Shown here piece after piece: positions 1-64,000 of a stretch of DNA of 64,000 bases. The notes below the pieces were generated by a model. That model did no database searches and was not told the origin of the DNA. It saw only the letters and a list, made by a program, of their open reading frames with translations. The number at the start of each line of letters is the position of its first letter. Within the stretch, counting starts at the first letter, position 1. Location: positions 62,001 through 126,000 of IMG/VR virus record IMGVR_UViG_3300027668_000008; one strand, given 5' to 3'. Origin of the DNA: a virus. Made by a program: the position numbers and the translations under genes.

Positions 1-551
1 CCAAACGTATTAGGTTCTTGTAAATATCCTAATTCATATACTGGACAGTCGTACATAAAGTATCTTTGCTTTTCTTCGAAGTACAATACATTAATTAAAC
101 TGTGTGGCAAGAATGTTTCTTGTTTTCTCCAAAATTCTGTATCTTCAAATACAGGTATAAAGTGTACTGGGCAATCCCATACTTGAGCCACTATACATTC
201 AATTGCATGAAAGTTATATAACGAATAGTCCATAACATTCTTTACAGTTACATTGTCATCAAACACTCTCTTTTGTGCATCTGCATACCACGGGTCTGGG
301 TGTTGTGATATACAAAGTTCACTATTAACACTGATGTTTATAGTCATTCTGTTAATACTAGTAAATGCAATTATAACTGCTTCAACATCTTCGTCTGGAT
401 AATCAAGACTTGCTTCACTTACTTGATCTGTTATTTGTCTGTTACTGGCACCAGCTCGTGCAAAGTTTTTACAGTCCTTGTCTAGTAATTCGGGCCACGG
501 TGTGTGGTCTTGCCACTTTGCAGTCCAACTGTCACCAAACGTGAATATCAT
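1..551 (-). CDS. SGNH/GDSL hydrolase-like protein, partial (runs off left edge)
   Basis: Reading the minus strand from an ATG at 549-551 gives an open frame to base 1 with no stop, so the C-terminus is missing. The protein opens with MIFTFGDSWT. This matches block I (GDS) of SGNH/GDSL esterases, where Ser would be the nucleophile. A later IIAFTSINRM segment sits where the Asn/Gly block is expected, but the remaining blocks are outside the window. Its ATG overlaps the stop of the oxygenase upstream, so the two are probably translationally coupled. SGNH proteins in marine phages are thought to act on glycans or esters, but the substrate here is unknown. The family call is moderately sure. Confidence 0.65.
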   Translation of the reverse strand, partial: MIFTFGDSWTAKWQDHTPWPELLDKDCKNFARAGASNRQITDQVSEASLDYPDEDVEAVIIAFTSINRMTINISVNSELCISQHPDPWYADAQKRVFDDNVTVKNVMDYSLYNFHAIECIVAQVWDCPVHFIPVFEDTEFWRKQETFLPHSLINVLYFEEKQRYFMYDCPVYELGYLQEPNTF

Positions 552-1267
552 GTTACATACTCTGTAAAGATACTTAACCCTGTTTTTTCTTCCATACCGT
601 TTTCTAAAAAATTACTAGCACAATGTAGTCTAGCACAATCAAATATAATAGCATCACCTGGTACCCAAGGGCATTCTGATTCAATACTAAAACCTTCTAA
701 CCATTCTTGTTTCATATGTCCTGTATCTGTATTAGGTATTCTATTGTCTTGATGTAAGTTATGTACTCCGGAGTATTCAAATATAGGCTCATTGCCTTTC
801 TCATACATTTGTGCTGAATCTTTATTCTTAAAACACTTTACTGGTCTATCGAAATACATTTGATCAAATATGTAAAATTTTGCGTCATCTAACATAGGAA
901 GTTGGTATGTTGTGTATACTTTTTCTAAAGGCAATACAATACATTTACCCGGAATAATAGCATGATCTTTAGGAACATCATTATGGAGTATGTGTGGTTT
1001 CCTTACTGTAAAGTAATTACCACCGAATGGTTTAATTTTTGCATCTAGTACACTTTCAACACGTTTCATTATGTTTTGATAATGATGATCACTTTTATGA
1101 GGTAACTTACTAACAACAGGACCTGTGTTCTTAAACACCTTCTCATGGTCCGGTCTATCTTTATGTATGTTTAGTAAGTGTATTTGTTCAACTTCGGATA
1201 AGAAGTTTTTAATTGTGATTGTCGGTGAAGTGTTGTCTATTATTTGCTGTTGTCGTTCGTTGAGCAT
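548..1267 (-). CDS. 2-oxoglutarate/Fe(II)-dependent oxygenase-like protein
   Basis: This 239-residue protein has the facial-triad pattern of 2OG-Fe(II) dioxygenases. An H-x-D motif lies in HILHNDVP around residue 113, and a distal His lies in CARLHCASN near residue 215. A basic residue follows in the last strand (EKTGLSIF), where 2-oxoglutarate would bind. The fold is inferred from these motifs alone, and the substrate is unknown. It is coupled by overlap to the SGNH-like gene downstream, and its start is overlapped by a Cys-rich small gene. It is one of six proteins in the window with this motif set. Confidence 0.65.
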   Translation of the reverse strand: MLNERQQQIIDNTSPTITIKNFLSEVEQIHLLNIHKDRPDHEKVFKNTGPVVSKLPHKSDHHYQNIMKRVESVLDAKIKPFGGNYFTVRKPHILHNDVPKDHAIIPGKCIVLPLEKVYTTYQLPMLDDAKFYIFDQMYFDRPVKCFKNKDSAQMYEKGNEPIFEYSGVHNLHQDNRIPNTDTGHMKQEWLEGFSIESECPWVPGDAIIFDCARLHCASNFLENGMEEKTGLSIFTEYVT

Positions 1268-1407
1268 TGTTTACATCTACACTGTTTGCAGACTTCAATT
1301 TGTCTGTATTCTGCTGGTTGTTCGCTAGGGTAGTCTTTTTCTTCTCGCCATAACGGACTTCCACAATGGCTGTGGTGTCCACAATTTTGACAAGAATTAG
1401 AAGTCAT
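1240..1407 (-). CDS. small cysteine-rich putative zinc-binding protein (55 aa)
   Basis: A 55-residue frame starts with ATG at 1405-1407. It carries CQNCGHHSHCG near the N-terminus and CKQCRCKQC near the C-terminus, giving two Cys clusters able to bind one or two zinc ions. An AGGA-like site precedes the start. It overlaps the next gene by 28 bases, which is typical of this genome. No family is recognised. Coding status rests on the paired Cys motifs and the tight fit between its neighbours. Confidence 0.55.
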   Translation of the reverse strand: MTSNSCQNCGHHSHCGSPLWREEKDYPSEQPAEYRQIEVCKQCRCKQCSTNDNSK

Positions 1408-1413
1408 TGTAAC

Positions 1414-4113
1414 TTATAATCCTGATAGGTATTTAATTCTATCTAACTCTACACTCTCGTTTACATCAGCGGCTAGTTTTTGCTTGTCGCCTTCGAGTTC
1501 TTTAGCAAGAGCAGGATCGGCTTTGTATTTGTCCGAACCAGATATAAATCTTTGGTATGCTATACTGTTTACTTTTTTATCAGCAAGTGTTACTAACATT
1601 TGTTCCATTTCTTTAACTCCAATTGAGTCACCTGTGTATTCTGACACTGGTCCTTCTGTTTCAGCAACACTATGGTCACCTTTTTTATTCATCATACCAA
1701 ATACTAGGTTTGTTACTTTAATCATACCTGCTTTAGTACCCATCATGCCAAGTAACTTTGCTTGGTTTTGTGGATTAATCTTATCAAATACTTGTGTAAT
1801 AGCACTTGCACTATACAAGTCTACACTCATTTGTCCGTCTGCGAACTTAACAGGCATATTTTGCTTGTCTGCAACAATCTTTCTCAATGTATCTAATGCT
1901 ACATTACTATGTGTTGCTTGTTCATCTGGACTTGCTATTTCTGTAATTTTGTTTTGTGCATAATAGTCAATTATTTCTTGTGCAGTGTCAAACGATTCTT
2001 GTCCTGCTTCGCCAGTGCTTACCCAGAAACTATCTGAACCACTATCAAAACTAGCACCGCCAATTATTTCATCATTGTACATAATATGTATGTCATCGCC
2101 ATCGTCTTTAACTACTGAATACCCGTCTGCTTGTGCAAGTACGGCATCAATTGCTTCTGACTTAATAGGTAACTCAGGATCAAATGCTTTCCATTCATCA
2201 TATGTTAGATAAATGTCTGTGTCTGGATCGTAATACTTGCCTTCTTTAGGATCGTAATAAACAACTTTACCTGAACGTGTCATAATAGGACCTTCTAGTC
2301 CATCTCTTGCTACATACTTGGAAGGCATATCTGGAAGAATTGAATATCCTTCATCTATGTCTAACCAACTTTTATATTGTGAAATTTCTTTTTCATAAGA
2401 TGCTTTACCTGTGTCATTCATCTTTGCCATCATGTACTCTGCATACTTGATAGCCGCTTTTAAATCTTCTTTTGAAGAATCTTTACTAGGATTAATAACT
2501 TCTGGTGGACTTGTGCTTTCCATAGGTTGTCCTGCCATCGGTGCACTTAATGTAAACTGTCCATGTTTAACGTTACCTTGATGTTTAAACTGTGGTCTAA
2601 TAAAAGTCATATTAAACTTATATTTCTTTGCCGCAATACTCATCTGTAGTTTGTCAACAATCTTGCCTTGTGCATTTGTGATAACAATTACTGGATCTTC
2701 AACTCCCATTAATGTATCTTTAACTGCTTCATTTAATGAAGCACTGTAGTTTTTAATACGTTCGTACATATCTTCTGGTATCTCTACATTGATATCTTCG
2801 TTCGCTTTAACATAATTCTTAATCATCTTTTGTATATCGCTACCTGCTTTTGTATATGCTTGAGCAAACTCTTTTTCACTCATGCCCATTGCATCAGCAA
2901 GTCCAGGTTCGCCGTCACCACTATACATCATCATTAAATCTTTTTCCATGTCAGACATCATACCTTCGTCTAATCCTTCTAACATTGGGTAATATTTTTT
3001 AACTATAGCATCACGTTCAGCCATTTCATCACCGAGAATATGTCCACGTTGGTTATGAGCTTTCATAATCATTTCCATACGCTCTTGTTCATTTCTAGTA
3101 CCAAACATTCTTACAAGTTCCATTGCATTTTCTGTATGCATATTATAGTGTTCGTTTTCTTCAAATTCTTTTTTGCCAAATACATAAGGTATTTTAGCAA
3201 CACCTGTAGTATCTCTTGCTTCGTTTTCAATACTTTTTAATTGAAAGTCTGATAACTCTTGCATTGTGTCAAAAGGTCCACCTACCATCTTACCATGTCT
3301 AAATGCGTAAAACTTGCCTTCTTTGTTTACTGCTGTAAGTCCGTACTTGTTCATTTCATTCATTGCTTCAACAAATACTTCTACCATGTCATCGCCATTG
3401 TTGAGTCCACCTGGTGTAACTTGTACGTTTTTCTTACCCCAAATTCTAATTGCATCTTCCGGAGACATACTAGTCTGTTTCCAACGCTTTTCTTCTTCAA
3501 CTTTTTTAGTTTTTGGATTATCGTGTGTCCAACCCATGTCTTTCATATCTAAATGGTCTTTTTCTACCTTCGCCATTTTGCCTTCACCTGTTTTAGGATC
3601 GTACATCATGTGTGGTTTATATTCTTCTTCGGCGTGCATAGCCGCCATATGTTTCTTGTACTTTGCAGTACCTTTTTTATGTGGGCTTTTGCCTTCTTCT
3701 AAATCTGCACGGCTTATAAAGTCTTGAATTACATCAGCATCTAAACTTGTTAATAGTTCGTGCATTACTTTTTCATAACCATGCTTTTCGATCATGTCGT
3801 ATACTGGTTGTGTATAATATCCGCCTGCTTCAGTTACTATATCTTCGTTAGCACGTTTCATTGCGTTTGCTACACTAGGATGTTTTGATAGACCTTTTGC
3901 TAATTTCTCAATAGTTGCATGGGCACCATCATAATTACCATCTTTGTATCTTGGATCATTTAGAATTCCAAATGCCATTTTAATCTGTTTGTCTGTAAAC
4001 TGTGGTCTCATAGCCTTTGCTTGTGCCATGTTTTCTTCGCCTGCAGTTTCGACTGACATAGGCTTACGAGCTTCTAGTATTGGTTTGTTTTTTGCTATAT
4101 CAGTTAACTTCAT
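1414..4113 (-). CDS. large acidic modular protein, putative virion/capsid cargo (899 aa)
   Basis: An 899-residue hydrophilic protein, rich in Met, Lys, Asp and Glu, with no signal peptide or membrane segment. Around residues 141-161 it has a basic His/Lys segment (KSPHKKGTAKYKKHMAAMHA). From memory, this type of segment recurs in marine T4-like phage proteins of unknown function. The N-terminus ends in PILE followed by Ala at residues 11-15, which fits the (I/L)xE cleavage consensus of the T4 gp21 prohead protease. It heads a run of similar proteins (4115-10766). I infer a virion-internal or injected protein. No enzymatic domain was recognised. Confidence 0.5.
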   Translation of the reverse strand: MKLTDIAKNKPILEARKPMSVETAGEENMAQAKAMRPQFTDKQIKMAFGILNDPRYKDGNYDGAHATIEKLAKGLSKHPSVANAMKRANEDIVTEAGGYYTQPVYDMIEKHGYEKVMHELLTSLDADVIQDFISRADLEEGKSPHKKGTAKYKKHMAAMHAEEEYKPHMMYDPKTGEGKMAKVEKDHLDMKDMGWTHDNPKTKKVEEEKRWKQTSMSPEDAIRIWGKKNVQVTPGGLNNGDDMVEVFVEAMNEMNKYGLTAVNKEGKFYAFRHGKMVGGPFDTMQELSDFQLKSIENEARDTTGVAKIPYVFGKKEFEENEHYNMHTENAMELVRMFGTRNEQERMEMIMKAHNQRGHILGDEMAERDAIVKKYYPMLEGLDEGMMSDMEKDLMMMYSGDGEPGLADAMGMSEKEFAQAYTKAGSDIQKMIKNYVKANEDINVEIPEDMYERIKNYSASLNEAVKDTLMGVEDPVIVITNAQGKIVDKLQMSIAAKKYKFNMTFIRPQFKHQGNVKHGQFTLSAPMAGQPMESTSPPEVINPSKDSSKEDLKAAIKYAEYMMAKMNDTGKASYEKEISQYKSWLDIDEGYSILPDMPSKYVARDGLEGPIMTRSGKVVYYDPKEGKYYDPDTDIYLTYDEWKAFDPELPIKSEAIDAVLAQADGYSVVKDDGDDIHIMYNDEIIGGASFDSGSDSFWVSTGEAGQESFDTAQEIIDYYAQNKITEIASPDEQATHSNVALDTLRKIVADKQNMPVKFADGQMSVDLYSASAITQVFDKINPQNQAKLLGMMGTKAGMIKVTNLVFGMMNKKGDHSVAETEGPVSEYTGDSIGVKEMEQMLVTLADKKVNSIAYQRFISGSDKYKADPALAKELEGDKQKLAADVNESVELDRIKYLSGL

Positions 4114-4114
4114 T

Positions 4115-4798
4115 TTATTTTTCCTCTGTAGATTCTTCGGTATTAATAGCAGTATCTAAATCTGCTTTTAATTTACCTTCAGAAGCAATGTGTCCCATTG
4201 CATCGTAATGTCCTGACTCTAGTGATTCGTAAGTACTTGACAAGTTTGTCACTACGTCCATTAATCCTGTAACATCTCCGCCAATGGCTTCAATCTTTCT
4301 TGCCATTAGTCCGTCTGCTCTAAATACTTTTTCCAATGAATTAATCATTGCTTGTGCCTTTTGAAACATATTATCAACATATGCTTCTTCAGGTGTTGCT
4401 TCTGTAACAACTTGTGCTTCTTTAAACTCTTTACCTTCTTCATGCGCCGTTTGTGCAAATGCTTCTACTACTTCGTCTGCACTAGCAAAGTCATCATTGT
4501 CAATAGTGTATGCATTATCTAATCTATCATACTGTCCACTAGCAACTACTTCTTCGTCAATATGCACATCAACATTAAAATGGTCTGAATGACTTTCTGT
4601 CATAACTAATTTAATATTGCCTTTTTGTGCAAGGATACTTTCATCTGATTTTGTTTCTTTATTAAACCTATCTAATATGCCACGCATATCATCAGCAGAT
4701 TCGTTCAAACTAGTTGTGTTAGTTTGTGGTGCTACTGTATAGTTGTCTTCCGACATCTCGTTAAGTTTATTTACTAGTGTTGCAAAATCATCTGACAT
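4115..4798 (-). CDS. hypothetical acidic protein, possible virion cargo (227 aa)
   Basis: A 227-residue acidic protein of unrecognised family, predicted largely helical at the C-terminus. The N-terminus contains KLNE at residues 11-14, again fitting an (I/L)xE prohead-protease site. It lies five bases from the gene upstream and one base from the large protein gene downstream, so the three form one transcription unit. Function is unknown. Confidence 0.55.
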   Translation of the reverse strand: MSDDFATLVNKLNEMSEDNYTVAPQTNTTSLNESADDMRGILDRFNKETKSDESILAQKGNIKLVMTESHSDHFNVDVHIDEEVVASGQYDRLDNAYTIDNDDFASADEVVEAFAQTAHEEGKEFKEAQVVTEATPEEAYVDNMFQKAQAMINSLEKVFRADGLMARKIEAIGGDVTGLMDVVTNLSSTYESLESGHYDAMGHIASEGKLKADLDTAINTEESTEEK

Positions 4799-4803
4799 AT
4801 TAA

Positions 4804-5157
4804 TTACCCTTTAATTGACTCTTCTGGTTGAATTGTAACCATTTCTGGTTCTGGTGCTTGAGTTGGTTCGTCAGCAATTACATCAATGTTAAGTTCGTCA
4901 CCTTGTTCTTGGTATTCCAAGTGGTGCTTAACACTACCCATGTAGTCTGCCGCTTTTGTAATTTTTGCCTGTACCCAGCCTTCAAGGCCTTGTTCTTCGG
5001 ATACGTTTTGTAACATTTTATGAAGCTCTATTGCATACTTGGCGATTTTATATAAATCCCCTTTAGCCATGCTAACTTCGTGATCTAATTCCATTGAACG
5101 TGTGTCAGAGGACAAATCTTCGTTTAATGTTTTGTTTTTAAAGTGCTTTGCTCTCAT
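4804..5157 (-). CDS. conserved marine-phage protein with GLEGWVQAKITKAADY motif (117 aa)
   Basis: This 117-residue protein has a helical core with LHKMLQNV, SEEQGLEGWVQAKI and TKAADYMGSV segments at about residues 45-80. I recognise this core from many T4-like marine phage genomes, always as an uncharacterised protein. The N-terminus has TLNE at residues 10-13, matching the (I/L)xE consensus seen in its neighbours. A late-type promoter octamer lies just upstream at 5188-5195. It is probably virion-associated, with unknown role. Confidence 0.6.
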   Translation of the reverse strand: MRAKHFKNKTLNEDLSSDTRSMELDHEVSMAKGDLYKIAKYAIELHKMLQNVSEEQGLEGWVQAKITKAADYMGSVKHHLEYQEQGDELNIDVIADEPTQAPEPEMVTIQPEESIKG

Positions 5158-5187
5158 AATAACTCCAATATGCTTTGTACTATGTTG

Positions 5188-5195
5188 TATTTATT
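5188..5195 (-). promoter_or_regulatory. T4-late-like promoter (AATAAATA)
   Basis: The minus strand reads GAATAAATACAAC about 30 bases before the 4804-5157 gene. It differs from the T4 late consensus TATAAATA at one base. Confidence 0.5.
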
Positions 5196-5265
5196 CATTT
5201 AGAACAAATAAACTATCTTATATTAAACTACAATAGGTACTAATACACTGTAGTAAACAGTGGTA

Positions 5266-5493
5266 TTAAGCAAATATTGAGCTAACTTTTTGTGTGTAAG
5301 GCTGAAATTTAGTTTTCTTTTTACCTTTTGGGGTTGTATGCCCAAATGGATCTACTGCTTTACGAGCCTTTTTAGGACTAACAAACAATGGAAATGCAAT
5401 AGCGGCTCCTGCCACGTCAGCACTACTAGTAGCACCTGGTGTTGCGTCTTCTACAACATTGTTGTCTTGTGATGTTATTTCCCAAATTTTCAT
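5266..5493 (-). CDS. small conserved phage protein with GATSSADVA motif (75 aa)
   Basis: A 75-residue protein with an acidic N-terminus, an Ala-rich centre (GATSSADVAGAA, about residues 20-31) and a basic Lys-rich C-terminal half. I recall similar short proteins beginning MK(I/V).EI and carrying GATSS in marine myoviruses, but no function is known. A perfect TATAAATA late promoter lies immediately upstream, so late expression and a place in the virion are likely. Confidence 0.55.
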   Translation of the reverse strand: MKIWEITSQDNNVVEDATPGATSSADVAGAAIAFPLFVSPKKARKAVDPFGHTTPKGKKKTKFQPYTQKVSSIFA

Positions 5494-5498
5494 ATTAG

Positions 5499-5506
5499 TA
5501 TTTATA
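5499..5506 (-). promoter_or_regulatory. T4-late promoter, perfect TATAAATA
   Basis: The minus strand has TATAAATACTAAT ending just before the ATG at 5491-5493. This is an exact T4 late -10 octamer. The leader would be very short. Confidence 0.65.
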
Positions 5507-5508
5507 CA

Positions 5509-6276
5509 TTAATGATGTTCAGTCATAGATAGTACTTTTAAGCAGTTTTCATATGTCTTTGGAACATTCATTACTAAATGAATACTTTCATCGCCCCAAC
5601 AGGCTGTTCTGTGTGTTTTTCTTGTATCCACATAGTAACATCTTCCTGGTTCGATATCGACTCGTCTATAGTTGTGTTCCCATTCGAAACTTCCGTGTCC
5701 TGTTGTGCCACTTAAGAATCCAACAAGTCTAAAACAATCTCTGCTTAAGAATGGTGCATCTCTGTGTGGTGGGAACCAACCGCCTTTGTTTAATTTTACT
5801 AGCATTGTTCTGCCTAGCATATCAAAGGCTTTTGTGATTGGGTGTAAAGCAGTTACATTATGAAATGCTTCAGTAGGGTAATGTAAATCAATTTCGTTAA
5901 TACGTTCGCCGTCTTTTTCTCCAAGACGTTTTCTAACTTCAGGCATACTTAGACTGTCACCGACACTGTCGCCTTCAGCACCTACAAGTAATAAACCTTC
6001 TCTATTGTTAGTGATACCTTCTCTGCGTAAGTAAGGTACCCACGAATCTTTGTACTGTTTCATTTCTTCTTTGAACAGTTTTAAATCAAAGTTAATTGAT
6101 AAAGGAACAAAGTCTCCAATAGCGTCTAACTGTAACTCACACTTAATGTCCTCTAACGTCGGCTCGGGCATAATGCCTTTGTTATAATGTCCTAGGTAGT
6201 TGGGTTGATGCTTCCGTTGTGGAACCCATTCAATCTTTTTACCATCTGATGTGAAGTCGTCGTCTTTGTGTGCCAT
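5509..6276 (-). CDS. 2-oxoglutarate/Fe(II)-dependent oxygenase (255 aa)
   Basis: This 255-residue protein has a clear Fe(II)-binding motif H-R-D in GGWFPPHRDAPF at about residues 166-177. The distal His is in DTRKTHRTACW at about residue 222, and the C-terminal strand (IHLVMNVPK) could carry the basic residue for 2-oxoglutarate. RDCFRLVGFLSG between them resembles the core strand of Asp/Asn-hydroxylase-like members, but the subfamily is uncertain. It has its own sigma70-type promoter at 6304-6332. Substrate is unknown. Confidence 0.7.
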   Translation of the reverse strand: MAHKDDDFTSDGKKIEWVPQRKHQPNYLGHYNKGIMPEPTLEDIKCELQLDAIGDFVPLSINFDLKLFKEEMKQYKDSWVPYLRREGITNNREGLLLVGAEGDSVGDSLSMPEVRKRLGEKDGERINEIDLHYPTEAFHNVTALHPITKAFDMLGRTMLVKLNKGGWFPPHRDAPFLSRDCFRLVGFLSGTTGHGSFEWEHNYRRVDIEPGRCYYVDTRKTHRTACWGDESIHLVMNVPKTYENCLKVLSMTEHH

Positions 6277-6303
6277 ATGGATTTGTTTCCTTATTATGTT
6301 ATT

Positions 6304-6332
6304 AATATACTAGGGATTGGGTAGAAAGTCAA
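6304..6332 (-). promoter_or_regulatory. sigma70-type promoter (TTGACT-17-TATATT)
   Basis: The minus strand has TTGACT, a 17-base spacer and TATATT about 30 bases before the 5509-6276 oxygenase gene. A GGAAAC-type ribosome site follows. Confidence 0.6.
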
Positions 6333-6341
6333 GAAGAAAGT

Positions 6342-6833
6342 TTATTTTCTTTTCATTGCGGCAAATTTATCTGCTTGTGCTTTTCTGGCGGCTTTATCTT
6401 CAGCATCCATCTTGGCAACAGCCGCGTCTTTACGCTCCTGCGACTTAGGGTCTTCTGCCTTGGCTTTCTTTTTTTGCTTAGGGATACTCTTGCCACCATT
6501 ATAAGCGCCAGCCATCGCCGCTTGGTCTGATGCACTTGATCTTGCTTCGCCTACCTGTTCGCAGTCGTTAACTGTTTTGCCTTTATTCTTGCCAGTACCC
6601 GGTTTAGTGCCAACTTTTTTATATCCTGGCCAACACTTGTCTGGTCCCGCAGTTGCTTTTGCTTCATCAACGCCTTCAGTCTTTGGTGTCCACCAACTAC
6701 CTGTTTCGTCATTGCAATCATGTCCACAGTCTGTAGTAGGTTTGTGCATTTCGTCTCCACAATCCTTACATACCATTGTTTCTTTTATATTCTTAATCTT
6801 TGCGACTTCAGATAATAGTTCTTTAATTCTCAT
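6342..6833 (-). CDS. Cys-motif protein with basic, Ala/Lys-rich tail (163 aa)
   Basis: The N-terminus (MRIKELLSEV) fits an (I/L)xE prohead-protease site at L7-S8-E9. Residues 20-42 hold CKDCGDE and CGHDC, a likely zinc-binding pair. Residues about 63-93 contain DKCWPGYKKVGTKPGTGKN, a Lys/Gly-rich motif that I recall as recurrent in T4-like marine phages. The last 60 residues are Lys/Ala-rich and probably nucleic-acid binding or disordered. This layout would suit an internal head protein, but the function is not established. Confidence 0.55.
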   Translation of the reverse strand: MRIKELLSEVAKIKNIKETMVCKDCGDEMHKPTTDCGHDCNDETGSWWTPKTEGVDEAKATAGPDKCWPGYKKVGTKPGTGKNKGKTVNDCEQVGEARSSASDQAAMAGAYNGGKSIPKQKKKAKAEDPKSQERKDAAVAKMDAEDKAARKAQADKFAAMKRK

Positions 6834-7125
6834 TGTTTGTATCCTCGGCTACCTTAAAATTGTAAGCAAAGTTAATTTGCTTTGCTAACTGATTGCCCCT
6901 GTCTCTTTCGGTTTTCTTAGAGCTTTTTTTTAAATGGTTTGCTTTGGCTCTAAGTCTTTTTAAATCTGTTTTACTTATCTTGTCTCCAGCGCCTTTACCT
7001 AAGTAAGCCGCCGCTTTGCGTTTTAAACTTCCTGGTCTACTTCCTGGTTTCTCTGCTCCAGTAAAGTCTTCTAATAAACTGTCTAGTTCCTCGATGACCC
7101 ATTGTACTCTGTCTTGATAATCCAT
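6823..7125 (-). CDS. basic helical protein, possible DNA-binding head protein (100 aa)
   Basis: A 100-residue protein with an acidic first 20 residues and a strongly basic centre (GSLKRKAAAYLGKGAGDKIS, then KTDLKRLRAKANHLKKSSKK). The basic segment looks conserved in marine phages from memory. It overlaps the next gene by 11 bases. Possible roles are DNA condensation or host-target binding. No named family is recognised. Confidence 0.55.
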   Translation of the reverse strand: MDYQDRVQWVIEELDSLLEDFTGAEKPGSRPGSLKRKAAAYLGKGAGDKISKTDLKRLRAKANHLKKSSKKTERDRGNQLAKQINFAYNFKVAEDTNNEN

Positions 7126-7145
7126 AACAAGTCTCCCTGCCCTTA

Positions 7146-9401
7146 TTATTTATTTTCAGATAACTCACTAGCATCTACTAACCAAACTTTTGCTTCACCT
7201 TGTGTGCTAATAAGTCCTATTAGTCTAGTGTTACCTGCTACTAAGTCTAAACTTCCATTAGGTTGTTTTACTACAATTGGCATTTCAACTGTACCACTGT
7301 CCATTGCTTTTCGTAGTCTTGCAACTTTGTCTGGCTCTAAGTCATCTAAACTTTCACTACCGTCAGCACCTGTGTTGCTTATTTTCTTTACACTGTCTGT
7401 TGTTAGTGTAATTACTTTGCCTGTACTTGCAAGTTCTTCCCAACCCGTTTGTCCTAGTTTATTAAAGTATGTATAACGATTTGCTTCTTCCCATTCTACA
7501 TCAAATTGTGGCTTGACATAGTTAACATCTTCTGTAAGTCCTAAATTGAATAGTTTGTTAGGGTCACTGTTTTTTGCCGCCGATTTGTGTAGTAGTGGCG
7601 GACTACCTTTGCTGTCAATACTCATACCAAGTTTTTTTGCTTGTCTCTGAATCTCGCCAGGCTTAACATCATCAGTTGTATTCTGTGATGTAATTATTCC
7701 GTTTTCATTAAGATCTGCTTCAGTTACTACTGCTTGGTCACCGTAGTGTTTAAGATATAATGTTACCAAGTTACGCCAGTCTGCACCTTTTACAGTGTTT
7801 GCCACACTTTGGGCATAGTAACCTAAACTATGGTGCAATCCTTCTTTTTCTTTACGTTGTAGGATTGAATGCAATAGTTCTACTGCATATGCATATGTTT
7901 TCGGTTTAGTTATTTTGTTAATAAATCTAGGTATAGCATCAAAGGCATCATCACGTAAGAAACTATAATCGTTATTTTCTTTTAGCTCTGGATGATATTT
8001 CATTGTAACTTTTTTAGCATCTTTCTTAATAGATATACCGTCTACTAATACTTCTACTGGATATGTTTTAAACTCGTCATACCAATACGCCATGTCGTAT
8101 CCGCCGTCTTCTAGTAACTCTATAAGTACACCTCTGTCGTAATCTTTATCTTCTGCTTTGAGAACTTTAATTTTTCCTCTAGGTAATACTAAGTCTACAC
8201 CTTCATTATCTAAAGTTGCTTCTTCAACTTTCATTAGTTTACTAATGCGTGGTTTGAATAACTTTTGATCGCCTTTGTTAGTTTTTAATACTGGTTGATT
8301 GTGATCGTCTTTATCAAAGCCTTTAACTGTTGCTTTGCGATTCTTAAACTTACCAACCATCACTTCGTCACCAACATCTATGTTAGGAAGTTTTAATGTT
8401 TCTGCTTCGCCAATATAGTCATCTAATTTATCAATAGTGTGTTGTACATTAGAGTTTTCGTGCTTAATAGCAATGCCACCTGCCGCTGTCCAACTAGCAA
8501 TATTTTTGCCATAGTCGTCTATTAAACCATTCGGAGTACCGTCTGGTTGTTTAGCATACTTGGCTTTGTTATGGTCTAGTATAATTTTTTGTGGTGGGAA
8601 AGAACTTAGGTTCTTTTTTATCCATGCCATCTTCTGTGGCTTGGAATTAGCGTCTCCCGGAAGTGGAGCACTTAATATATTATATCTACCTTTATAGGCT
8701 TTAATTGCTGACAACAGTTGCAATGCATTACTTGTTAATGGCAAGTTAACCCAAAAGTTAGGCTGTTCTTTAATTTTGTTTAATGCTGAATCAACATCTT
8801 TAATGTCTTTCCAGTTGTTTACACCTACTAGTTTAGCCCACTCACCAAAAAAGTCTGCAAGTACACCGTCCATGTCTACATATAGTTCTGCAGTTTCGTC
8901 AAGTTCTTCGAACATATTAGTTGCTTCAACTACTACGTCACCATATAACTCTTGCCATGCTTGTGTGTTATCTAATTCTTCGTCAGTCCAACTAAATTCT
9001 TCTACTGTAAACTCGGGATTACTAGTTTTAAAATTCTTCTTACGCATTACAGTCTTTGCAATTAAGTCTAGTTCATTGTTGGCACTATCCCATTGTAAAA
9101 CGAAAGGTATGTTAACATCGGTTCTCATGTCTTTCATTACTGCTTGTGCATCAGGTCCTAGTTGTGCAATCTTCTTGCCATAGTACTTGTACTCTTGCTT
9201 AAAGATTCTAATAAGTTCTGCTACGTTGATTTGTTTTTCGTTGCGACTATCATTTACTCTGTCAAGGAAGTGTCTAGTAAACTCTACGTCTACTCCAACT
9301 TTAGCAAACAAACGGTCTGCGTAATCTTCTAAGGATCGCAAATCGCCTTGTGTGACTGGTAGACTTTCGTTGCCACTTTCTCTTAACCAACTATAGGACA
9401 T
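7146..9401 (-). CDS. multidomain 'polyvalent-type' protein: N-terminal phage domain + HAD + KOW-like + ParB-like (751 aa)
   Basis: Several modules are visible in order. Residues 40-130 form an alpha/beta domain with FTRHFLDRV and LIAKTVMRKKNF, which I recall from other marine phage proteins. Residues 173-315 form a HAD-type phosphatase/5'-nucleotidase: the nucleophile motif is LYVDMDGVLADF at 173-184 and a late acidic motif is GLIDDYG at 292-298. Residues 340-390 look like a KOW/SH3 barrel. A short linker motif (GIITSQNTTDDVKPGE) sits at 568-583. Residues 700-751 are ParB/Srx-like (MPIVVKQPNG, LVAGNTRLIGL). The N-terminus has WLRE at residues 5-8, a possible gp21-type cleavage site. Fusions like this resemble injected polyvalent phage proteins. 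The role is inferred. Confidence 0.65.
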   Translation of the reverse strand: MSYSWLRESGNESLPVTQGDLRSLEDYADRLFAKVGVDVEFTRHFLDRVNDSRNEKQINVAELIRIFKQEYKYYGKKIAQLGPDAQAVMKDMRTDVNIPFVLQWDSANNELDLIAKTVMRKKNFKTSNPEFTVEEFSWTDEELDNTQAWQELYGDVVVEATNMFEELDETAELYVDMDGVLADFFGEWAKLVGVNNWKDIKDVDSALNKIKEQPNFWVNLPLTSNALQLLSAIKAYKGRYNILSAPLPGDANSKPQKMAWIKKNLSSFPPQKIILDHNKAKYAKQPDGTPNGLIDDYGKNIASWTAAGGIAIKHENSNVQHTIDKLDDYIGEAETLKLPNIDVGDEVMVGKFKNRKATVKGFDKDDHNQPVLKTNKGDQKLFKPRISKLMKVEEATLDNEGVDLVLPRGKIKVLKAEDKDYDRGVLIELLEDGGYDMAYWYDEFKTYPVEVLVDGISIKKDAKKVTMKYHPELKENNDYSFLRDDAFDAIPRFINKITKPKTYAYAVELLHSILQRKEKEGLHHSLGYYAQSVANTVKGADWRNLVTLYLKHYGDQAVVTEADLNENGIITSQNTTDDVKPGEIQRQAKKLGMSIDSKGSPPLLHKSAAKNSDPNKLFNLGLTEDVNYVKPQFDVEWEEANRYTYFNKLGQTGWEELASTGKVITLTTDSVKKISNTGADGSESLDDLEPDKVARLRKAMDSGTVEMPIVVKQPNGSLDLVAGNTRLIGLISTQGEAKVWLVDASELSENK
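7147..7154 (-). promoter_or_regulatory. T4-late-like promoter (AATAAATA)
   Basis: AATAAATA on the minus strand lies about 21 bases before the 6823-7125 start, inside the 3' end of the large upstream gene. It is one base off consensus. Confidence 0.4.
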
Positions 9402-10766
9402 TTATTTTCTCTTTTGTTTTCTAATCCAAGATTCCCTTAAATCTGTTTCAAAACTATCAAATACGTTTTTAGGGATACCTTGGCTTTGTTTGCCGCCTGC
9501 ACGTCTTTTCTTTTCAATATCATCAAATGCTGTTTCCAACGATGATACCATTAGTTGCACTATTCCACTATCTAAGTGGCTTTTAATATCTTTAAAGTCA
9601 CTTGGCATACCGCCGTTAGTTAATGTAGATGCTTTACTAGCCAAATCTTTTAACTTACTGTGTACGTTTGCCATTAATGATTTAATAGTATAACGCCCAA
9701 CACCTTGAACTAGTACTTCACTGTTCATAATGTCTTCACGGTCTAATGTGTAAAGGCTTTCAACGATTGCTGTATTGTTGTGTATTTGCACTACTGATTT
9801 TAACTGTTCAAGTTTAGTATTAATTTTATTTGAATCTTCAAACGTTAACGTTTTATCTTGTTTTAAAAGTTGTACTTCTTTTATAACTGCTTCCATTCTA
9901 CTAATGAAAGGTTTTTTCTTTTTACTACTTAAACTTAATTTCTTAACATTATCAAATTCGCCACCTACAGGAACATCTTTAGTTGCATTTTGTTTAGTAA
10001 CAATGCCTGCACCTGCGGCTTCCATGCTATACTTGGTATGCAAGTCGCTAATGCTATGTTCTGGCATTTTTTCAAGTTCTTTTCTTTTTACAAACTTGCT
10101 TGGTTTAGTTTGAATTTTTAAATTTGGTAACTTTTTATCTTTTTTCCATTGTCCTGTTTCTTTACGACCTGGATTCTTAACAACAAACTCTGTAATTTTT
10201 GCTTTCATCAGTTCGTGTATCTCTGGATTGTAACTACCAAATAAATCAGTAATCATTTGTTCCTGCATATCGTCGTCTGCTTTTGCAAAGTTGCTTCTAA
10301 ATTCTGTTGCACTTTTCATTGGCTCACCTAACACTTTAAAACTTAATGTTGGTACTGATACAATATATCCGTGCTTGTCTAATGACTCCATGCCTTTGCC
10401 TGCTTTTTGAAAGTAACTTGGGCTACCATCTTTCTTAGGCTTAAATGTAAAACGTGGATCTTCAGCCATATCTTTATCACTAACAGCAAACATTAATATT
10501 GTGTTTGCTGGATCGTAGTTTGCTACTAATTCTTGTGCTTGATATGGATTCTTAGTTTGTATAATAGCACTTGCAGGAATACCTGTGTGTATCATCATCT
10601 TCTTCTTTTCTTCAAAAGTAAAAGGACTTTTAGGTGGAAGAACTTTATCGCTTGTTGCAATGAATACTTTATCCGCACCGAACTTTTTAACTAATGCGGC
10701 ATACACACTAGCATGACCCTTATGAAAGGGGTGAAATCTGCCTGGATAAACTACTAAATGATTCAT
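9402..10766 (-). CDS. NMN-adenylyltransferase-like nucleotidyltransferase with C-terminal extension (454 aa)
   Basis: Residues 1-180 are a cytidylyltransferase-fold domain with the signature YPGRFHPFHKGH at 7-18, as in NadM/NadR nucleotidyltransferases. A later substrate loop (SATEFRSNF, about 152-160) resembles the family's second nucleotide motif. The usual enzyme is about 170-200 residues, so the C-terminal 270 residues are an extension. This extension carries GIVTKQNATKDVPVGGE at 254-270, the same motif type as in the adjacent 751-residue protein, and then a Lys-rich region. NAD synthesis is likely but unproven. The shared motif suggests packaging or processing in common with its neighbour. 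A late promoter and an AGGAG site precede it. Confidence 0.72.
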   Translation of the reverse strand: MNHLVVYPGRFHPFHKGHASVYAALVKKFGADKVFIATSDKVLPPKSPFTFEEKKKMMIHTGIPASAIIQTKNPYQAQELVANYDPANTILMFAVSDKDMAEDPRFTFKPKKDGSPSYFQKAGKGMESLDKHGYIVSVPTLSFKVLGEPMKSATEFRSNFAKADDDMQEQMITDLFGSYNPEIHELMKAKITEFVVKNPGRKETGQWKKDKKLPNLKIQTKPSKFVKRKELEKMPEHSISDLHTKYSMEAAGAGIVTKQNATKDVPVGGEFDNVKKLSLSSKKKKPFISRMEAVIKEVQLLKQDKTLTFEDSNKINTKLEQLKSVVQIHNNTAIVESLYTLDREDIMNSEVLVQGVGRYTIKSLMANVHSKLKDLASKASTLTNGGMPSDFKDIKSHLDSGIVQLMVSSLETAFDDIEKKRRAGGKQSQGIPKNVFDSFETDLRESWIRKQKRK

Positions 10767-10791
10767 ACTTGTGTTATTCTCCTATATAGTG

Positions 10792-10799
10792 TATTTATG
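10792..10799 (-). promoter_or_regulatory. T4-late-like promoter (CATAAATA)
   Basis: The minus strand has CATAAATACAC followed by an AGGAG ribosome site and the 10766 start. It is one base off TATAAATA. Confidence 0.55.
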
Positions 10800-11490
10800 T
10801 TGTTGATGAAGAGAACGTATGATAACCACTGTGGCCCAATTTAACATCATTGTGTGCATATACTTTACCGCCCATATCTTTCCAACGTTTGCAGAAAGTA
10901 TAGTCTTCGCTAATGTAATTGCCATTTGGAAGTAGCCATGTGTCGAATAACGCATACATAAACGGCTCAAATCGCTCGTCTAAGTTGAGTTGATTGTTAT
11001 ACTTTAAGTCGTGATACCTAGTAAACATCTTTTCAATACAACTTCGTTTAATCAACATAAACCCTGTGCCTATGTCTTCAACTTCTTGTATACCTGTTTC
11101 TAGTTGTTCTTCGCCATTTATAGTATTAGTAACATACTGTATGGGATAATTCTTTTTAGGATATAAACCACCGATAACATCTTTGTTTGCAGTTAACAAA
11201 CGATACACATCAGTAACATCAAATGAAATATCTGCATCTATAAACATGAAGTGTGTTGCTTCGGGGTTTGCCATACTCTTGGCAATCAGATTGTTTCTAG
11301 CTCTAGTAACTAAACTTTCGTTGGATATTGTTTCTAATGAAAATTTTAAATTATTACCTGAGAACCCTATTACGTTTCTAACAAAACTAACAAAGAAACT
11401 TTCAAATACGGCGCCGCCATAACAGGGTACCATAAAACTTATATGACTGTTCCGGATTGCCGAAACATCATTGTCGGTGAAATCTAACAC
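10795..11490 (-). CDS. glycosyltransferase, GT-A type (231 aa)
   Basis: The protein has a Rossmann-like start (HISFMVPCYGGAVF), a TRARNNLIAKSM segment and a FMFIDADISF motif at about residues 83-92. The D-A-D would bind metal and nucleotide-sugar. GTGFMLIKRS and a late EDYTFCKRW acidic motif complete the family-2-like pattern. It probably glycosylates virion, DNA or cell surface, but the acceptor is unknown. Its 3' end overlaps the late promoter of the next gene. Confidence 0.75.
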   Translation of the reverse strand: MLDFTDNDVSAIRNSHISFMVPCYGGAVFESFFVSFVRNVIGFSGNNLKFSLETISNESLVTRARNNLIAKSMANPEATHFMFIDADISFDVTDVYRLLTANKDVIGGLYPKKNYPIQYVTNTINGEEQLETGIQEVEDIGTGFMLIKRSCIEKMFTRYHDLKYNNQLNLDERFEPFMYALFDTWLLPNGNYISEDYTFCKRWKDMGGKVYAHNDVKLGHSGYHTFSSSTT

Positions 11491-11503
11491 GGGTGTTTAG
11501 CCT

Positions 11504-11866
11504 TTAGTAATTGAATTGTACTTTAGTAATTGAACCAGCAGTAAATGATGTAACTTTTGCTCTTAGCCAAATAAAGTTGCCAGTCATGTTTCCAGTAACG
11601 GCAGTACTTGTACCTGTCGAACCATCGCCAACTGTTATTCCAGGTATATCAAACCAATCAGTATCTGCTGGGTCTGTAGCCAATGTACCTTGGAAAGTAA
11701 TTATACCTACAAATGCATTAGGAAACACTGCGACAGTATGTAAGCCATCAGTATATCCGTAGTATCCATCACCTTCAGCCTTAATACTAAAGAAAGAAGT
11801 TGCTGAACCGTCATAATTACCGGATGCCGCACCGTGTGTTGTACTTGTGATTAATGTTGTTGTCAT
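11504..11866 (-). CDS. beta-rich virion-type protein (120 aa)
   Basis: A Gly/Thr/Ser-rich 120-residue protein without long helices. It ends in FIWLRAKVTSFTAGSITKVQFNY. I recall this ending from small structural or decoration proteins of marine myoviruses. A late-type promoter (11889-11896) precedes it, which fits a structural role. The assignment is by composition and context only. Confidence 0.55.
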   Translation of the reverse strand: MTTTLITSTTHGAASGNYDGSATSFFSIKAEGDGYYGYTDGLHTVAVFPNAFVGIITFQGTLATDPADTDWFDIPGITVGDGSTGTSTAVTGNMTGNFIWLRAKVTSFTAGSITKVQFNY

Positions 11867-11888
11867 GTTGTATTCCTAATTGTATAAC

Positions 11889-11896
11889 TATTTATG
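11889..11896 (-). promoter_or_regulatory. T4-late-like promoter (CATAAATA)
   Basis: CATAAATAG on the minus strand lies about 23 bases before the 11866 start. Confidence 0.5.
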
Positions 11897-12575
11897 CTAT
11901 TCGGTAAGTGTATATCGTATTGATAACATCACCTGCTATTAAGTTAAGCATTAGAATGCTGTCATTATCTTTAGCATATATGTATTCTGGTAATGGCTTT
12001 TCCTTTAACGGGTGTCCATAATTATACATTCTTCTTGTTTCCCATGTCCAGGGCATTCTAATATCCCCTGACATTTGGTAATTTAGTAATGCATCAATAA
12101 CATCTTCTTGTACCCAGGAATACCGTGTAATACACTTTAAATTGTACACACCATATGGCAGTTTATCTGTAACAATAACGTTAGGATCTTCTGTAAGGCT
12201 TCTAGTGATTTCAACATTTTGTATACCGGTGTCTTCGGCACGTTTAACATAATCTTCACTATTAGAATAAAAGTCAACTATTGGACATTCGACTCTAACT
12301 TTACCTTGTGGATCAAAATTTTGTCTAAAAGCATATATGCTTAATAAGTACTCTACTTCTTTCTCATCAAGAACCCAATTACCACCTTTAGTAAAAAACC
12401 CTTGAGAAGTGTTTGCATACTCGAGTTCAGTGTTACGCATACGATCTAATGTATTAAGAACTTCCAAGTCGTCCTTGTAGTGATAACAACTTCGCATTAA
12501 ACTGGCTCCTCGTCTAAGACTGAACCTAATGCGATACTTAAATCGATTATAAAATAATCTCTGATTGGTACTCAT
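11892..12575 (-). CDS. hypothetical protein (about 227 aa)
   Basis: No family is recognised. I place the start at the ATG at 12573-12575 (MSTNQRLFY). The frame is open to a TTG at 12638, but that would overlap the ClpA gene and has no clear ribosome site. The protein is rich in Tyr, Arg and Asn, with no membrane segment. It follows ClpA at the end of the DnaJ-deformylase-ClpA operon and may be a structural or accessory protein. Confidence 0.5.
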   Translation of the reverse strand: MSTNQRLFYNRFKYRIRFSLRRGASLMRSCYHYKDDLEVLNTLDRMRNTELEYANTSQGFFTKGGNWVLDEKEVEYLLSIYAFRQNFDPQGKVRVECPIVDFYSNSEDYVKRAEDTGIQNVEITRSLTEDPNVIVTDKLPYGVYNLKCITRYSWVQEDVIDALLNYQMSGDIRMPWTWETRRMYNYGHPLKEKPLPEYIYAKDNDSILMLNLIAGDVINTIYTYRIA

Positions 12576-12603
12576 ACTACTACTTATCGTATTAGTAATT
12601 GTA

Positions 12604-14940
12604 CTATACTGCTTTTGGTTTGAATTGATCCAGTACAATCAACCCGTTTGGGTCAACGCCTGGTGCTGGTGCAACTTTATCAACAATGTTATCTTCAACT
12701 TTATATTCAAAATCGAACTTGTCTTTTACAAAGTTTAACATAATTTTAGTTCCTGCAATAGGCTTGTCTTTTATAATTGCTTTGGATAACGGAATTTTAA
12801 TATCGTTTTCAATTACACGTTTCAAAGGTCTTGCACCCATCAATGGATCGTACCCACGTTTAGCAAGTTCCTCTACTGCACTTTCGCCAATAGTAATGTG
12901 CAATCCTTTTTCAATCATTAGTTCGTTTATCTCGTCAATAAACTTAATAACAATCTTACGCATAATGCCTTGATCCAGTTTATTAAACTTAATCATTCCG
13001 TCTAATCTGTTTCTAAATTCAGGAGCAAAGAACTTTTTAACTTCTTCTGTACTTGCATTGTCATTCTCTTCTGCAGAGTTAAAGCCAATACCTCGCTTCT
13101 CAGATTCTTTAGCACCTAAGTTACTTGTTAACAATATAATACAGTTTCGAGCATCTGCTCTTTTACCGTTTGTACTTGTTACAAATCCTTCGTCCATTAA
13201 CGATAGTAATACGTTAGTAACGTCAGGGTGTGCTTTCTCAATTTCATCAAACAAGATAATAGCATTAGGATTCTTTTCAACTTGGCTTACAAGTAAACCA
13301 CCACCTAAGTTACCATCTTCGTATCCTACATATCCTGGAGGTGCTCCAATAAGTCTAGCCACTGTGTGCTTCTCTTGGTACTCTCCCATATCAAATCTTA
13401 ACAATTTCATATGTAAGTTTTCACTTAATAGTTTAGCCAACTCTGTTTTACCAGTACCTGTTGGTCCTACTAGTAAGTAACTTCCGACTGGCTTACTGTG
13501 TGATTTTAATCCTGCTCTTGTTACAATTACTCTATCCATAATTGTGTCAACTGCTTTGTCTTGTCCGTATAGTTCGTGTTTAATTTTGCTTTGAATGTCG
13601 TCTAAATCTTCTTCTTCTTTGACTCCACTACTAGAACTACCTAATTGGTCTACAGGTATCTTAACTGCTTTACTTAATTCTTCAAGTATTTGTTGCTTTG
13701 TAATTTTAAAGTTACTTCTGTTTAATAACCGTTGTTTAGCACAAGCACTATCTATTAAGTCAATTGCTTTATCAGGTAAACGTTTATCAGTTTGGAACCT
13801 TACACTTAAATCAACTGCGGCATTAATTGCATCTACTGTAATTTTTGCAGTATGATACTCTTCAAAGTATTTCTTTAATCCTTTAAGGATATCTTTAGCA
13901 ACACCTGGAGTTGGTTCATCTACTGTTAGTCTGTAGAACCTTCTCATTAATGCTCTGTCTTTTTCAAAACTTGTGTTGTATTCTTCCCAGGTTGTACTTG
14001 CAATAACTCTTAGTCCTCTGGTAATATAAGGCTTAACCATTTGTGCAAAGTCAGGACCACTACCACTAGTAGCACCTGCACCTCTCATAGTATGTGCTTC
14101 ATCGATGAATACAATACTACCTTTTTTGGCTTGTAAACTTTCAAATACGTCTTTAATTTTTTCTTCGAACTCGCCTCTGTACTTACTACCTGCAACTAAT
14201 CCACCAATATCTAAACTGTAGATTGTTGCTTCTTTTAAGTACTCAGGTACTTCGCCATTAATAATTTTGTTTGCTAGTCCTTCTGCAATAGCAGTTTTAC
14301 CAACACCGGGATCGCCAACTAGTAGTACGTTACTTTTGTTTCTTTTACCTAGTATTTGACACAGTTCATCAATTTCAAACTGTCTACCGATAACAGGATC
14401 AATTTCGCCATTTTTTGCTAACTTGTTTAAGTCTACACAGAACTCATCTAATGTACGTTCTGCTTCTTCCTTATCTAATGCATCCATATGTGGATTGTCA
14501 TGTACATAAGTTTCATTAAAGAAATCAACTAATGCTTGTTTGCCAATACCAAACTTTTTGAACAAGAATACTGAATAACCTTTGTCCTCTTGACAGATAC
14601 TTAAAAAGATATCTATCGTTTGCATATGCTCTCTGCCACCAAATAGCACTTGTGTATATGCTCTGTTGAATACACGTTCTAATGCATGAGTTCTTAGAAG
14701 TTTAATCTCTTTACCTTCTGCTGTCTTTTTACCAAAGTTGTTTTCTGTAAGATACTTTACAAATGCATCATTAAGTCCTTGCCAATCTGAGCCATACTCT
14801 TCGATCATAATCCTAAAGTTTTTATAGTTGATTAACGCAAGTGATAAGTGTTCAGTTGTAACATATGTGTGTCCGTATTTTGCCGCGAACTCACTAGCCT
14901 TTTCGACTATCATTTCTATTTCTGGGTTAGGTCTTAACAT
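12604..14940 (-). CDS. clpA: ClpA-type AAA+ unfoldase (778 aa)
   Basis: A full-length double-AAA+ Clp ATPase. It has an N-domain (residues 1-150), Walker A1 GDPGVGKT (209-216), Walker B1 VFIDEAH, Walker A2 GPTGTGKT (492-499) and Walker B2 IILFDE (561-566). The ClpB-type coiled-coil middle domain is absent. An Ile-Gly-Phe tripeptide at 618-620 sits where ClpA has its ClpP-docking IGL loop, so the protein could dock on host ClpP. It overlaps the deformylase gene by 14 bases in an operon with DnaJ. No N-end-rule adaptor was seen. I infer redirection of host proteolysis. Confidence 0.9.
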   Translation of the reverse strand: MLRPNPEIEMIVEKASEFAAKYGHTYVTTEHLSLALINYKNFRIMIEEYGSDWQGLNDAFVKYLTENNFGKKTAEGKEIKLLRTHALERVFNRAYTQVLFGGREHMQTIDIFLSICQEDKGYSVFLFKKFGIGKQALVDFFNETYVHDNPHMDALDKEEAERTLDEFCVDLNKLAKNGEIDPVIGRQFEIDELCQILGKRNKSNVLLVGDPGVGKTAIAEGLANKIINGEVPEYLKEATIYSLDIGGLVAGSKYRGEFEEKIKDVFESLQAKKGSIVFIDEAHTMRGAGATSGSGPDFAQMVKPYITRGLRVIASTTWEEYNTSFEKDRALMRRFYRLTVDEPTPGVAKDILKGLKKYFEEYHTAKITVDAINAAVDLSVRFQTDKRLPDKAIDLIDSACAKQRLLNRSNFKITKQQILEELSKAVKIPVDQLGSSSSGVKEEEDLDDIQSKIKHELYGQDKAVDTIMDRVIVTRAGLKSHSKPVGSYLLVGPTGTGKTELAKLLSENLHMKLLRFDMGEYQEKHTVARLIGAPPGYVGYEDGNLGGGLLVSQVEKNPNAIILFDEIEKAHPDVTNVLLSLMDEGFVTSTNGKRADARNCIILLTSNLGAKESEKRGIGFNSAEENDNASTEEVKKFFAPEFRNRLDGMIKFNKLDQGIMRKIVIKFIDEINELMIEKGLHITIGESAVEELAKRGYDPLMGARPLKRVIENDIKIPLSKAIIKDKPIAGTKIMLNFVKDKFDFEYKVEDNIVDKVAPAPGVDPNGLIVLDQFKPKAV

Positions 14941-15400
14941 ATAATAACTCTTCCGGTATATTTGTATTGTTAACTCTTTGTTGGAACGTAATGCCTTTTA
15001 AGTGATCGTATTCATGTAAACACACTCTAGCATTTATCCCATCTAATATTTTCTTACTTTTGTTTCCTTTATGGTCTTGCCATTCTAGTTTAATCCATTC
15101 AGGTCTTTCTACTATAATGCTTTCGCCTGCAAAACTTAAACAGCCTTCGTCAAACTTACTTAATTCATCTCCCCATTCTAGTAACACAGGGTTGTAATAA
15201 GCATTATATTTTCCGTCTACAAATGATACAAACAAACTAGTATCTATTCCTACTTGATTTGCGGCTAGTCCAATACCATTTGATTCTCTCATAAATCCAA
15301 ACATAATAACAGATAAACGTTCGTTTTCTATTTTCTGTGCAAAGGTATCAAACACCACAGGTTGTGTAGTAATATTTAACAGTTCTTTTGTTAGTCTCAT
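14927..15400 (-). CDS. def: peptide deformylase (157 aa)
   Basis: All three family motifs are present: GIGLAANQ (42-49), EGCLS (85-89) and HEYDH (129-133). They supply the Cys and two His metal ligands and the catalytic Glu. The length is normal for the short phage/bacterial form. It would remove the N-formyl group from nascent peptides. It overlaps DnaJ upstream (ATGA) and ClpA downstream, so the three are translated as a unit. Deformylases are known in marine cyanophages and pelagiphages. Confidence 0.93.
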   Translation of the reverse strand: MRLTKELLNITTQPVVFDTFAQKIENERLSVIMFGFMRESNGIGLAANQVGIDTSLFVSFVDGKYNAYYNPVLLEWGDELSKFDEGCLSFAGESIIVERPEWIKLEWQDHKGNKSKKILDGINARVCLHEYDHLKGITFQQRVNNTNIPEELLYVKT

Positions 15401-16194
15401 AATTGTCCATTCATTATACTTAATATAACTTGTTTTTGCTGATCTGTCAAGTCCTTAGGTACATTAATATGAAGAATAATGTAGTGATGTCCTTGGTTTA
15501 TGCCCTGATGTGCTAATTTTACACGACTTTCGGGTTGTGAACCGGGTTGAATCTTGTATTTTATCTTACGTTCGTTAACAGTTGTAAGTTCTTTCTCTGT
15601 GCCTATTAATGCTTCCCATACACTTATTTCTTGCATACTGTATATGTCGTTACCTTGTCGTTCAAAACGATGATGTGGTAACTCTTTGATATTTAATAAT
15701 AGGTCACCTGGTACTGCACCTGGATTACCTTCACCTGCATATCTAATTCGTTGTCCTCTTGGTACACCTGGCGGTATATCAACTTGTATAATCTTTTCTT
15801 TGCCTGCAACTGTAACTGATATAGTTTTCTTTATACCACTAGCAATTTCCTCTAGTGTCATTGGCATTGTTAAATTAACATCTTGTCCACGGCGTCCTGC
15901 TTGTCCAGGACGTTGAAATCCTTTACCAAACATATGTGCAAACATATCTGAAATATCAGGTGCATCTTCGCCAGCGGCCCAACCCTGTTGCCAACCTTGT
16001 GGTGCAGGATTATCGTACTGTTGTCTTTTGGCAGGATCTTTAAGTGTAGAGTAGGCTTCGTTAATTGCCTTAAACTGTTCTGCATCACCACCTTTGTCCG
16101 GGTGATGAGTCATACTTAACTTTTTGTATGCCTTCTTTAACTCTGACTGTGTGGCGTTTGCGTTAACGCCTAAGGTTGTATAATAGTTACTCAT
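15397..16194 (-). CDS. DnaJ/CbpA-type J-domain co-chaperone (265 aa)
   Basis: The J domain occupies residues 1-65 with the HPD tripeptide at 31-33. A Gly/Pro/Gln-rich linker follows and then a two-part C-terminal substrate-binding domain (GNDIYSMQEISVWEALIGT, later KYKIQPGSQPESRVKL). There is no CxxCxGxG zinc-finger region, so it is a class B/CbpA-like protein. It should stimulate host DnaK. It heads the DnaJ-deformylase-ClpA operon under a promoter at 16201-16229. Confidence 0.9.
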   Translation of the reverse strand: MSNYYTTLGVNANATQSELKKAYKKLSMTHHPDKGGDAEQFKAINEAYSTLKDPAKRQQYDNPAPQGWQQGWAAGEDAPDISDMFAHMFGKGFQRPGQAGRRGQDVNLTMPMTLEEIASGIKKTISVTVAGKEKIIQVDIPPGVPRGQRIRYAGEGNPGAVPGDLLLNIKELPHHRFERQGNDIYSMQEISVWEALIGTEKELTTVNERKIKYKIQPGSQPESRVKLAHQGINQGHHYIILHINVPKDLTDQQKQVILSIMNGQL

Positions 16195-16200
16195 GAATAT

Positions 16201-16229
16201 ATTATACTACATCTAGAGTAAAGATGCAA
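16201..16229 (-). promoter_or_regulatory. sigma70-type promoter (TTGCAT-17-TATAAT)
   Basis: TTGCAT, 17 bases and a perfect TATAAT on the minus strand end just upstream of the DnaJ start. The leader is very short. Confidence 0.6.
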
Positions 16230-16237
16230 GTCTTTAT

Positions 16238-16531
16238 TTAACTTTTGTTTTTGGAAGTTCCAGTGTATAAACCAAACCAAGCCGCGCCAGCACCAACTAC
16301 GATTGAAACAAGACCTGATTGTTCCATACTCGGTGCATCTAAATCCATGTACCATAATACTACTTTGTATAGTAATACTATGTATACAGTCAAAAATGCT
16401 CTTGGGAATATTCTCCAACTGTCTACTGCTTTTGCTAAAAATATTAACCATTGAAAAGGGTTCTTGCTACTGTCTACTGTTTTGGTATCAACTTCAAGTT
16501 CGATGTTGATCTTTTTTGTTTGTGAATCCAT
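16238..16531 (-). CDS. holin candidate, two-TM membrane protein (97 aa)
   Basis: A 97-residue protein with a charged N-terminus, one hydrophobic segment at about residues 46-64 (LTVYIVLLYKVVLWYM) and a second, Gly/Ala-rich one at about 72-90 (LVSIVVGAGAAWFGLY). Size, topology and position near spanin and endolysin genes fit a holin. A late promoter (16570-16577) precedes it. The second segment resembles holin-annotated proteins of other marine phages from memory. Holin function is inferred. Confidence 0.65.
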   Translation of the reverse strand: MDSQTKKINIELEVDTKTVDSSKNPFQWLIFLAKAVDSWRIFPRAFLTVYIVLLYKVVLWYMDLDAPSMEQSGLVSIVVGAGAAWFGLYTGTSKNKS

Positions 16532-16569
16532 AGATACGATCTCCTAGTGTGTTTTCTTAACTACACTGA

Positions 16570-16577
16570 TATTTATC
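16570..16577 (-). promoter_or_regulatory. T4-late-like promoter (GATAAATA)
   Basis: GATAAATATC on the minus strand lies about 40 bases before the holin-candidate start, followed by an AGGAG site. Confidence 0.5.
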
Positions 16578-16585
16578 GTAGATGG

Positions 16586-17305
16586 CTATTTTTTAAGGTT
16601 TCTTTCGCTATACCAACCTACTAAACTATAACGTGGTTTAGGTGCTACAAAACTAACTGGACTAACAAAATGCTTGTTAAACGACGTCTTTGACACATCT
16701 AAGAGCACTAATCTGTTGCCTGCGGGTGCTATTGTAGTGTGTACTTTGTTATGTTCATCTGTTAAACATAGTTGTCCACCCCATTCTGCTCTCCATTCTT
16801 CATTAAAGTAAAACAAAAAAGCAACTTTTCTAGTAGGATCATAATGTGGGGTGATCCAGTTATCGTAACTATAGTAACTAAATGTGGGGAATGTAGTAAA
16901 CAAGTTATCAAACTGTGTAACATTTTCTACCCATTCTTTAAACGTGCTGTCACCTTTAGTATTTCCAACATTGGATGCAAACTCATCTGTATTTTGACAT
17001 TCGAAATAACCATCTCTTCGAATCATTGCTACTCTGTGAAAATAGGAAAACTTATCATTATTAGGATTGCCATGAAGGATTTTCTGCTTTAGCAGTTCTC
17101 CTTCTGCAGGTTTTGTGGAAGGTACAGTTTCATACCAATCACCAACTCCGCCTCTGTAGTCGTATTCGAGTGTAGGTACCGATGCGTAAACTGATGTAAT
17201 GAATTCGTGTGTTAGGATGTTGTCTACGGCTAACCAGCCCTTGTTAGCGAAATGGTCTTTGTATTCTTGTTGTACCCCCGGATCATATATTCCAGGGTTA
17301 AACAT
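16586..17305 (-). CDS. 2OG-Fe(II) oxygenase, prolyl-4-hydroxylase-like (239 aa)
   Basis: The Fe(II) and cosubstrate motifs are well ordered. H-x-D occurs in ITPHYDPTRK at about residue 150. EEWRAEWGGQLCL, typical of the P4H/Ofd1-like group, follows. A distal His is in FNKHFVSPV and an Arg in PKPRYSLVGW. A protein or peptide substrate is common in this subgroup, but none is known here. It sits directly upstream of a one-TM protein within the lysis region. Confidence 0.78.
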   Translation of the reverse strand: MFNPGIYDPGVQQEYKDHFANKGWLAVDNILTHEFITSVYASVPTLEYDYRGGVGDWYETVPSTKPAEGELLKQKILHGNPNNDKFSYFHRVAMIRRDGYFECQNTDEFASNVGNTKGDSTFKEWVENVTQFDNLFTTFPTFSYYSYDNWITPHYDPTRKVAFLFYFNEEWRAEWGGQLCLTDEHNKVHTTIAPAGNRLVLLDVSKTSFNKHFVSPVSFVAPKPRYSLVGWYSERNLKK

Positions 17306-17566
17306 TTATCTTCTTTTCTTTTCTAAACTTGTTAGTCTTTCTTCAATTTTATCTAGTCTAGTAGGCTGTTGTTGAAACCAAGTCCAACCCCAACGGTTTA
17401 CTAGAAAATCTACTGCACTATCGAACTTACTATATAACCAAAGTCCTATTCGTGTACTTTTGAAGTATGTTGAAAATGCTAAACCAACTATTGAACCTGC
17501 GATTGCAGTCCATATCCATAAGCGGTTTCCAAACATATCGCCAATCATTGTTGTAATATAATCCAT
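17306..17566 (-). CDS. single-TM protein with coiled-coil tail (86 aa)
   Basis: One hydrophobic segment at about residues 15-34 is followed by a Trp-rich middle and a charged C-terminal helix (RLDKIEERLTSLEKKRR). There is no lipobox. It lies in the lysis region and could be an accessory holin or spanin-like factor. The family is not recognised. Confidence 0.55.
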   Translation of the reverse strand: MDYITTMIGDMFGNRLWIWTAIAGSIVGLAFSTYFKSTRIGLWLYSKFDSAVDFLVNRWGWTWFQQQPTRLDKIEERLTSLEKKRR

Positions 17567-17590
17567 GTTGTATCCTTTATTTGTTAATAT

Positions 17591-17598
17591 TATTTATT
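17591..17598 (-). promoter_or_regulatory. T4-late-like promoter (AATAAATA)
   Basis: AATAAATAAT on the minus strand lies about 25 bases upstream of the 17306-17566 gene, followed by an AAAGGA ribosome site. Confidence 0.45.
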
Positions 17599-17809
17599 AA
17601 AATGGACAAGACAGGATTGCTTTAGGATTAACACTAATAGTTGCATCACCTATTTCTGCAACATCTCCTTTTTTCGATGTTGTAGTTTCCGTACCATCTT
17701 CTGATGTTTCAACTTTAATCTCAGGAGTAGGGTCTAGTTTGCATTTTTTGTAGTTTACTGTACAACTGCTCATTAACATGGCTAATGCTATACACCACAT
17801 AAGTCTCAT
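17597..17809 (-). CDS. small lipoprotein (70 aa)
   Basis: The N-terminus has a short hydrophobic signal ending in LMSSC, a lipobox, so the mature protein would start at Cys16. The remaining 55 residues are hydrophilic and Thr/Glu-rich. It overlaps the upstream small membrane gene by one base (TAATG). A lysis-related or envelope role is inferred from position. Confidence 0.6.
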   Translation of the reverse strand: MRLMWCIALAMLMSSCTVNYKKCKLDPTPEIKVETSEDGTETTTSKKGDVAEIGDATISVNPKAILSCPF

Positions 17810-17997
17810 TACTTCGATCGAACTGAATCTATAAAACTATATACTCTACCAAATTGTTTATCAATACTGAATAAATCTTGTTGAATCATAGATACTAAAA
17901 GTTGTAATTCTATTAATGTAACTAATGTCCATGTTGCCAATCCCATTAGGATTGTACCTAGTAAGCCTATTAACATTGTATTAGTTTTTCTACTCAT
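17809..17997 (-). CDS. small membrane protein (62 aa)
   Basis: One hydrophobic stretch (residues 8-36) is followed by an amphipathic, charged tail. It is coupled to genes on both sides: its stop overlaps the lipoprotein ATG and its start abuts the spanin-like gene. It could be an additional holin or antiholin. No family is recognised. Confidence 0.5.
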   Translation of the reverse strand: MSRKTNTMLIGLLGTILMGLATWTLVTLIELQLLVSMIQQDLFSIDKQFGRVYSFIDSVRSK

Positions 17998-18383
17998 TAT
18001 TCCTTTTTGTTAGATTCTTCAGACTCGTAATACTTTTTATACTGTTTTATGATTGCGTCTTGTTTAATCATATAGGCTCTAATTTGTGCAAAGTTTTTAG
18101 ACAGTGCTTCGTAGCCTTCGTCAGTTAATCCGAATATAACTTGATCTGTATTCTCTTTTTCTAGTTTAGCAAATACTTCCTCTGCATTTTCACTATTAAT
18201 GATTATCCAACTTATATCATCTAATTGTGCTTGAGCAGGTGCTTCTAGATTAAGAGGTTGTCGCTTCTCTTCTACCTTAAATATTTCCAACTGTTTAACT
18301 GCTGATGAGCAACTAGTAAGGAACGTAATTAGGATTAGCGAGACTAGGACATTCACTATTGATTTGTGACTTCTTAGTAGCAT
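17997..18383 (-). CDS. outer-membrane spanin (Rz1-like lipoprotein, 128 aa)
   Basis: A hydrophobic signal ends in LTSCSS, a lipobox with Cys25. The mature part contains a Pro/Gln-rich stretch (RQPLNLEAPAQAQ) and ends in a charged helix. It overlaps the upstream TM/coiled-coil gene by 71 bases in another frame, the classic Rz/Rz1 arrangement. It would bridge the outer membrane with the inner spanin during lysis. The pairing is inferred from topology and overlap. Confidence 0.68.
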   Translation of the reverse strand: MLLRSHKSIVNVLVSLILITFLTSCSSAVKQLEIFKVEEKRQPLNLEAPAQAQLDDISWIIINSENAEEVFAKLEKENTDQVIFGLTDEGYEALSKNFAQIRAYMIKQDAIIKQYKKYYESEESNKKE

Positions 18384-18798
18384 TGATCTCTTTCTCCGTT
18401 AAGGCACTACCCATTGCTATTTCAAAACAACGTTTGCTATTAGCAGTTCCTCGATTGATTATTTTCTCTATTACTTTTGATTTCTTAACAGCAAGGTCGC
18501 CTAAATCTCTTGCTTCACCTTTGCCGTTAATTTTATTAAATTTTTGATCCAATGCAGTTAGTTCTGAATTTAGTACTTGTACCATACTTCTTAACTGTTC
18601 ATTGGCTTTATTAATGGAATTAAAATCTGCTTTCATTTGTCCAATGACTGCTTGTTGACTGTTTACACTGTCTTCCAATTTCACATTGTTGGCTTCACTT
18701 ACTGCCAAGTCTGCTTTAAGTCCTTTGACATACAAAAACCCGCCACCTGCTCCTGCAAGTACGAGTAAGAGTAGTCCGATTTTTAATCCACTAAACAT
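18313..18798 (-). CDS. inner-membrane spanin (Rz-like, 161 aa)
   Basis: An N-terminal membrane anchor (residues 5-25) is followed by a long coiled coil (about 30-95) and a C-terminal region with two Cys. This is the layout of an i-spanin. The gene lies between the endolysin (four bases upstream) and the overlapping lipoprotein spanin. Confidence 0.68.
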   Translation of the reverse strand: MFSGLKIGLLLLVLAGAGGGFLYVKGLKADLAVSEANNVKLEDSVNSQQAVIGQMKADFNSINKANEQLRSMVQVLNSELTALDQKFNKINGKGEARDLGDLAVKKSKVIEKIINRGTANSKRCFEIAMGSALTEKEINATKKSQINSECPSLANPNYVPY

Positions 18799-18802
18799 AA
18801 AT

Positions 18803-19312
18803 TTATACTAGGCTTTTAGCCAAGTCCGTTGTTTCGTTTACACGTCTTGTCCAACCTCTTCCAAATGTTGCAAAGGTACTTAACTTTTCGTAGTAACTTT
18901 GACGTGCTTCTTGGAAGTTGATAATTGTGTCTATTAGTCCGTGCTTGTCTACATACTCGTCAACACATTTAAGTGTGTTAGGACCAATGCCACCATCGGC
19001 TACTGTTCCAATCATAGTTTGTAGATATTTTGCACTACGTCCAGGACCTGCATTAACACCAAAGTCGAATACACATAAGTCTAATCCACTTGGTAAGTCA
19101 TCACCTTTAACTTTGTCCCAGTAATTCTTTTTATAAATTGGAGCAACATCTTCGACTAATAAGTCTTTCATGTCTTTGCTTCCGCCCCATTCTACATAAA
19201 CTCTTTTAGTAACACCCAAGTTAGTTTCCCCGCCTGGATCTTTAGGATGGTTTACATATCCACCTTCATGATGAAGTATAGTTTCTAAACATTTTTGATA
19301 ATTGGTTTGCAT
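18803..19312 (-). CDS. endolysin, GH108-type N-acetylmuramidase (169 aa)
   Basis: The N-terminus has HHEGGYVNHPKDPGGETN, the EGGY signature of glycoside hydrolase family 108 (ZliS-like), with catalytic Glu16. The C-terminal half (GPNTLKCVDEY, then FGRGWTRRVNE) matches the peptidoglycan-binding domain that usually follows. The length is normal. There is no signal peptide, so release would need the holin. It is followed by the spanin genes. Confidence 0.88.
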   Translation of the reverse strand: MQTNYQKCLETILHHEGGYVNHPKDPGGETNLGVTKRVYVEWGGSKDMKDLLVEDVAPIYKKNYWDKVKGDDLPSGLDLCVFDFGVNAGPGRSAKYLQTMIGTVADGGIGPNTLKCVDEYVDKHGLIDTIINFQEARQSYYEKLSTFATFGRGWTRRVNETTDLAKSLV

Positions 19313-19329
19313 CTGGTTTTGCCTCTATT

Positions 19330-19893
19330 TTATTGTTTGGCAATACTCTGTATGAATGAGATATCTTTATCTTCAGGCGCTTTTGCGTATCGCTTACTTG
19401 GATCCAGTCCTGCCTGCATCATCATATTATCGAGTTCTTGCTCTTGCATTAATCTGTCCCTATATGCTTTTGGACTTTTAGGGATAATTTTTAAATTCTC
19501 TTCAGTAACTTCTAAAGGGTAATCGTTTTTGTAGTATGAAAACGTCCAATCCATTTTAGTTGTTAAATGATCTAAGTCGCTTAACAATTCTAATAATCTA
19601 TCTGTTACCGTAGTTCTACGATTGAATTCAACAAATACTGTAACTTTACCTTTTTCATCTGTTGCAGGACTTTCATTGGCATCTAGTACCCATTCGTATC
19701 CTGACTCAATAAAGTCTACTAAATCTTTTGCCGCTTCTTTGTGCATGGCTTTTAAACCGACCACAACGATTTGATCGTCGTCGCCCATCTTACTTTTGTA
19801 TCTGTCAATAGAGATATTAGGATCTATTAAGTCGTACAAGTCGCCTTTGCGAAGACCTTCGTTTAGTTGTTTATTCTGCTTCGGTGTTGTCAT
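19330..19893 (-). CDS. conserved hypothetical phage protein (187 aa)
   Basis: I start at the ATG at 19891-19893 (MTTPKQNKQ). Two earlier Met codons are in frame but deeper inside the upstream gene. The protein has a predicted alpha/beta core (DQIVVVGLKAMHKEAAKDLV, VTVFVEFNRRTTV) and an acidic C-terminus. I recall the family only as uncharacterised. Overlap with the upstream gene and late context suggest a structural or assembly role. Confidence 0.55.
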   Translation of the reverse strand: MTTPKQNKQLNEGLRKGDLYDLIDPNISIDRYKSKMGDDDQIVVVGLKAMHKEAAKDLVDFIESGYEWVLDANESPATDEKGKVTVFVEFNRRTTVTDRLLELLSDLDHLTTKMDWTFSYYKNDYPLEVTEENLKIIPKSPKAYRDRLMQEQELDNMMMQAGLDPSKRYAKAPEDKDISFIQSIAKQ

Positions 19894-20383
19894 CAGTTGT
19901 TCCATCAAAGTCTAAATCTTGTTGATATGCAGTGTTGATATCATCTAGATCAATTTTCTCACCTTCTAGTTCCATAGTACCACGATAAATGTCAGACATG
20001 ATTGTTTTTGGCATTCTAATTTCAACTAACCAAATAGGATCAGATTTCATTTTAGGATACCTGCCGCCTGGGGCCATATCTTCTGGTGCTTTAATAGTGA
20101 CTGGACTTTCTAGAATATCTTTTTTGTAACGTACTTTAATATTATAGTCTAGGAGTCTTTTTGCTCCTTGGGGCTCAGGCATCATCTTATGAGGCCACAT
20201 GAATGTACAAGTTACCCAGTGTTTATCAACCTTAGGACCCTCTACTAATTCGCCCTTCAACCAGTTTTCGTAGGCATATAAATGAACACTGTCTAAGACA
20301 CGTTCAAAGTCTACTAATGTTGTCATAAAACTCTCTGCTTGATAGAGCTTATTGACGTTTGTTACAATATTGTTTGATTTCAT
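19871..20383 (-). CDS. conserved hypothetical phage protein (170 aa)
   Basis: Contains YENWLKGELVEGP and WVTCTFMWPHKMMPEPQGA segments, then a beta-rich middle with IWLVEIRMPK, and an acidic tail. I recall this as a conserved protein of unknown function in T4-like marine phages, so a virion component is plausible. The start could instead be the internal ATG at 20324-20326, which has a GAGAG ribosome site. A late promoter lies at 20415-20422. Confidence 0.55.
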   Translation of the reverse strand: MKSNNIVTNVNKLYQAESFMTTLVDFERVLDSVHLYAYENWLKGELVEGPKVDKHWVTCTFMWPHKMMPEPQGAKRLLDYNIKVRYKKDILESPVTIKAPEDMAPGGRYPKMKSDPIWLVEIRMPKTIMSDIYRGTMELEGEKIDLDDINTAYQQDLDFDGTTDDNTEAE

Positions 20384-20414
20384 GTGTTACTTACCGTCTT
20401 TTCGTTACTCAAAG

Positions 20415-20422
20415 TATTTATC
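20415..20422 (-). promoter_or_regulatory. T4-late-like promoter (GATAAATA)
   Basis: GGATAAATACTTTG on the minus strand lies about 32 bases before the 20383 start. Confidence 0.5.
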
Positions 20423-20532
20423 CTTTTCATTGGGCCTTATGTATTATTGGTTATTGTTGGATCTACAGTGTTAAATATTATTAAGTATACAACATAATTT
20501 GTATACCCTAACAGAAACTCAGGAGGTTCAAA

Positions 20533-21258
20533 TTGGGCAAACGTAGACGCAATAAAGAAGAATATATGTATATCTCACAAGATACCAACGATCAAAACCA
20601 ACGACATAAGAAAAATGTTACTATTATTCCTAGAAGTAGAACGCAAGAATCTTATGTAGATGCTTTACTCACGTCAAACAAGAGTATTGTATTTGCATCA
20701 GGTCCAGCAGGCACAGGTAAAACTATGATTGCTATGCTTTCGGCTATTAAACATTATAAACAAGGTACAATAGATAAGATTATTATGACACGTCCGGCGG
20801 TCGGTGTTGACGACGAGAGACATGGATTTTTGCCAGGCGATCTCAATCAAAAAATGGAACCGTGGACTCGTCCATTGTTCGATGTTTTACATGAATATTA
20901 CTCCCCTAAAGAAACAGCCAAGATGCTAGAAGAACAAATCATCGAAATATCACCCCTAGCATTCATGCGTGGTCGCACATTTAAAAATGCATATATCGTC
21001 GCTGACGAAATGCAAAATGCAACGCCAAATCAGATGAAGATGCTATTGACCCGTATAGGCGAAGGAAGTAAAATTGTAGTAACCGGAGATGTTAAGCAAG
21101 CCGATCGAAAGAACAAGGATAACGGACTTTTAAACTTTATGCAACTTGTACAAACGAGAGATTCAAATCATATCGAATGTGTACAGTTTTCGCATAGTGA
21201 CATAGAACGTCATCCAGCAGTTGCCGAAGTGTTAGAAATATATGGTGATGATGATTAA
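20533..21258 (+). CDS. phoH: PhoH-like ATPase/RNA helicase-type protein (241 aa)
   Basis: Walker A is GPAGTGKT at residues 57-64 and Walker B is AYIVADEMQN at 153-162, with RPAVGVDDERHGFLPGD between them as in PhoH. It starts with TTG: a perfect AGGAGG lies six bases before this TTG (20521-20526). The next ATG, at residue 12, has no such site. PhoH is widespread in marine phages, and its role (RNA metabolism, stress) is unsettled. It is the only gene here on the plus strand and is bounded by a terminator. Confidence 0.9.
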   Translation: MGKRRRNKEEYMYISQDTNDQNQRHKKNVTIIPRSRTQESYVDALLTSNKSIVFASGPAGTGKTMIAMLSAIKHYKQGTIDKIIMTRPAVGVDDERHGFLPGDLNQKMEPWTRPLFDVLHEYYSPKETAKMLEEQIIEISPLAFMRGRTFKNAYIVADEMQNATPNQMKMLLTRIGEGSKIVVTGDVKQADRKNKDNGLLNFMQLVQTRDSNHIECVQFSHSDIERHPAVAEVLEIYGDDD

Positions 21259-21275
21259 AAAATAACTTATTAATT

Positions 21276-21305
21276 AAGGTGCAGTGTTCCGGACACTGCA
21301 ACCTT
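21276..21305. terminator. bidirectional hairpin between convergent phoH and HAD genes
   Basis: TGCAGTGT and ACACTGCA form an 8-bp stem extended by AAGG/CCTT around one bulged A. It lies in the 48-base gap between two convergent stops. U-tracts are weak. Confidence 0.65.
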
Positions 21306-21306
21306 A

Positions 21307-21888
21307 TTAGGCTGTAACTGTGTTATAAATCTGTTCCCAATCTTTAACGATAGGGTAATTGTAGTCACCGTTCATATTATGACCATGCTCTACAAGTAAT
21401 GGTTTAAGTCCTGCTTTGGCGCCTGCTTCGGCGTTCTCAGGTTTGTCTTCAATCCACCACATCTTAGAATTCTTGTAAACAGACAATGCTTCGTCTTTGT
21501 CGTCTCCAGTTCCTAAACAAACTAATTTAGTAAATACTCCTTTACCAAATAACTTGTCTAAGTTCTTTTGCCTTAAACGTTGTGCATACTTGTCATTACT
21601 TAAAGAAGTAATACAATGGAATTCCCATCCTTCGTCTGCTAGTTTAGTAACGTACTGTACTGCATCACGTAGAGCAGGCAAAAACCCAATAGTTGCACTT
21701 TCATTAAATTGCTTAATTAGTGTCTTAACCTGAGTCTTTGGAATACCGTATCGTTCAGCCATATCGTATTTGAACTGATATCCTTTAGTAGTTTTAAATC
21801 CGTGATTTTCCATCCAACAATTGAATGCAAACTCCCAATTAAGAAGCACACCATCCGCATCTGTTAATATAATTTTTTTCAACTTCAT
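21307..21888 (-). CDS. HAD-superfamily hydrolase, 5'-nucleotidase-like (193 aa)
   Basis: Motif I is LTDADGVLLNW at residues 8-18, with Asp nucleophile and DGV. Motif II is HCITSLS near residue 95, and the late acidic motif is WWIEDKPENAEAG near residue 145. It probably dephosphorylates a nucleotide or another phosphate ester. It is separate from the HAD domain in the 751-residue protein. Its sigma70 promoter overlaps the 3' end of a small upstream gene. Confidence 0.78.
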   Translation of the reverse strand: MKLKKIILTDADGVLLNWEFAFNCWMENHGFKTTKGYQFKYDMAERYGIPKTQVKTLIKQFNESATIGFLPALRDAVQYVTKLADEGWEFHCITSLSNDKYAQRLRQKNLDKLFGKGVFTKLVCLGTGDDKDEALSVYKNSKMWWIEDKPENAEAGAKAGLKPLLVEHGHNMNGDYNYPIVKDWEQIYNTVTA

Positions 21889-21918
21889 TCTTTCCTTATT
21901 AATTTAACTTACTATACA

Positions 21919-21946
21919 AGTATAACACATTACGCCGACTTGTCAA
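21919..21946 (-). promoter_or_regulatory. sigma70-type promoter (TTGACA-16-TATACT)
   Basis: AAGGTTGACA and TATACT on the minus strand, then an AAGTTAAAT-type leader and a GGAAAG site before the HAD start. Confidence 0.65.
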
Positions 21947-22097
21947 CCTTTTTCTTTGGTCGTCCTTTCCAACGATTTATCTTTGTTATATCCTCTGTAC
22001 GTTCGCCTGCAGGGCATTGCGTAATCTTATTGCCCTTTGCTAACCATAGTTTTACTTGTTCGTTATAATTAACTATTTCTTCTTCAGTCATTGCCAT
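21930..22097 (-). CDS. small basic protein (55 aa)
   Basis: A 55-residue frame starts at the ATG at 22095-22097 behind a GAAAGGAA ribosome site. The first half is acidic and helical (MAMTEEEIV), and the end is basic (WKGRPKKKV). Its stop region overlaps the HAD promoter. No family is recognised. The ribosome site and tight placement support coding. Confidence 0.55.
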   Translation of the reverse strand: MAMTEEEIVNYNEQVKLWLAKGNKITQCPAGERTEDITKINRWKGRPKKKVDKSA

Positions 22098-22123
22098 ATA
22101 TGTATTCCTTTCAATGAGTGTAT

Positions 22124-22162
22124 AAAAAATGAACCTCCCAGAGACGGTACCACTCTGAGAGG
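22124..22162 (-). terminator. Rho-independent terminator downstream of the 22200-23131 operon
   Basis: On the minus strand CCTCTCAGAG pairs with CTCTGGGAGG (10 bp, one G-U) around a 9-base loop, followed by TTCATTTTTT. The loop GTACCGT is complementary to ACGGTAC just after the stop codon (22188-22194), so a pseudoknot is possible. Confidence 0.75.
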
Positions 22163-22199
22163 CTCGGCGTAAGTTAAGAAGGAGATCGTACCGTAAACT

Positions 22200-22403
22200 T
22201 TATGAATCTAATTTAATAGTGTTAGCAGATGCAATGATCTCATATCGTCCTTTAACACCAATTTGTGCATCTAAGATAGTTTTCACTTTCTCTAGCATTG
22301 CACACGCCAGCATAAGGGCATCTTCGTGATTTGTTAGACTCATTATTGTTTCATCAATAGGCTCGCAAAGTTCCATCATGCGTTCTTGTACATTATCTGT
22401 CAT
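22200..22403 (-). CDS. small hypothetical protein (67 aa)
   Basis: A 67-residue, mostly helical protein of unrecognised family. It overlaps the upstream gene by four bases (ATGA) and is followed by a strong terminator, so it ends an early two-gene operon. Confidence 0.6.
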   Translation of the reverse strand: MTDNVQERMMELCEPIDETIMSLTNHEDALMLACAMLEKVKTILDAQIGVKGRYEIIASANTIKLDS

Positions 22404-23131
22404 TTGCTTTCCTCTACTAATTTAACATAATTTAATTGAGTTTCGTTAATACCTTGATACCAACGACTACTCATTTGCTTTTTAACCTTTGCAGTGATAT
22501 TAACAGTTTTACCTACTGCATCTAAAAAGTCTTTTTGGCTCCAAAACGTAACTAGTTCATCATTGTCTGTTATTGCAACATAAATGAAACTACTGTAGTT
22601 AGAACTATAAACACCTGTTTGTAGTTCAATGTTTAGGTTAACCTTATGACCAGGCTTAGAAATATATTCGCTGTCTTCACAACGTTGTGTAATTCTAAGT
22701 TCTAAATTCTCTTTCTTAACATTACGGATATAAGTTTGTGGCATATATGCAACTAAACCAAAATCAAAATGTTGAAGTTCTCCTTTTTCAAAGGTCATAT
22801 AGATACTACTGTCAAAGCCGTTGATTTCTCCGGAAAGAACTCCCATTGCAAGAGATTCTAACCATTCAACTGCTTCAGATGTATTCTTTTCGTCTGCTTC
22901 GGTAATACGAAGTTTCTTTTCGTTCTTCTTTAAATGATTAATTACACCAAGTTCCATACCTTGCTCATTGCCAGTTAGGAATCGCATAATTTGTTTGTTT
23001 GCAACTGAATACTTTATAGTATCGTTTGCAGTCATAGATGATGTAGTGTGCTTATTATAAGACTTATTAAAACGTTGAGCCACAAATGCTAGTGTTAATA
23101 CTTTGGTAAATGTAAAAGTTTCTTTTTTCAT
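22400..23131 (-). CDS. hypothetical protein with OB-fold-like C-terminus (243 aa)
   Basis: The N-terminal half is helical and Lys-rich (KYSVANKQIMRFL). The C-terminal 90 residues alternate strands with KVNLNIELQTG, ELVTFWSQKDF and TVNITAKVKKQ, ending NETQLNYVKLVE. That pattern looks like an OB fold and could bind single-stranded nucleic acid. This is inference from strand pattern only. It is expressed from the early promoter at 23163-23191. Confidence 0.55.
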   Translation of the reverse strand: MKKETFTFTKVLTLAFVAQRFNKSYNKHTTSSMTANDTIKYSVANKQIMRFLTGNEQGMELGVINHLKKNEKKLRITEADEKNTSEAVEWLESLAMGVLSGEINGFDSSIYMTFEKGELQHFDFGLVAYMPQTYIRNVKKENLELRITQRCEDSEYISKPGHKVNLNIELQTGVYSSNYSSFIYVAITDNDELVTFWSQKDFLDAVGKTVNITAKVKKQMSSRWYQGINETQLNYVKLVEESK

Positions 23132-23162
23132 TTTGTATTCTCTCTATTTTTTAACTACGTTT

Positions 23163-23191
23163 ATAATACAACAAATTAAAGGCTTTGTCAA
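23163..23191 (-). promoter_or_regulatory. sigma70-type promoter (TTGACA-17-TATTAT)
   Basis: AAAAGGTTGACA, 17 bases and TATTAT on the minus strand, about 32 bases before the 23131 start. Confidence 0.65.
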
Positions 23192-23195
23192 CCTT

Positions 23196-23318
23196 TTAAT
23201 TATAACTATATTTCTTAATTTTAGCAATATCGGTTTGTGTTAATCCGTGGTTGGTAATTAATTTCTGTTCAGCAGACTTATCGCCTAATAACATTTTCTT
23301 AATTAAAAGTTTTATCAT
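23196..23318 (-). CDS. very small protein (40 aa)
   Basis: A 40-residue basic frame starts at ATG 23316-23318 with AGGA eight bases upstream, beginning MIKLLIKKMLLGDK. It follows the 23322-23756 gene with a short gap and ends at the next promoter. Coding is likely but the function is unknown. Confidence 0.45.
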   Translation of the reverse strand: MIKLLIKKMLLGDKSAEQKLITNHGLTQTDIAKIKKYSYN

Positions 23319-23321
23319 ATT

Positions 23322-23756
23322 CTAACTTCCTGTAACTAGTTGTAGTGTTCCATCTTCTTGCATTACAAGATCTTCGACAAAGTAGTGCCAATCATTTAAT
23401 GCTAACTTGGCTTGTTGAAAGCAGTTTTCAGCGGCTTTCCAAAGTTCACCTACTGTACCATCTTTAGTAACGGCAGTGAATGTTTGATAGGTAGTAGTTT
23501 GAAAATCATCAGACATATCTTTGATTACTTTGTATGTAACAATAAAAGGCTTATCGATAAATATTTTTTGATCCAATTGAAGAATACCACTATCTAAACT
23601 CCAAACGGTATCATAGTTTAATGAAGTTTTAAGATCATCATAATGTTCATGTTCTAGTTCAAATTGCGAAACATCTTCGAATTTTAAGGATTCGATATCA
23701 CCAAATTCATCATTAAACTTGTATTCTGGTGTTTTTTTAACTGTATCTGTAAACAT
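23322..23756 (-). CDS. hypothetical acidic protein (144 aa)
   Basis: A 144-residue acidic protein with mixed strands and helices and no recognised motif. It has its own early promoter (23787-23814) and a GGAGA ribosome site. It lies in a run of small early genes, where host-takeover functions are common, but nothing specific is visible. Confidence 0.6.
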   Translation of the reverse strand: MFTDTVKKTPEYKFNDEFGDIESLKFEDVSQFELEHEHYDDLKTSLNYDTVWSLDSGILQLDQKIFIDKPFIVTYKVIKDMSDDFQTTTYQTFTAVTKDGTVGELWKAAENCFQQAKLALNDWHYFVEDLVMQEDGTLQLVTGS

Positions 23757-23786
23757 TAGTATCTCCTGTTGTTTAACTTATACTTT

Positions 23787-23814
23787 ATAATAGCACATCT
23801 ACAGTACTTGTCAA
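23787..23814 (-). promoter_or_regulatory. sigma70-type promoter with conserved leader
   Basis: AAAAGGTTGACA, 16 bases, TATTAT, then the repeated leader TATAAGTTAAACAA and a GGAG site. It matches cassettes at 54.6, 57.1 and 59.1 kb. Confidence 0.7.
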
Positions 23815-23818
23815 CCTT

Positions 23819-24004
23819 TTATTTGCTATTATATGGAATAAATTTACGATAACTTTTGGACCATTGTTTCATAGGCTTTGAGAAGATAATCTCTTTAGTA
23901 GTGCCTTGTTTGATATAACCTACACACCAATTTACATCGTTGATGATATATGTATGATTCTGAACAGGTGAATCCCAAACTGTAACTTCTGTTAAGTACT
24001 TCAT
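23819..24004 (-). CDS. small hypothetical protein (61 aa)
   Basis: A 61-residue beta-rich protein with aromatic residues, directly after the 24006-24293 gene (one-base gap). No motif is recognised. Confidence 0.5.
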   Translation of the reverse strand: MKYLTEVTVWDSPVQNHTYIINDVNWCVGYIKQGTTKEIIFSKPMKQWSKSYRKFIPYNSK

Positions 24005-24005
24005 A

Positions 24006-24293
24006 TTAGTTCCCGTAAATTACATAAGTCTTGTTCTTCGTCAAGTTCCACTTCTCTAATACAGGAAGACCAAACTCATCTTCGTCTACGCAAACATATG
24101 CAACTGTCTTCTTTACAATAGCATAACGATAACCTGAGTCGCCGCCAATCTGTCCACTGCCTACCCATACTTTGTGTGGATAGTCTTCGCATAATGCCAT
24201 ACTATCATCATTAAGTGAGTATTCGAAATAGTTACCGTGATCCTTTTCAGTAAAACATCCTATTGGATCTTTAGTGTAAGTGTAGTATCCCAT
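24006..24293 (-). CDS. hypothetical protein (95 aa)
   Basis: I start at the ATG at 24291-24293 (MGYYTYTKD), six bases after a CGGAG ribosome site. A TTG six bases earlier overlaps that site. The protein is Tyr/Gly-rich with several strands and two acidic patches. It is the first gene of an early pair. No family is recognised. Confidence 0.58.
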   Translation of the reverse strand: MGYYTYTKDPIGCFTEKDHGNYFEYSLNDDSMALCEDYPHKVWVGSGQIGGDSGYRYAIVKKTVAYVCVDEDEFGLPVLEKWNLTKNKTYVIYGN

Positions 24294-24323
24294 GAGCAAC
24301 TCCGTTGTTTAACTTATACTACA

Positions 24324-24351
24324 AGTATAACACAACTAGCCATGTTGTCAA
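24324..24351 (-). promoter_or_regulatory. sigma70-type promoter with conserved leader
   Basis: GGTTGACA, 16 bases, TATACT, then TATAAGTTAAACAA and CGGAG before the 24293 start. Confidence 0.7.
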
Positions 24352-24356
24352 CCGGT

Positions 24357-24482
24357 TTATAACTGATTGCCAATCTTTTCTTTAGTATATTCAGAGGCAG
24401 ACGTAATGTCTTTACCAACTCCTGCAACTGTTGAACAAGCACCTAACGTTAGGCAAACTAATAGTAATGTAAAGTATTTCAT
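24357..24482 (-). CDS. entericidin-like small lipoprotein (41 aa)
   Basis: A 41-residue frame starts at ATG 24480-24482. A hydrophobic signal ends in LGAC, a lipobox, followed by STVAGVGKDI and a short charged helix. Cellular entericidin A/B lipoproteins have this size and a C(N/S)TVAG.GKD core, so the resemblance is strong. It is translated one base after the upstream small gene, which carries AAGGAG. Entericidins are membrane-active toxin/antidote peptides. A phage role in envelope stress or lysis is only a guess. Confidence 0.68.
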   Translation of the reverse strand: MKYFTLLLVCLTLGACSTVAGVGKDITSASEYTKEKIGNQL

Positions 24483-24483
24483 T

Positions 24484-24630
24484 TTACTTCTCCTTGATAT
24501 AGTGATGGGGGTGAGCCTTTGGGCTCTGTTTAAAGATACTGTTCATATGTTTTTCTGCTTCTTGAACAGTATCAAATTCTGCGATGACGACCTCGTCTTC
24601 GACTTTGGGTGTGTAGATAACTTGCCACAT
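24484..24630 (-). CDS. small hypothetical protein (48 aa)
   Basis: A 48-residue frame from ATG 24628-24630 (MWQVIYTPK) with an alternating strand and a helix, ending His/Lys-rich. It links the 24633-24956 gene to the entericidin-like gene with almost no gaps, and its 3' end supplies the next ribosome site. No family is recognised. Confidence 0.55.
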   Translation of the reverse strand: MWQVIYTPKVEDEVVIAEFDTVQEAEKHMNSIFKQSPKAHPHHYIKEK

Positions 24631-24632
24631 TT

Positions 24633-24956
24633 TTATTCTACCGGTGAAGATTGAATAAATGCTTTTTCAAGTTTCTCTTTTTGCAAGTCTCGTAGACGTT
24701 GCAATTTTTTAGCATTCTTAGGTGCTTGGACTTCCTTTTGAGCATAGTTTATTAACTGCTCTTCCTCTGGAGTAATGTCCTTTGCTTTCATACCAAACAG
24801 TTCACCAAAGTTACTTAAACGGTATCCCAGGTCAGACAGTGTATTAGCACGAACATCATCTTTTTCAATAAAGGATAAGTCCATTACATCTCTGCCAAAT
24901 GCTCTTACTTCCATTTCGTTGGAGGTTAAGTCGTAGATTGATTTAATCGGATTCAT
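24633..24956 (-). CDS. hypothetical helical protein (107 aa)
   Basis: A charged, helical 107-residue protein with LSDLGYRLSNFGELFGM in the middle and a basic C-terminal helix. No domain is recognised. It lies in one operon with the SprT-like gene upstream. Confidence 0.55.
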   Translation of the reverse strand: MNPIKSIYDLTSNEMEVRAFGRDVMDLSFIEKDDVRANTLSDLGYRLSNFGELFGMKAKDITPEEEQLINYAQKEVQAPKNAKKLQRLRDLQKEKLEKAFIQSSPVE

Positions 24957-24989
24957 AGATTTCTCTCTTTCGGTTGTGATTGATTGTTA

Positions 24990-25487
24990 TTATTGTTTGA
25001 TTTCGGCGTAGTCTTCGTTCTTTGTCCAAGGTTGCTTAGACAACTTGTTCTCTTGAGCCCAACGAACAAAGAGACCAATCTCTTTACCATGTGCTTCAAT
25101 TTCCCAAGGATAGTCGTAGTAGTTTGATTCTTTTTCTTCAAACATTTTACCACACCATCGAATTTTATCTGAGGTAGCAAGGTCAACCATTTCGCCTTTA
25201 GCAAATTGTTTAACGTGTACCATTTCGTGTGCAATAGTTTCCAACATTCTACGCATTCGTAGTTTGCTGTCTGCTCTAATAGAGAATTCACGTGGTCTCC
25301 AGTTGTTGTCTTCCCAACAAGAATCACCATACACTTCCTCCTTTTTCATTAAGTTCGGAACAAGTTGAATTTCTATTTCTATGTTTTTTTGGAGTCGCTT
25401 GGACATTAACAAGTCTGCACAGAATTTTGCTATAGACTCGGTGTAAGTTCTCTGGGTTTTGAACCCGCCTGTTACTGTTACTTTCAT
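24990..25487 (-). CDS. SprT-like zinc metalloprotease (165 aa)
   Basis: HEMVH at about residues 88-92 (ETIAHEMVHVKQF) gives the HExxH zinc site. A downstream EIEAHGKE segment could supply the third ligand, as in SprT/Spartan-like proteins. The protein is otherwise short and lacks a zinc ribbon. It might cleave DNA-protein crosslinks or host factors. This function is inferred. It has an early promoter at 25522-25549. Confidence 0.68.
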   Translation of the reverse strand: MKVTVTGGFKTQRTYTESIAKFCADLLMSKRLQKNIEIEIQLVPNLMKKEEVYGDSCWEDNNWRPREFSIRADSKLRMRRMLETIAHEMVHVKQFAKGEMVDLATSDKIRWCGKMFEEKESNYYDYPWEIEAHGKEIGLFVRWAQENKLSKQPWTKNEDYAEIKQ

Positions 25488-25521
25488 GTCTGTTCTCTAT
25501 TGTATTTAACATCATTTAACT

Positions 25522-25549
25522 AATATAACATATATGCTTAATCTGTCAA
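25522..25549 (-). promoter_or_regulatory. sigma70-type promoter (TTGACA-16-TATATT)
   Basis: AAAGGTTGACA, 16 bases, TATATT, then a TTAGTTAAA leader before the SprT-like gene. Confidence 0.62.
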
Positions 25550-25616
25550 CCTTTAAAAATCCTTCTAAATCAACGATTGTTAAAAATAGTAAGGAATCTT
25601 TTTTTAAGATTAATAA

Positions 25617-26075
25617 TTAAACTACCATATTATCCTTTCTTTTGCCTAGGAAGTCACCTTCCAAATACGTTTTAGCCATATGGCATAATACACACAATGT
25701 ATTAATATTATCCTGTGTATCTGCTCCACCATGACTTTTTAAGTGGATATGGTCACCATGCATTACGCCTCGCATGGCTCGATTTTGTATAAATGGGTCT
25801 TCATGGTTAAATCGTAGTGTATCTTCACGTGGATCATAACCGCAGGTTGTACATTCCCACCCTCTATAAAATGTATGTGGTCTTTCTGGCTTACCCATTC
25901 CACCATAAGCATTACATTCTAATTGATGTTCTCTGCATAGTACTTGACTACCAGGTCCTTCGAACATACTTAATTTGTTATCACAATCCTCTAACATACA
26001 ACACTTGTTCTTAAGTTGTTGTTCAGTTAGTACTGACGACGATTTAAACTTGTCTTTAGCAGGATCTCTTAACAT
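25617..26075 (-). CDS. HNH endonuclease-type protein (152 aa)
   Basis: Residues about 105-140 read GDHIHLKSHGGADTQDNINT followed by LCVLCHMAKT. This is the HNH core with D-H, N and the final H, flanked by CxxC zinc ligands (CTTCG and CVLC). A second Cys set lies near residues 26-48. The start at 26075 overlaps the upstream stop (TAATG). It could be a homing, packaging-associated or host-DNA nuclease. It is coupled to a ParB/DGQH-like protein. Confidence 0.8.
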   Translation of the reverse strand: MLRDPAKDKFKSSSVLTEQQLKNKCCMLEDCDNKLSMFEGPGSQVLCREHQLECNAYGGMGKPERPHTFYRGWECTTCGYDPREDTLRFNHEDPFIQNRAMRGVMHGDHIHLKSHGGADTQDNINTLCVLCHMAKTYLEGDFLGKRKDNMVV

Positions 26076-27214
26076 TACCACAAGTCCTTTCCATCAACTG
26101 CAAACAAGTGTTTGTACTTTGGAGTTTTAAGTGTAGTACTTTTTTTCATTTGAGCAATAAGAAACGGAATACCAAAACGAGGTTCTGTAGTAAAACCTTT
26201 TAAACCATTTTCTGCGTATTCATCTGCGTTTGCTTGTGCATACCATGTTTCATATGATAGTTTTACTTTACTCCAGAATGAACCTGTTTCACTCCAATTT
26301 GCTTCAAAGTACTCTTTACAGAACAATGCAAAGTTTAATAGGTATTTGTCATCTACTTTAATACCATCTTTAAAACAAGCATCAAAGAATTCATATAGTA
26401 CCCTTGCTTCTTTGGCTTGTACAGGACGTTCTTCATTAATATATGTCCAATACTTTGCAAACATACGAGTAACATCAACGTCTTTACGTTTTGCTAAATT
26501 CTTTGTCATAATAGTATCTGCCAACAAAGTGAATGCACCTGCTTTGCGTTCGTCTCCAAACTTATCATGTGTAACAAACAATCCTGCTTCTTTAAGTATA
26601 TCGTTAATTTTAGCAGTGTCCTGCCAAATTTCATCATCACTTAAATCAACTTTAACACCGTATACCATTTGCTTGTAAGTATCGATAAAGTCTAGTTTCT
26701 CTTTTGCATCACCGTTAAGTAAAATAAAGTTACGTCTAATTTCCAACCTGTGTTTGATAGGATAAATGTTAACTGGGACCATTGCTTGTGCTTGTCTCTC
26801 ACCAAATACTTTTGTAAGTATAATGTAAAGTGCTATAGCAGTGTGTTGCCCGTCCCATGCAATATAGTTGTCTCCTTCTTTGTAAACTTGTATAGGCATT
26901 ACCATCGTTTGGCTAAAGTGATTTAGTATGCTTAAAACGTGACGCATATTAACAGGACGTTGCATTGTTGAGTCAATTAGTATTTTATTAAAATCTACAG
27001 GAATGGCTTCTACTAGACTTATGTCTGCAAAATCTTTCCATTTGTCCTTATTACGTCTTTTGAATTCTTCTACAACTGCTTCGAGTTGTGCTTGGAATTT
27101 AGGTGCTAGTAAGAATGCTTCGTCTATACGTTGTTGTAACGATACGAAGTGACTTTCTGTATGTTCATATTGTGCATTTACAATATCTGCGTGTGCAGTA
27201 AATGGTGTACTCAT
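26075..27214 (-). CDS. ParB/DGQHR-like domain protein (379 aa)
   Basis: The start is placed at ATG 27212-27214 (MSTPFTAHA), behind AGAGGAAA. Residues about 105-150 contain MVMPIQVYKEGDNYIAWDGQ followed by HTAIALYII, similar to the DGQH segment of ParB/Srx-fold and DGQHR-domain proteins. The rest is helical and not recognised. The gene overlaps the HNH gene, so the pair probably acts together, possibly in DNA recognition and cleavage. This is inference. Confidence 0.62.
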   Translation of the reverse strand: MSTPFTAHADIVNAQYEHTESHFVSLQQRIDEAFLLAPKFQAQLEAVVEEFKRRNKDKWKDFADISLVEAIPVDFNKILIDSTMQRPVNMRHVLSILNHFSQTMVMPIQVYKEGDNYIAWDGQHTAIALYIILTKVFGERQAQAMVPVNIYPIKHRLEIRRNFILLNGDAKEKLDFIDTYKQMVYGVKVDLSDDEIWQDTAKINDILKEAGLFVTHDKFGDERKAGAFTLLADTIMTKNLAKRKDVDVTRMFAKYWTYINEERPVQAKEARVLYEFFDACFKDGIKVDDKYLLNFALFCKEYFEANWSETGSFWSKVKLSYETWYAQANADEYAENGLKGFTTEPRFGIPFLIAQMKKSTTLKTPKYKHLFAVDGKDLW

Positions 27215-27270
27215 TATATTTTCCTCTGTTATCGGCATATCCAGCCTAAGGTTTATTAACTTATAATACT

Positions 27271-27298
27271 ATAATAGCATCTTTACTCAAAGTGTCAA
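27271..27298 (-). promoter_or_regulatory. sigma70-type promoter (TTGACA-16-TATTAT)
   Basis: The -35 TTGACA overlaps the stop codon of the upstream small gene. TATTAT and a TATAAGTTAATAAA leader follow. Confidence 0.62.
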
Positions 27299-27471
27299 TC
27301 GAAAAAATTACCTAATACCCAAACATACTTTGTATCAGATACTTGATCCCATCTTCCGTCTTTCCAATTTGGCCACAATATAGACCTATTAGCATCTTCC
27401 ATTACATCAAGCCCATTTTCTGCTTTTGCAGTAAACGTTTTGCCCATTGCTTCAAATATAAATGTTTTCAT
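27295..27471 (-). CDS. small hypothetical protein (58 aa)
   Basis: A 58-residue frame from ATG 27469-27471 (MKTFIFEAMGKT), with strands first and a Trp-rich end (LWPNWKDGRWDQV). It has its own early promoter and an AAAGGA ribosome site. No family is recognised. Confidence 0.6.
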   Translation of the reverse strand: MKTFIFEAMGKTFTAKAENGLDVMEDANRSILWPNWKDGRWDQVSDTKYVWVLGNFFD

Positions 27472-27501
27472 AATGTAATCCTTTTATTTAAGTTATACTA
27501 T

Positions 27502-27529
27502 ATAATAACACATCTAGCCATATTGTCAA
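27502..27529 (-). promoter_or_regulatory. sigma70-type promoter (TTGACA-16-TATTAT)
   Basis: GGTTGACA, 16 bases, TATTAT, then a TATAACTTAAATAAAAGGA leader for the 58-residue gene. Confidence 0.68.
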
Positions 27530-27560
27530 CCTAAAAAGACAGGGTTTTTTGCTGTTTTTA

Positions 27561-27568
27561 GGTAAATA
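27561..27568 (+). promoter_or_regulatory. late-like promoter variant (GGTAAATA)
   Basis: GGTAAATACAC lies about 32 bases before the plus-strand gene at 27600. It resembles the late octamer with two changes. Confidence 0.35.
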
Positions 27569-27599
27569 CACTGAAGGGCATTCATAACGAGGAAAACCG

Positions 27600-28019
27600 A
27601 TGGAATTGAAAAAAGTATTTACATGGCTCCCTATTGCCCTTGCATTAATAGGTTCTCTTTACACAGGTATAAATGTTGTATCCACATTAAACAACACTAT
27701 TGCCGCACATACTATACTTCTAAGTGAACATACTCAAAAGATTGCATCTGTTGACGAGAAGTACGGTATAGAGATAAAAAATCTAACACAAAAATACAAC
27801 GAAGCACGTGAAGAACTTGTTATACAAATGACAGATGCATTCTCACGAATTACTGAAATTAGAGTTAAAACAGAAGCCCTTAGAGATGGATCATACAAAA
27901 TGGCTAGTCAGGCAGAGCTAAGAGCATTAGAAGATAGTTATTACAAATTAAGTGATTCACTTAATCAACTCACGTATGATATTAAAGATTTAAAACGTGA
28001 ACTGACAGGTGGTTACTAA
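27600..28019 (+). CDS. membrane-anchored coiled-coil protein (139 aa)
   Basis: One N-terminal membrane segment (residues 8-28) is followed by about 100 residues of coiled coil. It lies on the opposite strand from its surroundings and is coupled by TAATG to an exported protein. The pair ends in a strong terminator. It resembles an inner spanin in topology, but a better spanin pair exists at 18 kb. It may be an inserted accessory cassette. Confidence 0.6.
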   Translation: MELKKVFTWLPIALALIGSLYTGINVVSTLNNTIAAHTILLSEHTQKIASVDEKYGIEIKNLTQKYNEAREELVIQMTDAFSRITEIRVKTEALRDGSYKMASQAELRALEDSYYKLSDSLNQLTYDIKDLKRELTGGY

Positions 28020-28033
28020 TGGAGGGTGCAAGG

Positions 28034-28540
28034 ATGGACTTACGATTTACATTTTTACTACTGGCGGCTTTGGCTTTATTTGCATTTTTTGTTAGCCCTG
28101 CTCATGCAAGAAACGATTACTTAAACTCTGATCAACATTGTAGTGGTGCTAGATTAGAACCTTACATAGAATATTCTAAGACAGACAATAATGGTACAGG
28201 TACATCTAATAGTGGATACGACGATAACAGAGGCACTATTGGATTAAGATTAAGCATACCTTTACAAAGTACTTGTACAAAACGATACAGAGGTATTGTA
28301 ACAGAAAATGCCGCAATAAGACAGCAATTAGAATTGTTGAAAATGTGTGGTAGATACAAAGGACTTGAACTAGGACCCGACTTTAAAGAACTTAAACACA
28401 AGTGTAGTCAAGTATGGAAATCAGACGAGTTAAGAAAAAAACAAGATATTGCTGATGAAGAAGTTAAAGATAAAAGAATTAAAGAACTAGAACGCAAGTT
28501 AAAAGCAAACGAAGATAAGAAACGCAAAACACAAGATTAA
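28034..28540 (+). CDS. exported periplasmic protein (168 aa)
   Basis: I choose ATG 28034 (MDLRFTFLL) behind GGAGGGTGCAAGG. An ATG at 28019 overlapping the previous stop is the alternative. A signal peptide ends at PAHA before Arg. The mature region has a beta-rich first part with Cys residues and a long Lys/Glu coiled-coil tail. No family is recognised. It partners the membrane coiled-coil protein upstream. Confidence 0.6.
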   Translation: MDLRFTFLLLAALALFAFFVSPAHARNDYLNSDQHCSGARLEPYIEYSKTDNNGTGTSNSGYDDNRGTIGLRLSIPLQSTCTKRYRGIVTENAAIRQQLELLKMCGRYKGLELGPDFKELKHKCSQVWKSDELRKKQDIADEEVKDKRIKELERKLKANEDKKRKTQD

Positions 28541-28551
28541 TAACTCATAAA

Positions 28552-28590
28552 AAAACCCAGTACACTTAATTGTATACTGGGTTTCTTTTT
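28552..28590 (+). terminator. strong Rho-independent terminator
   Basis: AAACCCAGTA pairs with TACTGGGTTT, followed by CTTTTT. A-tracts on the left arm let it also act for the minus-strand gene that ends at 28604. Confidence 0.82.
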
Positions 28591-28603
28591 GGCTGTATTA
28601 TAG

Positions 28604-29209
28604 TTAGAAACTAATTGTAAGTCCTACTGCTAATTCCTTGTCTTCAAGGTCAAAGCTCTTAGAACGGTCTTCAACAATAGATGCCTTTACTGACATAGTA
28701 TCAGTCATTGCAAATGAGGCACCATATTCTAAATAAGAGTCATTACGATCAAAGTCTAATGCATCATTAGAGTCTGCTTTCCAATCAAAGCCTGCTTCTG
28801 CGAATGGAGAAATTCTACCAAACGTTTTTGTTACACCTACATAAGGTGAAGCAGTGATTGTTTCTTGTGTTAAACTATCACCCCATTTGTAAGCCAAGCC
28901 TGCACCGACATATGTATCTAACAACGGAGCAATATCAACGCCACCACCGATTGGGAAGTTTAATTGCTTACTTGCTTTTAATTGCCAGTCTGTTACACTA
29001 CCGTTTTGGAAGTATGTTACACTAGCATCTACAGGGCCAACTGTTGTACCAAAGGCAAATTGATTAGCACCTGTCTCAGGAGTCTTTACTGAGATTGAAT
29101 AGTCTTCTGAAACTGCTGTAAGTTTCATAGTACCATTATCGTAGTTTTCAGCAAATGCTGATGTTGCCATCAGTGTTAGTGCCGTTACTACTGTCATCAT
29201 TTTTTTCAT
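28604..29209 (-). CDS. phage-encoded outer-membrane beta-barrel protein (201 aa)
   Basis: I start at ATG 29207-29209 (MKKMMTVV) behind AAAGGAAAC. A signal peptide ends at SAFA before Glu. The mature part is a series of amphipathic strands with Gly turns, and it ends in ELAVGLTISF, the C-terminal aromatic signature used by BamA. The size suits an 8-stranded barrel. Such phage proteins can alter host receptors or exclude superinfection. That role is inferred. It has a separate leader with a hairpin at 29272-29293. Confidence 0.8.
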   Translation of the reverse strand: MKKMMTVVTALTLMATSAFAENYDNGTMKLTAVSEDYSISVKTPETGANQFAFGTTVGPVDASVTYFQNGSVTDWQLKASKQLNFPIGGGVDIAPLLDTYVGAGLAYKWGDSLTQETITASPYVGVTKTFGRISPFAEAGFDWKADSNDALDFDRNDSYLEYGASFAMTDTMSVKASIVEDRSKSFDLEDKELAVGLTISF

Positions 29210-29271
29210 ATTGTTTCCTTTAATTATGAATAATTGCAACTCTTATGTAGAGTCACAGTAACATCACAAGT

Positions 29272-29293
29272 ACAGACACCCTTCGGTGCCTGT
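29272..29293 (-). other. hairpin in the leader of the outer-membrane protein gene
   Basis: ACAGGCACC and GGTGTCTGT form a 9-bp stem (one G-U) with a GAAG loop. No U-tract follows, so a processing or stability element is more likely than a terminator. Confidence 0.5.
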
Positions 29294-29323
29294 AATTGTA
29301 AATTCTATATAGGTTGTCTTAGA

Positions 29324-30241
29324 TTAAATCTGAGATAACTCAACCAATGTTGCTGAAAGATTGATCTCGGGGTCACTTACTAAACTGTGATTAACTAGTC
29401 CAGTTCGTATAGTTAAGATTGCCTTGTCTTGTCCTTCTTCGGTGTCACTCCAAAGTTCTAAGTTGTCATACATCCAACGGAATAAGTCTTCCATTTCGTC
29501 TGCTCTTACTTGGCTTGTTAATAGTTTCCTTGCTTCGCGGATCTTACCCGCTTTAAACATATCTACCATTGCAAGTTTATAATCAGCAGTAGTATTCTCA
29601 CTTTGTTTTGGGCTTTGTAGCTCACCATCGACAGTATTCATCTGACATAAGTTTAAACTCTTACGCAAGTCTGGATATGTCGCCTTAACGTAACTATCTA
29701 GTACATCTAACTCAAACTTTACGTTCTCGTCAATCATAACCTTTGCCAAACGTGCAGTAAATTCAGTTGAATCAATCTTATCTATATGAAAGCCTTGACA
29801 CCTTGAATGTAATGCAGGTATAACTCTATTAGGATAGTTACACGTTAAAATAAATCTAGCAGTACTGGCATATGTTTCCATAACACCACGTAATGCCGCT
29901 TGACCATTTGGACTAATATAGTCCGCCTCGTCTAGTAGTACAACCTTAAACTCTCCAAAAGGCATTGTTTGTACAAAGCCAGTTATTTTGTCACGGATTG
30001 TGTCTACTGAGTTTTCCCTACTAGCATTAATTTCTAAAACATCATACTCGTCGATGTTTAGTGCCTTAATAAGGATTTTTGCTAAAGTAGTTTTGCCGAC
30101 ACCAGGTGCACCACTAAAAAGTAAGTGCGGTATGGCGCCAGACAAAACCCAAGATTCAACTTGTTTCTTTTGTGCTTCGTCACGAAACACATAATTCCCT
30201 ACAGTCGAGGGTCTATATTTTTCTGTCCATAATTCTTTCAT
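29324..30241 (-). CDS. gp44: sliding-clamp loader ATPase, gp44/RFC-small-subunit type (305 aa)
   Basis: Walker A is SGAPGVGKTT at residues 43-52, Walker B is VVLLDEADYI at 100-109 and sensor/SRC is LHSRCQG at 144-150. WTEKYRPSTVGNYVF at the N-terminus is the RFC box II-like start of archaeal, eukaryotic and T4 clamp loaders. It would load the phage clamp during replication and help switch on late transcription. It has its own sigma70 promoter. The partner gp62 was not seen. Confidence 0.93.
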   Translation of the reverse strand: MKELWTEKYRPSTVGNYVFRDEAQKKQVESWVLSGAIPHLLFSGAPGVGKTTLAKILIKALNIDEYDVLEINASRENSVDTIRDKITGFVQTMPFGEFKVVLLDEADYISPNGQAALRGVMETYASTARFILTCNYPNRVIPALHSRCQGFHIDKIDSTEFTARLAKVMIDENVKFELDVLDSYVKATYPDLRKSLNLCQMNTVDGELQSPKQSENTTADYKLAMVDMFKAGKIREARKLLTSQVRADEMEDLFRWMYDNLELWSDTEEGQDKAILTIRTGLVNHSLVSDPEINLSATLVELSQI

Positions 30242-30274
30242 TTCACGCCTGTCTCATTTAAGTAGTTGAATTAC

Positions 30275-30303
30275 AGTATATGCTATATTTGTGATGAAGT
30301 CAA
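30275..30303 (-). promoter_or_regulatory. sigma70-type promoter (TTGACT-17-TATACT)
   Basis: TTGACT, 17 bases and TATACT on the minus strand, about 34 bases before the clamp-loader start. Confidence 0.62.
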
Positions 30304-30323
30304 GAACTATTTAAAAATCTTTA

Positions 30324-30578
30324 TTATATAGTTACTTTTTCGATTTTAGTTACTGTAAACGCTTTGTCGGTAGTATTTGGGAAGAAAGCCTGAAATTGAG
30401 CTTCATCTTCAAATATGATTGTTCTACGAACACCAGTATTACCTTGCATTTCAAAGTTAATTGAAGTACAACCTGGGTTAGTACTACCACAAGGTCCGTG
30501 TTCTGACATGAACTGTACCGTGTTGTCGTATGTGTTTGCGTTGTTAGTTACTAAGTCTGCTATATGTCTTATTGCCAT
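30324..30578 (-). CDS. small hypothetical protein (84 aa)
   Basis: An 84-residue protein with a CGSTNPGC pair near the middle and a strand-helix-strand end. No family is recognised. It follows a GGAG site. Confidence 0.55.
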   Translation of the reverse strand: MAIRHIADLVTNNANTYDNTVQFMSEHGPCGSTNPGCTSINFEMQGNTGVRRTIIFEDEAQFQAFFPNTTDKAFTVTKIEKVTI

Positions 30579-30652
30579 GATATTATTCTCCTAAGATCCT
30601 TCTAGTATTTCTACCTCGAGGCGTATAGTTTATTGTACTAAATTGTACAGTG

Positions 30653-31084
30653 TTATTTATCAAAAGCCTTTAATGCATCTGAAACTTTACCAGGTCGTTT
30701 AGCAGGCATACTATCAGTATGACTTGAATGATCACTTTGATCTGTATCTGATACTAGCAGTAGTGCGTCTGGATCTACTCTACGAATTTTAAATTGCTCG
30801 CCGTTGGGTAATTCGACCATTACGCCACGTGTCCATCTACCATGTTCAACATATACCCATTGACCAGGCTTTAAGTTGTCTTTGTTTTTAGGACCTACTG
30901 CATAAATTTCAGCCCAACGTGGTCGAACGCCTTCTGATTTTCCGTCATCACTTCGTAGGATAATACCGCCTTGTGTTTTGCGTTCTTCGAAGTTCATATC
31001 TTTAACTAGTACGTTTTCATGTAATGCCCTTACGGACTCTATCTTATATACGCCTTGGTATGATGGTGCGTGATTTACTTGCAT
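30653..31084 (-). CDS. GroES/gp31-like co-chaperonin (143 aa)
   Basis: I start at ATG 31082-31084 (MQVNHAPSY), next to the upstream stop. The core reads ALHENVLVKDM, a mobile-loop region with KTQGGIILRS (GroES has GGIVL here), WAEIYAVGPKN, GQWVYVEHGRW and a last strand with ALLLV. This matches the GroES fold. T4 gp31 replaces GroES to fold the capsid protein, and the same role with host GroEL is likely. The last 30 residues are a polar extension absent from GroES. Confidence 0.8.
   Translation of the reverse strand: MQVNHAPSYQGVYKIESVRALHENVLVKDMNFEERKTQGGIILRSDDGKSEGVRPRWAEIYAVGPKNKDNLKPGQWVYVEHGRWTRGVMVELPNGEQFKIRRVDPDALLLVSDTDQSDHSSHTDSMPAKRPGKVSDALKAFDK
30654..30661 (-). promoter_or_regulatory. 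possible T4-late-like promoter (GATAAATA)
   Basis: GATAAATAAC on the minus strand lies 76 bases before the 30578 start and overlaps the end of the co-chaperonin gene. The distance makes it less certain. Confidence 0.35.
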
Positions 31085-31085
31085 A

Positions 31086-31613
31086 TTATATTCTTTTAAT
31101 CCCTTTTTTGGATCTTGCTTTTTGTTTCGGAGTTTGCTCCATCGGAACACTCACTGATTTAGTCGAAGCAAGTGCATCTGCAATACCTTTAGTAGACGTC
31201 TTTTCAACATCTTCAGGTCTTACAAAGTTACCATCTTCGTCTTCTACCCAATCGTCTTCAGACGCTGGTTCATCTAATGGTCCTGTCGGATCATCTTCGA
31301 TTATTTTGTTTGCTTCTGGTGTTGGTGCTGGTGGAATTTCTTCTTGCGGCTGTTGAGAAACAGGAGCAATATTTTCGCCCTCAATGTTAGGATCTCTAGG
31401 CATACCTGTATCTTCTGGTATAACAGATCCTTTAACGTCATAATGTTCTTTCATAACGTCATCTCTAGTTTTAAGAATTTTTCCGCCTGGGCCTAATTGG
31501 TCGCCACGTGCATTTACACGCATATTGCCAACTGCGATAATCGTTTCATTTTTTAAACCTAATGTTTCGATATCAACCATTTTGCCATTTGCAGTTCTGT
31601 ATGACTTTGCCAT
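31086..31613 (-). CDS. conserved marine-phage protein with disordered tail (175 aa)
   Basis: Starts MAKSYRTANGKMVDIETLGL and continues with ETIAVGNMRVNARGDQLG. I recall this N-terminal motif from many T4-like marine phages, without known function. Residues 75-175 are Pro/Glu/Asp-rich and probably disordered, ending in a basic patch. Its late promoter (31642-31649) fits a structural role. Confidence 0.6.
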   Translation of the reverse strand: MAKSYRTANGKMVDIETLGLKNETIIAVGNMRVNARGDQLGPGGKILKTRDDVMKEHYDVKGSVIPEDTGMPRDPNIEGENIAPVSQQPQEEIPPAPTPEANKIIEDDPTGPLDEPASEDDWVEDEDGNFVRPEDVEKTSTKGIADALASTKSVSVPMEQTPKQKARSKKGIKRI

Positions 31614-31641
31614 ATTTTTATCTCCAATTATATACTACTAT

Positions 31642-31649
31642 TATTTATC
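31642..31649 (-). promoter_or_regulatory. T4-late-like promoter (GATAAATA)
   Basis: GATAAATAATAG on the minus strand lies about 29 bases before the 31613 start, followed by GGAG. Confidence 0.5.
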
Positions 31650-32157
31650 TAAGGAACTCACCTACGTCTAAATCATAGTACATACTATTAACTTTGTGGA
31701 CGCCTAGTTTGTATAAAACAAAACTTGATACACTGGAACCACGTCCTAATCCCATTACTGTATTGTTTTTTCTCATAGTTTCAACAAAATACTTTAAAAA
31801 TCTTAATAAGTTTAGTAAATTACGTTCTTGAAACATTAGTAGTTCTGTACCAACTCTTTGTAGTTCAGCATCATTATCACACTGTACTAATAACCATTCA
31901 CATATATCGAACTCTGCATATTCTTTTGGCATATTCCAAATGCTTTGATTCTCTTTATCAAAATCTTCTATAGATATCTTAGGAGGTTCAATGCTATGTA
32001 ATCGCGGACCTTCACTATAAAGTTTATCCGCACTATTATTATAAGTATCCGGATCAGTTACATTGAACTTGCCAATGTCTAGTTTAGGATTCTTATATAA
32101 TGCTTCAAATAACTCTAATTCGTTATGGTAAACAATACCGTATTCGTCTGTGTGCAT
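31645..32157 (-). CDS. protein with DnaE (DNA polymerase III alpha)-like GRGS segment (170 aa)
   Basis: The C-terminal 35 residues read VMGLGRGSSVSSFVLYKLG and then YYDLDVGEFLR. Cellular DnaE has GRGSAAGSLVAY...L.FERFL at its polymerase palm, so the similarity is specific. The catalytic Asp triad and the rest of the polymerase are absent, so it is not a polymerase. ATG at 32155-32157 is preferred because GGAAAG precedes it and the TATAAT box would make the upstream ATG leaderless. A decoy or clamp-binding role is speculative. Confidence 0.55.
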   Translation of the reverse strand: MHTDEYGIVYHNELELFEALYKNPKLDIGKFNVTDPDTYNNSADKLYSEGPRLHSIEPPKISIEDFDKENQSIWNMPKEYAEFDICEWLLVQCDNDAELQRVGTELLMFQERNLLNLLRFLKYFVETMRKNNTVMGLGRGSSVSSFVLYKLGVHKVNSMYYDLDVGEFLR

Positions 32158-32180
32158 ACTTCTTTCCATGTAATACTAGT

Positions 32181-32210
32181 ATTATACAGTATTTAGGTAC
32201 TACTTGTCAA
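32181..32210 (-). promoter_or_regulatory. sigma70-type promoter (TTGACA-18-TATAAT)
   Basis: ACTTGACA, 18 bases and a perfect TATAAT on the minus strand. The spacer contains CTAAATACT, so late-type recognition is also conceivable. Confidence 0.6.
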
Positions 32211-32442
32211 GTATATTTTGTTTATCTTTTGCTTCTTGTTTTTCGGCTTGTAATTGGGTCTGTCTGTTCCAACGCCTAGATTGTTCTTCATTTGCTTCAG
32301 CCAACATAACGTTTAACTGCAATATTGCTTGTGTATTGCCAATACTCATAAAGAACTTCATACGACTGTGCAGTTGACTCACACGTTCAACTAAATCGTC
32401 TTCTTTTAATTTAGATAGGTCATCACCTCTAGGATCAAACAT
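32200..32442 (-). CDS. conserved small helical phage protein (80 aa)
   Basis: Starts MFDPRGDDLSKL and is helical throughout, with a Glu/Gln/Lys-rich coiled end. I recall similar proteins in cyanophage genomes without function. It overlaps the upstream RpiB-like gene by eight bases. Confidence 0.55.
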   Translation of the reverse strand: MFDPRGDDLSKLKEDDLVERVSQLHSRMKFFMSIGNTQAILQLNVMLAEANEEQSRRWNRQTQLQAEKQEAKDKQNILDK

Positions 32443-32896
32443 TTCGTAGTTTTCCTATTCTTTTTTCGTGTCTACCGCCTTCAAATTTTGTTGTAAAGAA
32501 TGCTTTAATCATGTCTTTAACATCTGTAATTTTAACAAAATCTGAACCTAAACACAATACATTTATATCATTGTGCTCACGAGCCATTTGGACTTCTCTA
32601 ATATTTCTACAGTTAGCCGCTCTAATGTGCGGATATCTGTTTGCGGCAATAGTTACACCAAATCCTGAACCACAAATTATGATTCCATGGGATTGGTATT
32701 CTAAGTTATTTGCAACTTCATGTACTATATCGGGATAATCTACAGACTTGTCATCATATGCTCCAACATCTGCTAATACACTAATGTTGAATAATGTAAC
32801 TTCTTCTTCTTTGTTTGGTGCTACATATTGATATATGAAGTTTTTAAGTTTTACACCTCTGTGGTCACTTCCCATTGATAAACTAACATCTTGCAT
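32435..32896 (-). CDS. rpiB: ribose-5-phosphate isomerase B (RpiB/LacAB family, 153 aa)
   Basis: The N-terminus has SMGSDHRGVKLKNF, the phosphate-site start of RpiB (GSDHAG). The centre has HGIIICGSGFGVTIAANRYP followed by HIRAANC, with the catalytic Cys in CGSG, and DINVLCLGSDF follows. The length is typical. It would convert ribulose-5-phosphate to ribose-5-phosphate, the substrate of the PRPP synthetase encoded 3 kb upstream in the same orientation. Confidence 0.87.
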   Translation of the reverse strand: MQDVSLSMGSDHRGVKLKNFIYQYVAPNKEEEVTLFNISVLADVGAYDDKSVDYPDIVHEVANNLEYQSHGIIICGSGFGVTIAANRYPHIRAANCRNIREVQMAREHNDINVLCLGSDFVKITDVKDMIKAFFTTKFEGGRHEKRIGKLRNV

Positions 32897-32913
32897 AATA
32901 GTATTTACTCCTT

Positions 32914-34152
32914 TTAAAAGTAACGTTGTATTCCACCTTCTCTGACTGTATCTAGTGTTAAGCAGTGTAAACCGCCGTCCCAGAAGTTTCTGTGTCTAAA
33001 ACGACAGTAGATTGGTTCTATATTGTGTTGTTTTAACTTGTCATGTACTTGTTTTTGATAATTCATTGATAATATAGTGTTTTGATTAACACTTAACATA
33101 TTAACTTCAAATTGTGTTTCTTCTGAATATCCAGTCCAAGTACTTAACCATTGTTCAATAAAACTTGTATATCCTGGATTATCTTTAGCATCGGGCGTCC
33201 ACCATTTTCCATCAGTTATGTGCTTTTGTTGTTGCCAACTGCCATACTCTGAATCCATAGTTTTCTCTTTACCTGTACCAATTTGTAAAACTTCCCAACC
33301 CGGTAATGTTTCTTTAAAATCATCTTTGTTTAAATACGAAGCGGCAATAACAAGACCAGGCTTTGGTAAATTAAACGTTGCATCACTATGTCCGCCATTG
33401 GCAGTATTAGTACGTTTAAACTCTGGATACAATTCCACCATAGCGTCATCTAAATTTTCAACATCTTTTGTGTCGATAATTAAAGTGTCGCCTACTCGTG
33501 TTACTGTTGGTGCCCAGAACCCCCAAGTATAACTCATTGCTTTAATGTATTCAGGATCATTAGTAAATGTACCTTCTGGTATACTTGGATCAAACCATTC
33601 TGCTTTATATGTTGTATCGTATTCAACATAAGACTTTCTAGGTATTAATGGTCCTCTAAATTTTCTTTTCTTTGGATCAACTGTTAATCTCAAATCTAAG
33701 CAATCTGGATTAATAAAGTTTTGCCCACTTGTTGTCATAAACTTATGAAACTCTGGATACTGTTGTGTTAACAATATCTTTTTACCCATTGTTATAAGAT
33801 AATCTCTAGGCATTAATGCAGGTTTAGGAATTCCGTTAAATGCAGACTTCGTATCTTCGTAGTATTCCATAATATTGTCATACCCAACACCATGTGTGCT
33901 AGTGTCTGCCAATGTTGCGGCTTGTGTTAAATTAGGGTGTAAACGAACAACGTCAACTCCAAGGTCTTCTAACGTCTTTTGGATATTGTCTAAATCTTCA
34001 TGTGTTTCGTATAATAGTTTTTGCAGTAAATCTCTTAACTTGTGATCTTTAATGTCTTCAAAAAACTCTGGCTTATACACGTTACCAAGTACTACTTGTT
34101 TTAATGGATCCCATCCATTGTATGCATTTGCTTCGTTAATTCTATATGTCAT
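32914..34152 (-). CDS. amidinotransferase (glycine amidinotransferase-like, 412 aa)
   Basis: Pentein-fold signatures are present: PRD at 115-117, a His-containing GGHSDATF at 253-260 and the nucleophile GGLHCLTLDTVREGG with Cys397. This order matches glycine/inosamine amidinotransferases rather than arginine deiminase. It would move an amidino group from arginine to an amine acceptor, releasing ornithine. The acceptor is unknown. It is adjacent to a GNAT-like protein. Confidence 0.82.
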   Translation of the reverse strand: MTYRINEANAYNGWDPLKQVVLGNVYKPEFFEDIKDHKLRDLLQKLLYETHEDLDNIQKTLEDLGVDVVRLHPNLTQAATLADTSTHGVGYDNIMEYYEDTKSAFNGIPKPALMPRDYLITMGKKILLTQQYPEFHKFMTTSGQNFINPDCLDLRLTVDPKKRKFRGPLIPRKSYVEYDTTYKAEWFDPSIPEGTFTNDPEYIKAMSYTWGFWAPTVTRVGDTLIIDTKDVENLDDAMVELYPEFKRTNTANGGHSDATFNLPKPGLVIAASYLNKDDFKETLPGWEVLQIGTGKEKTMDSEYGSWQQQKHITDGKWWTPDAKDNPGYTSFIEQWLSTWTGYSEETQFEVNMLSVNQNTILSMNYQKQVHDKLKQHNIEPIYCRFRHRNFWDGGLHCLTLDTVREGGIQRYF

Positions 34153-34153
34153 T

Positions 34154-34576
34154 TTATAAAGGTCCTAATACCTCAAATCCTTCTATTTGTTTCTTATACG
34201 AATGTGCTTCACCTAGGTACATATACTTAAAACCTAAATCTCTGTATATTGCACATTCACTTCTTAAACTCTTTAAGCCTAAAAATAGTTTAGGATTTTT
34301 ATAATCCCAAGCAAACTGTAGTGCTTCTACATTTTCTTTATCTTGTCTGATAATAATACTAAATGCTACTAACTTGTCGTTATCATAATAGCCTATAACA
34401 TCATTGTTAGTATAATCACTTTCGAAGATAGGCATAACACTTTTAAACTTCTTGTACCTACAGTACTTTTTGTAGATTTCGTTTAATTCTGGTATATTAA
34501 CTGATTTGAGAATTTTGTAGTTGTCCATTGGACTATAATTACACTTGGATAAATCAACACGGGCATATACTGACAT
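34154..34576 (-). CDS. GNAT/ATE-like acyl- or aminoacyl-transferase candidate (140 aa)
   Basis: The second half has DKLVAFSIII, LQFAWDYKNPKLFLGLKSLR and YRDLGFKYMYLGEA, which resemble the GNAT-fold core of arginyl-transferase and related proteins. The acetyl-CoA loop is not obvious. It abuts the amidinotransferase start by two bases and has a late promoter. The function is tentative. Confidence 0.5.
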   Translation of the reverse strand: MSVYARVDLSKCNYSPMDNYKILKSVNIPELNEIYKKYCRYKKFKSVMPIFESDYTNNDVIGYYDNDKLVAFSIIIRQDKENVEALQFAWDYKNPKLFLGLKSLRSECAIYRDLGFKYMYLGEAHSYKKQIEGFEVLGPL

Positions 34577-34602
34577 AGTTACTACTCCTGATTATTAAGT
34601 AG

Positions 34603-34610
34603 TATTTATG
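34603..34610 (-). promoter_or_regulatory. T4-late-like promoter (CATAAATA)
   Basis: CCATAAATACTAC on the minus strand lies about 27 bases before the 34576 start, followed by AGGAG. It overlaps the end of the upstream gene. Confidence 0.52.
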
Positions 34611-35088
34611 GTTTTTCCGTTCTCCAAGAGACCACATCATCATAGTTCTCTTTTGACCAGTTATCGTAATATCCTTGTTTATCAAGGTGTTTACTTGCAT
34701 TATTTAATTTGCTTAATCTTTGTACTAGTATTAATATCGCTTTACCGAAGTTCATGTGTACTCCGTTAACAATTTCTTCATCTAACGGGTGATCTTCTAG
34801 TGCTACAACATCTTTCTTCATAGCAATTAAATTAAACTGCTTTACTAATAAAGATAATTCGCTTGGTGTGAATGTGTTTGTGTCTGCATACAATACAACA
34901 ACTTCGTACTTGTCGTCCCATTCTATTAAGTCAATTAATGTAGAAGCAGTCGTAACCGCATCTACTTTAGTATACTGGATTTTATCTACTGCCATAGCCT
35001 GTTTAGCAAATGGGCAAGGCACTGTGCCTATTGTTTCGTTATGCACAGAAACAAAATTTAAAATCCATGTTTTAATTTCTTCAATCAC
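34606..35088 (-). CDS. conserved hypothetical protein (160 aa)
   Basis: Contains NETIGTVPCPFAKQA near residue 20 and a Rossmann-like strand (YEVVVLYADT) near residue 63. The N-P-CPFA pattern recalls DUF1415-type proteins, but I am not sure. It overlaps the MazG gene by four bases, suggesting co-expression with nucleotide-pool genes. Confidence 0.5.
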   Translation of the reverse strand: MIEEIKTWILNFVSVHNETIGTVPCPFAKQAMAVDKIQYTKVDAVTTASTLIDLIEWDDKYEVVVLYADTNTFTPSELSLLVKQFNLIAMKKDVVALEDHPLDEEIVNGVHMNFGKAILILVQRLSKLNNASKHLDKQGYYDNWSKENYDDVVSWRTEKP

Positions 35089-35492
35089 AAATCGCCGTCT
35101 TGCCTATTCTCTGAATAGTGAACATCGAATTCACCGCCTGGATAACGTGCTTTAAGTTTGTTTACATTTTCTGCAACTACTTCATTAGGGTCAATACCCA
35201 ATGCCCTGCAACTATTAATCCAATACCAAATAATATCACCAAGTTCTCGTTTAGCATGAAAGATAGTTTCATTATCCAACGGTTTACCTTGAAATATACA
35301 TTTTTTAACAATTTCTGCAAACTCTCCTCCTTCGCTCGCCATTCCAATCGAGCCTGTTAATAGTAATGCCATGTTAACACCACTGTCTTTTTCTAGTTTC
35401 TCTAACTGTGAAGTTAGTCCACCAGTTTCGTTACTTTGTAAAGAAGTTACCTTCTCTACGAATTCTTGATATTTATTTAGGTCTACCTGCAT
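35085..35492 (-). CDS. mazG: MazG-like nucleoside triphosphate pyrophosphohydrolase (135 aa)
   Basis: The MazG metal-binding pattern is present: EGGEFAEIVKK at about residue 52 (ExxE) and KRELGDIIWYW at about residue 80 (ExxD). The length fits a single-domain phage MazG. Known members hydrolyse (d)NTPs or alarmones and may delay host starvation responses. It overlaps prs upstream by 20 bases. Confidence 0.87.
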   Translation of the reverse strand: MQVDLNKYQEFVEKVTSLQSNETGGLTSQLEKLEKDSGVNMALLLTGSIGMASEGGEFAEIVKKCIFQGKPLDNETIFHAKRELGDIIWYWINSCRALGIDPNEVVAENVNKLKARYPGGEFDVHYSENRQDGDL

Positions 35493-36459
35493 TAACTACT
35501 CCGTTTTTTAGTGTGGTATTGAACAATGAAGAAACACTTTCTTCATTTGTTATTCTTCTGATTGCTTCGCCGAACAAAGCACCCGTTGATAATTGAATTG
35601 TTTTCTTACACTCGTCGGGGCAACGCCACTCGATTGAATCTGTAATTACTAAACTGTCTAAACAACTGTTTTCTACTTTTTTACAAGCGTCATGTGTTAA
35701 TACACCGTGTGTTATGTATGCTCTAACAGATAATGCTCCTTGATCCATAATTACTTGTGCGGCATTACATAATGTTCCACCGCTATCAATAATGTCATCT
35801 ACTAATATTGCGTGTTTGCCTTCTACATCTCCTATTAGTCCCATTACTTCGCTTTCGCCTGCTTTGGGTCTACGTTTGTCTACAATAGCAATATCACCAT
35901 TAAACATTTCTGCAAATTTTCTAGCTCGTACTGTACCACCAGCATCCGGTGAAACAAATACAGTTTCAATAAATGTGTTGTCGTACATACCAAGTCTACG
36001 TTTGATATCTTTTGCAAATACAATACGACTTGTTAAGTCATCTACAGGAATATCAAAAAATCCTTGTATCTGTCCTGCGTGTAAGTCCATTGTAAGAACT
36101 CTGTCTGCACCTGATTCTGTAATTAAGTTTGCTACTAGTTTTGCCGTGATAGGAGTACGTGAAGCACTCTTACGGTCTTGTCTGGCATAGCCAAAGTAAG
36201 GAATAACTGCGGTAATACGTTTAGCACTACTACGTTTTGCGGCATCAATCATAACCATTAATTCCATAAGGTTATCATTAACTGGTGAACTTGTAGATTG
36301 GATAATAAAGACGTCTTCTCCTCTGAGATTTTCTAAAAACTCAACACTACATTCGCCGTCAGCGAATTTAGATATTTTAGAGGGAACAATGTTAGTGAAG
36401 CAATGTTCAGCAACTGCGTTAGCGAGTTCCTGATTGCTATTTCCTGCGATGATTTTCAT
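35473..36459 (-). CDS. prs: ribose-phosphate pyrophosphokinase (PRPP synthetase, 328 aa)
   Basis: A full-length enzyme. It has KFADGE near residue 32, FGYARQDRKSASRTP at about 109-123, the metal-binding VLTMDLHAGQIQGFF at about 140-154 and the PRPP loop VDDIIDSGGTL at about 222-232. It makes PRPP from ribose-5-phosphate and ATP. It is in one orientation with MazG and RpiB, so the phage could drive pentose phosphates into nucleotides and NAD. It has its own sigma70 promoter. Confidence 0.95.
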   Translation of the reverse strand: MKIIAGNSNQELANAVAEHCFTNIVPSKISKFADGECSVEFLENLRGEDVFIIQSTSSPVNDNLMELMVMIDAAKRSSAKRITAVIPYFGYARQDRKSASRTPITAKLVANLITESGADRVLTMDLHAGQIQGFFDIPVDDLTSRIVFAKDIKRRLGMYDNTFIETVFVSPDAGGTVRARKFAEMFNGDIAIVDKRRPKAGESEVMGLIGDVEGKHAILVDDIIDSGGTLCNAAQVIMDQGALSVRAYITHGVLTHDACKKVENSCLDSLVITDSIEWRCPDECKKTIQLSTGALFGEAIRRITNEESVSSLFNTTLKNGVVNAGRPK

Positions 36460-36487
36460 TGAAACTCCGTTGGTATATTATATTCTA

Positions 36488-36516
36488 ATTATAATACAAA
36501 CGTAGAGTGAAGTCAA
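36488..36516 (-). promoter_or_regulatory. sigma70-type promoter (TTGACT-17-TATAAT)
   Basis: ACTTGACT, 17 bases and a perfect TATAAT, about 29 bases before prs. A CGGAG ribosome site follows. Confidence 0.68.
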
Positions 36517-36534
36517 GTAAATTCTAAAAAAGAA

Positions 36535-37266
36535 TTACCAAGATAATGCTGTTCTTGTCCAAATTGCAGTACTGCCGTCGTAGTCTGCTATACATACATA
36601 TAGGTAACTGGCATCGTATGCCACCATGCCTGCAGTATGTCCTGCTACGCCAACATTTGTTGCTGGTGTTAATGCAACTACACCTTTTGCAACCTGTGGG
36701 CCACTCAATAATTGAACTGTAATAGTTGAACCATTGTCATCTGAAGAAAAACGTAACAAGTGATTACCTGTTGCACTGAATGTGACTACGTTTGAGGCGT
36801 ATCCTTGTAAAGCGTCTGTTCCATGTGATACAGTCGCTGGTAAAGTTAAAGTATGTGCAACACTTGAGATGTTAATCATAACATCTACTTCGGCATATTT
36901 GCCTGTTGCGGGCCAGTTACTAAAACCTTGTGTTACACTACCACTAGTTGTAAGTGTTTGGTAACCACCGCTTTGATAGTTAACAGTAAAAGTCCCTGTT
37001 ACAGTACCAATTGCGTTTTTAGTTCTAACTGCTCTGTTTAACTCAACGTTATATATAGTGTTTCCACCCATATCATTATCAAGTGATGTACCTGTTAATG
37101 CGGATTTTAAAACTACTTTTGTTTGTAAGTCTTCAATCTCAGTTTTAGCATAACCTAGGTTAGTCTTTACGTTAGTAAAGTTGTCTCTAAATCCTTGTGA
37201 ACTGTTATCCTGTCCTGCGACTGGAAACGTACCGTCTATATTTGTTGTATTAATCGAACTAGCCAT
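36535..37266 (-). CDS. fibre/adhesin-type structural protein (243 aa)
   Basis: Starts MASSINTTNIDGTFPVAG with NSSQGFRDNFTNVKTNL, an N-terminal motif of marine phage fibre-like proteins from memory. A short coiled coil follows and then a Ser/Thr/Gly-rich beta region. The C-terminus (VAYDASYLYVCIADYDGSTA, then IWTRTALSW) matches the C-terminus of the 40647-41345 protein. A late promoter precedes it. Host recognition or decoration is inferred. Confidence 0.68.
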   Translation of the reverse strand: MASSINTTNIDGTFPVAGQDNSSQGFRDNFTNVKTNLGYAKTEIEDLQTKVVLKSALTGTSLDNDMGGNTIYNVELNRAVRTKNAIGTVTGTFTVNYQSGGYQTLTTSGSVTQGFSNWPATGKYAEVDVMINISSVAHTLTLPATVSHGTDALQGYASNVVTFSATGNHLLRFSSDDNGSTITVQLLSGPQVAKGVVALTPATNVGVAGHTAGMVAYDASYLYVCIADYDGSTAIWTRTALSW

Positions 37267-37306
37267 ATTTTTTTAACTCCAGTATTACTTTATGTTGTAA
37301 TATATT

Positions 37307-37314
37307 TATTTATC
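37307..37314 (-). promoter_or_regulatory. T4-late-like promoter (GATAAATA)
   Basis: GATAAATAAATATATT on the minus strand gives two overlapping candidate octamers, followed by a GGAG site before 37266. Confidence 0.52.
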
Positions 37315-37320
37315 ATTTAT

Positions 37321-39639
37321 TTAAGGTAAGTCTATTATCTGAACTCTTGGGAATTTAATATAATGATTACCTTCGGTAATATCTGTGCGTCTTACGTCGA
37401 TATTAGGGAAAAATCTTGTATTTGTACTATCTACACTAGTTGTAGTCGAATCAAACGTTGTTTCTCCACCTACTAACCATGCTGTTGGACTACTAGTTTT
37501 ATCGTAGTTTTTACTAAAGTATTGGTCAACTACATATCTATCTACTGTAAAATCAATCTTGTTTAAGTCAACACCATCGTTAATACTTAGGTAATAAAGA
37601 ATACGTTTACCTGCACCTGGTTTCAAATATGCAATAACACACGCACTAGTGAATCCTAAAATGGTTCCATCATCTTGTACACTAGTCATCCAACGTGGAA
37701 GTGTTCTACTATCCTGGATACCTAGTTTATCTTCAACACGTTTTTTCATACGACTTAAACTTGCTGGATATAAAATTTTGTTATTGTTTGCACTTGCTCT
37801 TAATGTAGAGTTTTCAATGTGTGCAGACTCATCAGCAGTAATAGGGTTATTAATACTTGAGTATTTAATTTCTAAGTTACTAGTTGTTAACGTTGTTCCT
37901 GCTGGAGCGTCGAATTTGTCTAGTACTTCAACATACACAACATCATATATATGATTGTTATCGTTGTCAGTTGCTTTTGCAGTTTTAAAGTCACCAAAAC
38001 GTAAATTTATGTTATGATGGTTTCTATAAACACTTTCAAAGTACTTGCTCAATGTGTTTGCTGGTAGTCCTGGTAAAAACAACATTCTTGGGTATGCTTG
38101 TCTACCAAAGTAAATGTCTCTTGCTCTGTATAAATCTTCGTCTGGGATATCCTGTCTATTATAGATAACATTTTCCCATATGTTTCTATCAGTTTGTGTA
38201 GGCAATAAGTCGATATATAAGTCTTCATAAGGAGCACTATACTCGTTCTTAACTACAACACTAAATGTTCTAGTATTGTACAATGTACCTGTATTATCTC
38301 TTGCCTTAATTGTAAAATTATATGTTCCATCAACTGTAGTTGTTGCTGAACTAGTTACCACATCTAATTTTGTTGTTCCTGAGTCCATTTGGAATGTTTT
38401 AAAACTTGCTCTGCCTTCTAATTCTCCAGTGGAGTTTAGTAGTAGTCCTTGTGGCAGTTTACTACCTGCTTGTAGTTCGTATATAAGTTTTGTATTGTTC
38501 TTACTACTTGCATTTACATACAATGTACTAACTGCACCGGCTTGTAATATGCCTAAATTTTTAACAGTATTCCAAGTAATATCTAAATCTTTATTAGTTA
38601 TTAATTGCATTGTAAACGTATGTGTATCACTAAAGTTAGCCGCATCGCTTGTTCTTGCCGCTTTAACTGTAAATGAATAATCTTGTATAACTTTGTTTAA
38701 GTATGGAAGTTTACCATGTATCCAACCTGTTCCAGAATCAATAGTTAATCCCGATGGTGTTGCTCCACTTTCAATACTGTATGTAATATCGGCGCCACTG
38801 TAGTCAATAGCATCTACTTTAAAACTAAACATATTGTCGTGCAAGAATGTTCCAATTTTAGTTGCACTGTGTCTAATAATTGGACCATATGCACTACTTG
38901 TATCTGATTGGATTAAGTTGTCATCTTTATCAGCAGTAATTGTGTTACTATCTGCTTTTAAATCAAATGCACCATATACATATATACTAAATTCCTTAAC
39001 GATAAATGCTTTACCGTCACTTGCTCTAACAACAAAGTGATGTCTTTTACTGTAACTACCAACACCTGTACCAAAGTCGAATATAACTGTATCAAATGCT
39101 GAAGTATCAAAACTTCCTGCTTCACTTGATCCGTCTACTAACTGTGGTTGAATAAATCCGTTAACATAACCATCGGTTGTCAACTTTGTTCCAACAGGCA
39201 ATGTACCACTTAACAATTCGTATGTTAGTGTATCTTCACTATCGCTGTCATTTACTATAATCTTTTTATTAATATACTGGAAATCTATAAAGTCACCTAA
39301 ATCTGATGCACTTTCCCATACTGGAACGTCTTGTCCTGTAACGATTAATTGGAATGTTTTGTCGTTAACAATACCGGTTGAATCTTTTGCTCTAATAGTG
39401 AACTTGCTGGCAACATCTCTGCTTACTTCCACAGGTACGCCTTGGATAACCTTTCTAGGGTTACCAAATAATGTACCATTACTTGCTAGTTCGATACCGT
39501 CAGGTAATGTTCCAGAAACAACTGAATACGCAATAACACCCGAAGACGGGTCTCTTGCGTCTAAAGAGAATCTGTAGAATTGACCTTCTTGTATTACGCC
39601 TAGGTTACTTGTGGTTGTGTACCAAACTGGTGCCGCCAT
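37321..39639 (-). CDS. tail-fibre/baseplate-type protein with putative Ig-like repeats (772 aa)
   Basis: At least four repeats of about 110-120 residues share a pattern: an LG(V/D/T/I)-type start, a Y-S/E-(V/L)-x-S-G-T-LP-x-G core and a G-x-(L/I)-x-G end. Examples are YSVVSGTLPDGIEL, YELLSGTLPVGTKL, YSIESGATPSGLTI and YELQAGSKLPQGLLL. This is the He_PIG/cadherin-like Ig family. The C-terminal 300 residues are unique (RDIYFGRQAYPRMLFLPGLP). A perfect late promoter precedes it. It is probably a long fibre or baseplate spike. Confidence 0.72.
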   Translation of the reverse strand: MAAPVWYTTTSNLGVIQEGQFYRFSLDARDPSSGVIAYSVVSGTLPDGIELASNGTLFGNPRKVIQGVPVEVSRDVASKFTIRAKDSTGIVNDKTFQLIVTGQDVPVWESASDLGDFIDFQYINKKIIVNDSDSEDTLTYELLSGTLPVGTKLTTDGYVNGFIQPQLVDGSSEAGSFDTSAFDTVIFDFGTGVGSYSKRHHFVVRASDGKAFIVKEFSIYVYGAFDLKADSNTITADKDDNLIQSDTSSAYGPIIRHSATKIGTFLHDNMFSFKVDAIDYSGADITYSIESGATPSGLTIDSGTGWIHGKLPYLNKVIQDYSFTVKAARTSDAANFSDTHTFTMQLITNKDLDITWNTVKNLGILQAGAVSTLYVNASSKNNTKLIYELQAGSKLPQGLLLNSTGELEGRASFKTFQMDSGTTKLDVVTSSATTTVDGTYNFTIKARDNTGTLYNTRTFSVVVKNEYSAPYEDLYIDLLPTQTDRNIWENVIYNRQDIPDEDLYRARDIYFGRQAYPRMLFLPGLPANTLSKYFESVYRNHHNINLRFGDFKTAKATDNDNNHIYDVVYVEVLDKFDAPAGTTLTTSNLEIKYSSINNPITADESAHIENSTLRASANNNKILYPASLSRMKKRVEDKLGIQDSRTLPRWMTSVQDDGTILGFTSACVIAYLKPGAGKRILYYLSINDGVDLNKIDFTVDRYVVDQYFSKNYDKTSSPTAWLVGGETTFDSTTTSVDSTNTRFFPNIDVRRTDITEGNHYIKFPRVQIIDLP

Positions 39640-39663
39640 TAAATTATCCTTTAATTACACTAG

Positions 39664-39671
39664 TATTTATA
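39664..39671 (-). promoter_or_regulatory. T4-late promoter, perfect TATAAATA
   Basis: TATATAAATACTAGTG on the minus strand lies about 25 bases before the 39639 start. An AAAGGA ribosome site follows. Confidence 0.65.
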
Positions 39672-39673
39672 TA

Positions 39674-40633
39674 CTATAGTGCCGCTATTCTCGTCTGAAA
39701 ATCAGCGAAGTCTGTACTTGCCGCGACAGTTGATTTTAACGTTGCTAAAGTAATTGTGATATCAGTTACTAATGCTACTGTACCGTTTTCGTCTTTAAAT
39801 GTAATTGTTCTATCAGCAGTTGGGTCTGTAACTGTTAATGTTGTTTCAAAATCATCAGCAGTTGCACCTTCAAATGTTAACTGGTTCTGTACTATAACAT
39901 CAGTTGTTTCTAATGTAGTAGTTGTACCTTGTACAACTAAATTACCCGCTACGTTTAAGTTTTGAACGTTTGTGGCACCTGTTGCAGTTATGTTAACACT
40001 AGTTGTGTCAGTGTTATTAATGTCTGCTGTCATTGTACTTGTCATAACACCAGTAAATGTACCACTAATACTACCACTAGCATCTACGTTTACTACGTTA
40101 AGAGCTCCCCAACGATTAGTTCCTCCGCCAAGGTTTTGTGTAGTACTTACTGGTAAAAAGTCTGTGCTTGATTTTGCATTAAATGTAATAGTGTTTGATG
40201 CACTGGCACCAAGTGTTGTATTACCTACTACAAAACTACCAGCAGTCATTGTTCCGGAACTCGTAATATCACCTGTTACGTCAAGTGCTACTGTTGGAGC
40301 ATTATTTTTAATACCAACAAAACCATTGCTTCCTTTAACATATAAAACGTTACTTGCTAAGTCTGTGTTAATAGTAAAGTTATAATTACCGTTGTTTGGA
40401 TTAATAATTGTATCGCCGGTTACTTTAAAAGCACCTGAATCTGCAGGATTCATGATAACATCAGTTGTTCCTGCGATACTGTCAGCAGTAATATTTAAAT
40501 TACTATTAACTGCATCATATGTCCACACATCGTCGAAGTTTAAATTGATTTTTTCAAATGCCGCACGAAGTAAGTCGCCTGTACCGTCGTCTGCGTTTGT
40601 ACCAATGTTAATTACTCTTTTAGTTCCAGCCAT
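39674..40633 (-). CDS. fibre-type structural protein (319 aa)
   Basis: The N-terminus VINIGTNADDGTGDLLRAAF followed by EKINLNFDDV matches the N-terminus of the next upstream gene. The body is Thr/Asn/Ser-rich with short repeating strands (VTGDITSSGTM, VAGNLVVQGTT), as in trimeric fibre stalks. The C-terminal 20 residues are helical. It is probably a tail fibre with a shared attachment domain. Confidence 0.68.
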   Translation of the reverse strand: MAGTKRVINIGTNADDGTGDLLRAAFEKINLNFDDVWTYDAVNSNLNITADSIAGTTDVIMNPADSGAFKVTGDTIINPNNGNYNFTINTDLASNVLYVKGSNGFVGIKNNAPTVALDVTGDITSSGTMTAGSFVVGNTTLGASASNTITFNAKSSTDFLPVSTTQNLGGGTNRWGALNVVNVDASGSISGTFTGVMTSTMTADINNTDTTSVNITATGATNVQNLNVAGNLVVQGTTTTLETTDVIVQNQLTFEGATADDFETTLTVTDPTADRTITFKDENGTVALVTDITITLATLKSTVAASTDFADFQTRIAAL

Positions 40634-40646
40634 AATCTATCTCCTA

Positions 40647-41345
40647 TTACCAAGTTGCTATTGCTACACGTTTCCATATTGCCGCTGAACCTGGACTTAC
40701 CCAAGTAGCAGTACAATAATAGATGTAACTTGCATCTGCAGATATATCGCCTATCAAATCGCCTGAAGCGCCTGCATTTGTTGTTGGAGTATGCACTGTA
40801 GAAATGTTGATTCTGTCGCCAGTTGCTGTTAGTTTAGTACCAAAGATACTACGCCAAGCATTTGCTGACGTTCCTAAATCTCTTGTGTTTGTTGTATCAC
40901 TTAAAATGTGTCCAGTAACATTAACTTCGCCACCACCTGGTACTAAATTAATATCATTAGTTGTTGTTGTAAGTGTAGACGTTGTTCCGTTTACTGCTAT
41001 GTCGCCCATAACGACTGTAGTACCGTTGTCAACGATTGAACTTATTGCCACGTTACCACTTGCATCAAACTTTAAGATTGCATTGTCAGTATGTGACGTA
41101 AATTGTAAATTTTTGGAAGTGTCTATTACGATTGCACCAGTACCATTCGGACTTAATAAAATATTTCCGTTAGTATCGTCGGTTCCAATAGTATTACCTG
41201 TAAAACTAATATTACTTAAACTTGATCCGCCTAATTCTGTATAGACTTCAACGAAGTTTTCGTTAATTTTAGTAAAGGCAGTTCTTAAAGGATCACCGGC
41301 ACCATCATTTGCACTGCTTCCAATGTTAATTGCTTGTTTTGCCAT
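40647..41345 (-). CDS. fibre-type structural protein (232 aa)
   Basis: The N-terminus INIGSSANDGAGDPLRTAFT followed by KINENFVEVY is the common phage fibre attachment motif. The C-terminus ADASYIYYCTATW with AAIWKRVAIATW matches the 36535-37266 protein. It thus combines the start of one neighbour and the end of another. It has a late promoter at 41380-41387. Confidence 0.68.
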   Translation of the reverse strand: MAKQAINIGSSANDGAGDPLRTAFTKINENFVEVYTELGGSSLSNISFTGNTIGTDDTNGNILLSPNGTGAIVIDTSKNLQFTSHTDNAILKFDASGNVAISSIVDNGTTVVMGDIAVNGTTSTLTTTTNDINLVPGGGEVNVTGHILSDTTNTRDLGTSANAWRSIFGTKLTATGDRINISTVHTPTTNAGASGDLIGDISADASYIYYCTATWVSPGSAAIWKRVAIATW

Positions 41346-41379
41346 TGTTATAACTCCTGCAGATTATATTGTGTACTAC

Positions 41380-41387
41380 TATTTATC
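41380..41387 (-). promoter_or_regulatory. T4-late-like promoter (GATAAATA)
   Basis: GGATAAATAGTAG on the minus strand lies about 35 bases before the 41345 start, followed by AGGAG. Confidence 0.52.
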
Positions 41388-41416
41388 CTCTACAATTGGT
41401 AACCGAACGCTAATAA

Positions 41417-41424
41417 CATAAATA
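41417..41424 (+). promoter_or_regulatory. T4-late-like promoter (CATAAATA)
   Basis: CATAAATACTTGT runs directly into the ATG at 41430, so a transcript from it would be nearly leaderless. Confidence 0.4.
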
Positions 41425-41429
41425 CTTGT

Positions 41430-41708
41430 ATGTATTTAGGATATACATATATCAAACAATGGCATCAACGACTGCAAAAAGCAACACATCGTCGACTGCA
41501 AGTATTCGCATTAATATGTGATAATTGCCAAAATATGATTCTTAAAAGTTCAAGCGAACTTAATAAGAGTCAAAGAAATGGTTATGTCAAACATTACTGC
41601 GGTTCGTGTGGAGACGTTTATAAACTTGCACAAAAAGATAGTGCATTAAGAAAAAGGACATTAAAACATGACGCAAGTTCAACGGTATCTATTAGTAGTT
41701 TACGTTAG
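41430..41708 (+). CDS. zinc-ribbon protein (92 aa)
   Basis: CDNCQ near residue 30 and CGSCG near residue 57 form a four-Cys zinc ribbon. The N-terminus is basic (QWHQRLQKATHRRLQ). There is no clear ribosome site before the ATG, and a late-like octamer ends six bases upstream. It overlaps the HtrA gene by 41 bases in another frame. A regulatory or nucleic-acid role is possible. Confidence 0.55.
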   Translation: MYLGYTYIKQWHQRLQKATHRRLQVFALICDNCQNMILKSSSELNKSQRNGYVKHYCGSCGDVYKLAQKDSALRKRTLKHDASSTVSISSLR

Positions 41709-42765
41709 TCTTTTCGTTTTTGTAGGAGCAAGTATACAACCTGCTCATAGTGGTCTTGCGAATATCGATAATAATCTAAAATCAACAGTTCTAGTTTCAA
41801 TTAAAAACGTAAAACCTTTATTAGACGAAACAACTAATAACACTGCTCCGGTTCCAATGCCGGAAAGTGGTGGATTGGGATCAGGTATTATTGTGTCCCC
41901 ACAAGGACATATTATTACTAACTACCATGTTATAGAAAAAGGGAATACAATTTCAGTATGGATGCATGATGACAAATCCATGACTGAATACGAAGCAACA
42001 ATCGTGGGCTACGATAAATTATCGGATATTGCAGTAATAAAAATCGACTTACCAGAAGATTATATTTTTCGCTACATCGAGTGGGGAAAAGAACCTGATT
42101 TTGGTGACGACATTTATGTCATTGGTCATCCGCAAGGTATGATTTGGAGTGTTAGCAAAGGTGTTGTTAGCAATCCGAAACGTTTCGTATCTTCGCCGTG
42201 GCAACGGCTGATCCAATCCGATGCATTAATAATGCCTGGCAATAGTGGAGGTCCACTATTTGATAATAAAGGTAATTTAATAGGCATCAATACACTAATG
42301 ATTCTAAGTCGAGATCCAAATGCCAAGACGCAAGCCTGGGCAATGAGTATTCACGTTGATGATGTAAGATGGGTCTATGACAGGATAATTTCGTACGGGG
42401 AAGTACGAAGACCGGCTTTAAACATCGAAGTTGATTTCGACGTTGATAAGAAGTTGGTTAAAATAAAAGCCTCGCCTGACAGTAATCTATATAAAGCAGG
42501 AATGATTGAAGAATCATACCTAACAGAGATAGATGGTGTTAAGGTACAAGAGTATGGCGACATCTTTAAGTATCTAAAAACAAAGTTAGATGGAGATGCC
42601 GTTACGGTAAAGGTGGTTACAATAGAATCGGGAGAAGTGTTAACCCTAGAGTTTGTTCTAGGTAGTTGGAAGGACATGGAAGAAAAGATGTCTCAGTCAG
42701 TGGAAATGGAAGTGGAACCAAAAGAAAAGGAGGATACACCTATGCGTATTCCTCCTCCTAAGTAA
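41668..42765 (+). CDS. HtrA/DegP-type periplasmic serine protease with PDZ domain (365 aa)
   Basis: A signal peptide ends at PAHS before Gly. The trypsin-like domain has His87 (ITNYHVIE), Asp120 (KLSDIAVIKI) and nucleophile Ser193 (MPGNSGGPL), all intact. One PDZ-like domain spans about residues 245-335 (YKAGMIEESYLTEIDGVKV). The C-terminus is a Glu/Lys-rich tail ending in Pro. Cellular HtrA proteins degrade misfolded envelope proteins. A phage copy could protect or remodel the envelope during late infection. It abuts iscA-like convergently with no gap. Confidence 0.9.
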   Translation: MTQVQRYLLVVYVSLFVFVGASIQPAHSGLANIDNNLKSTVLVSIKNVKPLLDETTNNTAPVPMPESGGLGSGIIVSPQGHIITNYHVIEKGNTISVWMHDDKSMTEYEATIVGYDKLSDIAVIKIDLPEDYIFRYIEWGKEPDFGDDIYVIGHPQGMIWSVSKGVVSNPKRFVSSPWQRLIQSDALIMPGNSGGPLFDNKGNLIGINTLMILSRDPNAKTQAWAMSIHVDDVRWVYDRIISYGEVRRPALNIEVDFDVDKKLVKIKASPDSNLYKAGMIEESYLTEIDGVKVQEYGDIFKYLKTKLDGDAVTVKVVTIESGEVLTLEFVLGSWKDMEEKMSQSVEMEVEPKEKEDTPMRIPPPK

Positions 42766-43176
42766 TTAGAATCCTACGGATTCTCCACAACCACACGAAG
42801 AAGTTGCTTGGGGGTTTTCTACAACAATTTGAGAACCTCCAAAGCCTTCTTGTAAATCAATAGTTGTACCCATAATATAAAATAAACTTGTCTTATCTAT
42901 AATAAGATTCTTTTCTTCATTAAGTTTAATAACTTCATCAGCAGGATCAATTTTATCTGTTTCGATAGAATCCCACTTATATTTAAAACCTGCACAACCG
43001 CCGCCTTGTACACCAAAGTATACATTAGTTGCGTTTTGTTTATCAGCAGTTTTAATTAAAAATTCTTTTGCGGCTTCTGTAATAGCCGGTATCATACTAA
43101 ACTTTTGTACAGCCGGTTTATCAGTAGCAATGTTTTTACCTAAATCTGGTGGTGTTGGTAACGTATTCGTCTTCAT
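42766..43176 (-). CDS. A-type Fe-S carrier, IscA/ErpA/HesB family (136 aa)
   Basis: I use ATG 43174-43176 because GGAGAGGA precedes it. The three family Cys are present: GGGCAGFKY (Cys61) and SCGCGESVGF (Cys128 and Cys130) at the end. The first 30 residues are an extra leader before the domain (ITEAAKEFLI). It would carry or transfer Fe-S clusters. It is last in an operon with a SufT-like protein and a ferredoxin. Confidence 0.9.
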   Translation of the reverse strand: MKTNTLPTPPDLGKNIATDKPAVQKFSMIPAITEAAKEFLIKTADKQNATNVYFGVQGGGCAGFKYKWDSIETDKIDPADEVIKLNEEKNLIIDKTSLFYIMGTTIDLQEGFGGSQIVVENPQATSSCGCGESVGF

Positions 43177-43558
43177 GTTCGTCCTCTCCAAGGTTTAATG
43201 TGAAACGTGCTATCTCACTCATTTGATCCGGGTTAAAAGTAGGTTCAAATGTCATTTCCACATCTACTTCATTAATTCCTGGTACTTTCAATAATGCGTC
43301 TTTTACCCATTCTGGCATTTCGCCTGCTACTGGGCAAAAAGGACTTGTTAATGTCATAACAGTCTTACATTTACCGTCTACTATATCGCAATGGTAAATT
43401 AGTCCTAACTCAAATATATTTATATGAATATCTGGATCATTAACAGTTCGTAATTGTTCTCTAACATCATCTAATTTTACATTTGTATCTGTAATACTAA
43501 AATCAAAACTACCTTCGCTATTAGAACTTCTGTTAAAGTCTTGTATTGCTACTGTCAT
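43136..43558 (-). CDS. SufT/MIP18-like Fe-S assembly protein (DUF59, 140 aa)
   Basis: I use ATG 43556-43558, which overlaps the ferredoxin stop (ATGA) behind AAGGAT. Motifs are VREQLRTVNDPDI, FELGLIYHCDI and LTSPFCPVAGEMPEWVKDAL with Cys75. These match the MIP18/PaaD/SufT family, where the family Cys aids Fe-S maturation. Residues 1-28 are a polar leader. It overlaps the IscA-like gene by 41 bases. Confidence 0.85.
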   Translation of the reverse strand: MTVAIQDFNRSSNSEGSFDFSITDTNVKLDDVREQLRTVNDPDIHINIFELGLIYHCDIVDGKCKTVMTLTSPFCPVAGEMPEWVKDALLKVPGINEVDVEMTFEPTFNPDQMSEIARFTLNLGEDEHEDEYVTNTTRFR

Positions 43559-43842
43559 ATCCTTATTAAAATCTTTCCGTCTGGAGCATTGTCCAAATCT
43601 AATTGACAACCTAGTCTTTGCCCAGGTCTTCCTTCTAAGTCAAGCATATCTTGTTCTTCTTGACTTGGTTCTTTAAAATATTGTTCACCTTCTAACACTG
43701 TGCAACAACATGAACCACAGGCTACTGAACCTCCGCAAGTTCCCCAATCGACATCGTCGTATAGAGCAATCATTACATTGTCCGTGCCTGTGTATTCTCG
43801 TTGAATCTTCTTGCCTTTATACAAGGCTGTTAGAATTGGCAT
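43555..43842 (-). CDS. [2Fe-2S] ferredoxin, adrenodoxin/ISC type (95 aa)
   Basis: Ligand Cys are at 36, 42, 45 and 79 (TCGGSVACGSC, then RLGCQL), in the spacing of adrenodoxin-like ferredoxins. EEQDMLDLEG before the last Cys is also typical of the Isc Fdx group. Cys46 and Cys47 are extra. It would carry single electrons for Fe-S assembly or enzymes. It sits between a small membrane protein and the SufT-like gene. Confidence 0.9.
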   Translation of the reverse strand: MPILTALYKGKKIQREYTGTDNVMIALYDDVDWGTCGGSVACGSCCCTVLEGEQYFKEPSQEEQDMLDLEGRPGQRLGCQLDLDNAPDGKILIRI

Positions 43843-43848
43843 TAATGA

Positions 43849-44010
43849 CTAACCTTTTTTATAGATTTGCCATGCGCCAAAGATAATTGCGGCATAAGCC
43901 GCCATACTAGCAAACGGTCCTGCAATTAGGACAACTACACCTATTGCGACTAGTGCCGCACCTGAATGTGATGTTCGTTCTTTTATTCTGTCTTTAATCC
44001 AATTTGTCAT
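43849..44010 (-). CDS. small membrane protein (53 aa)
   Basis: A 53-residue frame from ATG 44008-44010 behind AAAAGGAGTC. A charged amphipathic start (MTNWIKDRIKER) is followed by about 32 hydrophobic residues with a Gly-Pro break, probably a hairpin of two short membrane helices. It lies in the IF-1/ferredoxin operon. Its function is unknown. Confidence 0.6.
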   Translation of the reverse strand: MTNWIKDRIKERTSHSGAALVAIGVVVLIAGPFASMAAYAAIIFGAWQIYKKG

Positions 44011-44063
44011 ATTTGACTCCTTTTCTTTTTGTTATAATAGTGATAGAGAAAATTCGTTTTCCT

Positions 44064-44291
44064 TTATCCTTCTTTATGCCTAAAGATTATTCGTCCTTTG
44101 TTCATATCATAGACGCTTATCTCTAGGTCTACTTTATCCTGTAGCAAAACTTTAATGTTATTTTTTCGCATCTTTCCATTTAGGTGAGCGACTACGGATG
44201 TATCGTGTCCTTCGACTTTGACTTTGAATTGTGCATTTGGTAGTACTTGTGTCACTACGCCCTGCACGTTAATGGTGCCGTCTTTTGCCAT
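44064..44291 (-). CDS. infA: translation initiation factor IF-1 (75 aa)
   Basis: The whole protein aligns by eye with bacterial IF-1: INVQGVVTQVLPNAQFKVKV, then VVAHLNGKMRKNNIKVLLQD, then YDMNKGRIIFRHKEG. Cellular IF-1 has VTAHISGKMRKNYIRIL and Y-D-L-S-KGRI at the same places. The length is right. It would bind the ribosomal A site during initiation. It is in line with the Fe-S genes. It may be acquired from the host, and has probably diverged. Confidence 0.92.
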   Translation of the reverse strand: MAKDGTINVQGVVTQVLPNAQFKVKVEGHDTSVVAHLNGKMRKNNIKVLLQDKVDLEISVYDMNKGRIIFRHKEG

Positions 44292-44298
44292 TGTGTAT

Positions 44299-44306
44299 TA
44301 TTTACC
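44299..44306 (-). promoter_or_regulatory. late-like promoter variant (GGTAAATA)
   Basis: CAGGTAAATAATAC on the minus strand lies eight bases before the IF-1 start codon. Two bases differ from TATAAATA. Confidence 0.3.
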
Positions 44307-44309
44307 TGT

Positions 44310-44741
44310 TTATCGCCTCATTTGAGCCAGCTCAACTGCTTCGTCTTCGCTGAATACGGGCACTAGATTGCTCTTATGCATAGTTGCTATGCCTAAAAGT
44401 TTCCTTTCACCGCTATAAACCATAACTTCTTTTCTTAAAGCAGGTCCTCCAATATTATTACCTAAACTTGGATAAACCTTTCCTTCACGTACCTTTGGAG
44501 GTTCGTAGGTTTTAGCAGTTGTCTTTACTTTTGGTGCTTTATAAGTACCATTTACATATGCACAAAAGTCTTCAAACTTTTCAAACTGTGCTGAATGTAT
44601 GTGTCGTCTACGACAATCTTTATTATGTGCTTTCCACTGTCTTACAAGATTTTCTTGTTGTGAAACACTTAAATTTTTTTGTTTCTTTTTACGATTATAT
44701 TTCGTTGTGGTCATATATGGACCTACTAAATGCATTGTCAT
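44310..44741 (-). CDS. conserved marine-phage protein (143 aa)
   Basis: The N-terminus LVGPYMTTTKYNRKKKQKN resembles a widespread uncharacterised marine phage protein that starts with a G-P-x-x-TTT motif. The rest is basic and helical, then Gly/Pro-rich (YPSLGNNIGGPAL). The start lies one base from the radical SAM stop. It may be a small structural or nucleic-acid-binding protein. Confidence 0.55.
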   Translation of the reverse strand: MTMHLVGPYMTTTKYNRKKKQKNLSVSQQENLVRQWKAHNKDCRRRHIHSAQFEKFEDFCAYVNGTYKAPKVKTTAKTYEPPKVREGKVYPSLGNNIGGPALRKEVMVYSGERKLLGIATMHKSNLVPVFSEDEAVELAQMRR

Positions 44742-44742
44742 A

Positions 44743-45756
44743 TTATCTTGTCCTATTCATTACTTTAGTTTTATTGATACAAAACTTATTACACACTACA
44801 GACTCTCTATTGTCTATAATGCTGGATAGTCTTTTATTATACCACGAATTGGATAGAATGTCAAGTAGTTTGTTTTCATATATGTTGTTAACCTGTGGAT
44901 CAAATCCAGGCATATCGAACGGTTCTGCTTTGGCTTGTGGTGCTCTAGTGGCTGTCCAACAACAAGGCCAAACTGTTCCCCATGGATCTATTTGTATTCT
45001 CATGTCTTGATACCATATACACGGAGTATCTAGTTCTGCTTGTTCCGGTATATATGTTGTTTTATACTTGTCTTCTTTAAGTATTATGCTCTTACGTTTA
45101 AAGTTTTTAACTTTATCGTGTGATATTTTATAACTCTTATCATACACTTCTAATGTCTCATTCTTAGCAAAACTAGGTCGAATCCAGTGGCTACAACACC
45201 CCAAATCCGTCGCTAGTTGGGTAATAGCGTCTAACTGCTCCACATTGTAGTCGAAAGCAGTAGTAACAATTTCGGCATTTCCGCCTACATCATTAAATGC
45301 TTTAACGTTTTCACATATCTTTTTGAAACTTGTATTACGTCTATATAAATGGTGAGTATCTTCTAATCCATCTATTGCAAACTCAATCTTATGTGATTTA
45401 GCACGTTGTAATACTTTAGATAGTTTTTCCCACCATTTAGTATCACGCATACTTCCGTTTGTAGCAATGCCAATAGATGCTTCTGGGTGGTGTGTTACAA
45501 TGCTTTCACAAATGGCAATAAGTTCAGGGTGCATACACGCATCTCCCCAAACTCCATTAAAATGAATTTTTTTGAATAGTGATCCTTTTGTATCTTTGGA
45601 CATAACTCTGTCCCATACTTTTGGATCTATATGGTTAAGTTGTAAATGAGGTATTGTGTCTCCGCCGTCTATGTTTCTTACACAACTGACACACTTTGCG
45701 TTACAATAACTAGTAGGGTCTACTTGAATGAATTGTACACGTTTTGACCATTGCAT
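44743..45756 (-). CDS. radical SAM enzyme with SPASM-like C-terminus (337 aa)
   Basis: The [4Fe-4S] motif is SYCNAKCVSC with Cys18, Cys22 and Cys25. VWGDACMHPE and IGIATNGSM follow, as in the SAM-binding core. The C-terminus has CIWYQDMRIQIDPWGTVWPC with further Cys, as in SPASM domains that hold auxiliary clusters. SPASM enzymes often modify peptides or proteins. It is directly upstream of the IF-1/ferredoxin/SufT/IscA genes, which could supply its electrons and clusters. Confidence 0.87.
   Translation of the reverse strand: MQWSKRVQFIQVDPTSYCNAKCVSCVRNIDGGDTIPHLQLNHIDPKVWDRVMSKDTKGSLFKKIHFNGVWGDACMHPELIAICESIVTHHPEASIGIATNGSMRDTKWWEKLSKVLQRAKSHKIEFAIDGLEDTHHLYRRNTSFKKICENVKAFNDVGGNAEIVTTAFDYNVEQLDAITQLATDLGCCSHWIRPSFAKNETLEVYDKSYKISHDKVKNFKRKSIILKEDKYKTTYIPEQAELDTPCIWYQDMRIQIDPWGTVWPCCWTATRAPQAKAEPFDMPGFDPQVNNIYENKLLDILSNSWYNKRLSSIIDNRESVVCNKFCINKTKVMNRTR
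44836..44864 (-). promoter_or_regulatory. sigma70-type promoter inside the radical SAM gene (TTGACA-17-TATAAT)
   Basis: A perfect -35 and -10 with ideal spacing lies within the last 40 codons of the radical SAM gene, about 95 bases before the next start. It would give separate early expression of the IF-1/Fe-S genes. Confidence 0.62.
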
Positions 45757-46038
45757 TTACTTAACTTCATTCCACTCTTTTTCTTCTACTTCTTTATCTT
45801 TGGATTTGGATTTGGTCTTATCCACACCTGATCCCAGAGTGTCCCAAAATTTCTCTAATACCATTAGTGGTGGATTCACTTTCTTGCTCCCTATCGTGCA
45901 ACCCATCAGCATACAGATTAATACTACTAAAAATGCTCCTTTTATAAAAGCCATCCAGTACATTGCATAATGAGATATGTTCAATATTAATCGAAGCCTC
46001 TCACAATAATCTTTATGCCAGTCTATAATTTTATTCAT
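45757..46038 (-). CDS. lipoprotein or membrane protein (93 aa, start uncertain)
   Basis: A hydrophobic segment (AFIKGAFLVVLICMLMGC) ends in LMGC, a lipobox. Only starts at the internal Met codons near residues 26 or 29 would give a normal lipoprotein signal. From the first ATG it would be a membrane protein with a 30-residue cytoplasmic start. The tail is Lys/Glu-rich. It abuts the radical SAM start. Confidence 0.5.
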   Translation of the reverse strand: MNKIIDWHKDYCERLRLILNISHYAMYWMAFIKGAFLVVLICMLMGCTIGSKKVNPPLMVLEKFWDTLGSGVDKTKSKSKDKEVEEKEWNEVK

Positions 46039-46040
46039 AG

Positions 46041-46229
46041 TTATTTGATTGGCTGTTTAAGTTCCTTGTTACCTTCTCTTACTGCTTTTGCAAGTTCCGG
46101 ATCTTTTTCAAGTTCTTTACGCATTTTCTTTGCTAACTTATAAGCCTTACGAGCATTTTCTCTACGTTCTGCTCTACTTTCGTTATTTTCACTTCGCGAC
46201 TGTAAAAAGTCGCCTACTTTATTAAACAT
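46041..46229 (-). CDS. small charged helical protein (62 aa)
   Basis: A 62-residue Arg/Lys/Glu-rich single-helix protein (SRAERRENARKAYKLAKKMR). No family is recognised. It lies between two small genes with two-base gaps. Confidence 0.5.
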   Translation of the reverse strand: MFNKVGDFLQSRSENNESRAERRENARKAYKLAKKMRKELEKDPELAKAVREGNKELKQPIK

Positions 46230-46231
46230 AT

Positions 46232-46468
46232 TTATCTCACTTTAACGTATAAAGGATCGGCTTCGCCTTCTGGCGTAGGTTCCTGATATTGTTGGATCAC
46301 TTGGTCGAGCAAGGCTTTTGTATCGTGCTTACCTTCATCTAACTGATTAATGGCATCACCTACATTTTTTGCTATTCCACTTCTGACCATTCTAGTTAAT
46401 ACTAGTATAAGTTCACTTTTATTATAACCTGTTGTATCAATAGTATCTTGAGTGTGGTTTCTTCCCAT
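46232..46468 (-). CDS. small hypothetical protein (78 aa)
   Basis: I start at ATG 46466-46468 (MGRNHTQDT), seven bases after AAGGA. The frame stays open upstream, but that part contains the promoter. The protein is helical with an acidic end. It is first in the operon that leads to the radical SAM and Fe-S genes. Confidence 0.55.
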   Translation of the reverse strand: MGRNHTQDTIDTTGYNKSELILVLTRMVRSGIAKNVGDAINQLDEGKHDTKALLDQVIQQYQEPTPEGEADPLYVKVR

Positions 46469-46505
46469 AATGTGTCCTTCTGTTTTATTGTTATAATTAT
46501 ACTTT

Positions 46506-46533
46506 AGTATAGCACATTTACACTTGTTGTCAA
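46506..46533 (-). promoter_or_regulatory. sigma70-type promoter (TTGACA-16-TATACT)
   Basis: CTTGACA, 16 bases and TATACT on the minus strand, about 38 bases before the 46468 start and just after tRNA-Gln. Confidence 0.62.
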
Positions 46534-46543
46534 GCACTTATTT

Positions 46544-46617
46544 TGGCTGGGATACAAGGATTCGAACCTCGATTGACTGGATCAAAACCAGTTGTCCTAC
46601 CATTAGACGATATCCCA
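46544..46617 (-). tRNA. tRNA-Gln (anticodon UUG)
   Basis: A 74-base cloverleaf including encoded CCA. The acceptor is TGGGATA/TATCCCA and the anticodon loop is TTTTGAT. The T-arm contains GGTTCGAATCC. It decodes CAA, common in this AT-rich genome. Confidence 0.93.
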
Positions 46618-46638
46618 ACGTTTTTGTTAATTTCTGGG

Positions 46639-46724
46639 TGGTGCGAATGGAGGGACTCGAACCCACACACCTTAAAGATAACGGATTTTAAGTCCGTTGC
46701 GTCTACCTATTCCGCCACACTCGC
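46639..46724 (-). tRNA. tRNA-Leu (anticodon UAA)
   Basis: An 86-base class II tRNA with a long variable arm and encoded CCA. The acceptor is GCGAGTG with one G-U pair. The anticodon loop is CTTAAAA. It decodes TTA. Confidence 0.93.
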
Positions 46725-46726
46725 TT

Positions 46727-46906
46727 TTACTCACCCAAATTCGCTTTTCTTTTTAAGTCGTTTACTCTATCAACTAACCAACCAATAGCAGTATGTATAT
46801 GTCCAGTATCATGTTCTCTTATACAACTCTTGGCATATTTTATTTCTTCGTTTAGTATGCGAATCTTTGTTGTTGTATCAAAGATGTTTTCTTTTTCTTT
46901 CTTCAT
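46727..46906 (-). CDS. small protein between tRNA genes (59 aa)
   Basis: I start at ATG 46904-46906 (MKKEKENIF) behind GGGGAAATT. The longer open frame runs into tRNA-Trp and cannot be real. The protein is helical and charged, with a Cys-x-x-x-His and HTAIGWLVDRV at the end. No family is recognised. Confidence 0.5.
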   Translation of the reverse strand: MKKEKENIFDTTTKIRILNEEIKYAKSCIREHDTGHIHTAIGWLVDRVNDLKRKANLGE

Positions 46907-46920
46907 AATTTCCCCAACGT

Positions 46921-46995
46921 TGGCATAGGTGTACGGATTCGAACCGCAAATTTTGGATTTGGAATCCAACGTGTTACCGTTAACACCACACCCAT
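46921..46995 (-). tRNA. tRNA-Trp (anticodon CCA)
   Basis: A 75-base cloverleaf with encoded CCA. The acceptor is ATGGGTG/CACCTAT with one G-U pair, and the discriminator is G as usual for tRNA-Trp. The anticodon loop is TTCCAAA. The promoter at 47017-47045 probably drives the cluster. Confidence 0.88.
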
Positions 46996-47016
46996 ATTAT
47001 TCAACGTTTATAATGT

Positions 47017-47045
47017 ATAATAACAAAGATACTTGCTAGTGTCAA
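47017..47045 (-). promoter_or_regulatory. sigma70-type promoter of the tRNA cluster (TTGACA-17-TATTAT)
   Basis: GTTGACA, 17 bases and TATTAT lie about 20 bases before the tRNA-Trp 5' end. Confidence 0.65.
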
Positions 47046-47052
47046 CACCTAT

Positions 47053-47688
47053 TTACTCTAAAGGTAAAATAAAATTACCTTTTTTGTGTTTTTCTATTAA
47101 GTCATTGTATGTTTCTCCGTTTGTTCGAAAACGTAAAACAACTCTGTAACCTTTCATCTCCTCAACACTGTGAATAACTTTACCTGTTACAAGTGTTGGG
47201 TGTTCTGTACTGTAGTAAACTTTATAAATTTCTTTGCCAGGGTTACGAAAGTCGTCACCTTCTGAAAATGTTAAAGGTTCACCGCCATCATCTGGAATAA
47301 TTGGTAACATAATACTTACTTCTACTTCTTGATCAATATGAGGTACAAACGAAAAGCCTGGTTCATATGCTAATATTTGTACATCAGTAACTCCTAATGG
47401 AACCTTAAAGTTAAACTGTTTAATAAACTTTTGTATAACAGGATAATCTATTAACTCTTTACCTTCGAAGTTAGGAGCATACACTTGCCTAAACTTGTCT
47501 GTAAGTGTTTTACGATACGGATTATCTTTGTTGTACTTCTTTTTGAATTCGTTCCACGGTAAGTGACAACTGTCGTCGAACTGTTTGTAGAATTTTATTA
47601 ATTCTTGTTTATCCCACACAACACCTTCCAACACACAATGGTGTTCTGCTTCTGATGTGCCTTTGTATACTATACTGTCCATTCCCAA
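47053..47688 (-). CDS. 2OG-Fe(II) oxygenase (211 aa)
   Basis: The H-x-D motif is in FSFVPHIDQEVEVSIMLPI at about residue 118. The distal part is HPTLVTGKVIHSVEEMKGY followed by RVVLRF, giving His and Arg. The C-terminal GETYNDLIEK with KKGNF matches the end of the 60575-61207 protein, so the two are paralogues. It is last in a five-gene late operon and overlaps the methyltransferase by 19 bases. Substrate is unknown. Confidence 0.72.
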   Translation of the reverse strand: MGMDSIVYKGTSEAEHHCVLEGVVWDKQELIKFYKQFDDSCHLPWNEFKKKYNKDNPYRKTLTDKFRQVYAPNFEGKELIDYPVIQKFIKQFNFKVPLGVTDVQILAYEPGFSFVPHIDQEVEVSIMLPIIPDDGGEPLTFSEGDDFRNPGKEIYKVYYSTEHPTLVTGKVIHSVEEMKGYRVVLRFRTNGETYNDLIEKHKKGNFILPLE

Positions 47689-48215
47689 TAAAGCCTTTCC
47701 TGTCCTCTGTTACCAACTGTGTCTTCTCTAGTTTCCCAGATGGTTTTATATATAGTTCTAGGTCCATCTACGAATGTAAAATTAAACTCTTTAGCAAATT
47801 GTTTTACTTTTTCAACATTCCATGGATAATATAACCTATGTGTATGTTCGCACATAACTCTAAAGAATATATGACCACCAGGTTTAGTTACACGTTTTAC
47901 TTGTGCTAACTGTTTTCTAATTAAGTCTTCTTTACCAAAATTAATACTTCCTAGTGCAAGACAAACATCAACACTGTTATCTGCAAACGTTAAGTTTTCT
48001 ATTTCTATAATTATGTCTGCTTCTGGTGTTGCTATGTCTATACCAATTAAATTGTCTATTCTTGTTTTGTATAAATTTGCACCACAGCCTAAGTCTAATA
48101 CTTTTGAAGGCTTTAATGAGTTTACTTTTTCGATTAAAGGTTCAGCACAATCGGGCCATCTGTACAAGTCTGTACTACCTTCTTTAAATATTGATGTTAC
48201 TGTATCTTGCATCAT
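47670..48215 (-). CDS. class I SAM-dependent methyltransferase (181 aa)
   Basis: Motif I is KVLDLGCGANLY at about residues 39-50, followed by LIGIDIATPEADI. Motif IV-like ADNSVDVCLALGSIN and a post-motif VTKPGGHIFFRVM complete the class I fold. There is no target-recognition domain, so a small molecule, protein or peptide substrate is more likely than sequence-specific DNA. It overlaps genes on both sides. Confidence 0.82.
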   Translation of the reverse strand: MMQDTVTSIFKEGSTDLYRWPDCAEPLIEKVNSLKPSKVLDLGCGANLYKTRIDNLIGIDIATPEADIIIEIENLTFADNSVDVCLALGSINFGKEDLIRKQLAQVKRVTKPGGHIFFRVMCEHTHRLYYPWNVEKVKQFAKEFNFTFVDGPRTIYKTIWETREDTVGNRGQERLYWEWTV

Positions 48216-48987
48216 TTAAAAATTCTCTAGTTTTATCTGTTACTATGCCTGTTATATTTAACACGGGTCTTGGGCTGTGTCCGTAATTACAAGTTCCATG
48301 TGGAACATCTCTCCAGGGCCATGTAATACAATCACCACGTTTCCACTTTATTAATAGATTACCTAATTGAAATATCTGTCCTTGTCGTTGATCATCTAAA
48401 AATATCATTGTTCTCATTACTTTGCGTTGATCCAAGTCTCCCTTATCAGCATTATCATATTCTTGTCTGGATTTTTTAAGTACTCCACCAAAGTTATCTA
48501 AATGCCAATAAAAACATTGTCCAGGCTTTTGTACATCAAACTTTACTACACCCGGCTTTTCAAAACCAAATGCATCTACAATGTATTGTAAACTATCTTT
48601 TAATTTAGGGTGTAATGTTCTGTTAGCAATAGTGTATCCACCATCTATATCATAACCCCATTTTTTAAAGTCGTTTTCTTCCCAGTCGTTTGTCGTGTCT
48701 TTTCTTGTTTGTTTACGAAACTTAAAGTCTGCTGGTTTTGTTTCTGCACTTAATTCTGCAACTGCTTGATCCCAGTCACCACTAAAGTTTCCAACAGGTA
48801 TTACTGGTGGGCAATCGCCATCTAATTCTGCAATATCATCTCTCGATTCATCGAAATGATATCTACTTGTTGCTTTACAAAAATCGTATAAACTATTATA
48901 ACCATCTTTACTTACAGGTGGTTGTGTTTTTAGTTTTTCCCACATCGACAATGGGTCTCTACTAAATTCTAAATCATAAAATTGCAT
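48184..48987 (-). CDS. 2OG-Fe(II) oxygenase (267 aa)
   Basis: I start at ATG 48985-48987, which overlaps the upstream stop (TAATG) behind TTGGAG. The H-x-D is in GQCFYWHLDNFGG, and DVPHGTCNYGHSPRPVLNI supplies the distal His and Arg. VMRTMIFLDDQRQGQIFQLG between them is the jelly-roll core. It has little similarity to the other oxygenases here, so a distinct substrate is likely. Confidence 0.72.
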   Translation of the reverse strand: MQFYDLEFSRDPLSMWEKLKTQPPVSKDGYNSLYDFCKATSRYHFDESRDDIAELDGDCPPVIPVGNFSGDWDQAVAELSAETKPADFKFRKQTRKDTTNDWEENDFKKWGYDIDGGYTIANRTLHPKLKDSLQYIVDAFGFEKPGVVKFDVQKPGQCFYWHLDNFGGVLKKSRQEYDNADKGDLDQRKVMRTMIFLDDQRQGQIFQLGNLLIKWKRGDCITWPWRDVPHGTCNYGHSPRPVLNITGIVTDKTREFLNDARYSNINI

Positions 48988-49574
48988 TAATATTCTCCAA
49001 AGGCCCAATGCCTTTCTTTACACCACCAACATTCTTTGCATGGTCTCGGTGGCTGTGTTGCTTCGCAACTTATAGTTAACGGAAAAAGTGTTTCAAGTAA
49101 GTTGTACTCTTTGTAACGTTTAGCAATGTCTTTTTTATCTAAGTCTGCTAAAGGTCTATACATAGTTAAACCGTTTTTAGTTGTAACTACTTTTTCTAGT
49201 TTTTGATTGCGTGTTTCGTCTGATCCTTCTCCAAGATACTCGGAAGGGTTTCGAGTAAAGCCGTTTATGTAACAATCTAAATTGTGGAATTCTGCAAACT
49301 TTTTTCGTAACTTGTCACGTTTTGCTTTTCCTTCGGCTCTATCTTTAAAAGTATATATTGCATATGCTTTAATATTACTTATCTTTAATTCGTTTAGTAT
49401 TTTGTCAACATTGTCTAAATGATATTGCCCATCATCTAATCTTGAACCTACATACAAGTATAATTCACTGTTAGGGTGTGTTTTAGATATTTGATACAAC
49501 ATAAGTGAACTGTCAGCACCTCCGCTAAACAATACACCAATCTTGTTATGTTGTGGTATTACACTCGTTTCCAT
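48987..49574 (-). CDS. PP-loop ATPase, QueC-like (195 aa)
   Basis: The PP-loop is LFSGGADSSLML with SGGADS at 17-22. The C-terminus has four Cys (170, 179, 182, 185) in SCEATQPPRPCKECWWCKER, as in the zinc site of QueC (preQ0 synthase). Family members adenylate a carboxylate or base before amidation or thiolation. QueD, QueE and FolE are not in the window, so true preQ0 synthesis is not shown. It overlaps the 377-residue gene by 16 bases. Confidence 0.75.
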   Translation of the reverse strand: METSVIPQHNKIGVLFSGGADSSLMLYQISKTHPNSELYLYVGSRLDDGQYHLDNVDKILNELKISNIKAYAIYTFKDRAEGKAKRDKLRKKFAEFHNLDCYINGFTRNPSEYLGEGSDETRNQKLEKVVTTKNGLTMYRPLADLDKKDIAKRYKEYNLLETLFPLTISCEATQPPRPCKECWWCKERHWAFGEY

Positions 49575-50692
49575 AATTTTGCTCTTGAATCGCCACCGTC
49601 TTTCAACATTATTGAAGCGGCTTTAGTACTAGTTCCATTAAATGTATGGCAACAATGATCTGACCCATACACTAGTAGTTTAGGATTATATGATTCTAAG
49701 GTTTTCATAAACCGTTTTACATTTGTATAACTTTGTTGGCTAGTTTTGTTAACATTTGCTGGTTGTCTCTTTAATGCACCATTATACCAGAATACACTAA
49801 AGTCATATGCTTCATGTTCGTCTAATATTCGTTTGAGTGCAGTATGATCACCTAAATTACAAACATAAAAATTGTGTTTACACTTCTTATACGTTGTCCA
49901 ATGTGTTATCCATTCATCATGTGTCCATTTTTTGTTCATATGGTCCAATACTTCATGTGTAGGCTTGTGTCCACGTTGAAATTGTTTACCATTAAAGGTA
50001 CTTAATAGTGGAAACTTCTCATATAAATGGTCCAACCAGGATAGATAATCTTCCCCGTCCCAATTAGCAATAGTATACTTTCGAACTGCTATACTGCTTT
50101 TGCTTATATCAATATGGTTAACAATAGTATCTTCAGTAAAGCCACCATCTTCTAAAATATAGTTAATATAGAAGCCGGAGCTCACTGTCATTGCCCATTG
50201 TATAGGTGTAATACGCCCGTACACGGGCTTTGGTATCTCATTATGCACAACATATGCCAGATTTGAGTTCTTTAAAACCATGTCTATTGCACTATCGTGA
50301 GTAGCACTAAAAGTATCTGCATTTGAAGGATCAACTACAGGAAAGTCATAAGATAGTTCAAGTTTTGTATTATTGTGTGTGCCACTTGGATTATAAATTG
50401 TAATATCTGGGCCTATATCATACCAACGAAATTTTCCAATCTGTGGTTCAATCACTCTTTGGAAATACGAATAAGGAAATATAACTCCAGCCGTAACTAC
50501 GATTGTCATATCATAATCTATGAAATGTTCATAGTTTAGATTAGTAGTTTCAAAGAAATGCCAATCAGCATTTTCTTCAAAACGGTCTGCCATACAGTAA
50601 TCAAAATTTAATTTTGTGTAATTGGTGGCGACCTGATAAAACCATGTAGGAAGTTGATCTTCTTTTACATGATTAATGACAAAAGCCTTCAT
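49559..50692 (-). CDS. unknown protein (377 aa), first gene of late operon
   Basis: No family is recognised. It begins MKAFVINHVKEDQLPTWFYQ, which could be the first strand of a glycosyltransferase-like or Rossmann fold. It is rich in Trp, Tyr and His, and contains LVYGSDHCCHTFNG near the end. There is no signal peptide. A late promoter at 50717-50724 and overlap with the QueC-like gene make it the leader of the oxygenase/methyltransferase operon. Confidence 0.55.
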   Translation of the reverse strand: MKAFVINHVKEDQLPTWFYQVATNYTKLNFDYCMADRFEENADWHFFETTNLNYEHFIDYDMTIVVTAGVIFPYSYFQRVIEPQIGKFRWYDIGPDITIYNPSGTHNNTKLELSYDFPVVDPSNADTFSATHDSAIDMVLKNSNLAYVVHNEIPKPVYGRITPIQWAMTVSSGFYINYILEDGGFTEDTIVNHIDISKSSIAVRKYTIANWDGEDYLSWLDHLYEKFPLLSTFNGKQFQRGHKPTHEVLDHMNKKWTHDEWITHWTTYKKCKHNFYVCNLGDHTALKRILDEHEAYDFSVFWYNGALKRQPANVNKTSQQSYTNVKRFMKTLESYNPKLLVYGSDHCCHTFNGTSTKAASIMLKDGGDSRAKLWKRV

Positions 50693-50716
50693 TTTTTCAC
50701 CTTAGGATTATATTAG

Positions 50717-50724
50717 TATTTATT
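50717..50724 (-). promoter_or_regulatory. T4-late-like promoter (AATAAATA)
   Basis: GAATAAATACTAATATAAT on the minus strand lies about 25 bases before the 50692 start. Confidence 0.5.
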
Positions 50725-50769
50725 CACCCAAAAAGGCGATGACACAATTAAGTATCACCGCCTACGCAT

Positions 50770-50846
50770 TGGCCTGCCCTAGAGGATTCGAACCTCTGAC
50801 CTAGTGCTTAGAAGGCACTTGCTCTATCCAACTGAGCTAAGGGCAG
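50770..50846 (-). tRNA. tRNA-Arg (anticodon UCU)
   Basis: A 77-base cloverleaf with encoded CCA. The acceptor is CTGCCCT/AGGGCAG, the anticodon loop is CTTCTAA and the T-arm contains GGTTCGAATCC. It decodes AGA. Confidence 0.93.
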
Positions 50847-50855
50847 TAAGTAATT

Positions 50856-51422
50856 CTATAGTTTGTTCAAGTCTTTAAGAGCGTCTGCTTCTAACTTCTT
50901 CTTGAACTCATTTGCTTCTTGTGTTGCCTTATATTCCAAGACATCGTTCGTACCATTTATTGGATACTCAAGAAGTACATATGCTCTAACCTTGCCAGAT
51001 TCTAGTTCCAGAACTTTGTGCTTAACCTTATAGCCAGCAACGTTAACACCATCGATGATGTTTTGTGTTGCTTGTGTGTTTACTTCAGACCCTTGAGTCT
51101 TTACACTATTAGATTTTTGAGAAAGTTCGCCTTGCAGTCTGTCTGCTAACATAACTTTTGCTCTCAAAATAGCAAGATCCAAACTGTATTGTGGATCCTC
51201 TGAAATACCAGTACCAGCGGCATAAACGGCATAATCGCTTGTTGGTGTTTTCAAATACCATTTAGGCATATCGTCGAGTTGATCCTCAAGTACCTTCATT
51301 TTGGCTTTTTCGTTTTCCTTTTGCAATTTAGCAAGGGACTCTGGACTTCCAGGAGTCATTGTGCTACAAGCCGAAAGAAACACTACACCTACTAACGCAA
51401 TTATTGTTGTTGCTTTGTTCAT
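50856..51422 (-). CDS. LPP20-family lipoprotein (188 aa)
   Basis: I start at ATG 51420-51422 (MNKATTII) behind AGAGGAAA. The signal ends in LSAC, a lipobox. The mature domain has MPKWYLKTP, YAAGTGISEDPQYSLDLAIL and RLQGELSQ, the LPP20/FlgP-like pattern. Cellular members are outer-membrane lipoproteins linked to flagella or envelope. It is last in a 12-gene early run that begins at 54216. Confidence 0.75.
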   Translation of the reverse strand: MNKATTIIALVGVVFLSACSTMTPGSPESLAKLQKENEKAKMKVLEDQLDDMPKWYLKTPTSDYAVYAAGTGISEDPQYSLDLAILRAKVMLADRLQGELSQKSNSVKTQGSEVNTQATQNIIDGVNVAGYKVKHKVLELESGKVRAYVLLEYPINGTNDVLEYKATQEANEFKKKLEADALKDLNKL

Positions 51423-51432
51423 ATTTTCCTCT

Positions 51433-51969
51433 TTACCAGTTTTCGATTGAAATCCATTGTCCAGGACCAATCTCACAAGCGGGTTGACTTACATTATACA
51501 ACTTACCGGCTTGCTCGATAGTTTGCATGAAATACTTACATCTAAAACCTTTGTAAGTAAATTCTGGTTCGTAACCTGTTTTTTGTGTATAATCACTATT
51601 GTCATCACACACCATGTGTTGGTTACTAATAATTGTTTCAGCACCTGCAATACGCACTACTTCTTGTTGTGCATTTTCCAATGCTTGGTTACAAACAAAG
51701 TTTTTGTTTGTATGTCCATCTGCTTTACCATAAGCAGGATACCATTGTCCATTAATTAAAGCATTAAACATTACACTACATTGTAAAGTACCATCATTAT
51801 TTGGTATAACACTTTTTGTAACACTGTCATACTGCTTTATCTCTGTTACACTAATTGTTTCTGTTGCAGATATTATGTTGCAACGTTCTTTTGCGTAACT
51901 AGTACCCGATAGGCACAGTAGGCCAACAATGCTCACGAATTTGATCTTGTTTAAAATCGATGACTGCAT
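51433..51969 (-). CDS. exported Cys-containing protein (178 aa)
   Basis: I start at ATG 51967-51969 (MQSSILNKI) behind GGAGTGG. The signal peptide ends at TSYA before Lys. The mature protein has about seven Cys and is probably disulphide-bonded in the periplasm. No family is recognised. A consensus promoter inside the upstream gene (52049-52077) could drive it and the LPP20 gene separately. Confidence 0.62.
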   Translation of the reverse strand: MQSSILNKIKFVSIVGLLCLSGTSYAKERCNIISATETISVTEIKQYDSVTKSVIPNNDGTLQCSVMFNALINGQWYPAYGKADGHTNKNFVCNQALENAQQEVVRIAGAETIISNQHMVCDDNSDYTQKTGYEPEFTYKGFRCKYFMQTIEQAGKLYNVSQPACEIGPGQWISIENW

Positions 51970-52264
51970 TTCGTAATCCACTCCTTGTTGTGTATGCCCA
52001 TTTTGTTTTCCCTGTAAAACTTGCATATATTTGTCCAGCTCTAGTATTACTATACACGGAAGATGTTAGTTTGTCAACCTTTCCGCTTTTTTCACTTTCG
52101 AGCCAATCATATTGGGCTTTTGCTATCTTACAGTCAATCACTAGGTGATTAATTCTTTCAAAATTCATATCTGCCGTACTAGTACGGTGAATACTCGTAG
52201 GTTGTGTAGTTGCCGAACAGGCGCCTAGATTAATTGCTACAAATACTAGTAATAGGTATTTCAC
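51899..52264 (-). CDS. lipoprotein (121 aa)
   Basis: The signal ends in LGAC, a lipobox, with mature Cys16. The rest is soluble and mixed helical, with two later Cys (VIDCKIAK, EHCWPT). It overlaps genes on both sides. No family is recognised. Confidence 0.62.
   Translation of the reverse strand: MKYLLLVFVAINLGACSATTQPTSIHRTSTADMNFERINHLVIDCKIAKAQYDWLESEKSGKVDKLTSSVYSNTRAGQIYASFTGKTKWAYTTRSGLRNAVIDFKQDQIREHCWPTVPIGY
52049..52077 (-). promoter_or_regulatory. internal sigma70-type promoter (TTGACA-17-TATAGT)
   Basis: AAGGTTGACA, 17 bases and TATAGT lie inside the lipoprotein gene, about 80 bases before the exported-protein start. Confidence 0.55.
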
Positions 52265-52445
52265 TCTTTTTTCCAGTTCTGTTATCGATTAATTTAAAGT
52301 CTAAATTAGTCCAGTTATACGTTTTGTTATCTACGATATCATATTCGACTTGTACTGTAAACTTCGAAGAGTCTACATCTCGTTGAACACTTGCTTGTAA
52401 TTGTTTTGCCGCAAACATTCCTTTAACGTCTATTACGTTATCCAT
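52230..52445 (-). CDS. small beta-rich hypothetical protein (71 aa)
   Basis: A 71-residue protein with strands FTVQVEYDIV and NLDFKLIDN. No motif is recognised. It abuts its upstream neighbour and overlaps the lipoprotein gene by 35 bases. Confidence 0.5.
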   Translation of the reverse strand: MDNVIDVKGMFAAKQLQASVQRDVDSSKFTVQVEYDIVDNKTYNWTNLDFKLIDNRTGKKSEIPITSICSN

Positions 52446-52702
52446 TATGCTTCGTCCATTTTCTGATCCACTAAATCAATTAGTAAATCTGTGTGTTTAA
52501 TTTGTTCTGAAAAATTATTGTAATCATGAACCAATTCTTCAATAAGTTCCATTACTCCTGGAGTAATTTGATAATCTGGTCTCTCGCCATTCATTTGAAC
52601 TATTGCAGATAAAGTTCCTATTCCCCGGTGGGCAACAGTTGTTCTTTGTTCGCAGAGTTTCTTCATTTGTACGAGATAATTTTCTCTGGCTTTATTTTTC
52701 AT
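52445..52702 (-). CDS. small helical hypothetical protein (85 aa)
   Basis: An 85-residue helical protein with a coiled C-terminal half (YNNFSEQIKHTDLLIDLVDQ). Its ATG overlaps the previous stop (ATGA). Function is unknown. Confidence 0.52.
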   Translation of the reverse strand: MKNKARENYLVQMKKLCEQRTTVAHRGIGTLSAIVQMNGERPDYQITPGVMELIEELVHDYNNFSEQIKHTDLLIDLVDQKMDEA

Positions 52703-52869
52703 ACTAATTCGAATTCCAGTTGTTTTTCAAACTCTTTGAATTGACTTTCTTTAGCAACAACCATGTTTTGCAACATTGTAATACCTTGTCGCTTTTCATC
52801 ACTTGCACCTTCTTGAAGAAGTGTTATTGCCGTATTCAAATCTTCGATATCATTTAAGACTTCGTTCAT
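52699..52869 (-). CDS. small helical protein (56 aa)
   Basis: A 56-residue frame from ATG 52867-52869 (MNEVLNDIEDL), acidic and coiled. It overlaps both neighbours by one to four bases, exactly filling a gap in the operon. No family is recognised. Confidence 0.55.
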   Translation of the reverse strand: MNEVLNDIEDLNTAITLLQEGASDEKRQGITMLQNMVVAKESQFKEFEKQLEFELV

Positions 52870-53081
52870 TAAATGTGTCCTTCCATAGTATAAGTTGCAT
52901 TAAGTTTGTTAATAATTCCATTACCAGCATCTTGTACCCAACAATTCTCAGGATTCATATCCATCCAATTTTTAACTTTGAATGATTTGTCTACAAGTTG
53001 TTCTGGTGTATAACGACATACACGTTCACGAAGATAGTTTGTATCAATCCAACTATTTTTTGATTGTTTATTTGTTATCAT
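52869..53081 (-). CDS. small hypothetical protein (70 aa)
   Basis: A 70-residue polar protein with RERVCRYTPEQLVDKSF and a Trp-rich middle. No domain is recognised. It shares one base with the next gene. Confidence 0.5.
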   Translation of the reverse strand: MITNKQSKNSWIDTNYLRERVCRYTPEQLVDKSFKVKNWMDMNPENCWVQDAGNGIINKLNATYTMEGHI

Positions 53082-53085
53082 ATTA

Positions 53086-53229
53086 TTACCCTTTTATCTT
53101 ATCAAATGCATTAGTTACAAAATCAAACACACCAGTAACATCAAAGTCATTACTGAACTGCTCCCAGCCATTCCCAATCATAGGATATACTGCTAAAAAT
53201 ATTGCAATTAAAATAGCAAGTCTAATCAT
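53086..53229 (-). CDS. small membrane-anchored or exported protein (47 aa)
   Basis: A 47-residue frame from ATG 53227-53229. It begins with a hydrophobic stretch (MIRLAILIAIFLAVYPMIG) and ends polar. Its start overlaps the stop of the upstream gene. It could be a small membrane peptide acting on the host envelope. Confidence 0.52.
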   Translation of the reverse strand: MIRLAILIAIFLAVYPMIGNGWEQFSNDFDVTGVFDFVTNAFDKIKG

Positions 53230-53525
53230 TATGCCTCTACCTTCCCTACAATCATTGAATTGTAGATTTTAGTTATCTGGTATTGACTACCTGCTCCTGT
53301 GGTTTTAAGTTCACAAGTCTTTTTGTTAAGTTTAGTAATCGTTCCAGTTTTAACAACACCACGGTTTTCCCATTGTACAGTGTCGCCTTTCTTAACCATT
53401 CGTCCAATGCGATTGGCAATAAAAGTTTGTTGACTTTTCCATGCTTGTGCAAGTTCATTTAAATCTGTTTGTGTTCGAATTGCTCGTATGGCTTGGATTG
53501 CCATTTCTAATTCTTTAGTTTGCAT
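53229..53525 (-). CDS. hypothetical protein with SH3/KOW-like half (98 aa)
   Basis: Residues 1-40 are helical. Residues 42-95 form a small barrel-like pattern (MVKKGDTVQWENRGVVKTG, then TITKLNKKTCELKT). That resembles a KOW/Tudor-like barrel, which could bind RNA or protein. The call is tentative. Confidence 0.5.
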   Translation of the reverse strand: MQTKELEMAIQAIRAIRTQTDLNELAQAWKSQQTFIANRIGRMVKKGDTVQWENRGVVKTGTITKLNKKTCELKTTGAGSQYQITKIYNSMIVGKVEA

Positions 53526-53839
53526 TATACTTGCTCCACAATTTGTATAGGATCTTTACCAGTTACTGTAAACATCTTAATTATTAAACTGTCAACTGCT
53601 GACTCTGTTAGAAATCCTTTTACTGTATTACCATCTTCAGTGATACCAGGCATCTCAACCATCAAGTTGTCTTTGTAGCAACCAATTTCATATAAACCCA
53701 TCTTGCTACCATACGAACCAGTATGCTTAACAATACTCATTTCGTAGTCCCCAAAACCTAACCTAACTTGGAAAGGATCTGGGTCTCCATAGAATTGCAA
53801 CGATGTTGCAGTGTTTATATAATTTGCTAACTTACTCAT
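53525..53839 (-). CDS. hypothetical protein (104 aa)
   Basis: A 104-residue alpha/beta protein with a Gly-rich centre (VKHTGSYGSKMGLYEIG). No family is recognised. It shares single-base overlaps with both neighbours. Confidence 0.52.
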   Translation of the reverse strand: MSKLANYINTATSLQFYGDPDPFQVRLGFGDYEMSIVKHTGSYGSKMGLYEIGCYKDNLMVEMPGITEDGNTVKGFLTESAVDSLIIKMFTVTGKDPIQIVEQV

Positions 53840-54216
53840 TAGTCTGCTCTTCCTACTCCGTATGCTTTAAGTCCGAAACTTTGTAGTACATTAGCAACTG
53901 CGTTAACACATTCTTCTTTGATATCCAAAGATTGTGTATGCCTAAATGGATGATCTTTTGGCATTACTGCATAATATGAAAACGACCAACCCTTAGGATA
54001 ACCGTTCCTACCAATTTCGTTTTGTTTAAGAAACTTAACAAAATGTCCTCTTGCAGGATAAATGTTTACACTACCAAAACCACAGTACATAGGTTCACCA
54101 TGTTTTGCCGTAAAGGCATCAACTGCGGCTATACCAGCCTTACAGGCTTCGTCCCAAATAATTTGAGGATCTGCACATTCACCATTAAATTTAACTAATT
54201 CTTCTGATTTCATCAT
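53839..54216 (-). CDS. conserved hypothetical protein (125 aa)
   Basis: Contains AFTAKHGEPMYCGFGSVNIY and GWSFSYYAVMPKDHPF. No known enzyme motif is visible. It is the first gene after the 54253-54280 promoter and heads a long early operon that ends at the LPP20 gene. Confidence 0.55.
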   Translation of the reverse strand: MMKSEELVKFNGECADPQIIWDEACKAGIAAVDAFTAKHGEPMYCGFGSVNIYPARGHFVKFLKQNEIGRNGYPKGWSFSYYAVMPKDHPFRHTQSLDIKEECVNAVANVLQSFGLKAYGVGRAD

Positions 54217-54252
54217 ATCTTGTATCTCCTTATTTGTTTAACTTATAGTATT

Positions 54253-54280
54253 ATTATAACATCTTACGTCTATCTGTCAA
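54253..54280 (-). promoter_or_regulatory. sigma70-type promoter with conserved leader
   Basis: CTTGACA, 16 bases, TATAAT, then TATAAGTTAAACAAATAAGGAG. It serves the 50856-54216 run. Confidence 0.7.
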
Positions 54281-54283
54281 GCC

Positions 54284-54565
54284 CTAATGTAACACTGTTT
54301 CTTCTACGTCTGGACTCATAAACGCATCTAAATAGTCTGGATTGCTAGTTTGCAATGTAACTACTGGACCAAAATACCTTTCAAACTCTTTTATTAAGTT
54401 TATGTAATCTCCTTCGGTCATTTTCTTTTCAATTTTAGTAAAATCAAGTCCTGCTTGTTTACACAAGTCTTTTGCAACACCAAGTAAATAAAATGCATTA
54501 CCATTTGGGCCATCAAGGTCAATAACTAGATTTTCAACTGCTTCTGGTTTCTTTTCTATTGTCAT
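54284..54565 (-). CDS. conserved small phage protein (93 aa)
   Basis: Contains VIDLDGPNGNAFYLLGVAKD near residue 14 and MTEGDYINLIKEFERYFGP near residue 48. I recall this D-L-D-G-P-x-GNAF pattern in many phage proteins of unknown function. It is a single-gene early transcription unit with its own promoter. Confidence 0.62.
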   Translation of the reverse strand: MTIEKKPEAVENLVIDLDGPNGNAFYLLGVAKDLCKQAGLDFTKIEKKMTEGDYINLIKEFERYFGPVVTLQTSNPDYLDAFMSPDVEETVLH

Positions 54566-54596
54566 TTTTTGCTCCTTTTGTTTAACTTATATTACT

Positions 54597-54624
54597 AGTA
54601 TAGCACCTTTGCTCTATCTGTCAA
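54597..54624 (-). promoter_or_regulatory. sigma70-type promoter with conserved leader
   Basis: CTTGACA, 16 bases, TATACT, then TATAAGTTAAACAAAAGGAG. Confidence 0.7.
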
Positions 54625-54637
54625 GACCCTAAATGCA

Positions 54638-55318
54638 CTATTTTCCATAAAATTTTACCAATATTTCTTCAATCTTTTTGGCTTTATTCTTAACTAATTT
54701 AGTGTATATTGGGTTAGTACTCCACTTGTCCAATTGGTCAATTTGTGCATCTAAATCGATTACTCCAGACTCTATTTGTTGGTCTCTTAGAGTGCGAAAT
54801 CCGTCGTATGCTGGGTGTGTATTAATAGTAGTAATCATATCAAGCACACTATCGCATTTAGTTTTATACACTTTTACACCGAATTTTGCATTAGGTAAAT
54901 CCAACGGTTTTAGTTGCGGAACCTTTGAATCCCATGTTCTTATACCAAATAAATTATTACCTTGTAAAGCGAATCTGCTTTTGCCGTGTCCTGTTTCTAG
55001 TACAGCCATTGCCACAATTATATCTCTGTGTACTCTTTGTTTTTGTGTTAATGTTAGGTTATGGAAACTAATACACTTGCCCACTGCTATTATAAATTCT
55101 GTATTGCTACTGTACACTATTTCTGGTGCTTGGTATCCGTATGATTTCCATTCATTAATCATCTGAGTTTCAGTGAATGTAGTAACTCGTTTAACTACCC
55201 AACTGTTTGGATAAAATGTTCCTACTGCATATACAGAGGAAGAAAAGACCATAAGATAAAGTGTCCACAATGTCCACTTTTTAATTTTCCTAAGAACTGC
55301 CTTTGTGTGGTTATCCAT
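54638..55318 (-). CDS. membrane-anchored glucosaminidase (Bax/GH73-like, 226 aa)
   Basis: An N-terminal signal/anchor spans about residues 15-33. The catalytic region reads IVAMAVLETGHGKSRFALQG with Glu108, then NNLFGIRTW and later a HPAYDGFRTL segment. This matches the Bax/GH73 glucosaminidase group. It would cleave peptidoglycan in the periplasm. Its early-type promoter and export signal set it apart from the cytoplasmic late endolysin. Confidence 0.78.
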   Translation of the reverse strand: MDNHTKAVLRKIKKWTLWTLYLMVFSSSVYAVGTFYPNSWVVKRVTTFTETQMINEWKSYGYQAPEIVYSSNTEFIIAVGKCISFHNLTLTQKQRVHRDIIVAMAVLETGHGKSRFALQGNNLFGIRTWDSKVPQLKPLDLPNAKFGVKVYKTKCDSVLDMITTINTHPAYDGFRTLRDQQIESGVIDLDAQIDQLDKWSTNPIYTKLVKNKAKKIEEILVKFYGK

Positions 55319-55321
55319 ATA

Positions 55322-55705
55322 TTACTCCGGTGATGTTACCATCTGTTCTACCCTATTTGTGGGTTGAGAGGTTTCTTCTGCATAGGTATCGATTACAACT
55401 GAACCATCTTCTTCTGCATATTCATCATCTTCATCATATGCAACTTTTCCTAAGAAAGTCGTAGTATCCGAATCTGTATAATTTGCATCTACTACAGTTG
55501 TTTCAACTCCGCCAGTTGCTTCTGCAAGGCTCGAGTTAACGTTATCGTAATCTATTCCACCGCCATCTAAAAATAACTTATCGGCGTCATCACTGTCATT
55601 TGCTAGAACGTGTTGTTCTATCATAACTGTGTAATAAGTTTTTTTAGAGTAAAGGTTTTTGCCTAAATCTTCTTTAGTAAAAAAGACATCTGTGTCTATA
55701 CTCAT
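55322..55705 (-). CDS. acidic hypothetical protein (127 aa)
   Basis: I start at ATG 55703-55705 (MSIDTDVFF) behind AGGAG. The protein is strongly acidic with many Asp/Glu/Thr and probably partly disordered. DNA mimicry is possible but unproven. It overlaps nothing, but abuts both neighbours. Confidence 0.52.
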   Translation of the reverse strand: MSIDTDVFFTKEDLGKNLYSKKTYYTVMIEQHVLANDSDDADKLFLDGGGIDYDNVNSSLAEATGGVETTVVDANYTDSDTTTFLGKVAYDEDDEYAEEDGSVVIDTYAEETSQPTNRVEQMVTSPE

Positions 55706-55706
55706 A

Positions 55707-55937
55707 TTATTTCTCCTGTTCGTTAATTGCGTTTTGTAAAGCACCGTTCAATAGACCGATAACATTATCTCTTAATTCATTTGAGTTATCTCTATATCCT
55801 TGATATTCGCCTATCGCTGGTTTCATAATACTCTGGTCCCAGAACACTTCATCTTGTAACTGCTTAACTGATATTGAAATATAAACTAGCAATATTAAAA
55901 TTGCCATCTTTATTAGTGTATCAATTGTGCTTGTCAT
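55707..55937 (-). CDS. small single-TM protein (76 aa)
   Basis: One hydrophobic helix at residues 8-24 is followed by a polar helical domain. No lipobox or family is recognised. Confidence 0.52.
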   Translation of the reverse strand: MTSTIDTLIKMAILILLVYISISVKQLQDEVFWDQSIMKPAIGEYQGYRDNSNELRDNVIGLLNGALQNAINEQEK

Positions 55938-55957
55938 TTTACTCCTTTGTTAGATTG

Positions 55958-56278
55958 TTAATTTCCGTTTGCATCAAAGTCATTGTACAATGTATATTTT
56001 GCAGTTAATTCTTCGCCTGCTTTAATTGGCTTTATTGTTTGCAAATATTTTACAGGTAATTGATGCCAAAATCCTTTTACATTTTTACAATTAGGATCAT
56101 CTGCATGATTGTAAAAAGCACCTAAGGCAGTTCTTATGCTACCATGTGGAAAGTTTTTATCTAATATATGCACTATGCCTAGTATCGTCCATGCTTCAAA
56201 GTCTTTTGTAGCAAACAAGCCTAAGCCTTGTACTCCTGATTTTTTAATTGTTAGTCCGTCTGGAAGTGGTTTATACAT
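55958..56278 (-). CDS. SET-domain protein, minimal lysine-methyltransferase type (106 aa)
   Basis: The SET motifs are in order: SGVQGLGLFATKDF (14-27, SAM-site GxG), FYNHADDPN (55-63, as NHS-x-x-PN) and AGEELTAKYTLY (87-98) with the likely catalytic Tyr95. There are no pre- or post-SET Cys clusters. The size is close to that of the chlorella virus vSET (about 119 aa). It may methylate a lysine on a host or virion protein. The canonical Asp in GEELTxDY is Lys here. Confidence 0.8.
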   Translation of the reverse strand: MYKPLPDGLTIKKSGVQGLGLFATKDFEAWTILGIVHILDKNFPHGSIRTALGAFYNHADDPNCKNVKGFWHQLPVKYLQTIKPIKAGEELTAKYTLYNDFDANGN

Positions 56279-56538
56279 TAGTTGTTCCCCTTTGGTATTG
56301 TTGGTAACGGATTAGCATTTAGGTTCCCCTGAGTATTACTGCCCCTTGCTATATCCTTAATAATTTGGGCACCTTCTTCGTGTGCCGAATCTCCCCAGGT
56401 TCCGTCTTTTGTTTTTTCACTAATTTGGTAAATTACTTTACCAGTAGTTAAAATATCTTTACCAGTAACTGCGCCAGTTTCTGCAACACCAACTACTGTA
56501 AACCATATTGCTCCGAATATACTTGTAATGCTACCCAT
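56278..56538 (-). CDS. small hypothetical protein (86 aa)
   Basis: The first 25 residues are weakly hydrophobic (IFGAIWFTVVGVAETGA) and the rest is polar. It could be a membrane peptide. It shares one base with each neighbour. Confidence 0.48.
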   Translation of the reverse strand: MGSITSIFGAIWFTVVGVAETGAVTGKDILTTGKVIYQISEKTKDGTWGDSAHEEGAQIIKDIARGSNTQGNLNANPLPTIPKGNN

Positions 56539-56744
56539 TATTTTACACTCCTTTTATGATTCCAGATGTTATTGTTAAACACTTGTATCAACCTAGATAC
56601 TTCTACTTCGTGTTTATTGCCATGCTTGTCTTTGAACTGTACCTTTAAATTATTTGCCGGTCTGATTATAGTGTTATGTTCGTCCACTACTACTGCGTCA
56701 TCTGTAGTACTTCTATAATCATGCGAACTATATTGTTTTGGCAT
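56538..56744 (-). CDS. small hypothetical protein (68 aa)
   Basis: A 68-residue polar protein with a strand pair (LKVQFKDKHGNKHEVEV). No family is recognised. It is coupled on both sides by one-base overlaps. Confidence 0.48.
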   Translation of the reverse strand: MPKQYSSHDYRSTTDDAVVVDEHNTIIRPANNLKVQFKDKHGNKHEVEVSRLIQVFNNNIWNHKRSVK

Positions 56745-57067
56745 TAAGCAACCTCACTTTCATTATCGATGTCTGCCATAATTTCTGCATCTGTCCAATT
56801 AGTAAGGTCAATGCTTCTAGCATAACCTTTAGAATACCTGTCCGCCATTATATAGTAATGATCGGTTTCTAGCATATACCTGTCAAACTGCTTTGGAGTG
56901 TATACATCATAACTTGCCCAATGCATTGGGTCAGTAACTAAATGACCTATCCATAGACCCTTAGTTTCTGCCATTTTCTTATCGGCATCTTTGTTCATTG
57001 CTTCAATGTGCTTAACAAGAGCAAGTTCGTTTTCTCTTAAAACGTTGTATTGTTTTGGTGTAACCAT
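56744..57067 (-). CDS. hypothetical protein (107 aa)
   Basis: I start at ATG 57065-57067 (MVTPKQYNV), nine bases after GGAG. The ATG three codons earlier touches that ribosome site. The protein is helical with aromatic residues. It is first in the early operon that includes the SET and glucosaminidase genes. Confidence 0.52.
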   Translation of the reverse strand: MVTPKQYNVLRENELALVKHIEAMNKDADKKMAETKGLWIGHLVTDPMHWASYDVYTPKQFDRYMLETDHYYIMADRYSKGYARSIDLTNWTDAEIMADIDNESEVA

Positions 57068-57101
57068 TTTATACATCTCCTTTTGTTTAACTTATAGTAT
57101 T

Positions 57102-57129
57102 ATAATAACACATATTGCTTATCTGTCAA
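57102..57129 (-). promoter_or_regulatory. sigma70-type promoter with conserved leader
   Basis: GGTTGACA, 16 bases, TATTAT, then TATAAGTTAAACAAAAGGAG. It directly follows a terminator. Confidence 0.72.
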
Positions 57130-57133
57130 CCAT

Positions 57134-57161
57134 AAAAAAAGCCTTATTAATAAGGCTTTTT
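57134..57161 (-). terminator. bidirectional Rho-independent terminator
   Basis: AAAAAGCCTTAT and ATAAGGCTTTTT form a perfect inverted repeat with U-tracts on either strand. It ends the ligase operon just before the next promoter. Confidence 0.82.
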
Positions 57162-57197
57162 AGTATTCTTTTAGTAAAATATAGTTGTTTTCGAACA

Positions 57198-57329
57198 TTA
57201 TTGTATTAGTTTTACCAATATAATTACCTGAAGCCCTAGAATTATAATAGGAACTATGGTTCTAATTAATTCCATAGTATGATTATACTCGTCGAGTTTT
57301 CTTTCTAATTTATTTCTCTTTTTTTTCAT
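57198..57329 (-). CDS. small membrane protein (43 aa)
   Basis: A 43-residue frame from ATG 57327-57329 behind AAGGAAAT. A Lys/Arg-rich start (MKKKRNKLERKL) is followed by a C-terminal membrane helix. It lies between the 33-residue gene and the terminator. Confidence 0.5.
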   Translation of the reverse strand: MKKKRNKLERKLDEYNHTMELIRTIVPIIILGLQVIILVKLIQ

Positions 57330-57344
57330 ATTTCCTTGTTAAAA

Positions 57345-57446
57345 TTATGCACACCCTGATACGCAAAACATCAGCATATCTGGATCAATTTCTGTTAAAA
57401 TAATGTTAATTACAAATAATATACCATAAATTTCTAAGCCAGTCAT
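57345..57446 (-). CDS. very small hydrophobic protein (33 aa)
   Basis: A 33-residue frame from an ATG that overlaps the SWIM gene stop (TAATG). It is largely hydrophobic (YGILFVINIIL). Coding is suggested by coupling only. Confidence 0.35.
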   Translation of the reverse strand: MTGLEIYGILFVINIILTEIDPDMLMFCVSGCA

Positions 57447-57625
57447 TACCAGTCTCCTATAAGTCCTTTTTCAACTCCTTTGATGTGTTTACATTTAACA
57501 TATGCAGGACAGTTACATTCAAATCCTCTGTCTAACATAACAACTGTATACTCATCGCCCTTTGACCCAATCACGGGCCACTCAAATCCTACTAGATGAT
57601 GACCTTCTGTGTTTATTTCAGTCAT
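57446..57625 (-). CDS. SWIM zinc-finger protein (59 aa)
   Basis: I start at ATG 57623-57625, inside the ligase stop region and after GGAAAACGAG. GFECNCPAYVKCKHIKG gives the CxC...CxH SWIM motif, with a preceding strand pair (VIGSKGDEYTVVML). SWIM domains bind DNA or protein. Coupling to DNA ligase suggests a DNA-metabolism role. Confidence 0.72.
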   Translation of the reverse strand: MTEINTEGHHLVGFEWPVIGSKGDEYTVVMLDRGFECNCPAYVKCKHIKGVEKGLIGDW

Positions 57626-58736
57626 CTCGTTTTCCAATACCATAATCAATAACTACAGGAAACCTAGGAACTCCGTCATTTGATAACTCAAAATATCTAC
57701 AAGTTACCCAAGTAGGCTTTTCTGTACTTTCCCATAATGCTTTCAATTGTGCTTGTGAACCTCGCACTCCTGAACTAAACTGCTTACCGTCGGATAATAC
57801 AAGAACAAACTTTTTAGCATAACCTGACCAGTTACCCTGTCCTTCTACTACTTCTACTACTGAATATTCTTCAGTAATAAACTCTTTCCGTTTTAGTAAA
57901 TTTTTACTTCTTTTACATTCATAAGCACTATCTTGACGAACCATTTGACCTTCGTAACCCGCCTGTGTGTATTCACCATATAACTTATCAATATCTTCTG
58001 TACTGTCTGCTTTGTCAGTTGGAACAAGTACAATTTGATTACCTGAAACATTATCTGCTAACCACTTACTACGTTGAGTAAAGGTCATACTAGGATTGTT
58101 TTTATCAAACATATCGTAGATATGATATTGTACTTTCTCACTTGCTTCAGCGATCTCTTCTGGTCGACACTTTACTTTACGAACTAAACTAACAATCTTT
58201 TGAAAGTCTGCTTTTAGTTCATGATTATAAAGTTCTCCATCAAGTACAATACTTGGGTTAGACTTAATTAGTTCACTTAAACTCTCCATAACGTGCGGAC
58301 AACTGTTAATAGGTTTACCACCACGTGTATGCATACCATTTGTATCAGTGACACAACGGATACCATCTAACTTAGGTTGTGTGTATCCACTTGTTACAGG
58401 AGTTTTTGTAAAATCGTGTGCCAACATAGGCTTAAATAATTCGTAACTATCTACATCATCTACGTTTTCAAAATACTCTTTGTCTGCTTTTTTAGTCCAT
58501 TCACTTTTGGCTTCTGCAAGAGCTTGACTTTGTGAAGTAGTAGAATTTGCTCTACCTGTATTTTTAGCAACTGATATATTCCATGCACCTGTAATTTTTT
58601 GACCATCAACTAAACCTGAAATGGTCCTAATACCTGCTACATCTTCGGAATCGTAACCATGCTCGATAGTCCAAATTCTTAATTTACCTTTAGTATCTCT
58701 TTTGTATAGACTTGCTAAACTAGTAATATTCTTCAT
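57618..58736 (-). CDS. ATP-dependent DNA ligase (372 aa)
   Basis: The adenylation motif is QPKLDGIR with Lys122. Later motifs are VLDGELYNH, IYDMFD, YEGQMVRQD and LLKRKEF, and an OB-fold with GQGNWSGYAKKF follows. Residues 1-95 look like a WGR-type DNA-binding domain (KLRIWTIEHG, KNTGRANSTT). The length is close to T7-type ligases with an extra N-domain. It would seal nicks in replication. It overlaps the SWIM gene by eight bases. Confidence 0.92.
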   Translation of the reverse strand: MKNITSLASLYKRDTKGKLRIWTIEHGYDSEDVAGIRTISGLVDGQKITGAWNISVAKNTGRANSTTSQSQALAEAKSEWTKKADKEYFENVDDVDSYELFKPMLAHDFTKTPVTSGYTQPKLDGIRCVTDTNGMHTRGGKPINSCPHVMESLSELIKSNPSIVLDGELYNHELKADFQKIVSLVRKVKCRPEEIAEASEKVQYHIYDMFDKNNPSMTFTQRSKWLADNVSGNQIVLVPTDKADSTEDIDKLYGEYTQAGYEGQMVRQDSAYECKRSKNLLKRKEFITEEYSVVEVVEGQGNWSGYAKKFVLVLSDGKQFSSGVRGSQAQLKALWESTEKPTWVTCRYFELSNDGVPRFPVVIDYGIGKRDD

Positions 58737-59071
58737 TATTTGCTATCCCTTTCGTCAACCATTTTACGAATTATTGCCATATAGTTCTCATTAGTAGGTT
58801 CCATGCCATATTGCTTACACAATTTCTTTGCTTGTGGAGTAACAAAACCTTTAGATTCTAGTATTGTTAACGGACTTTCACCTGCTTTATATCTAGCAAA
58901 ATACTCATCAGTAGTAAAGTTTTTAATAAGAAAAGACTTAAATGCACCTGCAAATTTAACATATTTAAACCTAGCAACAAACTCATTGTTACCATAATGT
59001 TGTGTACTATCGTTGTTATACGTTAAGTACATTCCGTCATAATTAAAATTGTCTTTTACAAATGTTGTCAT
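58736..59071 (-). CDS. conserved hypothetical protein (111 aa)
   Basis: Contains NFTTDEYFARYKAGESPLTI and KGFVTPQAKKLCKQYG. I recall the family only as uncharacterised phage protein. It shares one base with the ligase gene and leads its operon. Confidence 0.55.
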   Translation of the reverse strand: MTTFVKDNFNYDGMYLTYNNDSTQHYGNNEFVARFKYVKFAGAFKSFLIKNFTTDEYFARYKAGESPLTILESKGFVTPQAKKLCKQYGMEPTNENYMAIIRKMVDERDSK

Positions 59072-59102
59072 TTAGTATCTCCTTTTGTTTAACTTATACT
59101 TT

Positions 59103-59130
59103 ATAATAGCACATCTAGCCTGTTTGTCAA
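59103..59130 (-). promoter_or_regulatory. sigma70-type promoter with conserved leader
   Basis: AAAGGTTGACA, 16 bases, TATTAT, then TATAAGTTAAACAAAAGGAG. It serves the ligase operon. Confidence 0.72.
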
Positions 59131-59170
59131 CCTTTTATTTTAGTGCTATTATATTGGCTTTTTTGTTAAC

Positions 59171-59593
59171 TTACTCACTAATTATAGCATCTTTCATCGC
59201 TTTGTCAACCATTTCTTGGTCGTCTTCGACTTCATCATATGCCATCTTTTTCTTTAAAAGCGAAGTATCTGTAGCACTTAAACGGACATCACTATCACTA
59301 TTAAACATTGCTTGTTCTAATAAGAACATCTGTTCTAACCCATCATTGTTCCATATTGTGTTTAATAGTTCATTAACTTTTTCTATATCCATTCGACGAA
59401 GACGATACTGTTGAAAATGTCGTTGCAAGTATGCATGGAACACTTCCGGAATCTTCTTGTAATCACTAAATGCAAATGTACCCTTAAATCCTGCAGGGTG
59501 GTGGATGTTGTTAAGCAAATGTGGTTGATTGTAGTAATCAATCTTTGTTTGTACACAATCATCTAAACTACGTTCATATACTGTAATACCCAT
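59171..59593 (-). CDS. hypothetical protein (140 aa)
   Basis: A 140-residue helical protein with RHFQQYRLRRMDIEKVNELL in the centre and an acidic end. No motif is recognised. Its last codons contain a consensus promoter for the next operon. Confidence 0.55.
   Translation of the reverse strand: MGITVYERSLDDCVQTKIDYYNQPHLLNNIHHPAGFKGTFAFSDYKKIPEVFHAYLQRHFQQYRLRRMDIEKVNELLNTIWNNDGLEQMFLLEQAMFNSDSDVRLSATDTSLLKKKMAYDEVEDDQEMVDKAMKDAIISE
59181..59208 (-). promoter_or_regulatory. sigma70-type promoter in the 3' end of a gene (TTGACA-16-TATAAT)
   Basis: Perfect -35 and -10 boxes lie within the last codons of the 140-residue gene. With 59103-59130 it forms a tandem pair. Confidence 0.58.
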
Positions 59594-59629
59594 AATACCT
59601 TTCCTTTAGTTTTTCTTAATTACGAAACA

Positions 59630-59659
59630 ATTATAACACAAAATAAACCCACCCGTCAA
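59630..59659 (-). promoter_or_regulatory. sigma70-type promoter (TTGACG-18-TATAAT)
   Basis: AAAAGGTTGACG, 18 bases and TATAAT lie about 36 bases before the 59593 start. Confidence 0.58.
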
Positions 59660-59667
59660 CCTTTTTG

Positions 59668-59675
59668 GGTAAATA
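59668..59675 (+). promoter_or_regulatory. late-like promoter variant (GGTAAATA)
   Basis: GGTAAATAATTGT runs directly into the ATG at 59681, the same arrangement as at 41417. Confidence 0.35.
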
Positions 59676-59680
59676 ATTGT

Positions 59681-59881
59681 ATGAGATATAGTCATAAGAA
59701 TATTGTACTTGAGTACGCAACTACAAGATCAAGGTTATATATCGATGATAGATTGGTGTTTTTAGGTTCCGGGCTTATTGCTATAAAAATGTTTATAGAA
59801 CAATCGGGAAATAATCCTGCGGTTATAGAACGTTTTAAGGCTCAATTATTTTACCCAACAAACGCTCGTTCTAATGTATAA
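59681..59881 (+). CDS. small plus-strand protein (66 aa)
   Basis: A 66-residue protein with two strand pairs (LYIDDRLVFLG) and a helix. It has no ribosome site. It overlaps the convergent ferredoxin-reductase gene by 31 bases. Coding is plausible but not certain. Confidence 0.45.
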   Translation: MRYSHKNIVLEYATTRSRLYIDDRLVFLGSGLIAIKMFIEQSGNNPAVIERFKAQLFYPTNARSNV

Positions 59882-60573
59882 GATCCTGCAGAACGATTGT
59901 TCCCTTCAGTGTAACCTTTGTCTTCTAAACGTTGTTTCATTTCTAAGTTAAAATCCATGCTACCACATATCATAACTTTATCAGTTTTTGGAGTAATGTC
60001 GTCCCATATACCGGCGTCAATGTATTTGGTAATTCGTCCTTGGTTCTTAAATTCTTCTCTAGTTACTGTTGGGAAATATGTAATGTCTTGTTCTTCTAAG
60101 AATGTGTTATATGATCTCAAATCTTGTACAAGTGGAACAGTCCAATACACTGATATACTATCAAAGTAATCATATGTTGTTGGGTCTCTTAATAAACTAA
60201 TAAACGGAGCAATGCCTGTACCAGTTGCAACTAAATGCAAATTGCCTCCTAGTTCTAAATTATTAAGTGTAAGAGTGCCAGTGGGTTTTTCACCTACTAT
60301 TAATTCATCATCTACTTTAATATCTTTTAGTCTACTAGTTAATGGACCATCTTCTACTTTAATACTGTAGAATTCTAAAAACTCATCATACGGTCCACTA
60401 GTAAAACTGTATGCTCTCATTATAGGTTTATTTTTTTGTAGTTTTTTTGACCAGTTATCTAATCCAATCATAGTAAACTCACCCGCAACAAATCTGTATG
60501 TTGGTGGTCTTTCTAATTTTATTTTAAATAGTTTATCAGTGTAATGTGTAACTTCTATGACTTTTAAATTCAT
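59851..60573 (-). CDS. fpr: ferredoxin/flavodoxin-NADP reductase (240 aa)
   Basis: The FAD motif is RAYSFTSGP at 53-61 and the NADP motif is VATGTGIAPFISLLR at 115-129. DKVMICGSMDFNLEMK and a C-terminal YTLERAFVG match bacterial Fpr enzymes. The length is typical. It would pass electrons between NADPH and ferredoxin, such as the one encoded at 43.6 kb. It abuts an oxygenase gene upstream. Confidence 0.92.
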   Translation of the reverse strand: MNLKVIEVTHYTDKLFKIKLERPPTYRFVAGEFTMIGLDNWSKKLQKNKPIMRAYSFTSGPYDEFLEFYSIKVEDGPLTSRLKDIKVDDELIVGEKPTGTLTLNNLELGGNLHLVATGTGIAPFISLLRDPTTYDYFDSISVYWTVPLVQDLRSYNTFLEEQDITYFPTVTREEFKNQGRITKYIDAGIWDDITPKTDKVMICGSMDFNLEMKQRLEDKGYTEGNNRSAGSYTLERAFVG

Positions 60574-60574
60574 A

Positions 60575-61207
60575 TTATTTTACAAATGTTCCTTGCTTTA
60601 ATTTTCCTACAACAGAGTCATATGTTTCACCTAAACATTTTAGTCTAAGAATTACACGTTCTGAGGTTATCTCTGGAACACCGTGTACTGCCATTCCGTT
60701 AAACATAGTAGGGTGTTCTAGACTATAATGATGTAAGTAATCTATATCATTATCGTCCCAACCGTATTTCTTTTCGTAGTTGATATTTCTTTCTGGTTCA
60801 ATACCTTCTCTACTAAAGAAACTAATAGGAGTAATGTCTTTTACAGGTAATATTGGAAACATAATAGCACAATTCATAAAATGATCAGTATGTGGGTGAA
60901 ACTTGTAACCAACATCATAATGTAGTATATCAATATGGTCTGGATCAGGATATTCGCCCCAATTAAACTTATCTACTAAATCTCTAACAACAGGAAAGTC
61001 TAACAAAGACATATCGTTCTTTTTCCTTATTGCTATTGTATTCATTCCTTGCCGACCTTTAAATTCTCTTTTAGTACCTCTTGCTAGATACTGCATATAA
61101 TCACCAAAGTTTTCTATAAGGTGTCTATGCTCTTCAAATAAATCTTCCAAGGCTTGTCGGTCATAAGTTACTTCATCTATTTCTGTGTGAAACTTGCCTT
61201 GTATCAT
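60575..61207 (-). CDS. 2OG-Fe(II) oxygenase (210 aa)
   Basis: H-x-D is in YKFHPHTDHFMNCAIMFPI at about residue 115. HPTMFNGMAVHGVPEI followed by RVILRL gives the distal His and Arg. The C-terminal GETYDSVVGK with KQGTF matches the 47053-47688 oxygenase, so the two are paralogues. It is adjacent to the ferredoxin reductase. Confidence 0.72.
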   Translation of the reverse strand: MIQGKFHTEIDEVTYDRQALEDLFEEHRHLIENFGDYMQYLARGTKREFKGRQGMNTIAIRKKNDMSLLDFPVVRDLVDKFNWGEYPDPDHIDILHYDVGYKFHPHTDHFMNCAIMFPILPVKDITPISFFSREGIEPERNINYEKKYGWDDNDIDYLHHYSLEHPTMFNGMAVHGVPEITSERVILRLKCLGETYDSVVGKLKQGTFVK

Positions 61208-61210
61208 TTT

Positions 61211-61570
61211 TTAAATGTATCCTATTAATGTAACTATAACAAAGTAATTTATATAATGTAATGCTTGGTCAATAGTTTGTAATCCCCAAAACATTTTGCC
61301 ATTTTTAATTACTTTGTACTTGTTTAATATTATGTGTTTTAACCAATCTATTATACAATGTGTAGTGTAATCAAACATTGATAATAGTAATGCATATTTG
61401 ATATCTATAAAGAATAGTAATATGATTAGTGTTGCTACTGCATGGTCAATACAGTGTCTATGTAAACCTCGATTAAATAAGTTGCTCTTATCTGCGGATG
61501 GTCGTGTTGACTGCATGAATAAGTCACAAAATGTGTGCTTAATCAGAAGTAAAATAAAGACGGATGTCAT
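61211..61570 (-). CDS. DUF3307-like integral membrane protein (119 aa)
   Basis: About three hydrophobic helices with the spaced polar residues H-x-x-x-D (KHTFCDLFMQS), LHRHCIDHAVAT and DYTTHCIIDWLKH. This matches the DUF3307 pattern. Function is unknown. It is first in the run with the oxygenase and ferredoxin reductase. Confidence 0.65.
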   Translation of the reverse strand: MTSVFILLLIKHTFCDLFMQSTRPSADKSNLFNRGLHRHCIDHAVATLIILLFFIDIKYALLLSMFDYTTHCIIDWLKHIILNKYKVIKNGKMFWGLQTIDQALHYINYFVIVTLIGYI

Positions 61571-61723
61571 ATGTTTCTCGATGTGTAAAGGACAATTAGT
61601 GGGTTGGAGAGAGAGTATTCAAATCCGTTAACACGTGAACTAATAATTAGTTTTTTCAAATCCGACCAATAAATTTAGTAATAGATATTACTAGGGAAAT
61701 TAGCACTTCCCTCCAACGTACAA
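61571..61723. other. intergenic region with inverted repeats
   Basis: No convincing gene is visible. It holds a GGGAA...TTCCC hairpin (near 61693-61710) and a palindrome AACTAATTATTAGTT (near 61641-61655), which could be operator or terminator elements. Confidence 0.4.
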
Positions 61724-62131
61724 CTATTTATCTAATACAATGAATACGCCTTGGTCTAAGGTAAAAATGTCAAACCCCCACCCTGTAATGCTTTGCCTGC
61801 CACCACCGACAGTTTTGTCGTCTACCATCTTCTCATCACTTACTGTACTACTATAATGCCATAGACCGTCTTTTTCCACCATAGCAAACTGCATACCTTC
61901 AACCATGTCAGCATTCATACTATATAAGGACCCACTATCCTTATCCCAATATATGCCAAAATACCCACGATGATCGTCAAGTCTAGGCTTGGACTTGTAA
62001 AAAATGTCAACAGGCACGTCAGGCTTATCGAGCTCAGTAGTGCAAATGTATCGTACTTCGCCTCCGGTTTCGACTCCATAATATTTCTCCACTTGATCAG
62101 TATCAGTTAAAGGTTCGTGATTAATCTTCAT
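61724..62131 (-). CDS. hypothetical protein (135 aa)
   Basis: A 135-residue beta-rich protein with GYFGIYWDKDSGSLYSMNAD and GWGFDIFTLDQGVFIV. No family is recognised. It overlaps the small TM gene by 11 bases. Confidence 0.52.
   Translation of the reverse strand: MKINHEPLTDTDQVEKYYGVETGGEVRYICTTELDKPDVPVDIFYKSKPRLDDHRGYFGIYWDKDSGSLYSMNADMVEGMQFAMVEKDGLWHYSSTVSDEKMVDDKTVGGGRQSITGWGFDIFTLDQGVFIVLDK
61725..61732 (-). promoter_or_regulatory. possible T4-late-like promoter (GATAAATA)
   Basis: GATAAATAG on the minus strand at the 3' end of the 61724-62131 gene. It is 155 bases from the next start, so it is uncertain. Confidence 0.3.
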
Positions 62132-62318
62132 TATTCTCTTTATCTATTTTATCCACTGTTTGATGTATTCTGTCATCTGTTATATCAATAACACCAGATT
62201 GTTGTAATACGTCTAATGTCGTAGTAACACCGTGTTCTACTCCTGCTTTCCAATTATAATAAGCACAAGCACCTGTAAAGATTATAAACGCACTGCAATG
62301 CCAAACTGTTAATACCAT
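62121..62318 (-). CDS. small single-TM protein (65 aa)
   Basis: One N-terminal membrane helix is followed by YYNWKAGVEHGVTTTLDVLQ. I recall small phage proteins with this W-x-x-G-x-x-x-G pattern. Function is unknown. Confidence 0.52.
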   Translation of the reverse strand: MVLTVWHCSAFIIFTGACAYYNWKAGVEHGVTTTLDVLQQSGVIDITDDRIHQTVDKIDKENNED

Positions 62319-62329
62319 AACATTACCTC

Positions 62330-63358
62330 TTAATTGTTAAAAGATTCAAAGAATTTTATACTTGCTAAATTCTTTGCTTTTGATTCTACCATAATATCTG
62401 CAAACTCATTAAATGTGGATGCCCAAGTATTTACCGCATTATTCCACATAAAGTCACTATGTCCACGCATCTTGCCTTTTTTGTAACCTTGTTCTAATAA
62501 TAATTCCTTATCAGGTAATGTGTTAACATCGTGGTCTATAAGATAGTCAAGTCTACTTACTGAATAATGCATTGCAGGACGTAAGCCACGCCAACTATCT
62601 ATTACGCCTTTAAATCTATCATCGGAGGGTTGTATGTATTCACCACTTTTGACCCAGTGATGGTGTATGTCAAGTACGAGTGCGAGGTGCTTGCCAAGTT
62701 CGAGACTGTCTTCGATGCCCCACGAGTTTTCGTCGTTTTCAATGGTAATAACATTTCTCGCCTCTTTAGAAAGTCTTGGGAGGACATTAATGATACCGGT
62801 TGGACCTTGTCTACCTGATATATGGACATTGCATTTGAAGTCTTGGAACTCCTTGCCGTAGCCCATGAATTTGATGCAATCAACATGATATTCGAACTCC
62901 TCTATACTACGTTCTACAACTTCGGGCCTATCACTTGCTAATACAACAAATTGACCAGGGTGCATACTAAGACGTACATCATGTTGTCTGGCAATGTCGC
63001 CTACTTTAATTAAGTTGTCTTCTAAATATTTTTGTACATATGCTTGTTGCCAAAAGTAACGCCAACTAGGTTCTGTGTATGCTGGTAGCAAGTCACTGCC
63101 TAGTCTAAGCATTCTTAGTTCTGGTTGTAATGTACTTACATAGGTAATAAGATTTTTGTACGATTCAATATTATGAACCATAATATCCCAAAGTCGTTGT
63201 TCAGCAACTTCTTTAGTTTGCCTATTAAGCCATGAGATTGTTGTCGACCTACTGTTGTAAGGACGTTGCAGTTCTTCTAATACTTTTTTATTTTGGGTTT
63301 GATCTGCTACCATGTACTTACAAGCGAAACCAACTCTTTTTATATCTTGATTAAACAT
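62330..63358 (-). CDS. uvsE: UV-damage endonuclease, UvsE/UVDE family (342 aa)
   Basis: TIM-barrel signatures of UVDE are present: RVGFACKYM at the N-terminus, LRLGSDLLP, VRLSMHPGQFVVLAS, VHISGRQG, VITIENDENSW and LALVLDIHHHW. These supply the metal-binding His, Glu and Asp residues. The length fits the family. It would nick DNA beside UV photoproducts, useful in surface waters. It has an upstream promoter-like sequence. Confidence 0.93.
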   Translation of the reverse strand: MFNQDIKRVGFACKYMVADQTQNKKVLEELQRPYNSRSTTISWLNRQTKEVAEQRLWDIMVHNIESYKNLITYVSTLQPELRMLRLGSDLLPAYTEPSWRYFWQQAYVQKYLEDNLIKVGDIARQHDVRLSMHPGQFVVLASDRPEVVERSIEEFEYHVDCIKFMGYGKEFQDFKCNVHISGRQGPTGIINVLPRLSKEARNVITIENDENSWGIEDSLELGKHLALVLDIHHHWVKSGEYIQPSDDRFKGVIDSWRGLRPAMHYSVSRLDYLIDHDVNTLPDKELLLEQGYKKGKMRGHSDFMWNNAVNTWASTFNEFADIMVESKAKNLASIKFFESFNN

Positions 63359-63390
63359 AATATCCTATACATTAAACTAAACATAACACT

Positions 63391-63419
63391 ATGTTAGCAC
63401 AATTATATTATGTTGTCAA
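63391..63419 (-). promoter_or_regulatory. sigma70-type promoter, weak -10 (TTGACA-17-TAACAT)
   Basis: The -35 TTGACA lies in the last codons of the upstream gene. The -10 is poor. It would serve uvsE. Confidence 0.42.
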
Positions 63420-64000
63420 CAGTTGATTTTCTAAGTTTTCGTAAGTATCGGCATACGCATTTGGGTGATTTAAAAGACTGTCCGGTGTCCAGTCATTAAC
63501 AAATATAAACTTAACATCGTTGAAGTGTTCAATAATGTGTCCTATTTGTTGGACATCATATCCCATGTCACGTTGCTTTGCAGTTTCTTTTGGATTGTTT
63601 TGTGATCCTGAATAGATACAATTAATTGCACCAAAAGGATTTTTCATTGATCGTTCGCCAGAACCAATAAAATCATAACCAATAATAGTTACAATTTCAT
63701 TTTCTAATGCGGCAAGTAGTATTGCATAAGAACCGGATGTCCAATTCTTTTCTTCATCTTTTTCGTGTGTAATAGTGTAAGGTATTTCTGGTAATACTTG
63801 TAAGTATGGATTCTTAACAATGTTGATTAAGTCAGTTGTTGTAAACAAGTAGGACTTTTTTTGTAAATTGTGTTCCACTGCTTCTTGTAAATGATGTAAC
63901 TTATTACAAACTATATTCTCTACAACAAAGTCTCTGTGAATACTGTTACACCCATATGTAATACCTCTGCCAAAAAGTTTTCGTAAATCAAAATCTTTCC
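63408..64000 (-). CDS. conserved phage protein, partial (runs off right edge)
   Basis: The frame is open to base 64000, so the N-terminus is missing. A GTG at 63876-63878 is only an internal codon. The visible part begins KDFDLRKLFGRGITYGCNSI followed by HRDF. Later it has WTSGSYAILLAALE and IIGYDFIGS. I recall the TYGCN...RDF and I-G-(Y/F)-DF pattern from an uncharacterised family in T4-like phages, sometimes near sugar-metabolism genes. Function is unknown. Confidence 0.65.
   Translation of the reverse strand, partial: KDFDLRKLFGRGITYGCNSIHRDFVVENIVCNKLHHLQEAVEHNLQKKSYLFTTTDLINIVKNPYLQVLPEIPYTITHEKDEEKNWTSGSYAILLAALENEIVTIIGYDFIGSGERSMKNPFGAINCIYSGSQNNPKETAKQRDMGYDVQQIGHIIEHFNDVKFIFVNDWTPDSLLNHPNAYADTYENLENQLLTT

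Follow-up and report, generated by a model that had tools for sequence, protein, structure and literature searches.

A conserved late-type operon with a QueC-family protein in a large uncultured T4-like phage

A very large uncultured T4-like (jumbo) phage, represented by a 306,714-base record (IMGVR_UViG_3300027668_000008), carries a five-gene operon (A to E) that is real and under selection. The operon lies in the window, which is the 64,000-nucleotide stretch analyzed here (positions 62,001 to 126,000 of the record). It combines a QueC-family ATP pyrophosphatase, a partner protein of an unnamed family, a methyltransferase, and two putative oxygenases. The best-supported reading is glycan tailoring. 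We tentatively propose that the operon is a late-expressed module that decorates a glycoconjugate, either a surface or a virion glycan.

A late-type operon between tRNA genes

All five ORFs were found where predicted, on the minus strand (Table 1), and as called they overlap by 16 (A/B), 22 (B/C), 32 (C/D), and 19 (D/E) bases. Judged from its relatives, the most probable start of C is the ATG at 48987 (MQFYDLEF), which would reduce the B/C overlap to a single base (ATGA). For all five genes, dN/dS (NG86) against relative L018 was 0.07 to 0.26. Because of these values, and because gene order is kept in relatives, the operon is not a chance arrangement. The complete A-to-E order occurs in four contigs, flanked by the corresponding tRNA genes (in L020, Glu replaces Gln in the downstream flank). 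Loss of the unit in relatives had been named as a reason to abandon the original prediction, and we found the order intact.

The exact T4 octamer TATAAATA was not enriched in the window (3 found versus 10.6 expected), and it was dropped as the late promoter. Therefore, we tested NATAAATA across the whole genome. It has only 77 copies genome-wide and occurs within 70 nt upstream of 37 of the 311 ORF starts (shuffle mean, 14.7). The genome also encodes a homologue of gp55, the late sigma factor. A terminator-like hairpin and T-run, read from the sequence, would set the operon apart from upstream genes. A translationally coupled, late-type tailoring operon had been predicted, and the ORFs, their overlaps, the promoter, and the conserved order bear this out.

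Table 1. Features of the operon and its flanks (positions in the window)
Feature	Position	Strand	Length	Description
A	49559-50692	minus	377 aa	Founder of unnamed phage protein family
B	48987-49574	minus	195 aa	QueC-like N-type ATP pyrophosphatase (ligase); PF06508, E value 1e-10
C	48184-48987 (called 48184-49008)	minus		Putative 2OG-Fe(II) oxygenase, Asp/Arg-hydroxylase type; conserved ATG start 48987
D	47670-48215	minus		Class I SAM methyltransferase; PF08241, E value 8e-8
E	47053-47688	minus		Second 2OG-Fe(II) oxygenase-like protein; weak phrog_61 match
Late-type promoter	50717-50724	minus		AATAAATA; 24 nt before A
Terminator-like hairpin and T-run	50730-50762	minus		After tRNA-Arg; GGCGGTGA ... 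TCATCGCC then TTTTT; read from sequence
tRNA-Arg(TCT)	50770-50846	minus		Upstream flank; conserved in L017, L018, and L020
tRNA-Trp, tRNA-Leu, tRNA-Gln	46544-46995	minus		Downstream flank; conserved in L017 and L018

D is assigned to the class I SAM methyltransferases by its profile match (PF08241, 33.3 bits; cut-off, 21.2) and motif I, and it has invariant DxGCG (DLGCG) and GSINFG motifs. C matched PF05118 (Asp/Arg-hydroxylase-like) weakly and below the cut-off (E value, 0.01), and E weakly matched the phage 2OG-oxygenase family phrog_61 (E value, 0.03). A pattern search revealed that C, E, and their homologues keep an HxD...H...R pattern of the iron/2OG type, as HLD ... H-x9-R in C and as HID with an H-x-x-x-R region in E. 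These motifs suggest that C and E are 2OG-Fe(II) oxygenases.

Gene B and its partner A

B resembles canonical QueC in length, in its SGGxDS ATP loop (SGGADS), and in its C(x)8CxxCxxC zinc motif (C170-x8-C179-xx-C182-xx-C185). However, alignment with nt-1 QueC and 9g Gat-QueC showed that B lacks the QueC signature motifs YxQxHxxE, VPxRN, and YPDC (PMC13329287); E. coli QueC requires R99 and Y131, which belong to these motifs (PMC13329287). It also lies away from queD and queE, inside an oxygenase/methyltransferase operon, and scored 30.1 bits against the NCBIfam QueC equivalog TIGR00364, under the cut-off of 150.3. The missing motifs and this score led us to reject B as a canonical QueC. The YPDC motif of true QueC contacts carboxy-deazaguanine. 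Because all three motifs are missing, B is probably a repurposed ligase rather than a preQ0 synthase. A twitch-type radical-SAM gene lies within 4.5 kb of B at 15 of 33 non-redundant loci, compared with 4 of the 28 controls. B relatives also have genes for glycosyltransferases (phrog_1962), a nucleotide-sugar epimerase (phrog_540), and tail fibers in their vicinity, and another group of relatives adjoins DNA polymerase in T4-like contigs.

The partnership of A and B is most direct in L155, where a single 559-aa ORF fuses an A homologue to B. Other records have A-B or A-x-B adjacency, and in two A-B-type records the next two genes read as 2OG oxygenases (H-x-D and H motifs). Further modules are A-C and A-E pairs, with an E homologue following A in L148, and a C-D pair that is widespread (many occurrences). 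Homologues of A were found in about 12 distinct viral contigs and share about 70 invariant columns. No relatives of A were found in cultured phages or cellular genomes, and tblastn of the A-B core against 50,697 phage records gave no match.

Searches of Pfam, PHROG, and NCBIfam returned no family for A, as had been predicted for this 377-residue leader protein. The structure prediction proposed for it gave weak matches to known folds. Because a first model from 7 sequences was too poor (pLDDT, 59.7), we used an AlphaFold2 model from 11 sequences (pLDDT, 77.6; pTM, 0.72). Its best structural matches were uncharacterized phage proteins (E value, 2e-14), and in the PDB it weakly matched class I methyltransferases; a weak match to a GT-A glycosyltransferase came from the first model. 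The N-terminal part had weak fold matches to PBCV-1 GT, GT34, and GT2, and no DxD was seen in the strand where it would be expected (TIVVTAG, residues 62-69). The C-terminal part matched NNMT with an E value of 5e-4 but a TM of about 0.3, and profile comparison of this part with D was negative. No credible solved structure is related to A in sequence. The model hints weakly at a glycosyltransferase- or methyltransferase-like fold, and the weakness of the GT-A reading counts against the glycan view.

Possible substrates of the operon

If a glycoconjugate is the target, B would spend ATP on adenylating a carboxylate (or an amide) of a precursor such as a sugar acid and would couple it to ammonia or an amine, so that an amide or amidine forms. 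A would act directly with B, supplying or accepting the building block. The product would be hydroxylated by C and E (Fe(II)/2-oxoglutarate) and methylated by D, and the decorated glycan would be destined for the virion (tail) or the host surface. We infer this substrate, product, order of steps, and destination because of the A-to-E coupling, the context of B relatives, a C-like gene in a sugar cluster, the WbpG precedent, and tRNA-adjacent islands. The same genome has an aminosugar cluster where a C-like 2OG gene overlaps genes for UDP-glucose dehydrogenase and a DegT aminotransferase; an ADI/amidinotransferase-like gene and a carbamoyltransferase gene are further members of this cluster. 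The sole C match in the 50,697 phage records comes from Synechococcus phage S-SCSM2R, where it lies in the equivalent glycosyltransferase/amidinotransferase cluster. WbpG of O-antigen clusters is one of the N-sugar amidotransferases that belong to the QueC family (PMC13329287), and large T4-like cyanophages have LPS-type islands beside tRNAs (PMC3037559). However, the operon contains no glycosyltransferase of a recognized family and is far from the sugar cluster, and the zinc site of B is of the QueC type, unlike the WbpG-type cysteine pattern of PMC13329287. Glycan tailoring would also leave the B relatives beside DNA polymerase unexplained.

The operon might instead modify a virion protein directly, probably a tail or receptor-binding protein, with B activating and conjugating, C and E hydroxylating, and D methylating during late assembly. 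The late promoter fits this idea, as do the position of A immediately ahead of a gene whose N-terminal domain is of the major-tropism-determinant type (L148 and L153), a B relative near two tail-fiber genes (L198), the nearness of C to Asp/Arg hydroxylases, which act on proteins, and the QueC-family protein Cap9, which attaches a base to the N-terminus of a protein (PMC11996544, PMC13279940). However, no substrate protein accompanies the operon in all relatives, its neighbors in L017 to L020 are tRNAs and lipoproteins, and tail genes are frequent neighbors in T4-like phages anyway. We regard this reading as somewhat unlikely. Deazaguanine chemistry had been suggested from the QueC likeness of B, with the reservation that the other queuosine genes are absent. 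That reservation was wrong: a whole-genome search found FolE, QueD, QueE, and a YhhQ-type transporter elsewhere in the record, where B is the only PF06508 match. The proposed search for FolE, QueD, QueE, and DpdA was thus positive for the first three only; profiles, and phmmer with 9g DpdA and nt-1 DpdA2, found no TGT, DpdA, or DpdA2 in the genome. The full phage 7-deazaguanine DNA-modification set is therefore incomplete, lacking DpdA/DpdA2 and a canonical QueC, which was not found in the genome. DpdA-independent routes of deazaguanine DNA modification have been reported, so such a modification may still occur. An initially promising nt-1 nrdC.10 homologue at 177205-178230 was rejected as DpdA2 because nrdC.10 itself is a different gene from the DpdA2 of PMC6884629. 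FolE, QueD, and QueE would make 7-carboxy-7-deazaguanine, which B would convert or conjugate for DNA, tRNA, or protein. B and QueE occur together in G000, G008, G013, G014, and G028, and QatC, which has lost the recognition residues that B also lacks, still functions in a QueC-like system (PMC13279940). However, QueD/QueE occur without B in G023, G024, and G004, and B without QueE in G016, G017, and G020, although many of these records are fragments. The deazaguanine idea is weakened by this separability, by the lost signature motifs, and by the spread of B among radical-SAM, glycosyltransferase, and tail-fiber genes, and we consider it unlikely. A combined version, in which A and B tag a virion component late with the phage's own FolE-QueD-QueE carboxy-deazaguanine and C, D, and E elaborate the tag, is quite improbable; it would be a viral counterpart of CBASS nucleobase-protein conjugation.

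tRNA genes bracket the operon here and in L017, L018, and L020, as well as the A-B fusion of L155, and QueC, 2OG oxygenases, and methyltransferases all take part in known tRNA hypermodifications. Even so, the tRNAs that flank the operon are very unlikely targets: tRNA arrays are general island insertion spots in T4-like phages (PMC3037559), in L148 and L154 no tRNA lies closer to A than 10 kb, the flanking Arg, Trp, Leu, and Gln/Glu tRNAs are non-queuosine tRNAs, and a late promoter fits poorly. Strings of twitch-type radical-SAM genes in this genome and beside B relatives could co-tailor a small peptide or antibiotic-like molecule during infection, and a short AMP-binding enzyme and sulfotransferase-like proteins are part of a conserved set nearby in relatives. 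However, no precursor peptide, carrier protein, or export genes were seen, and this is the most remote of the readings.

Comparison with known systems

Cap9 (type IV CBASS) and QatC (qatABCD) also put a QueC scaffold to a use other than base synthesis, each together with its own partner protein, and the A-B fusion recalls their partner dependence. Partners in those systems have a flexible N-terminal MGGS/MGTS tail; A begins MKAF. QatC, like B, has lost YPDC-type residues, whereas Cap9 keeps the canonical motifs. However, the CD-NTase, QatA, QatB, and QatD families are unmatched by the operon genes, the operon is phage-borne and late rather than a defense locus, and A is a much larger, enzyme-like partner. 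WbpG-type proteins (PF06508 cluster 5) provide QueC-family, ATP-dependent amidation in surface-glycan clusters, and the genome that encodes B has sugar-acid and aminosugar genes. They differ from B (195 aa, C(x)8CxxCxxC) in length (300-400 aa), cysteine pattern (CxxC(x)6CxC) (PMC13329287), and YDC arrangement. The LPS-type islands of P-SSM2, S-SSM7, S-SM2, and S-SCSM2R likewise lie beside tRNAs in large T4-like genomes and have 2OG oxygenase, aminosugar, amidinotransferase, and radical-SAM genes, whereas A to E form a separate compact operon whose A-B core is unmatched in the phage records searched.

Reuse of the QueC family far from base synthesis has only lately been demonstrated. B represents a broad viral branch of this family (33 non-redundant loci) with a recurrent partner, A, once fused to it, and with oxygenases and a methyltransferase. 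The analysis also brought to light a phage group that carries FolE-QueD-QueE without a detectable QueC. The 2OG oxygenases and radical-SAM enzymes of large marine phages are abundant and unexplained, and A to E are a compact, co-expressible set that bears on what these phages build.

Operon structure and source virus

The five ORFs, designated A to E, were found on the minus strand where the original prediction had placed them, and they overlap one another as it described. A encodes the 377-residue leader protein, B a 195-residue QueC-like protein, C and E 2OG-Fe(II) oxygenase-like proteins, and D a class I methyltransferase. Comparison with relatives puts the first codon of C at the ATG at 48987, where C overlaps B by a single base. 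Upstream of A, the previous unit ends in a tRNA-Arg gene and a hairpin followed by a run of T; AATAAATA stands 24 nt ahead of A. NATAAATA has 77 copies genome-wide; 37 of 311 ORFs have one in the 70 nt preceding them, compared with 14.7 in shuffles. Among the motif copies listed, no other preceded B, C, D, or E.

The virus record is 306,714 bases long, with the window at its positions 62001-126000. It encodes homologues of the T4-type late sigma factor gp55, gp46/47, the clamp loader gp44, the DNA polymerase gp43, and the large terminase. Therefore, by its gene content, the source virus is a T4-like jumbo phage. Other features of its genome are listed below.

Features of the operon and of the virus genome
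Feature	Record position	Window position	Remark
Gene A		49559-50692	Minus strand
Gene E		47053-47688	Minus strand
E-like oxygenase paralogue		60575-61207	32% identity to E, same HxD pattern
FolE	47137-47823
QueD	37389-37838
QueE	36478-37383
YhhQ-type transporter	44981-45589
GNAT-like/AMP-binding/sulfotransferase-like set	18.9-24.4 kb
Sugar cluster	290-306 kb
Aminosugar or aminoglycoside-like genes	293-298 kb		Include a 2OG oxygenase
Radical-SAM ORFs	1-18 kb, 290-305 kb (outside window)	44743-45756
IF-1 (translation initiation factor) homologue		44064-44291	Phage-encoded; PF01176, E 8e-19
Amidinotransferase-like protein and PRPP synthetase		32914-34152 and 35473-36459	Judged by eye

Conservation and the leader protein A

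The relatives identified were IMG/VR contigs. The order A-B-C-D-E is preserved in L017, L018, L019, and L020, and tRNA-Arg and tRNA-Trp/Leu genes flank it in L017, L018, and L020. L017 is 100% identical and probably the same virus; identities in the others are 69-72% (A), 82-85% (B), 94-95% (C), 72-75% (D), and 87-91% (E). Pairwise dN/dS against L018 (NG86) was 0.21, 0.10, 0.08, 0.26, and 0.07 for A to E, which indicates purifying selection on all five genes. More distant contigs carry subsets: A-B in L154, A-C in L042-L044, A-E in L148, C-D in many, and, in L157 and L161, A-x-B with two genes of HTD...H pattern behind it. In L155, a single 559-codon ORF comprises A and then B with no stop between. 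The case for A and B acting together rests most firmly on this fusion and on how repeatedly the two genes are neighbours. A homologues in L148, L154, L157, and L161 are embedded in a conserved set of genes for a GNAT-like protein (by eye), a short AMP-binding enzyme, and several sulfotransferase-like proteins.

A matched no sequence family, as originally noted, and a search for cultured-phage or cellular relatives found none. Its family (11 sequences, 34-71% identity to A) has about 70 invariant columns, as expected for an enzyme. An AlphaFold2 model from these sequences (pLDDT 77.6, pTM 0.72) best matched uncharacterised phage proteins (E 2e-14, TM 0.49); in the PDB it matched nicotinamide N-methyltransferases (E 5e-4, TM ~0.3). 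An earlier comparison had matched the N-terminal region to a viral GT-A glycosyltransferase. We read these matches as pointing to a Rossmann-type protein, perhaps two-lobed, and A as a candidate enzyme.

Gene B and its relatives

The Pfam match of B is to QueC, chiefly over the C-terminal zinc region. Compared with nt-1 QueC and 9g Gat-QueC, B retains SGGADS and the four cysteines; YxQxHxxE, VPxRN, and YPDC are missing. E. coli QueC is reported to require Y35, R99, Y131, and Y189 (PMC13329287), and the deazaguanine is described as contacted by Tyr and Asp in the YPDC region (PMC13279940). We therefore did not class B as QueC.

A family search returned 62 viral loci and two bacterial-labelled MAG contigs. 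After reduction to 33 non-redundant loci, twitch-type radical-SAM genes lay within 4.5 kb of B in 15, compared with 4 of 28 control loci. Other genes near the B relatives encode glycosyltransferases, a nucleotide-sugar epimerase, and tail-fibre proteins. A second group adjoins DNA polymerase and other replication genes, the T4-type polymerase gene being directly adjacent in the T4-like contigs L028, L036, L037, L181, L188, L191, and L194. Two contigs each carry a tandem pair of adjacent, diverged B copies (L174, 7468-8933; L175, 4856-6195).

Readings of operon function

The sugar cluster of this virus encodes a UDP-glucose dehydrogenase, a DegT-type aminotransferase, an ADI/amidinotransferase-like protein, and a NodU-type carbamoyltransferase; a C-like 2OG gene lies between the dehydrogenase and aminotransferase genes. 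Among phage records, C matched only Synechococcus phage S-SCSM2R, in a cluster annotated with glycosyltransferases, an AHBA-type synthase, a radical-SAM maturase, and an inosamine amidinotransferase. The largest T4-like cyanophages carry LPS-type islands beside tRNAs (PMC3037559). About 16 twitch/SPASM-type radical-SAM ORFs occur in our virus, most of them in two runs of neighbouring genes, with NifU- and SufE-like ORFs (by eye).

Glycoconjugate tailoring, with a putative glycan substrate, is tentatively the best-supported function. A repurposed QueC-family B with its partner A would perform a ligase step, and the two oxygenases and the methyltransferase would perform the elaboration. This reading does not account for the B relatives that adjoin DNA polymerase. 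Its main rival, direct modification of a virion protein, seems rather unlikely.

Conjugation of a deazaguanine, taken as a class, is less likely still. The other queuosine genes had been thought absent, but FolE, QueD, QueE, and a YhhQ-type transporter are all encoded elsewhere in the genome, the QueE here matching its phage counterparts at 42-45%. No second QueC, TGT, DpdA, or DpdA2 was detected in the genome. Relatives of 322-343 kb have QueD and full or partial QueE matches without canonical QueC. Some phages have the deazaguanine pathway without DpdA and possibly boost host queuosine or use a DpdA-independent route (PMC6884629). Co-occurrence of B with the pathway across records is not strict, a comparison limited by incomplete contigs. 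If true, deazaguanine conjugation would be the most surprising of these readings.
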